This document shows positions 1 through 64,000 of a DNA stretch of 64,000 bases, in pieces. The position numbers and the translations under genes are program-made. A model generated the notes under the pieces. That model had not been told where the DNA came from, ran no database searches, and saw only the letters and a list, made by a program, of their open reading frames with translations. The stretch comes from Saksenaea vasiformis B4078. Lineage: Eukaryota > Mucoromycota > Mucoromycetes > Mucorales > Saksenaeaceae. Position 1 is the first letter of the stretch; every line of letters begins with the position of its first letter. The stretch covers positions 279,579-343,578 of the forward strand of contig JNDT01002356.1 of assembly GCA_000697055.1 (NCBI GenBank), read 5' to 3'.

Positions 1-1819
1 TGAAATCTACACCTTATAAATACAGTAAAAGGCTGCCGATACAATGACTCCAATAGAACAGTAGTCTCAGTGAAAACGGTGCTTTTTGTTGCCGCAATGA
101 AGCAAGTGGAGAAGGGATGTTGCCTTATAGCCTAATTAGTCACAGCAGTCTACAAATCCTTTGGCATTCTTTGCTCGATTTCGGGAGACGAAAAATTAAG
201 TGATATGATGGTTACAACAGGCAAAATCCGTCTATACTTACAATTTATATTACCCGCACTCCATTTTAATCTCAGGCATGAAGGTTTTACGCCAAAGCAT
301 ACTTTTCACCTGCCAAGTATTTGAACACATGATGCGCGGTTCAATTTTCGGACGCCCGTTTTACAAGCTTCCTCAACCCCATTATCAATCTCATTATCAT
401 ACGCAAATGATATATTGATGACTGGGGTTCAAACAACAGACAATTTGGGAAATCGTAGCAGTATATCTTTCTTCGAAATCAATGATTCTTTTTCGCGCAT
501 TTAATCCTTATGCACTCGTTTCTGGGAGTCTGCCGCAAGGATAATGTCCATAATGTTAACCATAGACAGGAAACGATAGGTCTATAAAATAATGGCAAGC
601 ATCATCCATATATTATGCAATCATCAGATGCCATCGGATTCCGATAATGGCAAATGCAGCAGCATAGATATCAGGGTCATTGCGCTTTTCCTAACAGCTC
701 AAACTAACGATACATTGAGCCAAACAGTCAGACATGTGTGCTTCGTTTTTTGTAGTGTCTTTATCCTCTATACCCTGGTCTCCTTGTAGTTTCAACCCTC
801 AAGTAGTCAGAAATGGTTGGACCGTCTGAGAAATAGAGAGCAAATCGAAAGTTTCCCTGCAATTTCTGCAGGAAGAGTTATGAAAATAATTAAAATTAGC
901 AAGAGACAGGAGCGGAGCTATAGGGCGATCACTATACTGTGTAAGGCCGCCGGCGTTTGGGGATACATCAGGAAGCGTAGGATTGACTTTTTCTTGTGTT
1001 TTAAAAGATGCTTCGAAAAAATCCCGTGCACAACGCCACCCGTGTCAGATCCATATCTCCATTTTGTATTAGCATAACGAACTTTGAAGACAGCTCATTC
1101 TGAATAACTCCACTTATCAATGCTCCACTTCTGCTGTATAGGTCACGGGTGCTTCTACGGCTTTTACCTGCCGCACAATTATAGTTGCATTTCAACCAAA
1201 CGCAATGCTATGTTCAACCACGGACATGATCACAGCCAATCAAGAGATGGAAATCCTTGCATTACCTGTCTACTGAACGTGAGTAGCTTCTAGTGATGTA
1301 GCCTCCCCCCCTTTTTTTTAACCCTTAGAGCATGATATGTGGAATGAACCTACACAAAATTCTTCCTACTAGGAATAGGATAACATGACATGTATATTTC
1401 ACTAGTCATTCAGCGGTTGTATTTTATATGAAGGGTTTCTTACTGTACCTTTTATCGTACAAGCAATGTTAATCTGCGGTTTCCACGTCACACTGGACGG
1501 GTACTTAGAGGTGGTTGTAGCTAGAGCATGTTGGACCAACTGACATAGAGCTGCTGCCGGTATTTAGGCGCATCTTCAACGCCTACTGCATTTGTTATCA
1601 CGGTCAACCGCATTCTTACATGAGACCAGAAACAAAAGAGGAACATAGCCAGAAGAAAGATGGGGTGGAAGACGTTGGAACCTCCGGTTCGGGGCGTAAT
1701 CTTTTCCTTGGTGATGATGGACAACTATATGAAGAAGTAAATAAATGACTATAAATAATAGATCCGCTTGCTCAATTTTCCAATAGCCAACGGATGAGGA
1801 TTGGAGAAAATGTCGGCAG
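1..1819. other. No gene recognised
   Basis: Only short frames (under about 90 codons) with no recognisable domain, codon pattern or consistent splice signals. The right-hand end probably contains the 5' untranslated region and promoter of the peptide transporter that starts at 1820. No tRNA, repeat array or transposon motif was noticed. Confidence 0.5.
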
Positions 1820-3654
1820 ATGTCAGCCTCTATCCCTAAAGCAAGCATTCTTGTGTTCGTTCTAGAATTTTTGCAACGATTTGCAAATCATGGTACGAGT
1901 GCCCTGTTCCAAAAATACGTCCGATTTCCGAACCCACCTACATGTAAGAAGAAGAACTGAATTGCATGAAAACCTCCTGTTTACATCATCCATCCCGTAT
2001 TTCGGGTATGAAAGATCCAACAGGGCAGCCAGGTGCTTTAGGTCTTGGGCGGCAAGCTGCTACCGCGTTCACATCGTCGTATGAAAGCTGGTTCACCGGG
2101 ATGAGCATTGTGGGTGCCATTGTCGCGGACTGTTATATAGGAAAATATCAAACGATCTTGATATTTTCCTTTGTATACTTTGCTGGACTCGTGTTATTAG
2201 TTTGTACATCGATTCCATCTTCGATCCTTAGCGGAGTAGCTCTCCCAGGGTTCATTGTATCTATGATTGTTCTTGGCGTCGGAGGAGGAGGAGGTACACC
2301 TAGCACGGCGACTTTTGTAGCGGATCAATACCAAGTACACAAACCCTTTGTACATACGCTAAAGCGCAGAAAGCATTCTAGAAAGTCTTGGTATAAATAC
2401 AGCAATGGAATCGACGCGCAAGTAGAAGTGGAGGAAATAGTAATTGTGACGCCTCAAGCGACATATCAAAGGATATATAACATGTATTACTGGGCCTTTT
2501 GCACCTCGTACTTTTCAGTAATTGTAACAGCAACAATCGAAAAACAGATTGGCTTCTGGGTGGCTTACATCCTACCCACAGCGGTTTATCTCTTTTTCGT
2601 TGTAATCGCAATTCTTGGAAAGCCTATGTTTATTAAACGTGCACCTCGGAGGTCCATCTATGCTGAAGTCACCTCAATTTTAAGGCTTGCGTGTAAGTAT
2701 GGTTTGGAAAACAGTAAGCCAGGCACAATGCAGCTAGTCAATGCCGACCTTGCAAAGAAAATGACATGGGACGATACGTTTGTGGATGAGATTCGACGTA
2801 CATTGAGAGCATGCGTTGTGTTTTGCTGGTTTCCTGTCTTTTTTCTATGCCAGAATCAAGCTGGTAACAACTTGGTATCAATGGCAGCAACAATGGAGAC
2901 AGGTTCACTTCGTGAGTTATGTCAATTGGGCACACATTATAACTGACGCATTGATTTGCAGCGAACGATATCTTACAAAGTATCAGGCCATTGACGGCCG
3001 TTGTCTTAGTTCCTATAATGGACCAGCTGGTGTATCCTGGGTTACGTCGTTTAGGATTCCGAGCGGGACCGATGCTACGAATTACTATAGGTTTTATGTT
3101 AATCGCGCTCGGCATGATGGTAGGCAGCTCTATCATTGACGCTTGTACGCCTAAGAAAAAAACAATTGTATTAGTATGCCGCGGTGATACAGGAGATTAT
3201 TTACAGTAGCCCTCCCTTTTACAAGTGGCCTACAGGTCAAGGGAAAAACAACGTGCCTGTTGCATTGGTTGTGCCTGCTTACATTCTCATGGGAATCAGC
3301 GATCTCTTTGTTCCTCCTACCTGGCACGAGTACGCTTACAAGAAGGCACCTGCCAAAATGAAATCACTGGTGATGGCACTGTTTATGCTCACTATATGCT
3401 TCGGCTTCCTTTTTAACCTTCCATTTGTATCTCTTGCTGTGGATCCTAAGATGACGTACATGTTTGCGGGCCTTGGAGCTGCGATGGGCGTTTGTGCTAT
3501 CTTGTTTTACATTATCCACGGCAAACAAGACAAGAATGACGTTGAAGAGGATGCAATCGGTCATGAACGGCTTATTCCTACTACACAAGTCGCAAAGAAT
3601 AACCATAGCGCTATGGAGGAAGTTCGATCTTATCCGCCTAAAATGGAGGCGTAG
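1820..3654 (+). CDS. PTR2: PTR2-type proton/oligopeptide transporter (POT family), divergent
   Basis: Proposed exons: 1820-1943, 2024-2911, 2962-3119 and 3193-3654, joining in frame to about 543 residues. Family features are visible: a first membrane segment with EFLQRFANHGTSALF, then PGALGLGRQAATA, AIVADCYIGKYQ, a Gly-rich loop before VADQY, PNDILQSIRPLT after intron 2, and terminal helices with PPTWHEYAYKKAP. POT proteins import di- and tripeptides with protons across the plasma membrane. The start is the first ATG after an in-frame stop at 1784. Two oddities: the usual ExxERF motif for proton coupling reads ExxQRF, and the third intron is ambiguous. The only phase-compatible GT-AG choice (3120-3192) shortens one membrane helix, whereas keeping that helix would need a GC donor near 3141. 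The gene may be a diverged or decaying paralogue. Confidence 0.8.
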
Positions 3655-4675
3655 TTGATACACGCTTCGCGCTCTGTTATTATTCGAACCAGCATGTACA
3701 GGACGTTACATCCTGAATCGGATTTATTTGCTTAGATCGATGAGAATAACAACGTAAGTCTGCACACAACGTTACGTTTCGCTCTACCTAGCCCGAAACT
3801 ATGTTTTTTGGTCATATTATTCAGTCGAAATATTATATCAATTCTGCCAAGGCTTCTAGCAGAAACGAAATTTCATAGCGTTAACGACTCGACTTTATTT
3901 GAATTGACAAAAGATATCGAAATACCAACAGGACAGCATCTGTACGGGATGTAAGAGCAAAGTATCTTCCTAAGGAAAGGATTATTTAGAACGTTTGCTC
4001 TCGTCCGATCCATCGGTGTATCTCGTAGCAGAAGTCAAGGCACCATTCTCGCAAACACATTTAATCATTCAACTTCTTCCGGATCGTAGGGAGCTGGATG
4101 TTTTGCTTCAATTTGCATCTACATGAATATCTCTCGCCATCATTCGCAGTTGCATTTTCCAGCAACGCTCCCTTATGTTTCGCTGAGTTACATGGCAAAC
4201 TTAGAAGAAAGAGAGTGAGCTTCCATAAATGGATTGAGTATGTTGTATCAAGTGTAAAAGTGAATTGCTTACGAGAAGCAATTCACGTTGGCGTTAGGCA
4301 ATTGAATCACCGCCGGCTCTTTCCCATCTTCCTTGTTCATCTTTTCAAAATGTAGCACGTAGAACTTCTCCCCTTTTTCTCCGCCTTATTGTTTTATTGT
4401 ATGCAGCTGTTTTGATGCAATGGAACACATAAGGGATGTGTTACTCCCTTTTGTAAAGAAGACATAAGGGAGCAGTTAACTCCATCCATGGCGTGCGAAT
4501 AGATGCTTGTCAACAGTTTCGCACTGTTGTATCACCCGCGCACAATCACATGAAAATGGTTGCCGCTTTAATAAGCGTTTGGGTCGTTTTCCTTGCCATC
4601 TTTTTAATTCTTACCCCGCACTTCCAGTCGCCGTTGTTTCTCTTCCCCGGAACGAAAAACAGAACTGCGCTAAAC
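3655..4675. other. Intergenic, no gene recognised
   Basis: Lies between the transporter stop and the carnitine acetyltransferase start, two genes in the same direction. It should hold the transporter 3' end and the promoter of the next gene. An open frame runs upstream of 4676 from about 4493 with a hydrophobic stretch, but it lacks family similarity and probably only extends the frame into the 5' leader. Confidence 0.45.
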
Positions 4676-7063
4676 ATGTATCCACCTCTCTGTCAACGTG
4701 TACCTGTCAGCCGTATTGTCGCGCATACTTCCAAAAGGTACGATTCTCTTATGAAACGTGTATCTTACCCTTTCCTTTACAGTCTCCGCGTGTACTCGAC
4801 GGCGACAGCGAACGCGAAGAGCGAGACAGTCAAAACCTTCGGTAACCAGGGGAAGCTTCCACGTCTTCCCATCCCCAGTCTGGAATCAACGGCAGCGCGG
4901 TACAAGCGTACGTTGGTGCCACTGCTAAGCCAAACGGATTTCGAAGCCGTCAGTAAAAAAATCGACGCTTTTGTGAGTCCGCAGGGGCTGGGACCTAAAT
5001 TGCAGCAACGTCTTCATGCGCTTGATCAACAAGAGGCACAGCTTGGTCTGTCGTGGTTGGACCGTTTGTGGTTGAAGAAGGGCTACCTCGAGTACCGTGT
5101 CCCTACGTTACTGAATGTCAATTGGTGGAGTCAATACAGAGACCCTGAAGGCGGTTTGGACCTTACTGCTCAACCGGGTCAGATCAGTGATCTTCAAATC
5201 AAACGCTCAGCTGGTTTTATTGCCGGACTTGTTGATTACTCAAACAAAGTCAACGCGTAAGTTGGAATCATCTGGCAAAAAAAAAGCTGCTTCTTGTTGT
5301 TCTTGTTTTGACCATCGATTCTTTTGTACAGAGAGCAGATCCCTCCGGATGTGTCTCGTTCCGGTCCTTTTTGTATGCACCAGTTGAAAAATCTTTTTGG
5401 TACTAGTCGTATTGCGGCCGAACCTCGCGACGAGATTGTGACGTCTTGGCCAGCCACAGCAAAACATATTACGGTTATTTACAAAGATCAGTTCTTTTCG
5501 GTTCCAGTGGTTGGACCTCATGGAGAGACAGGTTCCGTAAAGTCAATTGAGAAGTAAGACGAGCAAAAAAAAGAAAAAGGCATTCGGAAGGGATGGCATT
5601 AACCTGTGTACAGACAACTGCGTCAGGTGGTAAAACAGGTGGAGCAAACATCTGAAAGTCAACGCCAGCCTGCAGTAGGCGTTTTCACATCGGAACATCG
5701 TGACACATGGGCCAAGGTAAACACCAGAAAGAGAAAAAGGAAAAGGGAGACTGACACGACAAGGTTAGGTTCGAAAAGCATTGGAGAATAATGCTGTCAA
5801 TGCACGTACCCTTAAGGAGATCGATTCTTCTCTGTTTGCGGTGTGTTTGGACGATTATAGCTCACCTTTGGAATTGGATGAAGCACATCGTAACATCTTC
5901 CATGGTCGAAATGCTCATAACCGATGGCTTGACAAGGCAATTTCCATTATTGTTGAAAATAATGGGCGTGCAGGCATTAATGGCGAGGTAATAGTTCATT
6001 TTGTAATAACGTTTAGAACTCATTTCTTCTTCTTTAAGCATTCGCCTGCAGATGCTGTTGTTCCTCAACAAATCTTTGATAGGATCCTGATAAAGTAATG
6101 CATGCTTAGTAAAAAGGGAAAGAGAGAAGAAGCCTAACAAGGAAATATTAGTGAGCCTATTTCGGATGAGAAACTTTCATTCACCAGTGACAAACTTCAG
6201 CAGCCGACGTACTTGACGTGGGAACTTTCAGGGGATCTGCAGGGAAAACTCGGCGAAGCGGAGAGCAACGCTCAAAAGCTGATTGGCGATCTTGACAGTG
6301 TCTTGTTACATTATAACGAGTATGGGTCTAATTTGATGAAGCAAGCCAAGGTCAGTCCGGATGGATGGCTTCAGATGGTATACCAGTTAGCCTACTATCG
6401 GCAGTATGGTAAGGCTTGTCCTACCTACGAATCCGCATCGACACGTAAATTCTTAACCGGTCGTACGGAGACCGTTCGATCGTGTTCGGCAGAAACCGTG
6501 GCGTTTACAAAAGCCTGGGAAGATAAGGATGTGAAGGTAAATGAAAAAAGAAAAAGGTTTAGCCACTGATTTTAAAATATAATGTTTTTCCAGATGGGTA
6601 AAAAGCTTGAATTGTTTGAGAAAGCGATTACTAGTCATTTGGAATATATGAAGGCAGCCAGTAATGGTAAGGTTTTAAGTTATGAGAATATGGTATATTT
6701 AGGTTTGTTATTTTAGGGCAAGGAATTGATCGCCATTTATTGGGATTACGTTGTCAGATGACAGAAGAGGAAGCAACTTCTGCGGAAGCAGCTATTTTCC
6801 AGGATCCTTCTTACTGGGGATCTCAGTACTGGATTCTATCTACCTCCAATACTTCACCTGGTGATTTAGCATGGGGTGGATTTGGAGCAGTTGTACCGGA
6901 AGGTTATGGAGTTAACTATGCAATTGGAAAGGAGCGTGTCCGCATGAGTGTATCTTCTTGGAAATCTTGCGCTGATACAAATTCATCGGAATTTAGAAAG
7001 ACGATCCGCGGTGTACTGGATGAATTTGGAGAAGTAGCGCAAAAGTACTTGGTTAAGAAATAG
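4676..7063 (+). CDS. CAT2: Carnitine O-acetyltransferase (choline/carnitine acyltransferase family)
   Basis: Transfers acetyl groups between CoA and carnitine, allowing acetyl units from peroxisomal beta-oxidation to enter mitochondria. Exons: 4676-5256, 5332-5553, 5614-5716, 5787-5987, 6039-6094, 6152-6536, 6594-6666 and 6717-7063, in frame throughout (about 655 residues). Family blocks: LPRLPIPSLESTAARY, YRVPTLLNVNWWSQYRDP, FCMHQLKNLFGTSRIA, LFAVCLDDYSSPLELDEAH, NNGRAGINGEHSPADAVV with the catalytic His codon at 6039-6041 (first codon after an intron, about residue 370), ETVRSCSAETVAFTKAWED and GIDRHLLGLRCQM. The N-terminus is Arg-rich and lacks acidic residues, like a mitochondrial presequence. 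A 45-nt GT-AG segment at 4738-4782 may be spliced out without changing frame. The C-terminus ends LVKK, with no PTS1 peroxisomal tail. Confidence 0.93.
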
Positions 7064-7469
7064 TGAATACATCTGTCAAAATAAATGGGAGTCACCAGAT
7101 ATTTTAATAGTAAGATTATATTTCTCTATTTATGCATGTTTATTCGATACAATAGTAAAGAGGAAATTCTTTAAACTTATCTGGATAGAAAGCAGGGGAA
7201 ATAGAGTATTCCACGTGCGTTACGATGCATGAGAAAAGATCTGTTATTCAAATCGAAAATTTTTTTTTCTCGAAAGCTGATTGGTCTCACCCAACTGAAA
7301 GGTCGAGAACAGTCTAAAATTGTGTAACTCCGGAAATCTATTTTCGATCCAGAAACCAACATATAAAAACCAACAGAACAAAAACATTGTTAAATTTTTT
7401 CATCTCTCTTTTTTACAAACAGCTACTTTTTCTACCTTTTCTCTTTCCATAAAACTGACGCAAACAGCA
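7064..7469. other. Intergenic region, promoter of the GNAT gene
   Basis: A/T-rich spacer between two genes in the same direction. A long pyrimidine-rich stretch (about 7390-7445) lies just before the next start codon, a common arrangement in the 5' leaders of this window. No gene seen. Confidence 0.5.
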
Positions 7470-8285
7470 ATGCACTTGGCAGCATCAGCTGTCCCAGAGT
7501 CCAATCGTCTCTCTCGCAAACTCACCATCAATATGGATCAGGAACCGATCAATGTCCGTCCAGTCATTAAAGGTAAACTATCTATACACTATCTCTAGTT
7601 CTTTTTGTCACAAGAAACTCATTTTTGATTCATAGGAGCTATTAAAGAGGCTGCTCATACGATGACGGATGCTTACGCCAGTAATGCTATCCTAGGCTGG
7701 TGTGTCCCCAAGAAACAAGACGAATTCTTATATACCCTCTTCAAAAACATGATCAATTCCGCATCCATTCAAAGTCGTGATTTTGCTGTTCAAGTAGAGG
7801 GTTGCAAAGGTGTCTTGGTTTGGACAACAAGTCCTGACGGTTTGGGATGGCCCCGTGTCCTCGGTGCTACGAAACTCATGAGTTACGGTTGGACTGCTGC
7901 CTTGCGTGCTTTGATCAAATTTCAACCTGCTTGTAACAAAGTGCGACGCCGACTAACCTCCTCTTGTACAAATGGAAATTGTCTTAAAATTGCTTATATG
8001 GGTGTACTTCCACATGAACAACGCAAGGGTCTCGGTTCCGCGCTCCTTCAACATGTCCTCGATAAGGCCGACGCTGCTCACTATCCCGTTCTTGTCGAAG
8101 TGACAAACACAAGCGCTGTTCAGTTCTTTCAACGCTTTGGCTTTACAATTGAAGAAACCGTTTATATCAACAACGATCAAGACCTTCCGGTTATATTTAT
8201 GATGCGTGAACCACAAACAACCCCCACAGCACCCCAGCCACTACGTATTCGACCTGGTCGCCGTGACTCTGATGATTCACTTTAG
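7470..8285 (+). CDS. GNAT-family N-acetyltransferase
   Basis: Two exons, 7470-7572 and 7636-8285, joining in phase to about 250 residues. The C-terminal half carries the acetyl-CoA binding motif A of the GNAT fold: a hydrophobic beta strand followed by VLPHEQRKGLGSALL (Q/R-x-x-G-x-G/A), then the beta5/alpha4 portion with SAVQFFQRFGFTIEE, typical for motif B. The substrate cannot be told. The N-terminal 90 residues resemble uncharacterised fungal acetyltransferases with a 'MTDAYASN' type opening, and no signal or membrane segment is seen. The basic tail after residue 230 (RPGRRDS) lies outside the fold. Confidence 0.85.
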
Positions 8286-8981
8286 AAAAAAATCTTTGCA
8301 TTGTAGAAAAATTCAATCCGTTCTTTATGTACATAGAAAAACAAAACAAAAAGGCTTCCCCATTCCTATTATCTATTATTCGCTATACTCTATACTATTA
8401 AAAAAATAGAAATTAATCTCCGACGTTTATGCACACCAGTCGATGACCAAGGTTACACTGAGAAAGCCACATAAACAAAAATCAGAAAGTGTATCATTTT
8501 TCCCTACTTTGTGCTGCAAGGAGCCGATTGCTTACGTGATAGCCTCTTTCCCCTTAGTCAGGGTCCTTGTGAGAAAAAGAAAAAAAATGATCGAGGTTAA
8601 CAAATAGTATGAAACACGACGATTTGGTGTGTCAGCTGTTGGATTTAGGACAGAAATAGATCAAACGTTCTGGACCGTGCACCGTCCTTTCGTCTATCAA
8701 CTGGACTGCTTTCTTTTAGCACGGTAATTGTTATCTGTCTGCAGATATGGCGTTCTACTCACTGTGATGAGTTATTTATTTGCCACTAAGTGGGAGTGCA
8801 TGCATAAGTTACAATCGATAGGCTATTATGCGATGCAAAACGACGTACATGAGCATCAACCACCTTATAACACACTTGATGATGAATACAGTAAATCGTC
8901 ATGCTACATTTTTAAGAGATGCCCAGAATCATGCATCGACCACAAGGTTTTCTTTAAGCTAAAATGATGCTTTTCTTTTTT
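8286..8981. other. Intergenic between convergent genes
   Basis: Separates the ends of the GNAT gene (+) and HIS2 (-). It should hold two 3' untranslated regions. A small + strand frame at 8728-8967 has no recognisable features. Nothing else seen. Confidence 0.5.
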
Positions 8982-9970
8982 TCACCAATTCTCCGTATTT
9001 TTCCAAAATGAATCGTCAAGCACATTTGCATGTGACTTGAGGACAATTCGATCTTGCTCGGTTGTAAGGTAATAAATAGTATGAACTCCTGTTTCCCGGA
9101 GATACGCAGGAAGCCTGTCATAATGCAAACCCACATCACGTGGCCCATGGCAATCATCCGACAGCGTGAATTTGCCGCCCTCATCTTGAATTAACTAAAG
9201 CAAAACGATGAATGCTTGGCTTGGTGGCCTTTGATCTCACCTGGATGATATCTCTTTGAGGATACGCATCAATAAGGCCTTTTTTCCATGCGCGCGAATT
9301 AATTTCAAAGACACCACCATATTGCACCGCGTATTTGACATTGCGTACGATTCTTTGCCACACCACAGGATCATGTACCACCTTGTCATCTCCATCTTTT
9401 GCAAAAATACGTACAAGATCAAAATGCCCGATAACACGGGGTTGTACAGATTGCAACATCTGCAGCTGCTCATCGAAGTAAGCTACATACAGATTCGCAA
9501 GGGACCCGTGTTGCTCCAACGCCTTTTGGTAGAGTTCCTCGGAAAAATCGATTGGTACAGAGCCCACATGATGAAGCGAACCAACAACATAATCCACTCC
9601 CTGCAGAGCTGCTACATAATCGGCATACCCTTGATGGATAAACTCAATCTCGGCACCAACAACCAACTCAATCTTATCTGCATAGACTTTTTGCAGACGC
9701 CGTGCCTCCTTTACGAAAGATTCAAACGTCGTCTTCAACGTAACAGGTGTACATTGTGCCTAATCAAACATGAACAAAAATTATATCTCGGAAGATCCCG
9801 ATTACCTCGTGTTCCTCCGGGTATAGTTCAGACGCGTCGTAACGTGGCATATGCTCGGTTAAACCATAAACTCGGAAGCCTTTACGTATTGCTTCTTTGA
9901 CAACATCTTCCAACATGCCATGGCCATGATGACAGTATTGACCAGAATGACTATGGAATGAATAAGGCAT
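8982..9970 (-). CDS. HIS2: Histidinol-phosphatase (PHP family)
   Basis: Dephosphorylates L-histidinol phosphate, the penultimate part of histidine biosynthesis in the cytosol. Exons on the minus strand: 9970-9806, 9759-9241 and 9194-8982, joining in frame to 298 residues, the usual size for fungal His2. PHP-domain metal ligands are visible: the N-terminal FHSHSGQYC (H-x-H), GLTEHMPRY, VGAEIEFI, VVGSLHHV, VIGHFDLVRIF and, in the last exon, LSDDCHGP. The start is the ATG beginning MPYSFHSHSG, directly preceding the first metal motif. It is transcribed divergently from the DAHP synthase gene with about 790 bp between start codons. Confidence 0.95.
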
Positions 9971-10474
9971 TACAAAAGAGTCTATTAAAAAAAAAGGGAA
10001 AGAGCAAAATAAAGGTCGCGCGCCAATCAAAAGAGCAGCCGTTATCAATTGACCGTCCTCCTTTTCTTTAACAAAAAGCGAATAGTTGACCCAAATCACA
10101 CATCTCGTTGTATCACCACTATGGCTTCCTCATTATTATTATTTTTTCATTTTTCTTTATCTAATCTTGGTTTCTTTTTGGACTTGGTTTTTTTTTTTTA
10201 CCAATTCGTCATTGTGATCAATTGGTTTGATTCGTCTCGGACAACGCGCGGCGAGATTCAAAACTCCGCGACAGAAAAAAAGTTAAGAGTTCTCCTTTTG
10301 TTCCTCTTTCTAAATGATAGCAATATAAGACAACATGCAGAATGCACAAAGTAACATGTTAATAGAAATCATCAGGTTATTATTATCATAAAAGCAAAGA
10401 AAATGCTGGTGATTCTGTCAAGTAGGAGTTTCTGTTTTTGGTATCGCCATATAAAAATGTTTGTTAACGCATTT

Positions 10475-10481
10475 TGAGTCA
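10475..10481. promoter_or_regulatory. Gcn4/CPC1-type site TGAGTCA
   Basis: The sequence TGAGTCA is the exact reverse complement of the core general amino-acid control element TGACTCA bound by Gcn4 and CpcA/CPC1 bZIP factors. It lies 281 bp upstream of the DAHP synthase start and about 505 bp upstream of HIS2. Function is inferred from match and location. Confidence 0.6.
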
Positions 10482-10653
10482 TTTGCCTAGTGCAGATCTC
10501 CGCCAACAAATAAGGTCTAGTACTGTCCAATAATACTTCCTCTCCCTCTCTCTTTCTCCCCTTTTTTTTTTGTTTTTTCTTGCCTGTTATCACATTTACC
10601 CAATGACCAGCCACACTATCTATCACGAAGGTAATATAAAAAAAAGGCCGTGT

Positions 10654-10660
10654 TGACTCA
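10654..10660. promoter_or_regulatory. Gcn4/CPC1-type site TGACTCA
   Basis: Perfect TGACTCA about 100 bp upstream of the DAHP synthase ATG and just before a TTTATAAA stretch. This is the classic position for a general amino-acid control element. A second copy, inverted, lies at 10475-10481. Confidence 0.65.
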
Positions 10661-10761
10661 TCTTTATAAACTCAGCCGATCGGCTTGATTATATTTTCTG
10701 CTTGCTTTTTTTGTGTTTTTTTTTCTTTTCTTCTTCTTAACATATCTGTCTTTTTTTCATT

Positions 10762-12261
<1,500 letters not shown>

Positions 12262-12552
12262 AACTTTAAACAAAAATCAGAAAAAAAGTACCTATCATTT
12301 GATTCATGTTGTTTCTTTTTCTTATAAAAAAAAGCATCCTTTCTTTTGCATATCAACCAATATATTGTTTTACCAAATGTGGATCATTCTTTTCATACAA
12401 TAAGTCATGCTACTAGTTCCTACAATGCGCTTGACTGACGATGCTAAGGAAGGAATCTGCGGCAGCCTTAGACGGATATGTGGTGAGGAAAGGAAAAAAT
12501 GAGATTCTATGTTGTTGTTGTTGTTGCTGCTGCTGCTGTTGTACAATCTTTT

Positions 12553-13113
12553 TCATTGTTCATCTAGATCCAGATCTTCAATCACTGTAACGGTTGTCAG
12601 CGCTGTTTTCGACTTGAACTCCTTGACATCTGGCTGTTTCTTCTCTTCTAGTATCCGTTCGTCCTCTTCTTCTGGGAAGCCTTGCTCTTCGTCATCATCC
12701 TCCCCGTCTGCCATTCCACCTGAAAAAAAAGCCGTTATTCACCGTCACACGGTGCAACTTGTATCTCACCTCTTAACATGGCTGCTACCTCTGCTACGTT
12801 CTTGTCTGCCAAGCGTTGTCGTTCTGCTTTTGCTTCTGCACGTGCCTTTATTTTTTCCTGTCTTGCTTTTTCCTTGTATTTCTCGATCGTCTTTTTTTTC
12901 CGCTCCACTTTACGCTTATGAAAGCCTGTCAAGAAATCCCTAAAGGATCGTGAACGGATCGTCCTGTGATTGGCACATTTCTCTTTCTTACTTCCTTGCA
13001 TCGAAATCGAAATCAACACTTTCTACAATTTCTTGCTTTCTTTTTCTTTTCTTGGCGTAGATCTTGGAACCTGCCGAAAGAACTTCGGCATTGTTAAGCT
13101 TTTTGGCTTTCAT
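12553..13113 (-). CDS. RRP17: Rrp17/Nol12-family nucleolar ribosome-biogenesis protein
   Basis: Three exons on the minus strand: 13113-12992, 12939-12770 and 12719-12553, in frame to 152 residues. The family signature spans the first junction: a basic segment (AKKRKRKQEIV), FDFDARKDFLTGFHKRK, then a long highly charged coiled coil rich in Lys, Arg and Glu (KVERKKKTIEKYKEKARQ onward). An acidic C-terminal tail (MADGEDDDEEQGFPEEEDE) follows. Rrp17/Nol12 proteins act in the nucleolus in 5' end processing of large-subunit pre-rRNA. The protein is shorter than the yeast and human members (over 200 residues), mainly after the coiled coil. The leucine- and serine-rich frame on the opposite strand at 12509-12943 is an antisense shadow. 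Confidence 0.8.
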
Positions 13114-13985
13114 GGATGACAATTGGGATTCCTGCAGCTTAGAAAAGAAGGACACACTTTTTCATATTTTTTTTCGCAGACTTTGACATTTTTCGGCGGA
13201 ACCTAAAAAGCTCGGTGTGCGTGATTGGCTCTAGAACTGCGAGAGCCAAATTCACGCTTCCTATGTTGTCGCTTGAATGGCCACAAGTTTGACAGCTTTA
13301 TCGATCCGAACCCTATTGCAAGCAAGGCGAGACGAGAAGTGAAAAATTGAAAAAAGAAAAATACGTAGCGGTTATTTGACCATGAATTCGATATAGAAAG
13401 TAGCTAATGTGTGTTTAGCTTGTGGCAAACGATGCCATCTTTTGTACCCGGTAACTTCGACAAAGATACGGAGAATGGCCCTGCCAGATATGGTACCTGA
13501 GGACAAAGGTGATTCTTTCCTAATTGCTTCGATTGTAGGAGTCGTCTTTATTTGCCACTCAGGTAGAGAGATTGCATATATTCGAGCGCTCTTGCACAGG
13601 CTATAACTACAGCGTACATACAGTACTGTACATTAATCGCACTTGAGATTCTTTACTTTCTTGGCCAACCTTCATGTTGTAAAGAGCCGTTGAAAAGCTA
13701 CAAAAAAAACACGCTTGTCTATCCTACATTTTTCAAGCGACAGACTTGGAAGTCTTGCAGTAGATCGGTAAAGCACGAGAGTGCGTGATTACGTGTCTTG
13801 TCAGGTGAACATAAGAAAACATATAAAACGTGAAACAACAGGAATTCCCTTATCTTCCGTCCATACTAATTGTATCCAATCATACGCTTGTAACGAATCT
13901 GGTTCTGTAAACAGTTCTCGTGAACTTCATTATTCAAAATGCTCGTTATCACATAACAACAACAATCATCTTGGAATAATTACAA
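13114..13985. other. Intergenic, no gene recognised
   Basis: Between the start of the Rrp17-like gene and the end of the secreted-protein gene, both on the minus strand. A 65-codon frame at 13409-13606 with a CLACGKRC start has no splice context or family resemblance. The Rrp17 promoter should lie at its left end. Confidence 0.45.
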
Positions 13986-14602
13986 CTACGCCAACCACGA
14001 CAATCCAGCTAGGCACGAATTGATGCTACTTTTGTCAGTCAGCTGCTTGACTTTGTCCATAATGTCTTTCATCTCCGTCTTGTTGGTCATCACCGAGCAG
14101 TCGTTCACCGACGGAATGTCGTAGCAGAGAGTGTAGTAGTTCTTCACTACTCCATTCACTGTCTTGTTTTCTTGGTAATAAACGCCCGTGCCCCTTACAA
14201 CTAGGGATGCGTCGTAGCCAGCTCGTGAATCTTTGGTGAGTAAATAGCACATATTTTTGATTTGGGTTGGGTTCTTCGGCCCATTTCTTTCTGTTGCCTC
14301 TTCTTGCGATACAGTTGACTGGGGAAATCTGATTGAGCGGGCCATTGGATGTGTATGCATGGTGGCTACTTTTGGTCCATCTATAAAAGTATCCCTCGAC
14401 CGTATTGTTTGCAAAGAGTTGTTCATAATCAGTGTTAAACACTAGAGACCCTCTTCCTTCGCGCTTGTTAGCAGAGTCCCAGACACAGATGCCTTGAGCC
14501 CCGAAAAACGCCGCTCCGAGGATAAATCCAACAAAGGCGTGCACATACGATGCCCCAGCGAGGGCCAGAAAAAAAAATAAGAAAGGCTTGCAAACGTTTC
14601 AT
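13986..14602 (-). CDS. Predicted secreted protein, unknown function; apparent 1-nt frame break in signal peptide
   Basis: Exon 1 runs from 14602 (ATG) to 14313 and exon 2 from 14230 to 13986, with an 82-bp GT-AG intron whose phase joins the frames. The mature part has a VWDSANKREGRGSLVF segment, N-glycosylation-type NNT and NKT sequons, and Cys residues near the C-terminus (LCYDIPSVNDCSV, SINSCLAG). The start is odd: MKRLQAFLIFF followed by LALAGASYVHA would be a textbook signal peptide, but the two halves lie in different frames, separated by a run of nine A/T pairs at about 14569-14577. Eight would restore the frame. The break could be a real indel, an assembly error in the homopolymer, or another start in use. 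No family recognised. Confidence 0.55.
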
Positions 14603-14953
14603 GGATTATCGAGCTTGACAGAGAAGTGATGAGACGCAGAAAAAGCAGGAAATAAGAAGTATCCGTTTTATACTCTTCAACTTACGCCAGTGTGCAGTTC
14701 GAGGAACACCATGGTCCTCACCATCCTTCAGGAATACAGGGATGCGTTTCTGTTGTCACTGCTAGTATACAAAGTTTGGACGGCGAAACGATTATGCGCG
14801 TAATATGGCGTACACATTAAAATATACCTTTCAATGAAGCCAGAAAACGTGTCATGCAGGTATCTGTTGCAGCAGTTTGGAAAATTAAAACACCCGCACG
14901 TGTGATAGCCAATTTTGATTAAGGTTTACTTATTCGTTTGCTTTTAATACCGC

Positions 14954-15447
14954 TTATTCGTAATGAGCAGCCCTTACGTCAGATGCAGGTGTTGCTTCTG
15001 TTTCCCCGTTGATGAAGTCGGTCGAATTAAGAGAGAACTGCACGATCGTATAGATAAAGTAACATAAAATGATAGCAATGGACCAACCTATTACGTACTT
15101 TGGAACAAGTGAATACAACACTGGAGCTTTACCAAATATACAAAATGTTCTATGAGGAAGCTGACAGAGAATTGGTCGGTCGGCAATGTTCATTTTAGAA
15201 GGAAGATGTAGGAAACTACGTTAAGCACAAACCATAGGCGATTGAAGGAAACGCCATTACGCATAACAAAGCTTAATTTTTCAGAGGATACAGTTACCGA
15301 AAATTCTTGGTACAACAGTTCAGTGTGACTTGACATGAACGTACAACAGATTCTGATATCAGCATTGTCTTCCGAAGAACATATTGAATACAGGTCTCTC
15401 ATATGTTGTATCCTGGATACTTCGTCGTGTATAGCCATAATCATCAT
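14954..15447 (-). CDS. Hypothetical small membrane protein
   Basis: Two frames on the minus strand join in phase 0 across a 59-bp GT-AG intron (15161-15219): exon 1 15447-15220 and exon 2 15160-14954, giving 144 residues. Exon 2 encodes a strong hydrophobic helix (VIGWSIAIILCYFIYTIVQF) followed by a short polar tail ending AAHYE. Exon 1 encodes a mixed segment with one CC pair. The ATG choice is uncertain because an acceptor-like CACAG lies just before it, so there may be an upstream exon. No family is recognised; support comes only from phase and the membrane segment. Confidence 0.4.
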
Positions 15448-16898
15448 AAACCTGTGGTCATGAGGTTACTGAGCAAGTATAAGACCTACAGCGTGAAAGA
15501 TGATGGGGATTTCCAATGAGTTAAACTATACGTTAGCCTAATTACAGTCCGCTATCCTACTTCCCCACGCTAAACTTTGATGTGTCGATGTACTTTTTTT
15601 TCTTTTGTACCACAGTATAGTGAGCTCTTTGCCTTGTAGTATGAACATCACCGAACCTTCATTTAGGGGTGATGCAACCTGCATAACCCGAACTATGGAA
15701 TCATTAGCTGCATACGTGACGCTCTTCTGAAATGATAGCTCTGCCTAAGTAGACGATGTTTGAAAGTGGATAGGATTTCATTTAGATGGTATTGCCGCGA
15801 ACGATGTGCTTTGATGTTTAGATATAATAGTTTGAGCGGTGACCTATTGGTAATACTTGATGTAAAGGTATTGACTTCTTCATAAGCATTTCTCGATAGT
15901 GATCTGACAATATTATGTCCTTCGGAAAACTTTATTCCTGTGGATACTTTGCACTTGCCATCAAATCTTCCAACTGGACCGAGACTCAGGAAAATAAGAT
16001 TGCTAATTTTTCTTGGCAGGCAACTGTACCAGCCAAAATTACTGCAGAGCTATTTGTAAGTATTGGCGTTGCTAGAAATCTAGGGCGTTTGTTCTCAAAC
16101 TTGCAAACATATCGTACAGTCTTTGTGGAAATCAAAGTGTATCTAGATGTTCTGTAAAATTAGCGCAAGCTCCATTGTTCCCATTAACGACTGGAAATAG
16201 ATGAAAACGGAGACGTAAAATGATCAGGTATTTTCTACTTTTCATGCCTTGCAATTTTGGCAATGGGTACTTTTTACATGGTCCCCGAGGCAAGATGAAT
16301 GAGGTGCATACAGTTACATACTCAGATCAACCGCAAAGACATGAATAAGTTGTACCTATCATCAAAGCAACTCCATCGCCTTCTTGTTAACGTGCCCCCC
16401 TTAGTGATCTTCTATTCTAGAGAAATTGTTTTATATGAACGGGCTTTGTCTATTGAGTTTAGCTCGATTGTATTCTTATCGGGTACACAGTGTGTAGTGC
16501 ATTTACAGGATTTTCCTATGATTTTGGGTCTATTCGAAATTACTCAGCGTTACTTCCCAATGAAGCATGCGTTTTGAAGTGGGTGTCTTTACGTTCATGT
16601 AACGAACAGTTCACGTTTGGATAACTACAGTCCGCGTTAGAGCAGTTCACATTTAGAGTGAAGGATTCCTCTGTCGGAAAGTGTAAAAATGTCCTAAGCA
16701 AGGAAAATGTTCCGCCAAAAGCAGTACGACGTTTTGACGTTTTGACGATTCATTGCATCAGTGGCAGTTTCTCTACGCGTTATCACAAAGCATAGAAATG
16801 TTTCATGATGAGCTCATACCAGAATCATCCGTACTTAAAGAGGCGTATGAATTATTTTTTATTCTTCGGCTCTGTTTACCTTTAACATCCTGGGTAAT
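15448..16898. other. Gene-poor spacer
   Basis: Only short unconvincing frames (for example 80 codons at 15915-16157 and 92 codons at 16299-16577), with no splice-consistent extension or domain. It borders a dispersed repeat copy at its right end. Confidence 0.45.
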
Positions 16899-17361
16899 GA
16901 TGTCAATTTATTATACCTGCAAGATTATTCACGTTTTCTGCCTCTTGTTTAGGCTGCATGACCTCCGTCCCGAACCGTCTTGGCCGTGCGTGCAACTTAT
17001 GTTCACCACTTAAGTAAGTAAACGTTATCATACTCAGTATCACTGGTTTTTTCTTTCGTCCCTTCACCCGCGCCCACCGCTTCGGTGCGGAGTTGGATCC
17101 CCGTGTAAACACGAGATTATCCCTTCGGGGGGGATAAGTAGAAGACATCAAAGCATCTTTCATTTACTAACCATGGACTATTTTTTATGCTGCCTGAATA
17201 AATTTTGCGTCCACTGGAGAGACCAAGTTCACGTAAGTTGATTAATCTTCTGGCGTAAAATTAATGTACTGACCACCGCATATTCAATTCTTCTTTAGCG
17301 CAAACCAGGCTCTTCAGAGGCGCAAGATTTTATTTAGAGTAGCTTAAAAAATGGTTCAATA
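16899..17361 (-). repeat. Dispersed repeat, copy A
   Basis: About 460 bp homologous to 44780-45227 (same orientation) and 47711-48190 (opposite orientation). Shared landmarks in order on the + strand: GATGTCAATT at 16899, a GGCTGCATGACCTC core near 16951, a TTTTGCGTCCA block near 17203, AAATTAATGT near 17258 and GTTCAATA ending at 17361. On the minus strand the core encodes RRFGTEVMQPKQ; the other copies encode RRFATEVMQPKQ and GWFGAEVMQAKR. The similarity is patchy, so these look like old, diverged copies of one element. Confidence 0.6.
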
Positions 17362-18827
17362 AACATTATATAGAGAAACCGACTGCCATGTAAGCCATTG
17401 GCGATTTATGGTACACAAAGTGCCAGGCTTTATACAGAGCGAAAACAAGCTAAAGTCCGAGTAGAAGCCATGGCTTCCAAAGCTTGAACATAGAGTATGC
17501 GTTCCTACTAAACAGCGCGTCGGGCTGCTGTCTAACGGAACTGAGTAAGACAATGCCTTCCGCACACGTGGGAGAGGAATCATCACCAAATAGTTTTCCA
17601 ATGCGTTGTGAAAAGTCGAAAGGTTTTCCTTTTGCTCCACTGGAATAGTATACCGTTAGGGCAGCATTTAAGAGCATTGATCTCTTTACTGCGGCCAAGA
17701 GGATTGAGAACATACGATCTAAGTAAACTTTGGCAGTCTCCGGTGAAACGTGACGCGGTCTCTTTTTGTTACCGCTATTATGGGAGACGTGAAGTGTTCA
17801 TTCTGGCGCATAGGCAGCGCATGAGCCAATCTTCCGTATGCACATAACCCAGGATTCCCTTCATCATTACAAGCTCCGAGTCGCACGTGCCACAGGCACG
17901 GACGTTGATGCCGATCCTTTTATCCCGGTCTTTAAATCTGAGAGATGCTATTGGGATGTTTGCTAATGACAAATACTAAACTGCCGTGGGGATACCTTGC
18001 TCGAAGGAAGGCCCGTTTCGCTTCATTCGGACCATCTTTTTACTAGTTACTCCTGAAACCCAGCACTCAAAGAGATACGAACTGATGTGAACTCACTAAA
18101 TACCCATTGATAATTGCTTTTTGAGAACACCGGCAGATCAAGATCATATCTCAGAACCAGCGTTTGACATTCTTGACCAGAAAAAAGCCGACCAAATAGT
18201 GCAATAAACGGCCATTTATAGGGATATAGTGTGGAAATCAGAAAATAGGAAATGAAAGCACCGAGCTGCTTAATCTCCCACTCCTTTGTTGCACCTCTAC
18301 CGGATTGTTTGGTATATGGAAACCATGCGCTGTCCTTAGTCTCAGGTACGAACGCTTGCTGTAATTTTTGATACTCGTACTATTGCTTAATCATTCTGAG
18401 TTTATGTTTGTACGTATCAGAACCATACGGTCAGGGAACCTTTGTCTTATCCATATTCATGCGTTTACCAGATCGCTTCTCAAGACATTGGGTTGATAAA
18501 GATAATCAGAGCATTGGCCAATCGAAGATGAATAAGATGTGTGAGAAAAAGAAGACAGGTCTTCCCCGAAAATTATCAATTGCTTCCTGTTACCCGAAAC
18601 ATTCCCTGTGCCAGATAACGGAACCAAACTCTGTATGGACACGAATACGAGCGTTGGACCAACGTAAAAGGACTACCTCTCCAGCGCAAAGTCTATTTAG
18701 AGGAAACATCAAATGGTCTTAAACTGACAAGCGAATCGAAGTAATTCCAGTCACCTGCAAGTACATTGTCAAACCAGTGCAATGCAATCGACAAGCCACA
18801 GCTAGACACCTCTTCTTCTTTCGCAAC
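17362..18827. other. Gene-poor spacer
   Basis: Contains frames of 60-104 codons with no recognised domain. The longest is 18408-18722. A minus-strand frame at 17450-17713 starts hydrophobic and has a KPFDFSQRIGKLFG stretch but no partner exon. The right end should hold the promoter of the CCDC25-like gene. Confidence 0.45.
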
Positions 18828-19795
18828 ATGGTATTATATTTCACGAGCAATGGTATGTCCAATGTGTTTCCGTCACTTTAAACAGTAGCTAAATCTATAG
18901 TATAGTGGTTGACCCTCCTGTCACCATCTATATGGGCAAGGACAAATTTGAAAGTAAGTGTACCATGAAACGCGTCGATCGATGGTTCTAGCTACCTACA
19001 TTGCTATTTCTTGTGATAAGATGAAGATCTGATCAAGTACGGCTTCCCTGAGGATATTTGGTAAGGAAGTGCTGTCTTAAATATGACGCCGTAAGACACT
19101 GAGCCGTATGTGAAGGGTAGGTTTATGTTAGGAAAAACAAATTGTTTAAGCTTGCTTTGGACGGGTTAGTTCCACGTGGATAAGTTGTCGAGTGCACACG
19201 TGTATGTCCGCCTTCAGCCAGGTCAGACATGGGATGATATACCGGAACCTGTGATAGAGGATTGTGCACAACTGGTCAAGGCAAATAGCATTGAAGGCAA
19301 CAAAAAGAATGGCATCACCGTCATTTATACACCTTGGGATAACCTGAAAAAGACGCCAGGCATGGAAACTGGTCAAGTCACATTCTTCAATCATAAGAAG
19401 GTAATCTTTATCGGGGACACCAGTATATCCGTTTTGCTGATCCCAGTTCAGGTTAGACGAGTGCATGTTGAAAAAAGGATCAATGAGATTGTCAATCGAT
19501 TGAACAAGACAAAGGAGGAGCGCCATCCCGATCTTCAACACGAGAAGATCCAAAGAGAAAAGAAGGATCGTAAAGCAGCACGTGAAGAAGAATTTGCTCA
19601 GGTACCTGTCCTCTTCTTTTATAGACAGCACTGATGATCCTTTTTTTTTAGCAAGAGATTGCTCGCCAGAAAGCGGAGCAAAAGCGCAAGGCCGAGAAAG
19701 AGATTCAGGATATGTTTGACGAAAGGAATATGCAGAGCAATTGGAGGGAGCACGAAGTGGAAGACGTTAATGCGGCAGAGGAGGATTTCATGTAA
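18828..19795 (+). CDS. JLP2: CCDC25/Jlp2-like protein (NFACT-R domain)
   Basis: Exons: 18828-18852, 18906-18953, 19021-19060, about 19170-19400, 19452-19601 and 19652-19795. The product begins MVLYFTSN, continues through [17 protein letters not shown] and FPEDIW, then [40 protein letters not shown], a Lys/Glu coiled coil and an acidic end EEDFM. This matches the CCDC25 family from end to end. Members carry the NFACT-R domain shared with ribosome quality-control factors; the animal protein is also reported to bind extracellular DNA. Anomaly: between exons 3 and 4 the split Trp codon needs one more G after the AG at 19168-19169 (TTAGTTCCAC where TTAGGTTCCAC is expected), so the frame is off by one base. 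Confidence 0.85.
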
Positions 19796-21621
19796 CGTGT
19801 AACAATGATACATTAAATGGAATTCTAGCTACTCTGAGTGAACACTGCTCTAAAGAGTCTTGATATCCGCTAGGAAAGAAATAAACATTTAGCACAATGC
19901 ATCAGTCAGATCTCAAAACCATACTTACAGGAACTTGGTCCTAGTCAATGCAAGACAGCTGTTAAGATATCTAGGGGTTGACATTGGTACGCTTGAGACA
20001 GATTGAAACAAACGTCAGGCAGAATATAGAAGGGACAGTAGACATGAGTAGTCTTGATATAAATAGTCGATCCACGTGTTTCCTATGAACTTTGAAAAGA
20101 ACAGAACTAAAGGTTGTGGCCTTTCCTTTAAATGGCACTGAGCATTCAAACGAAAACGGCTGCAATTTCATACTGCAGGGCACGTTACTGATGGTTTAAT
20201 CAGGATCGAAGGAGAAAAAATTGAAAATAACATGATATCAATACTAGATCAAATGCCGAAGGCATGGGCTTCGTTCTTGGCACAGTAAATATAAGTGACT
20301 ACATGGGAACGGCATTTTATCGTTGAGACCATCTGGAGAGCAAGTATATAACAGAAAGATGGAGCGTCACAATTGATATAGTACACTTAACCATGACCAC
20401 CTTTAGGTTTAACAGTGCTCTCCTTTCCTTGAAAGGGTAGATGTCCGCATGTATTCCACGGCGCTGGTAGCTGCGATCCATCGCTACAATTTTACTCTAT
20501 TGTGGTAATCTTTGAGAGAAACGTGGTTATCCGACATGACAAAGTTTGTATGAAAAAGATAAATAGATGTGCAAGTGATTACAGGGTTGTACGCATACAC
20601 ACATGCGTGTGCTTAAAGCGAGATGTCTTTAAGGATCCGACCGTACTACAACCATCTGCACTATCAAATATCTTATGCTACGACCCTGAGGTACGTCGAC
20701 AGATACACCACTCTTGGGCTCTTCCCATCTCCTTTAATTTGCATGTATTTACATCATCTGTTGCTCGATCCCGTGGAATATCTGGTAAAAGACCGTGTCT
20801 GCTAAGTAACGCACAACTAATGAAGCCTTTTTGGAGCCAAGTCCATTAAATACATAGCTTGCTAAACTTTTCTCGATGGGGGGGCGTTTCACACGAAATG
20901 ATGCGTGCATAATGCTGTGAAACCCTTCATCCACTGGTGCAATCTACACAATCCTTCCGGGCTCTGACTGAAGGACCCTTGCGCCATAGAGCTCTATGCT
21001 CCATAACACAATTGAATTGCGCTACGTGTTGCGCGTACTTTGAAACTTTCCCAAAATTGTAAAATTTCAATCAGTTGCCCTTCAGATGATGTTACCCGAG
21101 CCCAATTATTTCGTCGGTGTCTTGTACGACCTATATCCTCTAACTGAAAAAATTGGGTCGTCTTTAATTTCTCAAACTGTTAAAATAGAAAACTCAAGTA
21201 AACAAATTTAGGATAACCTTTCTATTCATCAAATATCTTCCATCTCGCCTGGGCAGTCTGGATATCAGCAAAACGCTTTCTTGCCTACAGTTGGAGGAAA
21301 CTATATTTTTTATTGAATGTGATCTGAGCTTCAAGCACCACATGGGCTGCTGCAGAAGTCTGCTACTAGCACAGACAGTTGTTCTTTGGGTGCCAAAACG
21401 TTAGGAGACCAATACGAAAAAGATTTGAGTCTCAGCGTAAAATTGCTTTCAGTGCAATGGTGATATTTTGAGATCATTTTCCAAAGTCTTTTTTTGTGCA
21501 GTGTAACCGTGCTGAAAACGTGTTGATGGCTATTTAAATCATACTTGACTATTTCAAGGTGTTCTACCTACCCTCTTCCCATTACTTCCCTTAACGACAG
21601 CTAAGCTGTACCTTGTTCACC
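19796..21621. other. Gene-poor spacer
   Basis: No frame longer than about 115 codons and none with recognisable motifs or splice extension. The last 150 bp before 21622 include a pyrimidine-rich stretch that probably belongs to the leader of the mucin-like gene. Confidence 0.45.
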
Positions 21622-22835
21622 ATGAGATCATGGTTCCTTCCTTTCCTTATGATTGCCTTGTCCTTGGCGACCATTGCGTCGTGCAAAGCGCTCTTTGATT
21701 CACCAGTCACACGGGATCTTTTGACAGAAGGTTTATCAGATCAAAAAGTATAAAGCCGTTTACGTGTACTAATATATAACCTACAGATGCTAATAGGAAA
21801 CTCGCACCCCGCGATCGCCATGAGGATGATCATCCCAAAGCTAGACAGCACACTGCCACTACCACTACGCCTACCCCAACACATCGTCACCGCAAAAGTC
21901 GTCCCACAAAAAAAGCAAAATCCTCCAACAAACCTAAGCATACCCCATCGCCATCCAAAACCATCAAGGCCAAACGTCCATCTAAAGCGACTACACGTCC
22001 TCACAAGCACAAGAAGACAAAAGCTGCCACTCACAAGAAAACTTCTGTTGGTACTCATGTCACGACGAAGCGGCCAAAGACAACCACGACAACCACCACG
22101 ACGTCGCATCAACACCCAAGCACTACCACTAGAAAGATTAGGACTACTACAAAGGTCAGCACCACAAGAACAACAACTAGAGCTGCGACCACAACAAGCG
22201 ATAGAACCAGCACTAAAACCAGAACTACCACGACGACGACGACGACCACGAGTACCGCTACTACCACCACTACGCAAATGAGCACGCTTAGAGGTGCCAG
22301 CACTGAGACCGCCAGTTCCACGTCGACGTATTTGGCTATGACGCCAAAATTAGCAGCATCTCCCTCAGTCGCAGCTCAGCCTAATGCTCCTCAAGAAGAG
22401 CAAAGGGTTCCTGCCGCCTCCCGAGAGGTGGATGCACGTCCGACAAGTGCAGCTGCAGGTATATCGGCCAGCGTTGCGGCAGGCTGTATCGCTGCTGCTG
22501 GGTTGGCAGGGATGATTGTCCATCGTCGCCGGCAACCCGAAAACTACGATATGAGCAGTGATCCGGGACCACAGCTGCAAACGCATTGGCGACCCCAATC
22601 GTTTATGGTAGCAGTGTCGGGTGCGGTGTCTAAACTGCCGAAACGTAACAACTCCACCGGATTGCGATCGGTGCTTGGAACGATCCGGCGGGCGACGTCG
22701 TGGAAATCGAACAAATCAAAGAAACAAGGCGATGAAGAAGCAATTGCCTATGGTGTTGCTGTTACCACACCTTCCGTCCAGCCTTATGTTAACCAAGAGT
22801 TTCACGAAGTAGACCTAAGAGGAAATCATCCTTGA
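21622..22835 (+). CDS. Mucin-like single-pass (type I) membrane protein
   Basis: Exons 21622-21730 and 21787-22835 join in phase to 385 residues. Layout: a signal peptide (MRSWFLPFLMIALSLATIAS), a short charged stretch, a basic Lys/Thr/Pro segment, a Thr-dominated domain with several runs of 8-9 threonines (about residues 130-215), an Ala/Ser linker, one membrane helix (SVAAGCIAAAGLAGMIV) and a cytoplasmic tail of roughly 110 residues that opens with HRRRQPENY. This is the architecture of heavily O-mannosylated fungal cell-surface proteins such as Mid2/Wsc-type wall sensors, but no WSC or other ligand domain is present, so a sensor role is only a guess. The long arginine- or valine-rich frames on the opposite strand are shadows of the Thr codons. 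Confidence 0.75.
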
Positions 22836-24791
22836 ATTGAAACATGAATCTACCCATTGAGAAATGTTTACTTTCAGCATTCTTTATTTGTGTACATTTC
22901 TATTTTTTTTCCTTTCTTTTTCGGTTTACGGTGACAATGCGAAAACATTGAAATTTGATCCATCCCGAAGCATTGGTCGGCCTATTAGGAACTAAATTAA
23001 TGGTTAGGAAATATGTCAGAAACTATCCTTTTGTCGTGGTTACCTGGATTTTTCATATAGTTCTGCACCCTTTTAAAGCTATTTACGTTATGATCTGCTT
23101 GTCTTACCGTTCAATTTTGCGTTCATACCAGACTTCATTCGCTACATACAAAAGATTTGTGCGTTTTCCCCGTTCTTTTTTTACTTCTAGCCTATCCAAC
23201 CGCTGCCCCAAGCTATCATGGTTATAAACTTCCCCCTTTAAATGCAAGGTAAATTGATGCTTGCACGAAAAGGTCTATCTATCTACTCTTTCATGTGTCG
23301 GGCGACAAAGCCGAACAGATTTACATCGCTTCGAGTCTTGTGCAATGCGTTATCTGCTACTACCCGGTCCTGCCATATCGAAATACCTACTCCAGTCACG
23401 CCCGCTTGTAACAAGCGTAGTATTGTCCTCTATCATGAGATCGAAGTAACCTTCGATGGCAAGTAAAAGGACGTGCGAGTGTGGTCCGTTTACCAAACAT
23501 GATTTATTTAATGAAGTGTAAGAAAAAAAAAAGTTGATTCAATAAACAGTAATGTCTGGGGTAACACAACCGTGAGATGTCCACCGCGCGAATGGGGTAC
23601 TTCTACCCATTTTATCCGGGTGCCGAGTGCGATTTGCGAGAAAAAAAAAGGGCAATTTTGAATTGGCTGAGGTGAAAACGTGCCTGCCATTGGGAATGAA
23701 TTCTGATCTAGCCGAAACTCAATGCACCCTGGCCTGCGAAGTTTGTTTCTTCGTCTTATTTGTTTGTGTCCTCATCCAACCTGATCGTTGAAAGCTAATA
23801 TGCTCACCATGTTTTGATCTCTTAAATTAGTCTGCACTCTATGATCTCATTCTTACAGAGCATGAGCTTTTTTTACGTGGGTAGTTGCTTGATTGGGGAT
23901 GGAAAGTCTAGAAACGATATCAAACGAGAGGCGTGACGTCTAATAACCAGATCGCAGCTGCTGGGTCATTGCCCAATGCGGTGCTGCGAGGTTACAAACA
24001 AGATGGGATCGTAGCGATTGTACAGTCGAGTACACATCTTCCGGACCTGCCGAAAGTTTGCTTTCGATCTGAAAGCCGGATTTTCTAAAAGACTGATGAT
24101 TTAACTGTAGGCAATGTGTATGTGATATGTATTTGAGGCGCAGGGAACGGGGGAGACCGAGTGTGTCGTGTCTCACAAGATGTACCCCGACGGCACCACC
24201 ATGTCTATCAAAAGTGATGCCATCAGCCTCGTTGCTGTGATAGTGCGAATTGTTATTTGATCACATCGATTCAGAATGATTGTTTCGGGATCAATAAGAA
24301 AATAGAATGGGGGACCAGCCACGTTGTTTTCGCCACATATCGTCAAAAGTTTACCCGTGGATGATATGTCAGCACCGTTTTCTCGGCGCACTCGGATCCA
24401 CTTGACGCATGCGTAATCAAAATTCCCGCGTTTCGATCTTCTTGTGGAAAAGATCCTGTATCACATACGGCTACCTGTTCCCCCGAAAAAGGATCACGGA
24501 ACGCAACAATGCCAAGCATTTCCCAATTGACGACAAACTTTATAGGAAAAAAAAGATATGTACAAATAAAACAAAAAATAATTTGATCAGTGAAAGAGAG
24601 ACAAAACAAGTGAGTTGAGAGAGCTAGAGCGGGGAACAAGAAAAAAGAGAATCATATAAACAAGGAAAGGAGAGGCATAAGAACAAAAAAGAAAAAATAG
24701 AAAAGAGAAAAAAAAATACACACAGCAGCATATGAACATGGTATGAAACGAAAAGAAAGAATGAGAGAAAGAAATCAGCATAGTAGCGCTT
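22836..24791. other. Intergenic, no gene recognised
   Basis: Contains only short frames. A purine-rich tract (about 24590-24780, mostly A and G on the + strand) lies directly downstream of the zinc-finger gene's stop codon, in its 3' region. A short stretch at 23510-23555 resembles the GTTCAATA-containing end of the dispersed repeat but is too short to call. Confidence 0.45.
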
Positions 24792-26031
24792 TTAGTGCAA
24801 CGGTGAGGGAGATCGCATCAATTCATCTTCTTCATCGTCTTCTTCATCTTCGCCCAGATTATTCAGTACCCAGCCAACCTTCCAGGGTTTTCCGCAGCTC
24901 CAGTACTTTGGGGAACAAACAAATCCCTCGATCTCTTCATTTGGATCCAGGTAACCATCCGGTCGCGAACGTCGCATTTGCTCGATATGTTGCATCGCTT
25001 TACGTTTTTCTTCTTTGCAAAAGACCCAACGACAGTGGCGACAGACACAGCCTCCGCTTTTGTTATAACTAAAAAGAGAGAGTATTCATTAGATCAAACA
25101 TGTTGCGATAAGCATCCAAAATAAAAACTTACCGAAGACCACATTTGTTACAGAGATAGACAAATGGTTTTCCTTTGTCTTTGAAAGTGGCATTGGCAGG
25201 GAAAGGCCAGTCGAATGCTTTGCGCATACATCCATCGGAAGCTTCTTGGCATGCTTGACAAGGGCCCTTGACACGGGCTGGGCGACCCGAAGAAGTGTGA
25301 TGCGACGTCCGCCGCCCTGCTTTTTTGGGCTGTGATTTTCGTTCCTCTTCGTCGTGTTCGTCTTGTTCCATTGGTTCAGTGTCATCTTCCTCCTGGTGGG
25401 ACTGGACCAGCCAGGTTTGATCTAGTGTTTCTTCGGTGTGTCTTTTTCTTCGGGTTGGTCTTGGGATCTCGATCTGGGTCGGTGCCGGCAGTTTGCGGCG
25501 CATGACCATCCCACGTCGCACGACCTGCGATGTACGTGCAAGTGCTACGCGCTTACGGAGGGCTGAAAGCAGCGATTCACCACATATCACCTTGCAAACC
25601 ATACCGCAGGTTGCAGCAGATCCACCACAGTCGGGACATGCTAGTTCTAGCTGAAATACAACACTTTTATCAAGGGCTGTGGCCTGAAACGCGTCGTGAA
25701 TGGCCGAGGGCGATCGGTGTGGCACAGACTTTCTACGATGCGGGCGCGCGGGTCGAGGCTTTGAAGTTTCATCACCACCGACGACGGGATCAAATGTATG
25801 TCCTTTTGCATTGTAAAATGATTCCCTTGATGGCGATGATAAGGAATCTTCATCGTCTTCTTCGCTATCGTGAAGTAATTCAGGTGCGGCAGTAGTCTCG
25901 GAGTCGGACATCACTGGCGGATCGATCGTACCAAATGCTGAGTGATCGAAAAAAGAAGCAGGACGTTTAGATCGGTGTTGCTGAAACTCATAAGGTGGAG
26001 TGACAGGCGTGACAGTAGTAGTAAAATCCAT
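24792..26031 (-). CDS. Cys-rich zinc-finger protein, possibly a GATA-like nuclear regulator
   Basis: Exons 26031-25133 and 25068-24792 on the minus strand, in phase, 391 residues. The first half is low complexity with acidic and Ser-rich segments. A CPDCG...CGMVC cluster lies near residue 135. The C-terminal zinc module has CQACQ, then about 32 residues, then CNKCGLRY (the intron splits the Arg codon), followed closely by CVCRHCRWVFC. CNxCGLRY recalls the second half of GATA fingers, but the loop is far longer than the 17-20 residues of a true GATA finger and extra Cys pairs follow, so it is at best a GATA-like fold. Basic clusters such as RPTRRKRH suggest nuclear location. DNA binding is inference. 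Confidence 0.7.
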
Positions 26032-27953
26032 TCTTTATAGAAGAAATGAAGTTGTCAGTCAACTGATTTGTCATGGTAACCTAATATATATTTATTGCTT
26101 ACGAAAGATTAATCAGCAGAATTAGAGGGAACAAGAAGAAAGAAGAGAAATCAGGTTCGAGAAGGAAGGAAATCAAAGCAAATGAGCTGGTCATTTTATA
26201 ATGGGGGTGTTTTCGGCTATTTTTACAGATCAGAGTTTTTCATGTGTATCGGATGAACAATGATGCCTCTGCCATCTCGGTCATCGGTTATTGAGTGGAT
26301 TACTCCGTAACGTGGCGCAATCGAAACATTCCTCGTGAGACAAAAAATACATAGGTTTAACGAATACCCATCCTGCTCGATCCAGTATGTCTTCACTATG
26401 TTTATTTTATTGACTTTATCTAATAAATCATTATTTAATGGAAAACCACGGAGAAAAGGGGAAAGGTAAAATGACCAAGCGGAAGAAAGTTGTTTCCAAT
26501 CGGTTAAAATGCAAGGGTTGATATGCTACTTGTCTCCGCTTCAAAAGATGTAAAAAAAAAGTGGGAAAAGATCTAAATCACAGTATAAATCATTCACTGT
26601 TATTCATATTCCTTTTAGTAAATTAAAAAAGCGTCAGCCTAAATTATAATCTTTCGATCTACCTGAAAAGTGTTAAAAAGAAACAAACCTTCTTTTTCTT
26701 TTTTGCAAAAATCACCAGATGGTACCGGTTCGACGGCCCTGTTGCTTGAGCAGGTATGTCATTATGATTGGCCGGAATATCCTATTCTCCGGCGATCGGC
26801 CAAAAAATTGGACCGTGATTGAGGCACCGCAACATAGCTGCGCTGAATAAAAAGGAAGGCACGGTCATCATTGCCCTTGTGGGGATTTTTTTCGACCCCA
26901 ATATACCCGACAAACTTTGAAGTGAATTCTAATCAAGAATCATGGTAAATAATTTAACCGCGTATGTTTTCGATGCAATCTTCTATGAAGAAAGGGCCAT
27001 GCGTTTTATCGTGTGTCTGTGTGTCTGTGCCTCTCTGATGTTTGCAGCACTTGATTGGCTCCGAAAATGGCACACTGGGTTTTAGCCGGAGGAAATGCTT
27101 ATTAATATCATGACACATCAAAGATCTGTTGATCATCCGTATCCCTTTTTCATGCAAGTAGATACGTTTACTTTCCCTTAGTGCCTGGTTTACAATGGAT
27201 AGGAAGAATGTCCTTGATGAAAGGATAAAAGATTTGATCTAGAGAATGAGTTTCAATCCATTACCGATTAGCGGTTAAACGTTTTTGTTTCCGTGATTAA
27301 GCGATCGCCAACCAGGGCCCCGAAAAAAAGAGCACGAAAAACGAAAAACCGAAAAAGTTTACAAGTGTACAATCCTGGTAAACAAACCGATCATTGAGAT
27401 AAGCTACCAATTGACATGCTACATCTCAATAATCGGGGGAATCCGTCGATGTGCGTTGCCACGTTGATCCATTTACGGCTTTTCCAAATTTAGATAAATC
27501 GGACTTAGAGAGACATGCGGTTCATCGGGGAACATAAGAATCTTTTTCGCATGTAAATTGCCCATTGATCCAAACTTGCGGATTTTTGTTTCTATGACAA
27601 AAAAAGATTTCTTCTTTTCTAGTTAAACTTTTTTGTACCTAGATGGTGTACACCCTTTCCCTCTCTCTTTCCCTTTCTTGTTGCTTAGGCGTTGTACTAC
27701 CTCAGCACAGAGTTCTCTCTGGGTGCGGGCACGACGACCAGATCAGTTGGGGGAAAAAGGAAGGGCGCGCCCTCATGAGTGTGATGATGACGTACCTTGA
27801 TCTATTTCGGGTGGGAGGTTTCGCTATTCCAATTTTCGCTCTGCAAAGCAAGGAACGAGCTCTATTTTTGTTTTTTTAGGCACTTATTACTTTGAGCCCT
27901 TTTTTTTTTTGCTTTTTCTTTTTTTTCTCTTTCATCGTTTGGCATAGTGTACC
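26032..27953. other. Divergent intergenic region
   Basis: Lies between the start of the zinc-finger gene (-) and the start of the SKT5-like gene (+), so it serves as promoter for both. It has long A/T- and pyrimidine-rich stretches, notably 27896-27940 directly before the SKT5-like ATG, and a small TGTCTGTG-type simple repeat near 27014-27030. No gene seen. Confidence 0.5.
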
Positions 27954-29490
27954 ATGATGCAATCGCAGCCGCATTCACAAGTGGCACAGGTACCAATGCA
28001 ACAAGATGTTGCACCCGTTCCTCCGAAACATATGGACAACTCGTCAGCACCATACATTATGAATCATTTTGGTACAAATAACTCTGCTCCATCATTACCG
28101 ATCGCGCGTCAAGGAGACCCACGATCGTCTTCCCCATCTCAAACCCCACCAGCAACACGCCCCCAGTCCGTCATGAGCTTGTCAACAGGCGACCAACTTC
28201 TGGACCACTCCCATTTGAAACCAGGAAGCAAAGCATCTCTATTGTCCTATACGCAAACCATTAATATGTACAGAGAAAACGCAAAGAAAACCAACAGTCC
28301 AGATATCCAGTGTGATTTCGCTATTTTCATGGTAGAAGCTGCAAAACCCATCAAAGATGATGACACCACTCGTTGGGAATATCTTGCCGAGGCTGAAAAG
28401 CTACTGAAGCAGCTTGCTGCACGTGGCCATGCCGAATCTCAGTACTACCTCGGTAATTTGTATGCATCTGGATTATTGAGTCGGAAAGGCAAAAATGAAT
28501 TTGACAAAGCATTCCCACTGTTTGTACAAGCATCCAAACACCATCATGCAGACGCTGCGTACAGGTACGATTGAAGAAGACAAGAACACGTGGAACAAGA
28601 TGTTGATCTATCTTTTTTTTCTCACTTTTCTTCCCCTCTCCCTTCCCCATTTTCCCCTTTTCGGATCATGTAGAGCTGCCAAATGTTATGAGGACGGATT
28701 GGGAAGCCGTAAGGATAGTGCCAAGGCGGTCCAGTTTTACAGGTACAGGAGCAATTGCGCTGGCAACAGAGAACCCCCTTCACGTTGACACTATACCTTT
28801 TATAGAAAAGCTGCGACACTAAACCATCCAGGCTCAATGTACCGATTAGGTACTGCAGAAGTCAATGGCGAATTGGGGATCTCCAAAAATGCACGCGACG
28901 GTGTCAAATGGCTGAAACGAGCTGCTGAGGCAGCGACAGTCGAGTATCCCCACGCAATACACGAATTAGCTCTCCTGCATGAACGTGGTATTGATAACGT
29001 CGTCTTTGTGGATCTTGATTATGCCGTAACGTTGTACGCCCAAGCCGCAGAATTGGGCTATGCACCATCCGCTTTTCGGTTAGGAGAGTGTTACGAGTAC
29101 GGAAAGCTTAATTGCCAACAAGATCCAGCATTGTCGATTCATTATTATACGATTGCAGCCCAACAAGGCCATCGTGAAGCTTGTTTCGCCCTGACTGCCT
29201 GGTACCTTGTCGGCTCGCCCAATGTTTTACCGCAATCAGATGAGGAAGCGTATTTATGGGCAAGGAGGGCGGCTGAGAAGGAGTTACCCAAGGCCGAATA
29301 CGCCGTCGGTTACTTTACCGAGGTCGGAATTGGCACCAACAAAAATCCTGAAGAGGCAATGGCTTGGTACCGAAAAGCAGCCGAGCATGGAGATAAGCGT
29401 GCCATCCAACGACTCCAAGGGAAACCAAGTGATACCAAACCCGGTAATAAAAAGAAAGGCGGTTCACAGGACGATTGCATAATCATGTAG
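27954..29490 (+). CDS. SKT5: Skt5/Chs4-type chitin synthase activator with Sel1 repeats and CaaX box
   Basis: Exons 27954-28564, 28674-28742 and 28806-29490, in frame to 454 residues. An N-terminal Pro/Ser/Gln-rich region of about 100 residues is followed by a helical region and seven or so Sel1-like repeats (for example SQYYLGNLYASGL, AAKCYEDGLGSRKDSAKAVQFYRKAA, AYLWARRAAEKELPKAEYAVGYF and AMAWYRKAAEHGDKRAI). The protein ends in CIIM, a CaaX box like the one at the end of yeast Skt5/Chs4, so farnesylation and membrane anchoring are expected. Skt5 proteins activate and localise chitin synthase III to sites of wall growth. It is shorter than the yeast protein, mostly in the N-terminal tail. 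Confidence 0.88.
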
Positions 29491-29941
29491 AAAACAAGAA
29501 AAAAAGAAAAAAAAACTCGACAAAAACAACAGGAAGGAAACGTTCTATCATCATTTTTCTCTTCCCTATCTTTCGCTCATTCATACTGCTATAAAACTTA
29601 TCACAAAGAAGTTCTTGACAAATGCCATGGATTAAATGTACTTACGCACGGATAACTTGTTATTTCGTGGAACTCTTTCTAAAGTGGGCAAATCAAATTA
29701 CCATGAGGGACACGGCGGTGAATGAAAAAGGAAGCGGAGAGCCGTTGAGCCAAATGGGAAGAAAGGAAGCTGATAGATAGAGTGCATGAATCAAAACATT
29801 AGTGTGCATTATTTGAAAGGGTCTCACACACCTATACTACCTCAAATGGTTGCGCGCTTTTGCAACAGCGACCACTTAGGTGATCCAAAGTTTTAAAAGT
29901 TTGGCTTGATCAGCGTCGGGGTTGCGGTGATTGGGCAATGC
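29491..29941. other. Intergenic, 3' region of SKT5 and distal promoter of thioredoxin reductase
   Basis: No frame worth reporting. A run of A-rich sequence (29486-29520) follows the SKT5 stop. Thioredoxin reductase control sites begin at 29942. Confidence 0.5.
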
Positions 29942-29986
29942 TTAGTCATATAGGCAGAAAGGTCATTGGTCCAAAAGGATGACTAA
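29942..29986. promoter_or_regulatory. Paired inverted Yap1/Pap1-type sites flanking a CCAAT box
   Basis: TTAGTCA at 29942-29948 and its inverse TGACTAA at 29980-29986 sit 51-95 bp upstream of the first thioredoxin reductase ATG. Extended by one base each side they form a 9-bp inverted repeat, CTTAGTCAT and ATGACTAAG. A CCAAT box in reverse (ATTGG, 29965-29969) lies between them. TTAGTCA is a recognised Yap1/Pap1 response element in yeast thioredoxin-system promoters; its use here is inference. Confidence 0.6.
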
Positions 29987-30036
29987 GGACAGTCATTTGA
30001 GTGACATATATAAGATAAATCTTGAAAATTCTGTTT

Positions 30037-31298
30037 ATGGCTTTTTTCTTGTTTCCTCGCTCCATTCCACGCTTTTCTTCGGCGATCTTTTCAAATCGAT
30101 TCTTTAGTACATCATCTTTCCTCATGGCTCCCAAACATCACAAAGTTGCCGTCATTGGCTCAGGCCCTGCTGGTAAGTGGACTTTTTTCTTATTACCCCT
30201 GGTGGCCTCGGTTCTTTTCTTTTCTTTTTTTTTTTTACTAAGCTTCTTATCAGGTCACACCGCCGCTGTCTATCTTGCGCGTGCTAACTTGAACCCTATC
30301 ATGTTTGAGGGTATGATGGCTAACGGTTTCGCTCCTGGAGGTCAGCTTACAACCACAACCGATGTTGAGAACTATCCTGGCTTTCCTGAAGGTGTTATGG
30401 GCGGTGAGTTGATGGACAAAATGCGTGCCCAGTCTGTGCGTTTCGGAACAGTCATTGAGACAGAGACTATCACCAAGCTGGACACTTCTTCTCGTCCCTT
30501 CAAGTTGTGGCGTGAGGGCTCCGAAGGTAGCGAAGAGCCTACCGATGTCTCTGACGCCGTCATCATCGCTACGGGTGCTTCGGCCAAGCGTATGAATCTT
30601 CCTGGTGAGGATAAGTACTGGCAAAACGGTATCTCCGCCTGCGCTGTCTGTGACGGTGCTATTCCCATGTTCCGCAACAAGCCCTTGGTGGTGATCGGTG
30701 GTGGTGATTCTGCTGCAGAGGAAGCTATCTTCCTTACCAAGTGTAAGTATTAGCGGAGGGAGACGGGTCCTGTCTTGGTTCGGAAACTAAAATTCAATGG
30801 GCGATTTATCTAGATGCTTCTCACGTGCACGTGCTGGTCCGTCGTAATGTCCTGCGGGCTTCCAAGGTCATGGCTTCGCGTTTGTTGAAGCATCCTAAGG
30901 TTACTGTTCATTTCAACACCGTGGCTACCGAAGCCCAGGGTAACGGCTCCGTCTTGACTGCTGTCGCCACCCGTGATACCGTCACAAACGCCACGAGCGC
31001 CATTGATGCCAGCGGTCTTTTCTACGCCATTGGTCACGAACCTGCAACCACACTCGTCAAGGACATTGTGGATCTTGATGCAGAAGGCTACATTAAGACC
31101 GTTCCCGGTAGCTCGCTCACCAACGTGGAAGGTTTGTTCGCAGCAGGCGATGTGCAAGACAAGCGTTATCGTCAGGCTGTCACCAGTGCTGGCTCAGGCT
31201 GTATGGCTGCATTGGATGCTGAACGCTATTTGAGCGAACTCGACGCTGAGCTCGAAGAGCAGGGCCGAACAGCCGCTGATCAGCCATTGAAGAACTGA
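30037..31298 (+). CDS. TRR1: Thioredoxin reductase (NADPH), probable dual cytosolic/mitochondrial starts
   Basis: Exons 30037-30172, 30254-30742 and 30814-31298. From the second ATG (30124) the product is 340 residues beginning [17 protein letters not shown], the standard low-molecular-weight enzyme. From the first ATG (30037) it gains 29 residues, [20 protein letters not shown] and a Ser/Thr stretch, with Arg but no acidic residues: a likely mitochondrial presequence. Domains: FAD-binding [26 protein letters not shown], the redox-active CAVC (Cys codons 30640-30642 and 30649-30651), NADPH-binding [10 protein letters not shown] and GLFAAGDV near the C-terminus. It reduces thioredoxin using NADPH. 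One gene with two starts could supply the roles split between TRR1 and TRR2 in yeast. Two Yap1-type sites lie just upstream. Confidence 0.96.
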
Positions 31299-32612
31299 TT
31301 ACGCTCGGGTTCCAGACTGTAGAAAATCCAAAAGTTTAGAAAAATTGCACTGAGCATAACATACGCACCTATCCGCACATATGTCTTGCAAAAAGAAAAA
31401 CGTTGCACATATTCCTCTTCTTCCTCGCACCCCCCAACTTCCTATTAAAAAACTCATCTTTATTACTTTTGCATCCACTTTTTTGTTTTTTTACGTATGC
31501 GTTTTCAATTGATGGAAAATCAAGGATCTTATTGTAACCTCATAACTGATATCATATTCGATGCATGTTCTGTAAAATTCTTGCGGATCAAACACTACTG
31601 ACCACAGATCAACTCATCGGAACTTTTTGATGTTATTGGTTGGCACGCTTTGAAATGAGATACCTACCCCTTGCTGTGCTCTTGAATTTAACTGCAGCTG
31701 TATTGGCTGATAAACCTGCCGAAAATGGACGTAAGACCTATTTTCTTTTAATTTGTTTTTTGCAGCGTTTCATTTGTGATGACGAGACGCGTTACAATTT
31801 TCGGGCTGCAAGAACTGGAAGAGGCAGTTCTCACCGTTGGTCTTCAGCGCCGCTTATTATCAGATGCTGAGAGGTCTTTGCAGCAATTATAGAATTGGAG
31901 ACATGTATAGCGGGGCGTCTATTCTCCCGACTCTACCCGCATCGTGGGAGGCAAAGATCCCATGATGTCCTGTGCATCTTACTGAAGGAGACGTAGTTTT
32001 CGATTTCGCATGCATCCAATGGATACTCAGTAAAATCAATGTGAGCTCCTTTGCCTGACGTTGCTGAACCAGAAACTAGAATCTGATGTACTATGCAACA
32101 CTCTTGATAGTCGATGTTTCTTTTGTTCCTACCGTATCAGCCTTTAAATATTTTGTCGTTCTTTTCTGCATTGGGAACAACTAATTTACTTAGGTTTATG
32201 ACGACATACAGTACAGTGCCTTAATAAGACGTAACCTCAAAGTCAACTTACCTACTGCTCTGCTGATACAGTGCCTATACTACGTTGAAACGATTGCTGT
32301 GCTATTAAAAGTACTTATTTTCAAGTAGTTCGCACATAAGTAATCATATGTCATACAGCAATGTGCTCGTCAACGCAAGACCTGTTGTCAAGTTGCACAG
32401 TGTTCTTTTTTGCTTGAGATATTATCAGCGTGACAAAACGGCTTCCATGCAATTATCGTGACTCGGTTTATGCTCAGGTGTGTCTGAGGTCTTTCCTTTT
32501 CTTTACGCTTATCACGAACGACACCATAAAAAACAAGGTAGAACTTGAGAAAATACTCTTTGCTTTTCTCCTTTGTGCCTAAGCTGAACGTGAGACATAG
32601 TCATCTGATCTC
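31299..32612. other. Gene-poor interval with one signal-peptide-like frame
   Basis: Apart from the short frame at 31655-31870, no coding signal was seen. The left 200 bp are the 3' region of thioredoxin reductase; the right end should hold the promoter of the importin-like gene. Confidence 0.45.
31655..31870 (+). CDS. Short frame with a signal-peptide start, possible gene remnant
   Basis: The 71-residue frame opens MRYLPLAVLLNLTAAVLA, an excellent signal peptide with an Ala-x-Ala-like end, followed by a charged stretch. A GT-AG pair (31729-31763) exists inside, but splicing it gives an immediate stop, while unspliced reading stays open. The remainder (DDETRYNFRAARTGRGSSHR) is not recognised. 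It may be the first exon of a secreted-protein gene whose rest has decayed. Confidence 0.25.
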   Translation: MRYLPLAVLLNLTAAVLADKPAENGRKTYFLLICFLQRFICDDETRYNFRAARTGRGSSHRWSSAPLIIRC

Positions 32613-34957
32613 ATGAGCACCATGACTATTGACGAGTACGAGCCTGACGATTTGATGTTGGAGATCAACCGCAAGCTTGCCAACGTTAGTTTACAGACCA
32701 GTTTTGAAGACGAAGACGAGTGTTTAAATCGATTCACTGTAAGTATAAACCATGGTAAAGGATGGTTCGGAGTTGGCGTCTTGAAAAGCCGATGATTTTC
32801 AATTAATGCCTCTCCTTCCCCTGGCGCCTTCCTGCACAGTTACCCACTATCAAGCATTCCTTGTATTCGGACGACCCCGAGCGTTGTCTTCATAGTATTC
32901 GGAGGCTTCGTAGATATTTAACTCAAGGTAAGCAAGTGTGTAAGCACAGCAAACAACAAATAACGAATGCTTTGTTTTTCCTTGTTGCAGCCTCGGAACA
33001 TAATCAGGAGCATGCAGAGGATATCCTTGCCCTGGATATCTTGCCTCGTTTGAAAGAACTATTGATGTCTGACCAGACACCTGGAATACAAGTGGGTCTC
33101 ATCAATACCTCCATTGTAAAAGTACTGATTTCTTTGACTAACGAAATTTTCAGTTTGAAACCGCCTGGATCGTTACAAACATTGGCGTAAGCTATTCTTC
33201 TTGGGGTTTGTTTTCTAACAAAATGTTCTTTTTTTTCTTTTTTAGGCTGGAACTACAGAGCAAACAACATCTCTGATTAAAGCCGGCTTTGTCCCCGCAT
33301 TATTGGAGTGTCTCGCATCTAAAAATAATAACCTTCGTGTCAAAGCACAGGTATGTAACTGGAGAGAACAAAAGGATGGCGACTAAGAAGAATGTTGAAA
33401 TTTTTAAGGCTGCTTGGGCTCTTTCCAATTTTGCTGGCGAATCAGCACAGTTTCGAGAGTTATTAGCGAATGACCACGCCTTGACGGTAGTTGCTCATGC
33501 ATTGGACGACGCGTACGACGGCATCTATGAGGAGGCTTTACAGTATTCATCCGAAAAATTCTGCATCGTCGATCCCGAGATCTGCGCTGATATCAAAGCA
33601 TTAACTTGGTCCATATCCAACATGTCGCGTGGAGGATTTCGGACAGCGGAGTATTGGAGTATGGTAACAAGCATTTTCTTTTTTCTTTTTTCCCCCCAAA
33701 AAAAGGGTAAGTCAATGCATTTACCCTAAATTTCTCATGCAGTACGTCTTTGCTTTTAATGCGTTGTCGAAATACATGGTATTTGAGCATCGGGATATAT
33801 GGGTTGAGGCGAGGTAGGTAAGGGAGAATTGGAAACAAATGCTGATATTATGTTTTAGTTGGGGATTGTCACGTATTCTGTACAATATGCATGACGTTAC
33901 CCCATTTTACGAACATGCACATATACCGCCACGGTTGTGTTCAAGACTGGGGCAGCTTCTTGAGTAAGGCAAACACGACAGTAAGTTCTTCTATTGACTA
34001 TGCCTAATTAGGGATAGCGAGATGGCGATAGTGGCTCCTGTGCTGCGAACCATCATTAATCTCACGTCAGGACCGGACGAATTATCATCACGTATGTTGG
34101 ACGCTTCACCTATTCTTCAAAACATTTCGCGCTTGATGCAACCAGATGTGGTAGCAAATATAAGGCGAGATGCTTTTCTCGTCATTTCCAATTTTGCAGC
34201 CAGCAACCTATCAGTCGTTCAAAGGGTCATGAATGATGCTGGTCTGATGCAGAGCGTGTTGTCGCATATCCGCCCGCCTAGTTGTGGAAACTTCGATAGA
34301 AAATGGCGAACTTCAGACGAAACACGAGTTAACCACCATATGCAAGAAGAATGGAGTATTACCAAGGAATGTCTATGGATTCTATCCAATCTCACGACGT
34401 TAGCGACAGACGAAAACATTTGGTAAACAAATAAGGAAAGGAAAAATAAGATCTAACCTCGGATTAATGCATGCAGTCTTCTACTCAGCAACCATCCGAC
34501 GCTTCCGCGGTTACTTGGCAGTCTATTGCACTATATTTACGTACCGCATCACGCATGCATCAAAGCGATTGATCTCATCATCAACTTGATCGCCCGCACC
34601 AACCAGCTCACCGATGTCTCCCCGCCTTTGAATCCACGACCGGCGAACCCGTATGCTCGGGAATTTCTTGATCTAGGCGTACGCGAAATACTCCCTTCGC
34701 TGTGCGAAGTATGCGAGAAAAGGAGCGCGCTGTACGAACGATGTGCGGTACTATCGTCCATGTTGAACGACGCGGAGCAACAAGAGCAAAACGATTTGGC
34801 AAGTCAATTCGGGCTACAGGCGCCGAAATATAAAACAACAGGGGCAAACAAACGGCGATTATTACGAGGATTAGAAGACGGTGATGTGCGGTTGATTGAA
34901 AACGCACTTGGTACAATCAGTATAGGAGAGAGTCAATTAAAACAGACAAGCTGGTAG
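32613..34957 (+). CDS. Importin-alpha-like armadillo-repeat protein, divergent
   Basis: Ten exons: 32613-32738, 32840-32927, 32991-33091, 33154-33186, 33246-33350, 33409-33663, 33743-33813, 33859-33963, 34012-34422 and 34477-34957, all in phase, 591 residues. ARM-repeat signatures match importin alpha in order: FETAWIVTNIGAGTTEQT across exons 4-5, AAWALSNFAGESAQFRELL, ALTWSISNMSRGG, SWGLSRILYN, LRTIINLTSG, AFLVISNFAASN and ECLWILSNLTT. Importin alpha recognises nuclear localisation signals on cargo. The N-terminus is acidic (TIDEYEPDDLMLEINRKL) and lacks the basic IBB domain that binds importin beta. The later repeats are also poorly conserved, so it may be a specialised paralogue acting differently from SRP1. 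Confidence 0.75.
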
Positions 34958-36544
34958 ACAACGGTATCTATTGTGCGTCGGGTTTGCAAATCGCTTAAGA
35001 AAAAAGGAATTTATACAGTGCTTCCCAGCCATCATTTGGAGTATGTTAGGAGTACGAATTAAGAGTGAAACGCACTGATTTAGATAATGCTGCGTCAAAT
35101 TTATTCCTTTAAGAATATAAAAAAAAAGTAACGCTGTCCACAGATCCCAACAGATCAAAGGAAGTCCGAGATATGTCTTTTGGTACCATCCATGGTCAGA
35201 ACACTTAAGACCCACTGCTTGCAACATTTGTGACGCCAACTTGGGGGCTACCGGTCAAGTTGCTTGTGGCCCTGCATGGCAGGTGCGTGCTGATGGTGTC
35301 AAACTAGGGCGCCTAACGTTATAGTTTGGCACAGTTCGGTACGGTTTACGGTAATAGCTCGGACTACTGACAGTTGTTCAAGGTCGGTATAAATGCCAGT
35401 ACATTGGGAGCACTTTACAGTCACTTCAAGGAGTGAAGCCACTGGTTTGGGAATTTGATGTCGTGCAAAGATCCTTGTGTCCAAACATGATGTCATTTTG
35501 AACCAAAAAATGGAACTGGATTTTGTCAAGAGCAGATCCACTTTTGCAACCAGTGCAAGGTAGATGTACTGATGGTATGGACGGAAGTAAAAGGTTGGTT
35601 TCGCGTCCACCTCCTGTCCGTTTAAACCATAATGTACTCAGGATCGCAAATAGCTCTACACATTGACAAACAGCTTGTGTTTCGACGCAATGCTCGATGT
35701 TGAGCTTTGCAAACATAAACAACCGCATCAAATCTGAGGATCAAGTATATATTGCTGCGGCATGCTCGAGTTCCCTGGGGCGTCCAAAGGTTGCGTAATT
35801 CTCACGTACGCGCACGCCACGCGTCATCTCTTTCAAAAGACATCCGGTGAATCAAATAAACGTTCCTCTTCTGGAGCCATTCTTTGACATGTGCTGTAAG
35901 TTAATAATAACGCTTCCTATCCTATCTTGCAATATAACACAGTTGCAATTGTCCATGTCTATTTTAACGCCACTTAACGCACTATTTCTTTGCAGTAATC
36001 TCTCGTGCAAGACTTTTTGAATAAGGTGGCTCCTTATAAGGCAACGGCTTTTTATGTGGTGCTTAACATACAAACTGCGCTTAAAAAAAGCCTTTTGCTC
36101 AAGTGGATTCTCCTTTGACAATTACAGATCGATGAACTTTGAAAAGGCTTTTTCGTGCAAACGATTTTGGGGCAAAGACTGTTACATGCGAGCCGGACAG
36201 ATCTGATACAATCTGATCATGAGATTCTGCCCGCAGCGATTCTCTTCCCAAAACAGCGACTTTTACTTTCTGAAATAATAGTATACCACATCATCGTTTT
36301 CTTCTGATCGTACGACGTTCCGTCATTTTCTCGGCATCCACGTCTGCCCTTTCCTTTTTTTGCTAGCCTATGAACATCTCACAAAGCGCTTTCCTCATGT
36401 GATGAGAATTTATTGGTGCCACAAAGCTGCATTTCCCCTTTCACCCCAACTGTGACAAAAAAAAAAGCCTCGCTGTCTTCACAACCCGCGCCTACAAATA
36501 TAAACTTGCATGACTCCCCGCTCACCACACTTTATTCCTTTTCC
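34958..36544. other. Intergenic, no gene recognised
   Basis: Frames of 90-103 codons on the minus strand (35299-35731, 35852-36121) lack motifs and splice support. The last 200 bases before 36545 are pyrimidine-rich and contain a GAACATCTCACAAAGCG stretch typical of a leader; nothing definite. Confidence 0.45.
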
Positions 36545-37697
36545 ATGAAACCAGTACACTTCATTCTTGCCACAATATTTCTCTGTCATTGTTCTGCCCT
36601 AACTTCGGAAGATAGCCATCCTGGGTTGCTGGACAACTCAGGATTAGAGACAGTGGCGTTACCAAAGCAACTTCAAGAACCACAACGGCAACTCACTATA
36701 GCCGATGACGAAGAAGTACAATATTTCCAACTTAACCAACAATTACCAAACGAAGAAGAAGATGATGATGAGAAAGATGACGACAATGTTATAGAAGAGG
36801 ATGAGAACGACGAAGACGGGGAAGAAGAAATGGAAGAAGACGATGATGATGAGATGTCACTGTACGAGGATATCAATGGTTTCTCAGATGACGATCGATA
36901 TCGAATACTTCAGTATCATGACGATGAGGAAGAAGGTGACGACTTGGGAGAAGAAGAAGAAACATACATCGAAGAAGAAGAAGAAGATTATGACAGCAGG
37001 AGCATGTCACCATCGAAAGGCAAGGTGCCAACGGATTTCGAGTTCCTATATCCGGACACGGCAAATACAAAAGAACATCACACCATTGTTAATACGCATG
37101 ATTCAGACAGTAGTCCACTAGACAATCGCTTGTGGGATCATGATTCTATATATTCCAATCGTCGTCATGATTTCTTACAGAGGAACCATGCCAGTTTACC
37201 ATACTGGCCATTGTGGCTGATAGGGGCTTTGCTCTTGGTATACCGGGTGCACAAACGAAACGTATGTTCACCAAAAAAAAAAAAAAAAAAAAAAAGCAAC
37301 GTGTTCCTAATATGGTTTTCTCTTATAGGCATGGTACAAGCTGAGCAGGGAAGATGAAGTGTTGCCGGTAAGTGCTATTATTATTGTTATTGGGCGGACT
37401 TATTTCTTACTTAAAAAAAAACCTTGGCAGTTACATTCCAAAGGTAGCAAAAAAAAGGAGCTTCATTTTATCTCCAGTCAAATCCACTCACCCCGTATCG
37501 CATTAGACATGAGACTAGCTGGTGCTAGAAACGATGTACAGCTAGTCAGAGGTTATTGCTCCAGGAAAACGCCAAGAGAAACACATGGAATACCAAAATC
37601 AATGGTCTACGGCCATGAACTTCGACCCGTATGGGAAAATTGGGAAGGAGAGGAGGAGGCGGCAAAAGAGGAGAAAAAAACTAAAATTCAAAGATAA
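36545..37697 (+). CDS. Acidic single-pass membrane protein, unknown
   Basis: Exons 36545-37261, 37329-37367 and 37431-37697, in phase, 340 residues. A signal peptide (MKPVHFILATIFLCHCSA) is followed by an extracellular or luminal region of about 190 residues dominated by Glu and Asp runs (roughly residues 60-150), a hydrophobic membrane helix (YWPLWLIGALLLVY), then a basic region RVHKRNAWYKLSRED and a C-terminal tail with KGSKKKELHF. No family recognised. Intron 1 contains an A-run of about 23 bases (37273-37295). Calcium binding in the secretory pathway is one possible role for such an acidic lumen domain, but there is no direct evidence. Confidence 0.65.
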
Positions 37698-40600
37698 AAA
37701 AAAAAGCTTTTTTGGTCGGCATGCGTGTAACCTATAGTTCTTCTTAGTAACTCTTCATTGCTCAGCCAAACAATGGCTTGTGCGCCTCCTCGGAGCAGAA
37801 ATGCGGTAAGCAAGGATGTAGTCTGCAATTGAGAAGTATTACCTCAAAACAAAAATGCTGGTTTAGTTACATCGACACATTTAAAGATGCATCTGCATAT
37901 ACATTACCCGGTTAGTTAATGGAAGCCTTACCTGCGGCTAATCGGCAAAGCTTATTCATCCATCGTCCCTGAGGGATTTTGGAAGAAAGTAATCATTCTT
38001 CGGTGTACATTCGCATGACCTGGATCTGTTTGCTATTTTGACAGAAGCGTTGTCTAGTCAAAGGATAAGAACTGACTATGTGCCAGTTAAGCAATTGTAT
38101 GTTTCCAGCACTGCTTAAAATGTATGCGCGCATATTTTTGTTATGACGATCACCTTACCAACACATCACCCCTTTCGATCATAAACAGTGTACTGAAAAG
38201 GAAAGTCCAAAAAAAGAAAACCATTCGGCATCCAGAACTTTCAATATGGCGTTACTTATCAATTAAAAACACACAATGGTAATCATAACAAGGGCGAATA
38301 AATAGTATACCATTCCCCTTACGAGCAATCCACTGGTTTCCCTTTTTTCTTCTCGCTGCTATGCATTCTGATGTTTTCCTTATTTGGCGATACCTAAATC
38401 AGGAAACGCTGAAAAAGCTCCGCTACAAAAATTGCAAATCCTCATTGCGCAGAATGCGATGCAGAAACGCTATAGACCATATGCCATTTATTATTTGTGT
38501 AATTAGGGATCATACGCAGCATTAGAAAACGACGTTACAATAAAACAAATAAAAAATCACCTTTTTTTTTCCGGCTTGTCTATCTCAGTCTGCTTTCTGC
38601 ACAATTTATGGCTTCCATCTTTATCCATTATTGCGTACATTGTTAGCGCTATAAATAAGTTTGTTTTATTGATGTGAGCAAAAAGAACTTTCCAAAGTGG
38701 AACGGTAAGGGGAACTTCCCAGATGACGGAGATATCCGGATACCCACTAAGTATGCACCATGCATGTAAATGGTAGCTTGTCGGATTCTTCAAACATCGA
38801 AAAAGTTTTAAAAAAAAAGGAAGTAAAAAAATAACAAGCTATGAAAGGAAGTGTAAAACTGCTGGCTAACCCGCGAGCTATACCATCAGGGAGTAAAACA
38901 CAATCGTTCCCGCAAAATTTATCAGTTCTTTCCTGCATGAGACATTCCCTCTGTAATGCATCAATTTGCTCCACAAAAAAAAAAAAGGAAAGCAAAACCC
39001 TTTTACCGCTGGTATATATCGGTGCACGATGCGATTAAGAATTTTCTCTCTTGCTACGGAGAGAAGTGAACAAGCGTGTCGGCGTGTGTTACTGTATTTT
39101 GCCTTTCCATGCAAAGCAGCAGTTGTGTGATCGTAATATAAGACGTGGTAATCATATGTTGAGCAAGGCATAAACTTGATGGTTTCTCGTTTACCTGCTG
39201 CGCATGACATGTGTCAAGATTGAACTCCAACTGCTGATTCTAAGACATTCTTCTACGCTTTCTCACCTGATATATGTTTTGCTTGATACGGTCATGGACG
39301 ACAATATGATGCAAATAGATTATGTAGATTCCAACGCATTCTATACTTCTTGAATAGCTTAACAGTGCCCAAAAAAGAAGAAACTCTTCCTTATGAATAC
39401 GACAAAATGTGTGCTATATTATGCTATCGATGCCTCATTTTCTTTACAAATCCAGTGTTGATTCCACAGATCCGTGGTAGATTGCGAATGATGAGATAAC
39501 TGAGACACCCGTGACAATATGGATCATTGAAACTTTAGACTACTAATGTTAATATTATGCCTCTATTCACAGTGGATTTCCACGTGCATCACCCTCCGCT
39601 GGCAACGGACCCGCCACCCACAACGAGGCCGCTGTCATATAGGTCACATATGAGGACATAGATCCACATCTAAAGATCGGAACTATATTCAAAGTCAAGA
39701 ACATCTCAGGAACACAAATCTACTGACCAAGGTCAAGATTACAATCTCTGGATGAATAGAACAATAATAAGGACAGACATGTAAGCATATGCAATCATCT
39801 CTTACTTTACATCCAAATAACGAAAGATTCTCAAAGGTTCTCAAAGGTTTTCCTCTCTATCAAGCAGCTACCAAACGAACCGAAATCTACAGCCGCCAAC
39901 AACGAGGTCGCCAACTTCTCGGCCATTTTTTTTTTTGCTGTTATTTTTTTTTATTAAAATCTTTTTTGCTTGTCTAAAATCTTTCGTGAACCAAATGTCT
40001 GAGAGCTGGATACTACTTTTCATGTGTTTGCAGTGTTGAAAAATCTTCTTTGCTAACCCATTATCGATGTTGCATGGCTGTAAAGACTTCTGTGGGCATT
40101 GTGAATGATGAAACTATTGCATGACAAGACAAATCATTTTCTTCGAACAGAAACGTAAAAATTGAGTCATAACTATATTCTGTTTCGCATTGTCATTGTC
40201 GTTCGTCTACTTCTGGTAACAGCGTTTACCTTCAACCTGTCTTCATATCGTTGCTCGACGGGAAGTCCATGTTCTATAATGCTTTCTATGCTCATGGTTT
40301 TACATTCTTCATAAGACTTTAGTTCAGGGCAACACATATAATACTCTACACTCGTCTAGAGGAAGCTGCCACATAACATCTTTGCCTTTCAATTTCAGAG
40401 CATTGAAGACATCTGTGACCCATCTTGTGACAGAGCTAAAAAGTTAGATAGTTGATTGTGGCTCGAACCACAGAATCTGTGACTCTAGCTTACGATACCC
40501 GGTTCCTCCTGTCATTTCGGCTACCTCCCTGCTTGTAAAATAAGTATATGGTAAACAACTTCTTGTTCATCACATCGTAGAGGCTCCTTAATCCAATGCA

Positions 40601-40704
40601 TCTGGAGGAGACAAGGATTCATGATCAATAAAAGGAAGATCCAGGTTTGTGATCAGATTGTCTGTTCGCACACCTACTCACTATGGGGAAAAGGTACCGA
40701 CAAC
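37698..40704. other. Gene-poor, transposon-graveyard-like interval
   Basis: No intact gene. Apart from the short broken frame at 39577-39726, the sequence shows no coding signal. It is the first part of a 9.6 kb stretch with no confident conserved gene. Confidence 0.45.
39577..39726 (+). pseudogene. Short broken coding fragment
   Basis: One frame reads FPRASPSAGNGPATHNEAAV, then a TAG at 39640-39642, then continues VTYEDIDPHLKIGTIFKV to a TGA at 39724-39726. A CACAG acceptor lies directly before it. The composition looks coding and the internal stop suggests decay. It might derive from a retrotransposon gag-like gene, but the source is not identified. Confidence 0.25.
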
Positions 40705-40822
40705 TCACCTGTTTTTGTCATTTTCAGGTAAATAGTCGGAATCATTGTGTCAGCTTCAGGACATAGGCAGTAATGTGCTACACTGCAACGACTATCTACC
40801 TGAAAATGACAAAAACAGGTGA
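40705..40822. repeat. Inverted repeat able to form a long hairpin
   Basis: Arms of 34 bases at 40705-40738 and 40789-40822 are complementary with one mismatch, separated by 50 bases. Weaker complementarity extends outwards to about 40678 and 40850. The right arm reads CCTGAAAATGACAAAAACAG, and the region 40799-40834 matches 31 of 36 bases of 43755-43790 inside the two-exon gene at 43377. Both arms encode LKMTKTGEL, against LKMTRTGEL in that gene. Confidence 0.75.
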
Positions 40823-41614
40823 ACTGTCGGAAACGCATTTCCCACAGTGACTTTTACATATCAAGATATCCAATCAAAGAGTTAAGTGGATACTGCAAAT
40901 GACAAAGTGGGTCTGTTTGTCTAGGGAAAATGCTTCAGTATATACTGGAACATCGCGTCAGTTCAGTTAACATTAACAAATACACATTTTATAAACTTTT
41001 TCTCTTTATAAGGCCGCGTAGAAAATATGAACCAGTTGCAAGGAGAATATTAACACCTAGGCGACCGTATCCAACAATAAACAAGATTTTGTTGGAAATC
41101 ATGTTATTGAAGGATAGAGTTGTTGTCAGAGCTTAAGAGATAAGCGCTCTAGCCTAGCCAGTGCTGTATTAAGCGTGCGGGTGCTTTGCACCTTTTGTTC
41201 CCATAAGAAACTCCTAAATGATGTAACTGACCGGTTATCAGAACATATTCCATGGTTGAATACGAAGTTAATGCACTCTAGCCTTGATCAATGATCTGCT
41301 TATTTCAAGAAGCTTTTGCGGTTCTGCCGCGAATACCAAAGGAAACGTGGTTGTGAAAAAGTAATTTCTGTGAGGCGGATATCCAGAAGTTTTATAGATA
41401 TAAAATTGTTTTCCGAATCAAAAGATGACGAGTAAATATGCAACGTCTGAGCGCCCCAACGTCTGAGCGGCCGCCGATGTTCTAAGAAATATGGTCGATT
41501 GAAATGATCACTGCTGTACGATAGTACAAACGCTTCTAAAGAGGACGCGCTCATTTTATTTAGAAAGGGTCTTTTGAAAGAGACGACGTGTGACGTGCGA
41601 ACACGTAGCATTCA

Positions 41615-41890
41615 CTAAACTTTCGGATGTTCCGATGAGACACGACCATCCTCCTGATCTCTGAGTGCGACGACGGTATAACATTTATCGGATCTCACGC
41701 ATACGAGGGGATCCAGCCTTGCACGGTTAATCCGATATAAGAGACCTCGCTTTGATACTTTCCAGTGGCCCTCAATAAGCGTCGCAGTCTTTCCAGAACG
41801 GATGAGATTGGATTTAGAACTACAAGCCCATTGGTCCCACTTTTCACGTGTATACCATGATACGTACAAGTAAATTCATGCATCTGATGC
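41615..41890 (-). pseudogene. MULE-type transposase C-terminal remnant
   Basis: An open minus-strand frame reads YVSWYTREKWDQWACSSK, then KTATLIEGHWKVSKRGLLYR and INRARLDPLVCV. The W..W spacing and the block ending in ..E.HW..xKR..LYR.NR.RLD resemble the C-terminal part of fungal Mutator-like transposases. There is no ATG-initiated full gene around it and the catalytic core is absent, so it is treated as a remnant. The assignment rests on remembered family pattern; a profile search would decide. Confidence 0.45.
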
Positions 41891-42324
41891 TGCTGTGGCT
41901 GGCAGTGATGGGAATTATTACACGCTTCGTATAAATGGTATTCTTAAATTTTCATGAAACGCAACGTCATCTTTGCAAAAGTAGCACTGGTCTCAGCCAA
42001 TCAGTTTACTAGTTACGTCAAGATGAGCAACCGCAATAGTCTTCTTCCCATCTCTGGATAATAAAATGATATCGAAATTGTCTCTTAATATACTCTTTGG
42101 TCCTTTGGTATGTTCTTTTTGTAACGCTCTATTCCATTTGCTTTCTTACCTTCTTTATATCCTACAGGTGTCGGATAAGCTGCGCAACCAAACTGCAAGC
42201 TTCAAAGCACGCAGAGCAGGCCACACCATTGGACCCACTTTGAACCCATAAGAAAAATGGGCTGGGCCTACGTGCCCGTGTGGGTGTCCAGGTATAGACT
42301 ACAGTCAAACACACATTCCAATGA

Positions 42325-42567
42325 TTAATTTTTACGCCCGTGAAGTTTTCGCGGTCCGTAGAGCACAATAATGGGTTTGATGATGAAGTGTTTACCCATG
42401 ATAAGCCACGAGACCAGGCCGATGACGTTTTCGTGAGGGGAATTACTACGAGCACTCATAGTCGCCAGCGGCCAAACAACCATCTTACCGTATTCAAACG
42501 ACAACCAAATCATGAGTATCTGTGAAGCTACCGTCCATAAGAGAGTGCCTATGAGCTGAGTATCCAT
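42325..42567 (-). CDS. Hypothetical 80-residue membrane peptide
   Basis: Starts at an ATG at 42567 and has two hydrophobic segments, LIGTLLWTVASQILMIWLSF and VIGLVSWLIMGKHFIIKPII, then a basic end PRKLHGRKN. No family recognised and no splice partner found. It could be a small protein, one exon of a lost gene, or chance. Confidence 0.25.
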   Translation of the reverse strand: MDTQLIGTLLWTVASQILMIWLSFEYGKMVVWPLATMSARSNSPHENVIGLVSWLIMGKHFIIKPIIVLYGPRKLHGRKN

Positions 42568-43376
42568 GAATTAAGCTCTCATCGAGCGCCTACAGACAGA
42601 TACAATCACGTCTGTCTATCTAAGCCTAAACAATTGATCCGCGGAGACTCAAATGCACGTTGGTATTTGCATACGATCATATCTTATTAGTGGATACTAA
42701 GCCATCTGTCTAACAGCAATCTAAACTATGCTACATTAGTGTCCCTAAGAGGCTGACGCTGAGTGTCTGTAGCGATTCCCTTTCGTAAGTGACAAGACAA
42801 CAGAAGATAAGAAAATAGTAATAACACATATTTATACATCTATTAGAATCGTCGCCGTCATCCAGCTATACGGAAATAGTATCTAGGAGCCATCAGGGAT
42901 CCGCCAGTACGGCTAGTAAGCGTACGTTTATAGACTTTTCATCGAATACAATGTTTCTTTGCTAATGCTGTACGTTTTTCTAGGAACCTTTGAACAGGCA
43001 GACAACGTTGATGACGCTGGTTCGCCTTCCTCTCCGTTATCTCCAGCCCAATTCCGGAAAGATGTATACGCCTATGGGGTCAAAGCTGTAAATTTCTCAT
43101 GTAAATAACGTGCTTGCAACGTACTTATTGGTTATCGCACGCTTTGATAGCTATCCAAATCATTTGATATTTCTGATATGGCCGGTTTACAGCAAATGAT
43201 CAATTCTTTCGTACCAACCACCCTCGGAGAAAAATTGGACATGATGTCGCCCAAATTGCTGAAAAGACTTAATAGGGAAGGACATAAATGAGGTAATGCT
43301 CTGAAATAAGAAGCTTTCCGACACCTATTTTAATGGATCGTGCTAATTCATTTATTCTACGCTTTCCTTGTCACGA

Positions 43377-43920
43377 ATGGACGATATTGTCAATGTTAAC
43401 GTTATGTCTGTGTTTCGCAAGTATATCAAGGATTATATGTTTTGGCAAAAAGCCCAAAGCGTGCGTGGGGATCTCGACGCAGGAATGCCAATTCAAGCAA
43501 TGACTGTGTATCACAACATCATGCAGGTAAATCGGAGTATATGTGACGGATGTTAAACTATCACTTTTATAACAGAAAAGTATATATGATATCGCCAACA
43601 GCAAGGTTGATCTGAAACGGTTACGACTCAACATTGTCAAGGAGAAGGTCAAAATGCTTGAAGCCGAACAGATGGACGATTTGGAGGTTTTCGATATCAT
43701 GCTGTTGCCAAGTATGTCTCGAAGCGGACGCAATGATCTCGACAACTGTGTTTGCCTCAAAATGACAAGAACAGGTGAATTGTTGGTAACTTCCTTCAGA
43801 TTGATGTATTCGGTTCTCGCCTGTCTGGATATAAAATCTGCCTCTGATACGGTGGATCACCAGATCATGTGGGATCCACTGCGAAGCAGCAGCGGATGTT
43901 CAGAAGTATCGCAGATATGA
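43377..43920 (+). CDS. Two-exon gene of unknown, probably repetitive family
   Basis: Exons 43377-43526 and 43576-43920 (GT-AG intron of 49 bp, phase 0) encode 164 residues. Exon 1: MDDIVNVNVMSVFRKYIKDY and FWQKAQSVRGDL. Exon 2: a helical Lys-rich segment (DLKRLRLNIVKEKVKMLEAE), then FDIMLLPSMSRSGRNDLDN and CVCLKMTRTGELLVTSFRL, and a diverging end. The LKMTRTGEL block also occurs, inverted on itself, in the hairpin at 40.7 kb. No domain is recognised. A possible upstream exon (43180-43291, MAGLQQMINSFVPTTL) does not join cleanly. It could be a lineage-specific multicopy gene or a fragment of a mobile element. Confidence 0.45.
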
Positions 43921-44779
43921 AATTATCCCTCAATCTAAGGAAACAGACTGCATTTTCTTCATACAGTCTCAATTACTCAGAGTTTGACACTATGTATTAC
44001 AATTTGCATGTAGAAAAAAAAACTTGCTCCTTTGCCTGTTGTATCAATTATTATTACTATTTGTTGTTGTTGTTGTTGCCGCCAGGATGCAAGGGCCCGT
44101 ACGATGCGTCTGTTTGCGCGATGATTGTCGATTGTGTTACCCCAAGTAACCGATTCACTGGATAGTTCATGGTGCAACCACACGGAAAACGTTGGACTCG
44201 ACCGAGGACCATGCCGTTTCACAACATTGATCTTTCAAATAATAAGAGTTACACATGTAGCACCTGTTGATCACTGTCAAAGCACAATCGCTGCTTACAA
44301 GTGAAATACACTCTTTCAGGAAGTATTGGTGCATTTTCTTTGTTATGTTATATCTATGTCCGTTTCCCGCCCTTGTCCATAGAAAAAAGCTACTACGTCT
44401 TCCTTGGGAAGAGATAAGCACGCGTTGCACCCCCAACATCGCATCTGGCGAAGTCGACGCGCAGGGAAAAATTGCAATCATTTTAGTTATGGTGGATATC
44501 GAAAAGTTTGTTTGATAAAAAATCATCTCACTAGAAGACGAAAAATAAATAGATACTCTAGGACATCCTAAGAAACGCAACGGGTCCAAATGGCTATTGT
44601 TATCCGACAACCATAGTGGATTCTAGAAGGAGGTCAATTTTTTGATATCGAGAAAAGTCTTCGAAAAGAGATTTGGGACACACAAGTAAGCAACGATAGT
44701 CTTTCGGTAATCTTTCGGAAGTAGTAAACATGTCCTTTCCTTTCTCTTTGGCTCTGTTCTCTTTAAGATCCCCGGCAAG
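43921..44779. other. Gene-poor spacer
   Basis: Contains a short TTG simple repeat (about 44061-44081) and frames up to 147 codons on the minus strand (44167-44610) without recognised motifs. Nothing supported. Confidence 0.4.
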
Positions 44780-45227
44780 GATGTCAATTGCTCATCACAT
44801 ATACAGGATCATTCATGTCTTTTATATATCGTTTAGCCTGCATGACCTCTGCCCCAAACCATCCTAGCTGTGGTGTAGCCCCTTGTTTGCCACCAGTTAG
44901 GCAAGTATTATCGCACGCTTCGTTATTCAACTTCCGCGCCAGAACCTCGCCAGACATCTGCATCGCTCCAAGTCCCCTGCATGGCGCACTCTTGTCGCTG
45001 GCTGTCGTCATCAGATTCCCCCTCATGCTGGCCCCACCGGACTCATGTGCGGGCTTGGACCAGGTCTGTGGGCCTGCTCGCCTTCGGAGTAAGCAAACTG
45101 ATATCAAAGCATGCTGCTTAAACAAGTTTTGCGTCCATATGAAGACTAAATTAATGTGAGTAGAGTATTACTTTGGCTCTTCATGGACCCATAGTTTATT
45201 TGAAGCAGTGTAAAACGTCGTTCAATA
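44780..45227 (-). repeat. Dispersed repeat, copy B
   Basis: About 450 bp collinear with copy A (16899-17361). It starts at GATGTCAATT (44780), has GCCTGCATGACCTCTG near 44837, AAGTTTTGCGTCCAT near 45124, AAATTAATGTGAG near 45147, and ends at GTTCAATA (45220-45227). The minus-strand core reads GWFGAEVMQAKR, preceded by a longer open stretch (113 codons, 44784-45125), making B the most open copy. Confidence 0.6.
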
Positions 45228-47282
45228 GACAGTAACCGCAATGAAACCTTCATATATCAGTTCTTGGATTTACGACGTCAAACCCATTTGACCCGGATGG
45301 ACCCACAACGGGAGGACAGATTCCTGCCGATTCGGATCGATGACGGTGACGAGCGCATTCGTCATTCTTGTAGCAAGCTCAAGTTTGATGCTGTTGTCAT
45401 GCCTTATTACAAAGAGCTCCATATCAGGTACCTTGTGGTGGGTTGACGCAAGGAATCGGTCAAGCTCTGATCGTACTTGATCTTGTGCGTTCATGATTGA
45501 CATTCACGGTTGAATATCGACTGCACATCTCTGCACAGTTCATGAAGAGATCTTTTTGCTTGATATAGCTACAAAAGCTCATGAACTCCATGCAGGAATT
45601 GCTTACGGAAAAATGTTCTACATCGACGACAATTTGAATTTTCGCTGCATTTTTATTGCTGCAGTCGGTGTAGCCCTTGGTCCAACGTGCCAGATGATGC
45701 TTGTGGATCAACGATAGAATCTCGTTGCCAAAGTTATCGATTGCTATCAATGATGCTTTCTGGCCACAACTCACACTGTTTAACCATCTCTGGGCTGTAC
45801 CTTACTCCCTCTTAGTCGCAAAAGCCCCCCTTCCTTTCTCAATGTTCGAGCCACTGTATTTGTCCGTCACACTGGCGCCTTCTTATATTTTTTTTTATGT
45901 GTTTAACGAGAGAGGATGGAAGACACCGCTGTCCTCGGCCCATGGGTCTGGATTACATCTATGGTAAGTGATATAACAGAGGATTACCGAATGTACTCAT
46001 CGTGAATCGAGATTTACGCAAGTAAATTTATGCTTCTTCTCATAGAGGATATACTAACGACGCATACTTTATTGTCGCTCCGCGCAAACTTGATCTCTTC
46101 ATCGACACAGAGTTTATTTAGAATAGTATTGCTCTCCATACGAAAGTAGTGAATGATCTGGTTAAAAAATGTGGCCGCCATTTTTAAAACTGTGGCATCG
46201 ATTTCCAAAAACTGCTGATTCTCAAGGACACTGTACTTCCTGCATATGAAATTTTATACATATCTCTGTTTGACAGGTTGTCAATGTTGAATGGATTTCT
46301 GTGCTTCACCAGTGCAGCGTTTCTCTTCGGCGCAAAGTAGACAAATGTGATTGAAGTTACGGCGGTGGATGAGACTAGATAACGTGCGAAAGTAGAAAGT
46401 CCATTACTCTCTTTGGTCGTTTTACAGGTAGTACTATTCATTGTTATGTACATCGATAAGCGGGATACTGACCCAGATAGTCCATAGCGATAAACCAGGT
46501 GATAATTAAATCATAGCTTGCGTCGTTCCCACTGCTGGGTGGCACAGAATAAAGAACTGCATGTTTTCACGCCTTGTAGCCAAAAAAAAAAAAGGAAAAA
46601 GGAAAAGGCATTCACCACATTATGCAAGGACCACAGCTCCGCTTCCCCAAACAGCAAAGATATCAAGAACAAGGCACTTTTAACCTATCTCAGATATGAA
46701 AGGTCGGGGTGTTAATTTTTAGGTAGTACATATCTTGGACATCGGACATACGTGTGATGCACACCTACGGGCTATGAGGGTGATCGATGGACAAACAGAT
46801 GATTAGGGATAATTTTCTTTGCTATATTTCAACTATGTGGACATTATAACTATCACTCTTTGTTTTATCGGGTATGCTTATCCTAATGGTATAGTATATC
46901 GCCAAGTTACACGCAGAAGGACGGAGAACGAAAAAGCTGTTAACAGATGCATTTGCATGATAAAACGTGATACCTCGGACGAACGTCCGTCTGATGAATG
47001 TCTCAAGATGAATCATGCATTTTTTGTGCCTGCCCCTACAGTACTTACTATGGCTAATGATGTGACAGATTTGATGGGGGCCTCGTAAACCTGCATTGCA
47101 TTGGCGGCCGTTATTCATGGTGGGGTTTCAATCTGACGTTGCGGTTTCCTAAACAACAGCGATTAGTCTAACCCCCATGATCTAACTACGGACATTCGAA
47201 ATTGGAATCATGCATGGTTTAAAGTCGGGGAAACACTGTTGTTTCTTTACTTCATTTCCCTTTCGCTGACTCCACTTTGATC
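45228..47282. other. Gene-poor, possibly degraded coding material
   Basis: Several minus-strand frames (45270-45503, 45460-45774, 46014-46208, 46184-46453) look coding in composition, for example KYSVLENQQFLEIDATVLK next to MAATFFNQIIHYFRM, but they could not be joined by consistent splice sites and no family was recognised. They may be parts of one decayed gene. Confidence 0.35.
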
Positions 47283-47594
47283 ATGGCAACCCTGACGTCA
47301 AAGGCTCTCTGGTTAATTGTACTCTTGATTGCCATCCTGACGACCATATGTTTGGCAATAATCGAATACCCGTCATCCTCCTTTCTGGATTGTCAAGCTA
47401 CTTGCTCTGATAACCTGTACGATTGCTATTACACTGCTAATCATACCGAGGTAACGTCCTGGATTGACGTTCCGCCATCTATCCAAGTGTGCGATCTTGC
47501 GTTTCATGCCTGTATGTTTCGATGTCGAACTTCATCTTGTCAGACGCATTATCTCGGTGCATCCTCCAGCTTTGTCAAGGGCAGCGTATATTGA
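47283..47594 (+). CDS. Small Cys-rich secreted or membrane-anchored protein
   Basis: 103 residues from the ATG at 47283. A strong N-terminal hydrophobic segment (LWLIVLLIAILTTICLAII) is followed by an ectodomain with Cys in the pattern CQATC, six residues, C, then CDLAFHACMFRC and a final CRTSSC. One NHT sequon is present. This looks like a small secreted Cys-rich protein or a type II anchored one. It does not fit the CFEM or hydrophobin spacing. The stop falls about 115 bp before repeat copy C. Confidence 0.45.
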   Translation: MATLTSKALWLIVLLIAILTTICLAIIEYPSSSFLDCQATCSDNLYDCYYTANHTEVTSWIDVPPSIQVCDLAFHACMFRCRTSSCQTHYLGASSSFVKGSVY

Positions 47595-47710
47595 TACAAT
47601 GACTGAAATGGACAATTGCAAGCCGAGCTATAATTTGAACCGGTCCGATCTAATGCGGTGGAAACCAGAAAAATAGCTAGAAAATCATATGTATAGACCA
47701 TAATACTGTT

Positions 47711-48190
47711 TATTGAACTTGTTCTTTTTTTTAACGTTGCTCCAAGTAAATTTAATATCCCATGAAGAGAAGGACCGGATATACATCGAAGAGTAAATGA
47801 GTACGTGAGCTTGGTTCTCCAGGGGCCCAGTTTTAACCTCGTAGGATAAAGGATCATTCATGATTAATATATGAAACGGCATTTTGCATTCTGTCTTACT
47901 TGTCTCTGAGCAGTGTTCCCATGTCATACCCCACGCCATTCCGGCGCGCGTGGGAAGAGGTTTAGACGGTAGCTTCCATGGAGCGGCCACGTTTGTGCTC
48001 TATGGTCTACAGGTGACTTGGACCGTCTGGCGATCTATTACGGGATATGAGTGATGCTGAATGTGTGGCAGCATTTGCTTTAAGTGGCGAGAAGAAGCTG
48101 CATGCTCAGCGAGACGGTTTGCGACAGAAGTCATGCAGCCTAAACAACGGAAAAATAATGTTCCTGAGTGCGTGGTTAATCGAAACACAT
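47711..48190 (+). repeat. Dispersed repeat, copy C (inverted relative to A and B)
   Basis: Begins with TATTGAAC (47711-47718), the reverse complement of the GTTCAATA end of copies A and B, and carries the core GAAGTCATGCAGCCTAAACA near 48136, encoding RRFATEVMQPKQ on the + strand. Its interior is more diverged than B is from A. Of 11 codons compared with A across the core, several differ only at third positions. Confidence 0.5.
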
Positions 48191-50522
48191 ATCAAGGACG
48201 TAATGCGGAGGACTACATCGAAGAGGAAGGAGTCAACGTTCCGTTGCCTTTGGCCGCATGAATTGTTTTCTGTACCATGCAACGTAGGATAATCTCTGAT
48301 GCGGAAGGAAAACAGGAGAACACAGAGCGCAAATATTAGCGTTCAATTAAATGGAAAAACTATTTTCTCGCCACATAGTTCACTTTTAACTGACAGTAAG
48401 ATGAATGTAGCAGCGTACTTCTTGTTGTAACAACAGTTCCAGCACGCGATGTAATCATTTGATTCGTGGGATTTGTTACACGTACAGATCTACACCTTTG
48501 TGTTATGCAAACGTGATGTACAGACGCTAAGCGTGACATGTATGTAAGTCACTCAATAAGTTCTTGAGAATACAAAGCTCTACATGTAAGAGCATCACTT
48601 TGTTGGATAATGTCTCCAATTGCACCAGATAACTTTGCATCCCGAAGAGCCAAGGCAAAGGTTAACATACGTCATTAATATATCAGTTAAAATGCGGTCA
48701 TTTACGTAAAAGAACACAGTTTTCTGTGCGTAAAGAGTTTTGTTCGAGTAGCATAAAATATTGGCCATGGTTCTTATGAATGGCATCCAATTCTAGTTAT
48801 GAAGGGTGCACCCATCCACCAATGGCGGCCCCAGCCCCACGCCTGATTCAGAGAGGCCGGCAACAAGGAATTTCGTCGATGACTCCCGAAAGCGCCAACA
48901 CTTGAGTCATAATAACTGGAGAGCACCTGAAGAGATGTGGTACTTGGTAACCCCCTGTCAAAAATGGGTAATAGTAAGGTGACGACGCTTACTGCAGCGA
49001 CCACACTGCCTCGATAATTGAGACGGGGAATCACAAGGCCTAAACAACACACAAAGCAACCGGATAATCCTGGTCTTACGTTAAACTGGCAGGTATAACA
49101 CGATGCAATCAAGGTGAATAAAGATAAAGATAAAAAAATGGGATGTCTTCCCCTTTGGGCACCTTCGTTATGGCGAAGCATTCCTCTGTCCGAATGTTAG
49201 GGAATCCTCTCTTACACGACCATCAATTCCACGCAAGCAGCATATATAGCAACGCGTTTCAGTCACTTCAACGCCTTGATTTCCTTTAGTGTCTGTCTAA
49301 TTTGAGCGATTTGACCCCCCATTATGTTGTATCCATGCAAGAATGATAGAGGTAGATCGGGTGACACTTTTAACCAATCACGTAATATCCTTTTAAAAAT
49401 CCTTTGTTTTAAACCCACTATATACTTTGAGTTGGTGCTAGCTTGTTGCATTAACTGAATTGTAGCTATTTGTTTCATGTTACTGCGAGCACATCAGGTG
49501 AACTAGCTCACTGTTTTGAATGGCCATACAAGGCCTCCAACATTCTGAATAGGCTGCCACCACTATTCTAAGAATTTTGAAAAAAAATCTCTTCGCCTGA
49601 AATGGAGGCCGACGGTATATACGTTTGTGTATAGCCCATTTATGAATGTTTAGTGCAGGTCAGATAGTAGGAAGATAGGGAAGTGGATCTCCATATTTGG
49701 GGTTGTTATTGTCCGTATTTTAAAGTGACATGTGAGATTCCTGCTTTCTATGGTGTCACGCTATTGTCATAACGTTCACGGTAATGTATCACTGCCACGT
49801 AAGGGAAGGTTACGCTACCATGTTGTCATATCTTTGACGTAAAAAGAAGGCCTTTTTCCTTTGTGAGATTCACATTCAAAAAGATCACAAGTTTTTGCGA
49901 GACATGATCGGAATATGTAACAAACTTTGTTCCACATCAGTTTAAAATTCAGTAAAGAAAAAAAACCGCTGTTTAATATCACAAATAAAGTGGTGATCAA
50001 TTACTTTACGGAAATGCTACTTCATCTAATGTGACGTTCAAAGGGGCTTTGATTTCGATTGATGATCGGAATTTTACGCGGCTCTGAACTGTGAATTATG
50101 CTCGAAATTACGCTAATTCGCCAGCAAGGTAATGAGTGTTTTAAGAACAAACTGTATCACATAAGAACACGTTATGTCCATTTCAAAGTGCGAAGTGGCG
50201 CATTCGGTGGTGTAGCCAAGGAATCCGAGATTCCCCTTGAATTAACTATATGCTGTAACCGTTATTACGGAACGCTACGTGTGCTTTGATTTATGACCTC
50301 AGCAGTAGAGAACGGTAATCTCGAAAACCAAGGCGAATTGGTGTAACGCTGCACGCGCCACGTTTTCTTTGTCAGTAAGAAGGTGGAAAAAGGAAACGGA
50401 TCTTGCACCCTAGTTAAAAAAGTCACGCGGAAAGGTTCGTACCTATTCAGCCCCTCATTCCTTCCCTTCTATTAGAAACTGTCATCAGAACACAGGATTG
50501 TGCCCGTGATTGCAATCGACGT
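48191..50522. other. Gene-poor spacer
   Basis: Only the clean short frame at 49263-49478 stands out (listed separately). A fragment resembling the repeat core (AAGGCCTAAACAACA) occurs near 49036. The right end contains the creC promoter. Confidence 0.4.
49263..49478 (-). CDS. Hypothetical 71-residue frame
   Basis: Starts MKQIATIQLMQQASTNSKYI and continues with a basic amphipathic segment (LKQRIFKRILRDWLKV) and LSFLHGYNIMGGQIAQIRQT. Composition is gene-like and helical, but no family, splice partner or promoter is recognised. It may be a remnant. Confidence 0.25.
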   Translation of the reverse strand: MKQIATIQLMQQASTNSKYIVGLKQRIFKRILRDWLKVSPDLPLSFLHGYNIMGGQIAQIRQTLKEIKALK

Positions 50523-53192
50523 ATGGATAATTACCTTCAAACGGTGAGTGAAACGGCCCTGCGATGGAAGACCGGTCTTGATCGGGAAATGGAACATGGT
50601 TGAATCGGTCCGTGTTGTAGTTTTCGTATGATTTACCCCGTTACGGATGCCTAATCCAAACGATCGTTTTTAGACTGCAGTGTTAAATAGCCTCTCGCGC
50701 AATAGCAATGGGATCAATTCACCCAATACACAATCAACAAAGTTGTTACAACCATACCCCTCTTCCAGTGACAAAACTTCCAGCAATAGCATACGGACAC
50801 CAGAAGGTGTCTATCCTAATATTCAGGACGTTTTCTTTGAAACAATAACTCCTCAATTTTCGACGGGTACTCATGTTTTTGTTACCAACGTGAAATCTAA
50901 AGATCATACCCACGGAGTCTTGGGTGTATCAACACATAATTCATCAACTGCATCATCGACTTCTGAAACTGCTGGATCAGACAATGTTGTCTCGCATGGA
51001 ACCAAACAAAACGAATGTTCAAAAAACACCACCATTCCTGGTATCCATATAATAAAATCCGAAGCTCTACCTATTCCCAAGCAAAAGAACAAATTCTCTA
51101 TGTCATCCTCCTATTCCTCACCCATTCCGGAGCGGGCATTGGGGGTTACGTGCACGCTACAAAGTACAAACTCAAGTCATTCTGCATCCTACACCTCGGA
51201 ACTTACGGCGAGCCTGACGTCCAATTCCTTCCACACTAATTCTCAGGAACCGTACTTGAATCATCCTCCTGACATGCTGTCCCTCGGTGTCGAGACTCCA
51301 CGGGATGATTTGTCGTCTTCGCCCGGGGGAGGCAGTAGTGTTGGCTCGTTTTCATCGTTGTTTGGTCGAAGTCATCGTCACACCAATTCACCTCATCGTT
51401 CACGCAAGCCGAAGAACAGCCTAGCAAAATGCAAGTCAAGTCTGATTGAACGGGTCATATTGCACGATCAGTTGACTACAATCCTTGCAGCAAGATCAAA
51501 TGAGGACGAATTTGTGTTTTTCAATGTAGGGATGAGCTTCCTGTGGATGGATACTCATAATCACCCAAAGGTAAGGGTCAAGGTCTGCGCCTGCGGCAGT
51601 GCATTGACCACTTGTCAGGATCCCCTCTCCCGAATTATATTTTCAAAAGCACACCCGACGTGTCATGACGTGAACAGCAGCATGGATGTCATTATTGGTC
51701 TATCTTCCGGCGACTGCGTGTGGTATGATCCTTTAAGCAATAGATACTCACGGATAAACAAAAACGTAAGTAAAGAGGCGCTATAAGCTGAAATGATTTA
51801 TTTATTTATTTTTGACGTTGCATTAGGGTGTCATGAATAGTACTAGTGTCACCATGATACAGTGGGTCCCAGGTTCAGAGGATCTGTTCATGGCATCGTT
51901 CAGTGATGGTTCGATGATATTGTTTGACAAAGAACAGGATGATCAAAATTTTCCGCTGCCGTTGGCACAGCCATGGAAAGAAGGACGGTTTGTATCGTTC
52001 GATAGGCTCGGCGTTCATTGCCGATTTTCCTGATTGTTAACAATTCCGATGTAGTTTGCAAGTAACAAAACCGCAGAAGCATTCAAAGCACAATCCCGTC
52101 TCCCATTGGCGTGTCAGTCCAAAGAGCGTTGCAGGTAAACAAAACAGTGTAGGAACTTGTTTTGTGGACAGAATTAAATTAAACGGGTTTGTGTTGTAAG
52201 CTTTTGCTTTTTCGCCAGATGGGTTACACATTGCTACAGTCGGCAAGGACGGACTTTTGCGCATTATTGATTATACTCAGGAGAGGTAAGTACTCAAAAG
52301 GAGATCACAACGGTATGGAAATAAAAGTTTTAGGATATGTGATGTATTTGCTTCTTATTACGGCAATTTGCTGTGCGTTGCATGGAGCCCGGATGGAAAA
52401 TATTTATTGGCAAGTGGATTAGGCTTTCTGATACGTGTATACTAAACACAATTGTTTTTGTAGACAGGAGGGCAGGATGATCTTGTAACCATTTGGTCCG
52501 TTCAAGAGCAAAGGATAATAGCCAGGTGTCAGGGTCACAAATCATGGGTAACAAGTTTGCACAGTTTGTGGCACACGCAAACCTGGACATTGAACTCTAT
52601 TTACTTTAGGTTACTGCAGTAGCTTTTGACCCATGGCGGTGTGATGAGAAAGTGTACCGGTTTTCCAGCGTTGGCGAAGATTGTAACCTTATCATGTGGG
52701 ATTTCTCCGTCAGCGCGTTACATCGACCCAAACATGTAAGATAAACAAAAGGTCAGAGGGCAAAATATAATTAACCGTTCCATTTTATTTGTTCTTCTGT
52801 ATCCATAGAAATCTCGGAGAGTATCTACGCTTTCCAGACATAATACCAAGGAGTCTCCTGTGGTTATGTCGCCTCTTCCTGACGAAACAAAAAAGGAGCG
52901 ATGGTCGTTTCGGATGTTTGGTTTATCTGAAGATGTGGCTGGTTCGACATTTCGCCGATTCCGCAAACGGTCCACTCTGTCTGCGGGGTTATTTGGTTCG
53001 TCAATGGATTGTGACCTCAGTGGTCCATCGATACATCCGCCTTTGAAAAAGACAGAAGTTTCACTTTTGCAACCTATATCAGCACAAAATGTTCATGCAG
53101 ATCCGTGCGTTGATGTTGTGTTTAGAGAAAATTATATTCTCACAACGGATCGACGGGGAAGAACACGTATATGGGGCAGGCCCCAAAAATGA
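50523..53192 (+). CDS. creC: creC/WDR20-type WD40 protein (deubiquitinase cofactor)
   Basis: Ten exons: 50523-50543, 50674-51570, 51619-51765, 51827-51987, 52055-52134, 52219-52285, 52334-52409, 52464-52547, 52610-52735 and 52809-53192, totalling 2043 nt (680 residues), all in phase. After a Ser-rich N-terminal 250 residues come the WD40 segments: [89 protein letters not shown] and, at the end, [19 protein letters not shown] with TRIWGRP, the typical creC/WDR20 close. In Aspergillus creC works with the deubiquitinase creB in carbon catabolite control; WDR20 activates USP12/46. The intron at 52410-52463 has a GC donor (GCAAGT), needed to keep KYLLTGGQDD in frame. Confidence 0.93.
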
Positions 53193-53743
53193 AGTGCGCG
53201 AAGTCAGTATTCTGTCCCTGTGATCTTGGTCACGCTACGAACTGAGTTCAAATAACTATACCCAAAAAAAAAGGCAAAAAAAACAGGAAATCTTCTTGGA
53301 TAATGACGTCTTCGTCTTTTGTATTGCATGCATTGTAAAAAAGGTTTAGAGTTTTTGTTGCACGTCAAGGGAAGGAAAGTAAAAAGGAAAATACGGCGTG
53401 ATCATTGTTCGCTAAGGAGCGGCCGATGTGATCCACACACACACAAACACACACACATACGCAGAGGTATCCATACACACGTACACTAAATTTCCTGCTC
53501 CGAAAAAGTATCGGATAAGTTCCGGGTGATGCATGAAGTTAAAGAGTAACAGTCGCCCTAATTTTTAAGGTGCGATCTTCAAGGTTTTTTCTTTTTTTTT
53601 CTTTTTTTCTCTTTACTCTTTATCTTCTTTCTTCTTTTGCTCTTTTTCCCTTTACTTTTTGTTTCACACAAACAACAACACCTCCTGAAAAAAACATACA
53701 CCCCCTGAAGATTGACCTTATCTGACTACAATTAAAACATACA
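53193..53743. other. Intergenic region with pyrimidine tract, promoter of the SWIRM gene
   Basis: Contains a CA microsatellite (listed separately) and a CT-rich stretch (53583-53670) that is almost entirely pyrimidine, 75-160 bp before the next ATG, a typical fungal core-promoter composition. Confidence 0.5.
53433..53459. repeat. CA microsatellite
   Basis: An imperfect run of CA dinucleotides about 27 bases long, interrupted once by AA and ending in CATAC. Confidence 0.85.
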
Positions 53744-54711
53744 ATGGCCCAAACTTCCCACAACAGTTCTTTGCAAATTATGCAAGAACAGACTTCAAAA
53801 AAGAGATGTGCTGATTCTTGTTTTACTCCCCATCAAAATATATCTCTTCTTTCTCCTCCCTTAACTCCCACAGAAACCAAGGTTACCCCATCCGTACCAT
53901 GGCAACCACCTACTACGGATCGACCATTGGTGGCTCCTTTCACAAAAAGGAACAAACAGTTTATCGAATCCTATGCACAGATGGTTCATTTTCTCCGACC
54001 ACAGGGACAATCACGTATTCACAAATCAGAACGAATTTTCCAATTGGATGTCTACGAAGCGTTGGCAAGCCAACTGGAAAAAGATCACCAACCACCGGAG
54101 ATCGATGATGGAAGCGGAAGTCGTTGTCGCCCTGTTTGTGCGAGGTTGGACAAGAACGTCGTACAGCAATCCAGAAAAAGAAGGCGAACAATGTCCGACA
54201 GAACCGTGACCGATAAGGCCAAGTCTCGCGTTTCAAAAACGCCAGCACAGAAAAAGGACAAGACCGACACAGCCGCTGCATTTGACACTATTGACATCGA
54301 TTCTGACGATATTACACACTATCCGCATGCTTGGATTCCAAACCCGAACCATTTGGATCAAGTGCCTGTCAAGGTGTTTTGGAAAGGTAACCAGATCTTT
54401 CGGAAAATACAGATGTTCATGTTTGTTTTTTTTCTTACTAAGGTGCTCCTCTCTTGATCAACGATTACCCCTATTTTGAAAGACTTCATCCAGCAGAAGC
54501 AAACATTGCTTCTACTCTTCGTCTGACTCCTGTGCAATATCTACGCTGCAAGCGAGTCCTTATCCGTGCTGCCCAACAATATGACCTCACATCAACTCCG
54601 TTTCGGAAGTCAGATGCTCAAAAGTTGTGTCGAGTGGATGTGAACAAAACAAGCGCCCTTTGGACAGCCTTTGGCCAACTTGGCTGGCTAGGTCCTAATT
54701 GGCCTAATTGA
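53744..54711 (+). CDS. SWIRM-domain chromatin protein (Fun19/Laf2-like)
   Basis: Exons 53744-54386 and 54443-54711 join at a Gly codon, 303 residues. The first two thirds are low complexity with basic clusters (QSRKRRRTMSDR). The C-terminal 90 residues form a SWIRM domain: WKGAPLLINDYPYFERLHP, then EANIASTLRLTPVQYLRCKR, AAQQYDLTSTPFRKSDAQKL and a terminal LWTAFGQLGWLG. The LTPxQYLxCKR and FRKxDAQKLxRxDVNK pattern is that of fungal single-SWIRM proteins (budding yeast Fun19, fission yeast Laf1/Laf2), some of which associate with histone deacetylase complexes. A nuclear role is inferred. Confidence 0.88.
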
Positions 54712-57700
54712 ATGTGTTTTATTTCTTTATTACAACTTATATATGATACCCTGTATGTACGAAAAAAAAAAAAATTTAACCCTTCACAAGATTGTACAGT
54801 AAAAAAAAAAAAAGTTATGAACACAAGCCAATAAACTGCGAGATATATGTCATGCTTCTTTTTTTTCCTTTTGCCCACAGCGCACTTATCTAATTGCTAT
54901 TTCCGATAGCGGGTGATGGCGATAGCAATGATCCCAATTGCACTATTGGCACGTTTATAAGAGACAATGGATCTACTTTTTCATTGTTCGTATAATTAAC
55001 CCACTATTATCATTGCTTGATCTATCAGCATGCCATCTTTGATTTGGATCCGACTAAATCAAGGTTGGTCACTTAAAACACAGAGCGCAGTATCCATTTC
55101 TGCATCAATGTTTCAAATTTTGCCTATTTTTCAGGAGGATGAGGCATTCAGGAAAAAAAATGCATCAGGTGCAGCTGGATGTAGGATGTGTGAGAAATAA
55201 TGCAGATGACCACGGTTACATCATGCTCAACGTATCAGAAATGCCTGCTTCCCGCTGACGTGTCTAAACAAGTGAGAACAAGCGTCTATCTTCTTGGGAT
55301 GATGGGAGGCTTTGCGTTTATCAGCTGATGGATGAAAAAATAGCTTGATTTGCCTAAGCCTCTTTTATAGCCATTTGCCCTGGCATTGGAGACAGGAATG
55401 ATATTCCAATCCACAGATGTGGATATAAACAACAATACAAATCTAAAGACGCACGTACATGATGTAGATATCGGGATGTGAAGTCGGACAAGGTACCATA
55501 TGCCAGAGTTTGCGTCATTGTGCATGGGGTTCGATCAAGTGACTAGGGATTGCAACAGGATCGTCGTTTCAAGCAGTGGGTTCGATGTGATACAGGAAAT
55601 TCGGAGCGGAGTTTGGCGGGTTGCGATGGTTACTGTAAAGAATGGGATGGTTTTAATATATTTAGGTTTAACCTTCCATCCTTTATCTTTTGTGTCTTGC
55701 TATCAATTGAAAAGCAAATTACTAAAAGCAATGCCAATGATGACAGATAAATTGTTTAGGTAAACAGACTAGTTCGAGGACTGCGCTAAGGGAAGGAAAA
55801 GGCATGGGCGACTTGGCGGATATTCAATGACTGTTTAGAGTTTGGAAAAAATTTCCAAAAGGCTGAGCTGCGCTGCGCTGCGATTTGCGCGAAACGACTG
55901 ATTGTTGGTTATTCACCAATAACCGCTGTTCTTCAGCGAACTCAGCCTCTGGTACATACAATGACGTCCGTTAATGGCAAATGATGCAAATCGCAAAACG
56001 CCAGTAATACTCACTTAACGCGTTTTGAGACTTAAGCTTTTATGTGGATGGCATCTTTTCCTTTGACACTGTGCAAGTAGCTATTAAAAATAAGTGAATT
56101 AGCTCAAAGTTATCGGCGCATTTCTGGGGGGAAGCAAATCGTAAGAGAATTTCTTCTAGCGGACATTTCCGTCTGTGATATCCGGCATTGTTTGGCAAAC
56201 GGAAGTTTAATCATGATTTTGAAAACAGACGGCCTGGAGAGATCACGAATGCAAGCGGCGATCAAGTTTTAACCTAATCCAGGAGCTTCGTCCGTAGCAT
56301 ACCAAAGAGCTATCCACCTGAAGAACAAATACTACGTCAGATTTAACACCAACGACACGTCAGAAAATAAGATCCGACTGTACTCATTGCAAATCCAGAC
56401 TAGACGTGCGATCGCAGTTGCACATCTCGTGATAAAAATAAATTGCTAAAGAGACGTTGGATCGCAGCTACATCTTCATCTATGTGACCGCGCACAATAG
56501 AAAAAAGCCCAATTGACACCATTGAACCCCGAGAACTGGAAGGCAAATGTATCTAAGCATCAGATAGCTGCTTTCAAATCAAACAGTCGCAAAAAGAAGT
56601 TCTATGAAGCCACTCACGTACCCAAAAGGGAGATAAGCGTGTTGATACATAATGCATCTGTCTACAAAACAAGTATGGTACCTTCGTTCACATAGAGCAA
56701 CCGCTAAACTCTCTTCAGGAAGATGAAGTGTTATCCTAGGGACATGGTCAATCCCATCGTTACAAGTTGTGCCGGATCCACTTGTGGATAAATCAATATG
56801 TTATCGGAGGTTGGCGCCTGCAAACACAGTTACAGATAGGGCAGTAGGCAAAGTGTTCGCCAATCGAATTTAGAGGCGTACTTGGTTAGAGGGCGTTTGT
56901 TAACTAAGCAAAATCCAAAAATAGTTAATACAAAAAAAAGTTGTTGCCTGAATACTGTGATCCCATAAGCTAGAAGCTCCTCGCTACAAATTTGGAGAGG
57001 CTATAAATCGAACCTTCACAATAGGAACAAAACAAAGCCAAGAATAGGGGTGAGTCATCCAATACACCGTTCAACAAAAAGAGAACGCGTGGAACCCGGG
57101 ACTACATTCAAAGACTTAAAACAAACAAATATGGCTCGGGGAAACGCTGCAATCGGCGTTCTGAGAAGGCGTGCTGGGAAAATGAATGTCTCCGAAAGGT
57201 CCTCTGATCCCAGTTGTGCTTCAATTTAGCCATGTATAGATTTCTCAGGAATATCTTGGAATCCATCATGGATAATAGAAGGCTAATTGTGGGTGCTGTT
57301 ACTGCAGTAAAAAAAAAAAAAAGGTGCGGCACTTGCGCGAGATCATAAGTACCATCTTCAGGCGTTGGGGCAGCAAGCGCAGCGAGATATTTGCTCATTT
57401 GCCTTACAGTAAAGCAAGTGATGGCTGACCTGATTGAGCTGAAAATGCGGCAGTAGTGTAAGCGTCAAAGCGAGCTTATTTTGCGCGTTAAGTGATGTCC
57501 GCTCTATCATGTGTTGATATTTACATATGCAAGCAATTAGTTCCATTGAATAGATTTGGGCGTCCATGTATCGAAAGATAAGTATATGTGTAAGCAAAGC
57601 CAACTACGTACATTTAATAATGCTTTAAAATGCGCCTCCACACCAACGACTTTATTACGCTACAATTGCTTCATACAGCTGCTTGATAAAAAGTTCGCAA

Positions 57701-59673
57701 TGAATTGCAAACCGATTAATAACAGAAAAGGCTCATCTGTAAGCATCTACTCTTTCTGTTCCAAAGATATGTGACCATCGTTGGGACATGGTTGGTCGAC
57801 GTTGACCGTGTGAAAGTCTATCACAAGCATGTGTATGCTCCTGCTATGTAAGTGATGATAAGCAGTTCTTACATGCACCGAAGTTTTGCTTGCGATATCT
57901 TTTAGTTTTACACCAGCTAGATGGAGATCAACAATTCTAACTTTTCCTCACTAGTGAAGTGCATCGTGCAGTACATATATTGACTGAGAAAGGCAACGTT
58001 CTGTATCAACTCTCAACTTTCAAGGTTCAGGCGATTTGAAGCTTTTTTTTAGGCCCTATACTACCGCGCAGTATCTCTGCCTGTGAGATCCATACTTGAT
58101 TCATTGATTTCTTATAGATATCGCAGTCAGTAACTATCACCTGTCAAGGCTACCACGCTCAAGAACCAGTACTGACGCACGCTATTTTAGAGAATTACGC
58201 TTAGTGTTTTATCTGGCAATGTACGGTAAGTACAGGGATCTAGGAAAAATAACGTTTAGGCGCACTGTAAACCTCATAATTCTTCAGCCGCTCGCGATTG
58301 GAGGGCCCAAATGGACTGAAATTCACATGGTGACCCAATATCTGTATTTGCGGCACAGACATATGATCAAGAAATGCACAACTTGTTTGAAGTGGTAAAA
58401 AAGGCACAGATCAATTCTAGATAACGTGATAGTGACTGCAAAAAAGGACTTGAATGAACGATGGCGGTTACGAGCGTCTGCAAGTTTGTTCTAGACATGT
58501 TTACCTCGATCAGGTTGCTTTTGCATTACCAGCTTTTCGTCGCAATCGCATATTTTCTGCAAACACCACGGTAATGTAGCTATTTATCATCGGCTGGCAG
58601 GTATATATAATACGAAGAAGATGCACAATGACTCAAAGGAGCACGATGGAAGACTGTGCAATGAGTTCCGCAATCTGCAATTCCTACCTCAAACTGTCGT
58701 ATATGCATCACTTTTCGCCTCAAATCCGTTTCATAAGCGGAGTGTGAAGTATGTGCGTTAGAGTGGGATAAGAAAAAATATCGTGTGAACCCATTGCAAA
58801 TCCAAAAGAATCGTTTGATCATTATAATACGTATTAAACAGAATAGACTGCACTGTTCTCAGATCGAGAAAAGTCAAGAAGGATTATTGAATAAGGTTTT
58901 CATGTTATCGTCCGTCTGCTTCGGTTTATATATGCTCAGACATACTATATTTTCTGAAACGTGCGTAATTCGTGTACGTTCTCCAAATCTTATGCGAAAA
59001 GAAGGGAGGGGGAAATGTGGCCGCTTGTCTCGGCTCACACTGAGAAATTCTGCCGTGTCGTATAAAAGAAAAGTAAGTAATCCAGCAGTATGCACGTTAT
59101 GAAACGTTCAGTGTTGGTGATACTTGTGGCAGCATAAGCACGTCCAACGACTCCTACATGGTTTTGTGTTCTGCCAGTACCATACTCATTTAGATTGGGC
59201 GTGGCTATTGTCATCGCTATCGCTTTCACGTAAAGCTATCAATTGATGTAGAATCCAGTCTTGCTTGGGACAGATGTTTTCAATTCGTGTTCAGTTCGAT
59301 CAAACTCAAATCAGGAGTTGCTTTTGACGTCTCAAAGTGACGGAGCTGAAAATCATAGTACCCGATCCGGAAAGGAGTTAATCAAGATCGGATTAAAGGC
59401 GATCCACAGTTTGGGAAAACATGAAGCACCAAGTGGGTCCCATTCTCCGTTATCAATGATCCTTGCATTAACCTCAGGGACAAATATTATGGCCATTGGT
59501 TTTGATAATCAGTGCTAACACACAGATGGTTGTCAAATTGAACAAAGCGTCTTACCTCATGGATCTCCCAATAAGGAAGTCCGACTCTCCGAAGTTTACT
59601 CGTCACGCTTGTTCATCCACAGGAAAAAAAAAATTACGGTGTCTACTTTCTCCTCTTCTTTTTACTCTGCGTT
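54712..59673. other. Five kilobases without a recognised gene
   Basis: No frame above 105 codons and none with known motifs, splice-consistent extension or repeat structure. A-runs (54763-54775, 54801-54813, 57309-57322) and a short GCTGC tandem (55863-55880) are the only simple features. The right-most 200 bp include a pyrimidine-rich leader of SVF1. It may be decayed transposon sequence, but nothing identifiable remains. Confidence 0.45.
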
Positions 59674-60945
59674 ATGGCTTCTTGGTGTGAGTGACAATAG
59701 GTCGCTTACAGTGGTGATGTACTCATCTATGTCAATCTGTTCTTTTTCTTCTCAGTTTCACAAATTACAAGCACTGTCTCCAATGTTACTGGTTTAGGCA
59801 CTTCCGTTGAAGAGGTCAAGACCGTTGCTCAGACTGCGGAAAATGGTCAATACTATGGTAAACTTAGTGAGAACGATCTGAACTGGACCTTGGCATCTGG
59901 ATCGTCAACGGAAAACCAAGTTTTCTATGTTACGACAAAAGATGGAGGTTTCGCCTTCGCCCAATTGATTCACTCCAACATTGGGTAAGGCGATACATCA
60001 AGCAATCGTGTAGTTTAACTTCAGCATGATTTTCTCAGCATCTGGAACCCTACAGTGTCCTTTACCTTCCGCTTCTATAACCCCAAAACGAACACCAATG
60101 TCTTCAAGAATATTAATATGTCCAAGTTTGAATTGTCAAGTGACCGTCGTTCAGTCAAGACTGATCACTTCAATATCACTTTGGACCCTTCGCAGACAAC
60201 ATTCAAGGTTGAGATTACTCATCCTGAAGTGGTTGTATCCTTGGATTTTACACGCATCGACCGCGGTTTCAAAGTAGGAGAAGGCAAGACATACTTGGGC
60301 GGAGACCAAAGTTCGTCAGCTGGCTTTGTCTCGCACAAATTCTGGCCACGAGCTCAGGCCAAGGGAACATTTATTGTAAACAAACTTCTGCATGAAGTTG
60401 AAGGTGATGGCATGTTTATTCATGCTATCCAGGGCATGCAACCTCAGCTCATTGCCTCCAACTGGAATTTTGTCAATTTCCAAGCTCCAGGCACGGCACT
60501 GTCAATGATGCAGTTCCAGACCACCAAGCAGTACGGCGCAATCGAGATTAACCAAGGCTCTCTCGTTCTAAACGACAAGCTCATCTGTGTATCCGTAGAC
60601 AATCATGTGGAACTACTTGATCTTCGAAAAGATGCAGATACTGGCTACGACATTCCCCAGAAGATTAAACTGACATGGAGCGGAAAGACAATTGTAGAGC
60701 AGGAGAACGAGGAACCAAAAGGTGTATCCATTGTCATGGTTGTCGATGTCAAGAATTTGGTGGACAAGATTGACGTACTGGCTGAAATTCCTTGGTTCCT
60801 CAAGAAGCTTGTCCAAACCTTTGTTGTCAAACCCTACATTTATCAATGGCTTGACACCGCTAAAGCTGAGATTGTTGTAGGCGATGATAAGGTAGAAGTC
60901 GAAGGCAAATGCTTCCAAGAGTTGGTGTTTGTATCCGGCTTTTAA
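59674..60945 (+). CDS. SVF1: Survival factor Svf1 (lipocalin-like, ceramide trafficking/oxidative stress)
   Basis: Exons 59674-59686 (13 nt), 59756-59984 and 60039-60945, in phase, 382 residues, close to the normal Svf1 length. The tiny first exon gives MASW and joins to FSQITSTVSNVTGLG, like the amphipathic N-terminus that targets yeast Svf1 to membranes. Family blocks: YYGKLSENDLNWTLASGSS, FAFAQLIHSNIG, SFTFRFYNPKT, FIHAIQGMQPQLIASNWNFV, NFQAPGTALSMMQFQTTKQY and a C-terminal GKCFQELVFVSGF. Svf1 supports survival under oxidative stress and has been linked to ceramide transport between ER and Golgi. Confidence 0.93.
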
Positions 60946-61028
60946 ACGTGTTTATACATTTTGCACATTCCCTCCATGTTCGACGTCTCGGAGCCAATTA
61001 CATTTTCTATATTATGCTTTTCTCCTTC

Positions 61029-61803
61029 TATTTTACTCTTCATCTTGTAAAAAACCGCAAGGCCTATTCTTGTTTCAATTTGACTATTTGAAATACCACT
61101 TCTTAATTGGTAATAAATTTTAAAAGATGATTTATTCGTTCATGTTTAGTTTATGATAGCAAGCAGAAACTCTAGTAGTGAACTTTCTCACCTCTTCATC
61201 AGCCTTCCATACATCCATACCTTTGATGTATGCCTCAATATATCGCTTACAGTGTTTGAAGTATCTTTGTATTTTCATAGGCACTTGATCTGGAGGAGAC
61301 GCACTGTCTAGACTGGCAGGTACGCACTGTGAAGGCCTGTAAATGTATAGTCACGTTTGGCACATGCTTCTCTCTTTACATCAGACCAGTATCTCTCGAT
61401 CCAATCGCCCCTGCCGTGAAATTTTGGATAGATATCGAAGAGTAAATGAGGTTTAAAAAGGACCTCTTGAAGGGCGGACCACTGAAGAAGGGGCTGTCAT
61501 AAGTCTGCGCGCTACCATATATAGTAGATACGCGCTTTAAATCCCGCCTAAATTTGGTTAAATATTGTACCATGGTTCAAGTTGAAGTTGCCCTGCTTAA
61601 AGTAGCCAACTTTGAAGCGAATCAACTTTTTTTTCCGAGGCAACTCTCAAACTTTCGGCATGAAATCTATAGACAATAACTAAAAGAACATTTCTGATGC
61701 AAAATATCCTGATTTTTCTTTATGTGTAAGATGCTGAAAAGATTCCAAGTGCTGCTACGCGCTTGCGGTTTTTTACTTGTTTGCACCATATTTTACTCTT
61801 CAT
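61029..61803. repeat. Short direct and inverted repeats bracketing the transposase remnant
   Basis: A 15-base direct repeat TATTTTACTCTTCAT occurs at 61029-61043 and 61789-61803. Just inside it, CTTGCGGTTTTTTAC occurs at 61762-61776 and as its reverse complement at 61047-61061. Together they enclose the DDE transposase remnant and lie 32 bp short of the Fanzor stop codon. On the right, 12 bases separate the inverted repeat from the direct repeat (3 on the left), so this is not a perfect terminal repeat plus target duplication. Confidence 0.45.
61132..61496 (-). pseudogene. DDE-superfamily transposase C-terminal remnant
   Basis: On the minus strand a frame reads QPLLQWSALQEVLFKPHL, then LLFDIYPKFHGRGDWIERYW and SDVKREACAKRDYTF. 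A second frame, one base shifted (near 61309-61325), continues ASLDSASPPDQVPMKIQRYF and KHCKRYIEAYIKG to a TAA at 61132-61134. The YPKFH....WIE.YW block is the final acidic-residue motif of IS630/Tc1-like DDE endonucleases in fungi (usually YPKFHCELNFIE..W), and RYFxxCxRYxxAY is their usual C-terminal helix. A TGA at 61497-61499 and the frameshift show it is dead. It lies directly downstream of the Fanzor gene in the same orientation. Confidence 0.6.
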
Positions 61804-61834
61804 CCCGTAGAATACCCTGTTCTCCGAACTAAAA

Positions 61835-64000
61835 CTAGTTATGGGATTCGGCTGTGTGATCAGCCGAGTTCGTTCGGCGAAAAGGAGGAGGACGCTCGTT
61901 TTCGCTCCGCATCATGTACGTGAAGACCTTCCAGATGTTACTCGCGGCCATGCGGTCCCGATCCCAGAAATTCCCCGTGCATGAACTGTTTTGACACTTC
62001 AACACAGCGTGGATCTTCATTGCTTGGCCGTCTGCATCTTGTTTCTCCTTGGCATTCTTTAAATCGCGTATACCACAGAGAGGACAGATTTTCGATGTTA
62101 AATATTCATCTATCATAAAGACGAAAGTGGGAACCTAGAGACAGGTGTGAGTAATGTCCTAGCTTGAATATCACTTACACTTCGTTGTTTTGCCTTCTGT
62201 TTGAGTTTGCTGACTATTGCCTTCGTTGGTGCAGCTGGTCTGCCTTTCATACTCCCGGAGAAGGCGGCATCCCCGTACGCGATGATGATTGGGCGGTTTC
62301 TTTCGTCAGCTTCATCATTCGGCGAACGCGGCACCCATTTTTTCTTGCTTGCTTTTTTCATGTTTTTCGTATTCTTGTGATCGTATTTCGCGCTCCCATA
62401 CAGGAGACGATTAGCAATTTCATTTGTTCCTTTTTGTCTCCCGATGTAGGATTTGAATTTCAATTTGCTATATCTTAAGTAAAGTTGTCAGTGCAAAAAG
62501 AAGAGACTGTCACTCCCACAGTATACCTGAGATCGCGGTCGTAGAAGCCGGTAATCCTGTCGTAATGGGTAAATATGTATGACATTGCCGAAGTCATTTC
62601 TCCTAAATCCACTGTTTTCAGCGAGGGAATCTTATCGATGATAGATTTCGTTTCGGGTTCTTTCTCAAGGTAAGAATTTCGTAAGCGAGTCGCATGGTTA
62701 AATCCACAAAGAGAATAATACTCTTTGGTTGTGGTTCGGCGTACTCTGTGGGGTGTATTACCACCTCCATCCGCAGCCACGAATAAACTTGAGACCCCGG
62801 GGTCGACGCCCCAGATTACCGCGTCTGGATACTTGTCTTTGATATCGGCCGGCGTAAGGGCTTTTCGCTTCGGATCGAAAGGAGTCTTGTATTTTTTAAA
62901 AAGGAACTCGATATCCACGCCATTGGTGCGGATTGTGTCCCTATGAACCATGTCAGAAGTACTCCCAAAAAATCGTACAAATCTACCAAAATATCGAAGT
63001 CTCTGTCTCAAGACTTCCAAAGGTCTTGTGCCCGATTTTCGCCATATCAAACACGCGGAAATATTCGCGCCGTACATCTGCTGTTTTCCAGGCCGAGTCA
63101 CTATCACGCATACCAGCTTGAGTGAGCAATCGACCAAACGCCTGACTGTCGATGGTTATATGTCGCATCTGGAGACTGTACAGCGGAAGGATCGTAAATT
63201 TTCTTGATCCTTTTGGGTCCGTGTATTTGTGCGGGAAAAATGAATCGTTCTCAATTGAACTTATGGTATCTTTGATAAACTTCTCGACAGCCAAGATCTC
63301 TGTCTCTGGAAGGGTTTTGATCTTCTTTGGTAGTTTCAGAGCGGAACGGTTTTTAATAGCTGTTCTGATTGCGTATTTGAGACTTGACATGATCGGCTTT
63401 GACATATTGCTCGTATTTACTAACTATAAAGTAGATCAGTCACCGGATGTATAGCAGGCAAACATTACCTCTTTGGTCTTTCGATGAATGTACCCTAACG
63501 ATACATACTTCTGCGGTTTTGGTTCTTTGATTGATACCTTTTTGTTAAAGCGTTCCAGAATATGGAAGAACCAAGGTAAAAAGAGATGCGGTTCGGCATT
63601 CAGTATCTTCTCGTCGATCTTGCTGACACCAATGATTTTCTGAACCGTTGCGACTTGGTCATTTACATATTTTCGATTCTCCTTCGTGCGCGGAATCGAG
63701 CCAGGCCAAGAGTGGTCATCACCACAGACTTTGTGATAGATTATGTTCGCGACCGTTCGGCGATCTTTTATTGGTAATGCCTTCAGGACAGCAGAGTTAT
63801 CGTCGTCAGACATGCACACCAGCAAGTATTGTTTGGTTCGTCTTTCAAAGTTCTCTGTAATGTGATTTCGGATTGTTTCTTCGTACTCCTTCGCAGCTGA
63901 TGAGATGATTGTCATGAATCCTTCGGAATGAAAATTTGAAGGATCAAAGCTAGGTATCGATAGCTTGAATGCGGCATACGTTTCTTGCAACGTTGCATCC
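61835..64000 (-). CDS. Fanzor, eukaryotic TnpB-like RNA-guided nuclease (5' end beyond window)
   Basis: Proposed exons, 5' to 3' on the minus strand: before 64000 to 63469; 63423 to about 63000; about 62980 to 62527; 62467-62179; 62134-61835. All three RuvC acidic positions are visible: Asp in VIWGVDPGVSSLFVAADG (codon at 62802-62804), Glu in FVFMIDEYLTSKICPLCG (62105-62107) and Asp in NFWDRDRMAASNIWKV (61955-61957). A CPLCG...CQNSSC zinc ribbon lies between the last two, as in TnpB/OrfB. Other Fanzor-like blocks: YFRVFDMAKIGHK, VHRDTIRTNGVDIEFLFKKY and IIIAYGDAAFSGSMKGRPAA. Fanzors cut DNA guided by an omega-RNA usually encoded at the 3' end of the element. Between 63010 and 62970 the frame shifts by one base without a plausible intron, so the copy may be broken there or mis-assembled. 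The N-terminus is outside the window. Confidence 0.85.

Follow-up and report, generated by a model that had tools for sequence, protein, structure and literature searches.

In Spu-1, the Fanzor1 element of Spizellomyces punctatus, the guide is taken from DNA beyond the right end of the element. According to the available parts of PMC3627910 and PMC10432273, this element has inverted repeats and putative TA duplications, and its stop codon is separated from its right end by an RNA region. The Chlamydomonas Fanzor1 elements CRe-1, CRe-2 and CRe-3 are algal Helitron2 transposons found at TTTT or T-rich insertion sites, often with duplications; in the same source (PMC3627910, in part) the Helitron-borne Fanzors are algal Helitron2 elements, and the Fanzor elements of Mucorales are MuDR-like or unclassified. 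Cleavage activity is on record for one Mucorales Fanzor1, PpFz1 of Parasitella (PMC11423790, in part). A parallel between Fanzors and the TnpB of IS200/IS605, which is associated with a Y1 HUH transposase, is drawn in PMC10432273; for Fanzors inside Helitrons this parallel has been drawn and not tested in the literature, as far as the accessible sections of that paper go.

The locus described here lies at the right edge of a stretch of 64,000 nucleotides of the Saksenaea vasiformis B4078 genome (C624:279579-343578), referred to as the window. It is read, with a probability of about 70%, as a Helitron1-borne Fanzor1 locus in which the stop codon of the gene and the terminus of the transposon are fused, and this reading includes a predicted guide RNA and a predicted mechanism of empty-site cutting. 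With SpuFz1, the protein of Spu-1, it has in common the same D/E/D triad, residue by residue; unlike Spu-1, it has no inverted repeats seen at its ends, and zero bases separate stop codon and end. With the CRe elements it shares a multi-exon gene carried as cargo by a non-autonomous Helitron, but it has Helitron1 ends, a fungal host, insertion between AA and TTA, and the stop codon fused to the terminus. The proposed logic, a single-strand HUH transposon together with an RNA-guided nuclease whose guide comes from the right flank, would be that of the IS200/IS605 TnpB, whereas the latter systems are bacterial, with the canonical Glu and a distinct transposase.

The gene occupies the minus strand from 64000 to 61835, and the coordinates and strand given for a spliced Fanzor gene in the preliminary description were right. 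It has five exons with 656 residues open, and its N-terminus is cut by the contig end, the right edge of the window being the end of contig C624. The exons, delimited by the open frame and four GT-AG introns (45, 46, 59 and 44 bp), are exon a (63469-64000), which encodes the truncated N-terminal part; exon b (62987-63423); exon c (62527-62940), containing RuvC-I (VDPGV); exon d (62179-62467), containing the RuvC-II strand (AYGDAAF), in which the canonical Glu has given way to another residue; and exon e (61835-62134), which encodes the alternative Glu, the zinc ribbon, RuvC-III and a C-terminal tail translated from the end of the transposon. The sole stop of the spliced frame is the TAG at 61837-61835; the remaining two frames contain 30 and 27 stops. 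The four introns were recognisable in 10/10 other aligned rows, in five of which a splice site was lost (the acceptor in C371 and C648, the donor in C6, C13 and C151).

By its motifs and matches the protein is a Fanzor. A Pfam PF07282 match was obtained at 28.6 bits (cut-off 26.3), and a PDB sequence search at E<=1 gave just two distinct matches, SpuFz1 (1.5e-7) and, more weakly, GtFz1 of Guillardia (0.001), with no Parasitella entry among them; these matches fall within the TnpB/Fanzor clade, in agreement with the earlier assignment. The D, E, D triad and the Cys4 ribbon reported in the preliminary description were likewise borne out. In the numbering of the partial protein, D369 of RuvC-I (codon 62802-62804, minus strand), E567, the Fanzor-type alternative RuvC-II Glu (62105-62107), and D617 of RuvC-III in WDRD (61955-61957) were aligned with D383, E541 and D606 of SpuFz1, which are named as catalytic or metal-binding in the available parts of PMC10432273 and PMC11423790. 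The zinc ribbon, CxxC...CxxxxC, identified from the frame and PF07282, extends over 61979-62086, with Cys codons at 62086-62084, 62077-62075, 61996-61994 and 61981-61979.

Two features distinguish Fanzors from ordinary TnpB in the accessible text of PMC10711439, a DPG motif and a Glu that precedes the zinc finger by six residues. Both were found here, the former in RuvC-I (WGVDPGV, D369) and the latter as E567-YLTSKI-C574, six residues before the first zinc Cys, together with the OrfB zinc ribbon/TNB domain and the RuvC-III Asp (D617). The canonical RuvC-II position, as judged by eye, is occupied by Gly in AYGDAAF. The protein is likely a Fanzor1 rather than a Fanzor2, both structure-sequence matches being Fanzor1 proteins. 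A TDG motif of the WED domain is a Fanzor1 criterion in the sections available of PMC10711439; families A and B (see below) carry TNG (IRTNGVD) and the relative P0003 carries TDG, these being presumed to correspond to the WED motif. The N-terminal helix-turn-helix domain of TnpB was absent from the Pfam matches of the protein.

The closest proteins found were five matches with 38-48% identity over the aligned parts, among them Mucoromycotina Fanzors from Rhizomucor pusillus (P0001), Umbelopsis nana (P0004) and Apophysomyces sp. (P0005), whose tails differ from that of the present Fanzor. A wider search with a five-sequence alignment, in which 7,999 candidates were scored, gave four proteins; two had not come up before, a named one from Helicostylum pulchrum and an unnamed one. 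No relatives on viral contigs were confirmed with exon e (99 aa) as query.

When the 38.7-Mb genome (666 contigs) was searched with the locus, about a dozen copies were found, in which, C371 excepted, the similarity ends no more than three bases from one point beside the stop codon; the copies also share a common 5' start 4.1 kb from that end. Further copies and a conserved 3' boundary, the joint absence of which would have spoken against the preliminary description, are thus both present. The window contains the 3' 2,166 nt (61835-64000, minus strand) of an element of 4,097 bp with sharp common ends and differing flanks, which was assigned to family A (the names of families A to D were coined in the present analysis). 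The whole element, including the 5' half missing from the window, was read in the overlapping contig C371 (C371:23124-27220). A nested repeat of about 265 bp was noted in this 5' half (L010:315-577, element nt 191-453), with at least 30 further copies of 88-90% identity among the best 40 of 459 candidates scored.

Helitron1 elements insert between A and T without target-site duplication. In the available text of PMC5148889 their further features are a 5'-TC end and a CTRR 3' end with a hairpin that lies about 10-12 nt away from this terminus. The 5' end of the family-A element, TCTAGAAAAGG, starts with 5'-TC; this pattern was found at 8 places and that of the 3' end at 13, against 0 for either reversed control (a degenerate family-A end pattern, with 13 hits against 13 in its reversed control, was unusable as a count). 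The copy in C655 has a diverged 5' end in which TC is retained, and AA stands directly left of TC in 7/8 left ends, C10 and C115 being counted once. The 3' terminus is CTAG (61835-61838 in the window), the last three bases of which are the stop codon TAG, in 11/11 distinct family-A insertions (the window, C282, C6, C655, C10, C4, C151, C559, C648, C110 and C623), and it is followed by T on the right in 10 of the 11. A terminal hairpin, TCGGCTG-ATCACA-CAGCCGA (61848-61867, arms 61867-61861 and 61854-61848), lies within the coding sequence, its stem ending 13 nt from the terminus and 9 nt before CTAG. No target-site duplication was seen at the four sites where both flanks were compared, and two joined-flank patterns, covering two insertions, gave 0 hits in the genome for an empty pre-insertion site.

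From these termini the carrier is a Helitron1-type element. It is also non-autonomous, since RepHel is absent from it: no match was found between RepHel frames and the 4,097-bp element. RepHel is present in the genome (23 PF14214 matches), and none with the same termini was found there; in the RepHel elements at C648 and C282 the 3' end was not reached, as both copies part inside the helicase. A terminal-inverted-repeat transposon was ruled out by eye, the ends not mirroring each other, and a host-domesticated gene was ruled out by the multiple copies and mobile ends.

Some RepHel sequence was found near Fanzors of family B. At C457:1392-10081 (L048, L014), read as two stretches about 0.9 kb apart, RepHel frames that are broken or intron-bearing lie upstream of a same-strand family-B Fanzor ending in CTAG followed by TTA, which is possibly a Helitron that has carried both RepHel and Fanzor. 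From the helicase end to the Fanzor frame no CT[AT]GTT was present and there were seven generic matches to CTRR followed by T, so that a separate RepHel end may lie between the two genes. Jumbled RepHel pieces adjoin the family-B boundary in C527.

The coincidence of stop codon and terminus extends to 7/7 family-B copies read (C527, C55, C384, C457, C299 twice, and C648), in which the stop TAG is again the end of CTAG and the terminal hairpin again coding; between the Fanzor proteins of families A and B, identity is 43-47% along most of the sequence. A family B/D end pattern gave 21 hits, part of which were read, against 1 in the control. Family D (C633, C235) differs in having its end 20 nt beyond the stop codon, and C626 is similar, ending in CTTG. 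In the six copies of family C the end lies 23 nt past the stop codon and is also CTTG, which, as in C626, falls outside CTRR. The bases before the family-C stop codon (GCCGTATCCCTT) match, by eye, those of the family-A copy C10, as though a new terminus farther downstream had taken the place of an older one. Two diverged relatives of family A, L029 (C620) and L142 (C526), have about 47 extra bases in common and end in GACTAG followed by T; their terminus seems to have moved downstream of the family-A end. At L146 (C648:132500-132900), ACCTAGTTATGTAAAGAAAAAAGAGGAATTATAAAGCAG recurs downstream of a family-B end, as if terminus and flank had been duplicated.

At least 137 Fanzor zinc-ribbon matches were found in the 38.7-Mb genome (150 scored of 388 candidates), which is apparently rich in Fanzors of several families. 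Among 97 zinc-ribbon loci examined, 95 had a readable 3' end and nine of these, all of family A or B, a stop codon formed by CTAG before TT; Fanzors in general thus do not share the fusion of stop codon and terminus. Two further loci have a CTAG stop with no T after it and look like premature stops.

In the right flanks of 27 distinct insertions of families A to D, the first base is T in 25, the second is T in all 27 and the third is A in 24, and from the fourth base onwards the bases are mixed (the diverged C620 and C526 were dropped, as were C371, C13 and C115, whose flanks are those of the window, C6 and C10 again). In the window this flanking host DNA is 61815-61834 (minus strand), where, by the alignment of distinct-insertion flanks, the constant TT is followed by a predicted guide from about the fourth base. 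Because zero bases lie between stop codon and element end, a guide RNA of the known kind would have to overlap the coding sequence and use the flank as guide, and the fusion would thus fix the position of the scaffold. A guide RNA overlapping the C-terminal codons has a precedent in GtFz1, where 17 aa are involved (PMC10432273, in part).

In the mechanism proposed, RepHel from other Helitrons of the genome would move the element into sites between AA and TTA. Transcripts continuing past the stop codon would leave the element at once, and the last 60-120 nt or so of the coding RNA would act as the guide-RNA scaffold. This scaffold may also take in the constant TT(A) of the target, the next 15 nt or so of flank serving as guide; the constant TTA could be part of the scaffold by analogy with the constant flanking bases or duplications taken into scaffolds in the available text of PMC10711439. 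The Fanzor-RNA complex would then recognise and cut the AA-flanked empty copy, on the sister chromatid or in another nucleus, and repair of the cut site would copy the element in; the same has been proposed for TnpB together with the IS200/IS605 HUH transposase. As target motif, the AA to the left of the insertion is predicted. Both ends of the elements are fixed exactly, and the 27 insertion sites predict both this motif and the start of the guide. These exact ends and 27 flanks, and the presence of four diverged families side by side in a single genome, open the idea to a direct test in yeast. It is conceivable, at rather less than even odds, that there is a Helitron1-Fanzor clade in which stop codon, 3' end and scaffold/guide junction are the same few nucleotides. 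Each insertion would then automatically issue a guide against its own empty site, and the clade would be a eukaryotic counterpart of the IS200/IS605 pairing of HUH transposase and TnpB, with the transposon end written in the C-terminal codons.

Slow synonymous sites might be expected from an embedded guide-RNA gene. Towards the 3' end of the coding sequence, synonymous divergence showed no drop (pS 0.134 in the last segment of the gene, with a range of 0.069-0.149 over the gene). Covariation in the hairpin was weak, with one compensatory pair, a value reached in 54/500 shuffles, and unpaired cells at 2/7 pairs. The fold z-scores of the window copy were -4.1 for the last 50 nt, -1.4 for the last 100 nt and -2.6 with the flank, and the pieces folded from families B, C and D gave +0.3 to -0.9, with no standout. 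In the last eight codons pN was 0.135 and pS 0.104, against a gene-wide ratio of 0.30, while AACTAG and 4/7 hairpin pairs were invariant in 11 rows. The C-terminal residues varying while AACTAG and these pairs are fixed, a constraint on nucleic acid rather than on protein would fit; the synonymous sites, the covariation and the folds speak against it.

Past purifying selection on the Fanzor is clear from the comparison of the window with ten other rows, among them C371 (same locus as the window) and C13 (same locus as C6), which gave dN/dS of 0.18-0.34 and a pooled pN/pS of 0.30. The intact look of the active site noted in the preliminary description holds for the window as written; in the other rows, the one from the same locus included, it does not carry over. 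Frameshifts occur in all ten, and reference-frame stops in seven as well, so that the window is the sole unbroken row; the family-B copies L011, L014 and L015 each seem, by eye, to carry a lesion. These lesions give substance to the reading that the family is a dead relic making no protein, or that the unbroken frame is an assembly product formed among repeats at a contig end, a reading that comes close to an even chance without reaching it. It is also favoured by C371, whose flank matches that of the window at 100.000% identity for 4,524 bp yet which is broken within the element, where nt 373-1604 contain two frame-breaking deletions (2-bp and 10-bp) and twelve other differences; one difference destroys an intron acceptor, and 4/14 match the copy in C282. 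From these alleles, either one contig of the pair C371/C624 is a patchwork, or the pair represents two alleles between which conversion has occurred. Against the suspicion of the window, C371 has 27/31 of the window alleles missing from the nine other rows, and it is C371 that contains the C282-like alleles, so that of the two sequences the window may be the more faithful. Because C371 conflicts with the window and all other rows are frame-broken, an active copy is not claimed, and most copies, perhaps the window copy too, are now broken; the relic reading concerns present activity and not the anatomy of the locus. The pairs of contigs with the same insertion, C371/C624, C6/C13 and C10/C115, are unmerged overlaps or haplotigs; the C10 and C115 stretches are identical, and C6 and C13 differ in lesions.

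The anatomy itself could have arisen in other ways. Helitrons capture genes, and this one could have taken up a Fanzor gene passively, as others take up host genes, the stop codon having become the terminus by chance and the nuclease having no role in transposition. Such capture is established for Helitrons; a guide-scaffold constraint was undetected at synonymous sites, and stop codon and end are apart in families C and D and in C620 and C526. We nevertheless consider it unlikely, because four Fanzor families have common ends of CT[AT]G followed by TTA, so that the association of Fanzor and Helitron is old, and because purifying selection on the protein lasted while the copies multiplied. Very improbable is another transposon lacking inverted repeats, Crypton- or IS607-like, with TC...CTAG and the insertion between A and T coincidental. 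Two Mucor Fanzor families are unclassified in the available text of PMC3627910, one of them with part of a Crypton transposase, and the 4.1-kb element has no RepHel; but TC, CTAG, a hairpin 9 nt before CTAG, insertion between A and T, zero duplication and a genomic RepHel would all have to coincide. The Helitron1-borne Fanzor1 locus remains the preferred reading.

The guide region suggested in the preliminary description (about 61550-61900, minus strand) is retained for the part at the end of the gene; most of it lies outside the element, in an unrelated 744-bp insertion (61788-61045). Because the element ends at 61835, any guide RNA would be encoded by the last part of the gene together with some 15-20 bases of flank. 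The 744-bp element has short inverted ends (GTAAAAAACCGCAAG) and is flanked by a 16-bp direct repeat (GATGAAGAGTAAAATA), the whole (window 61804-61029) lying 30 bp beyond the Helitron end; partial related copies were found in C170, C498, C225, C665 and C603. Farther on, window 60019-60945 contains an Svf1-like (oxidative stress survival) gene, 90% identical to that of Apophysomyces ossiformis.
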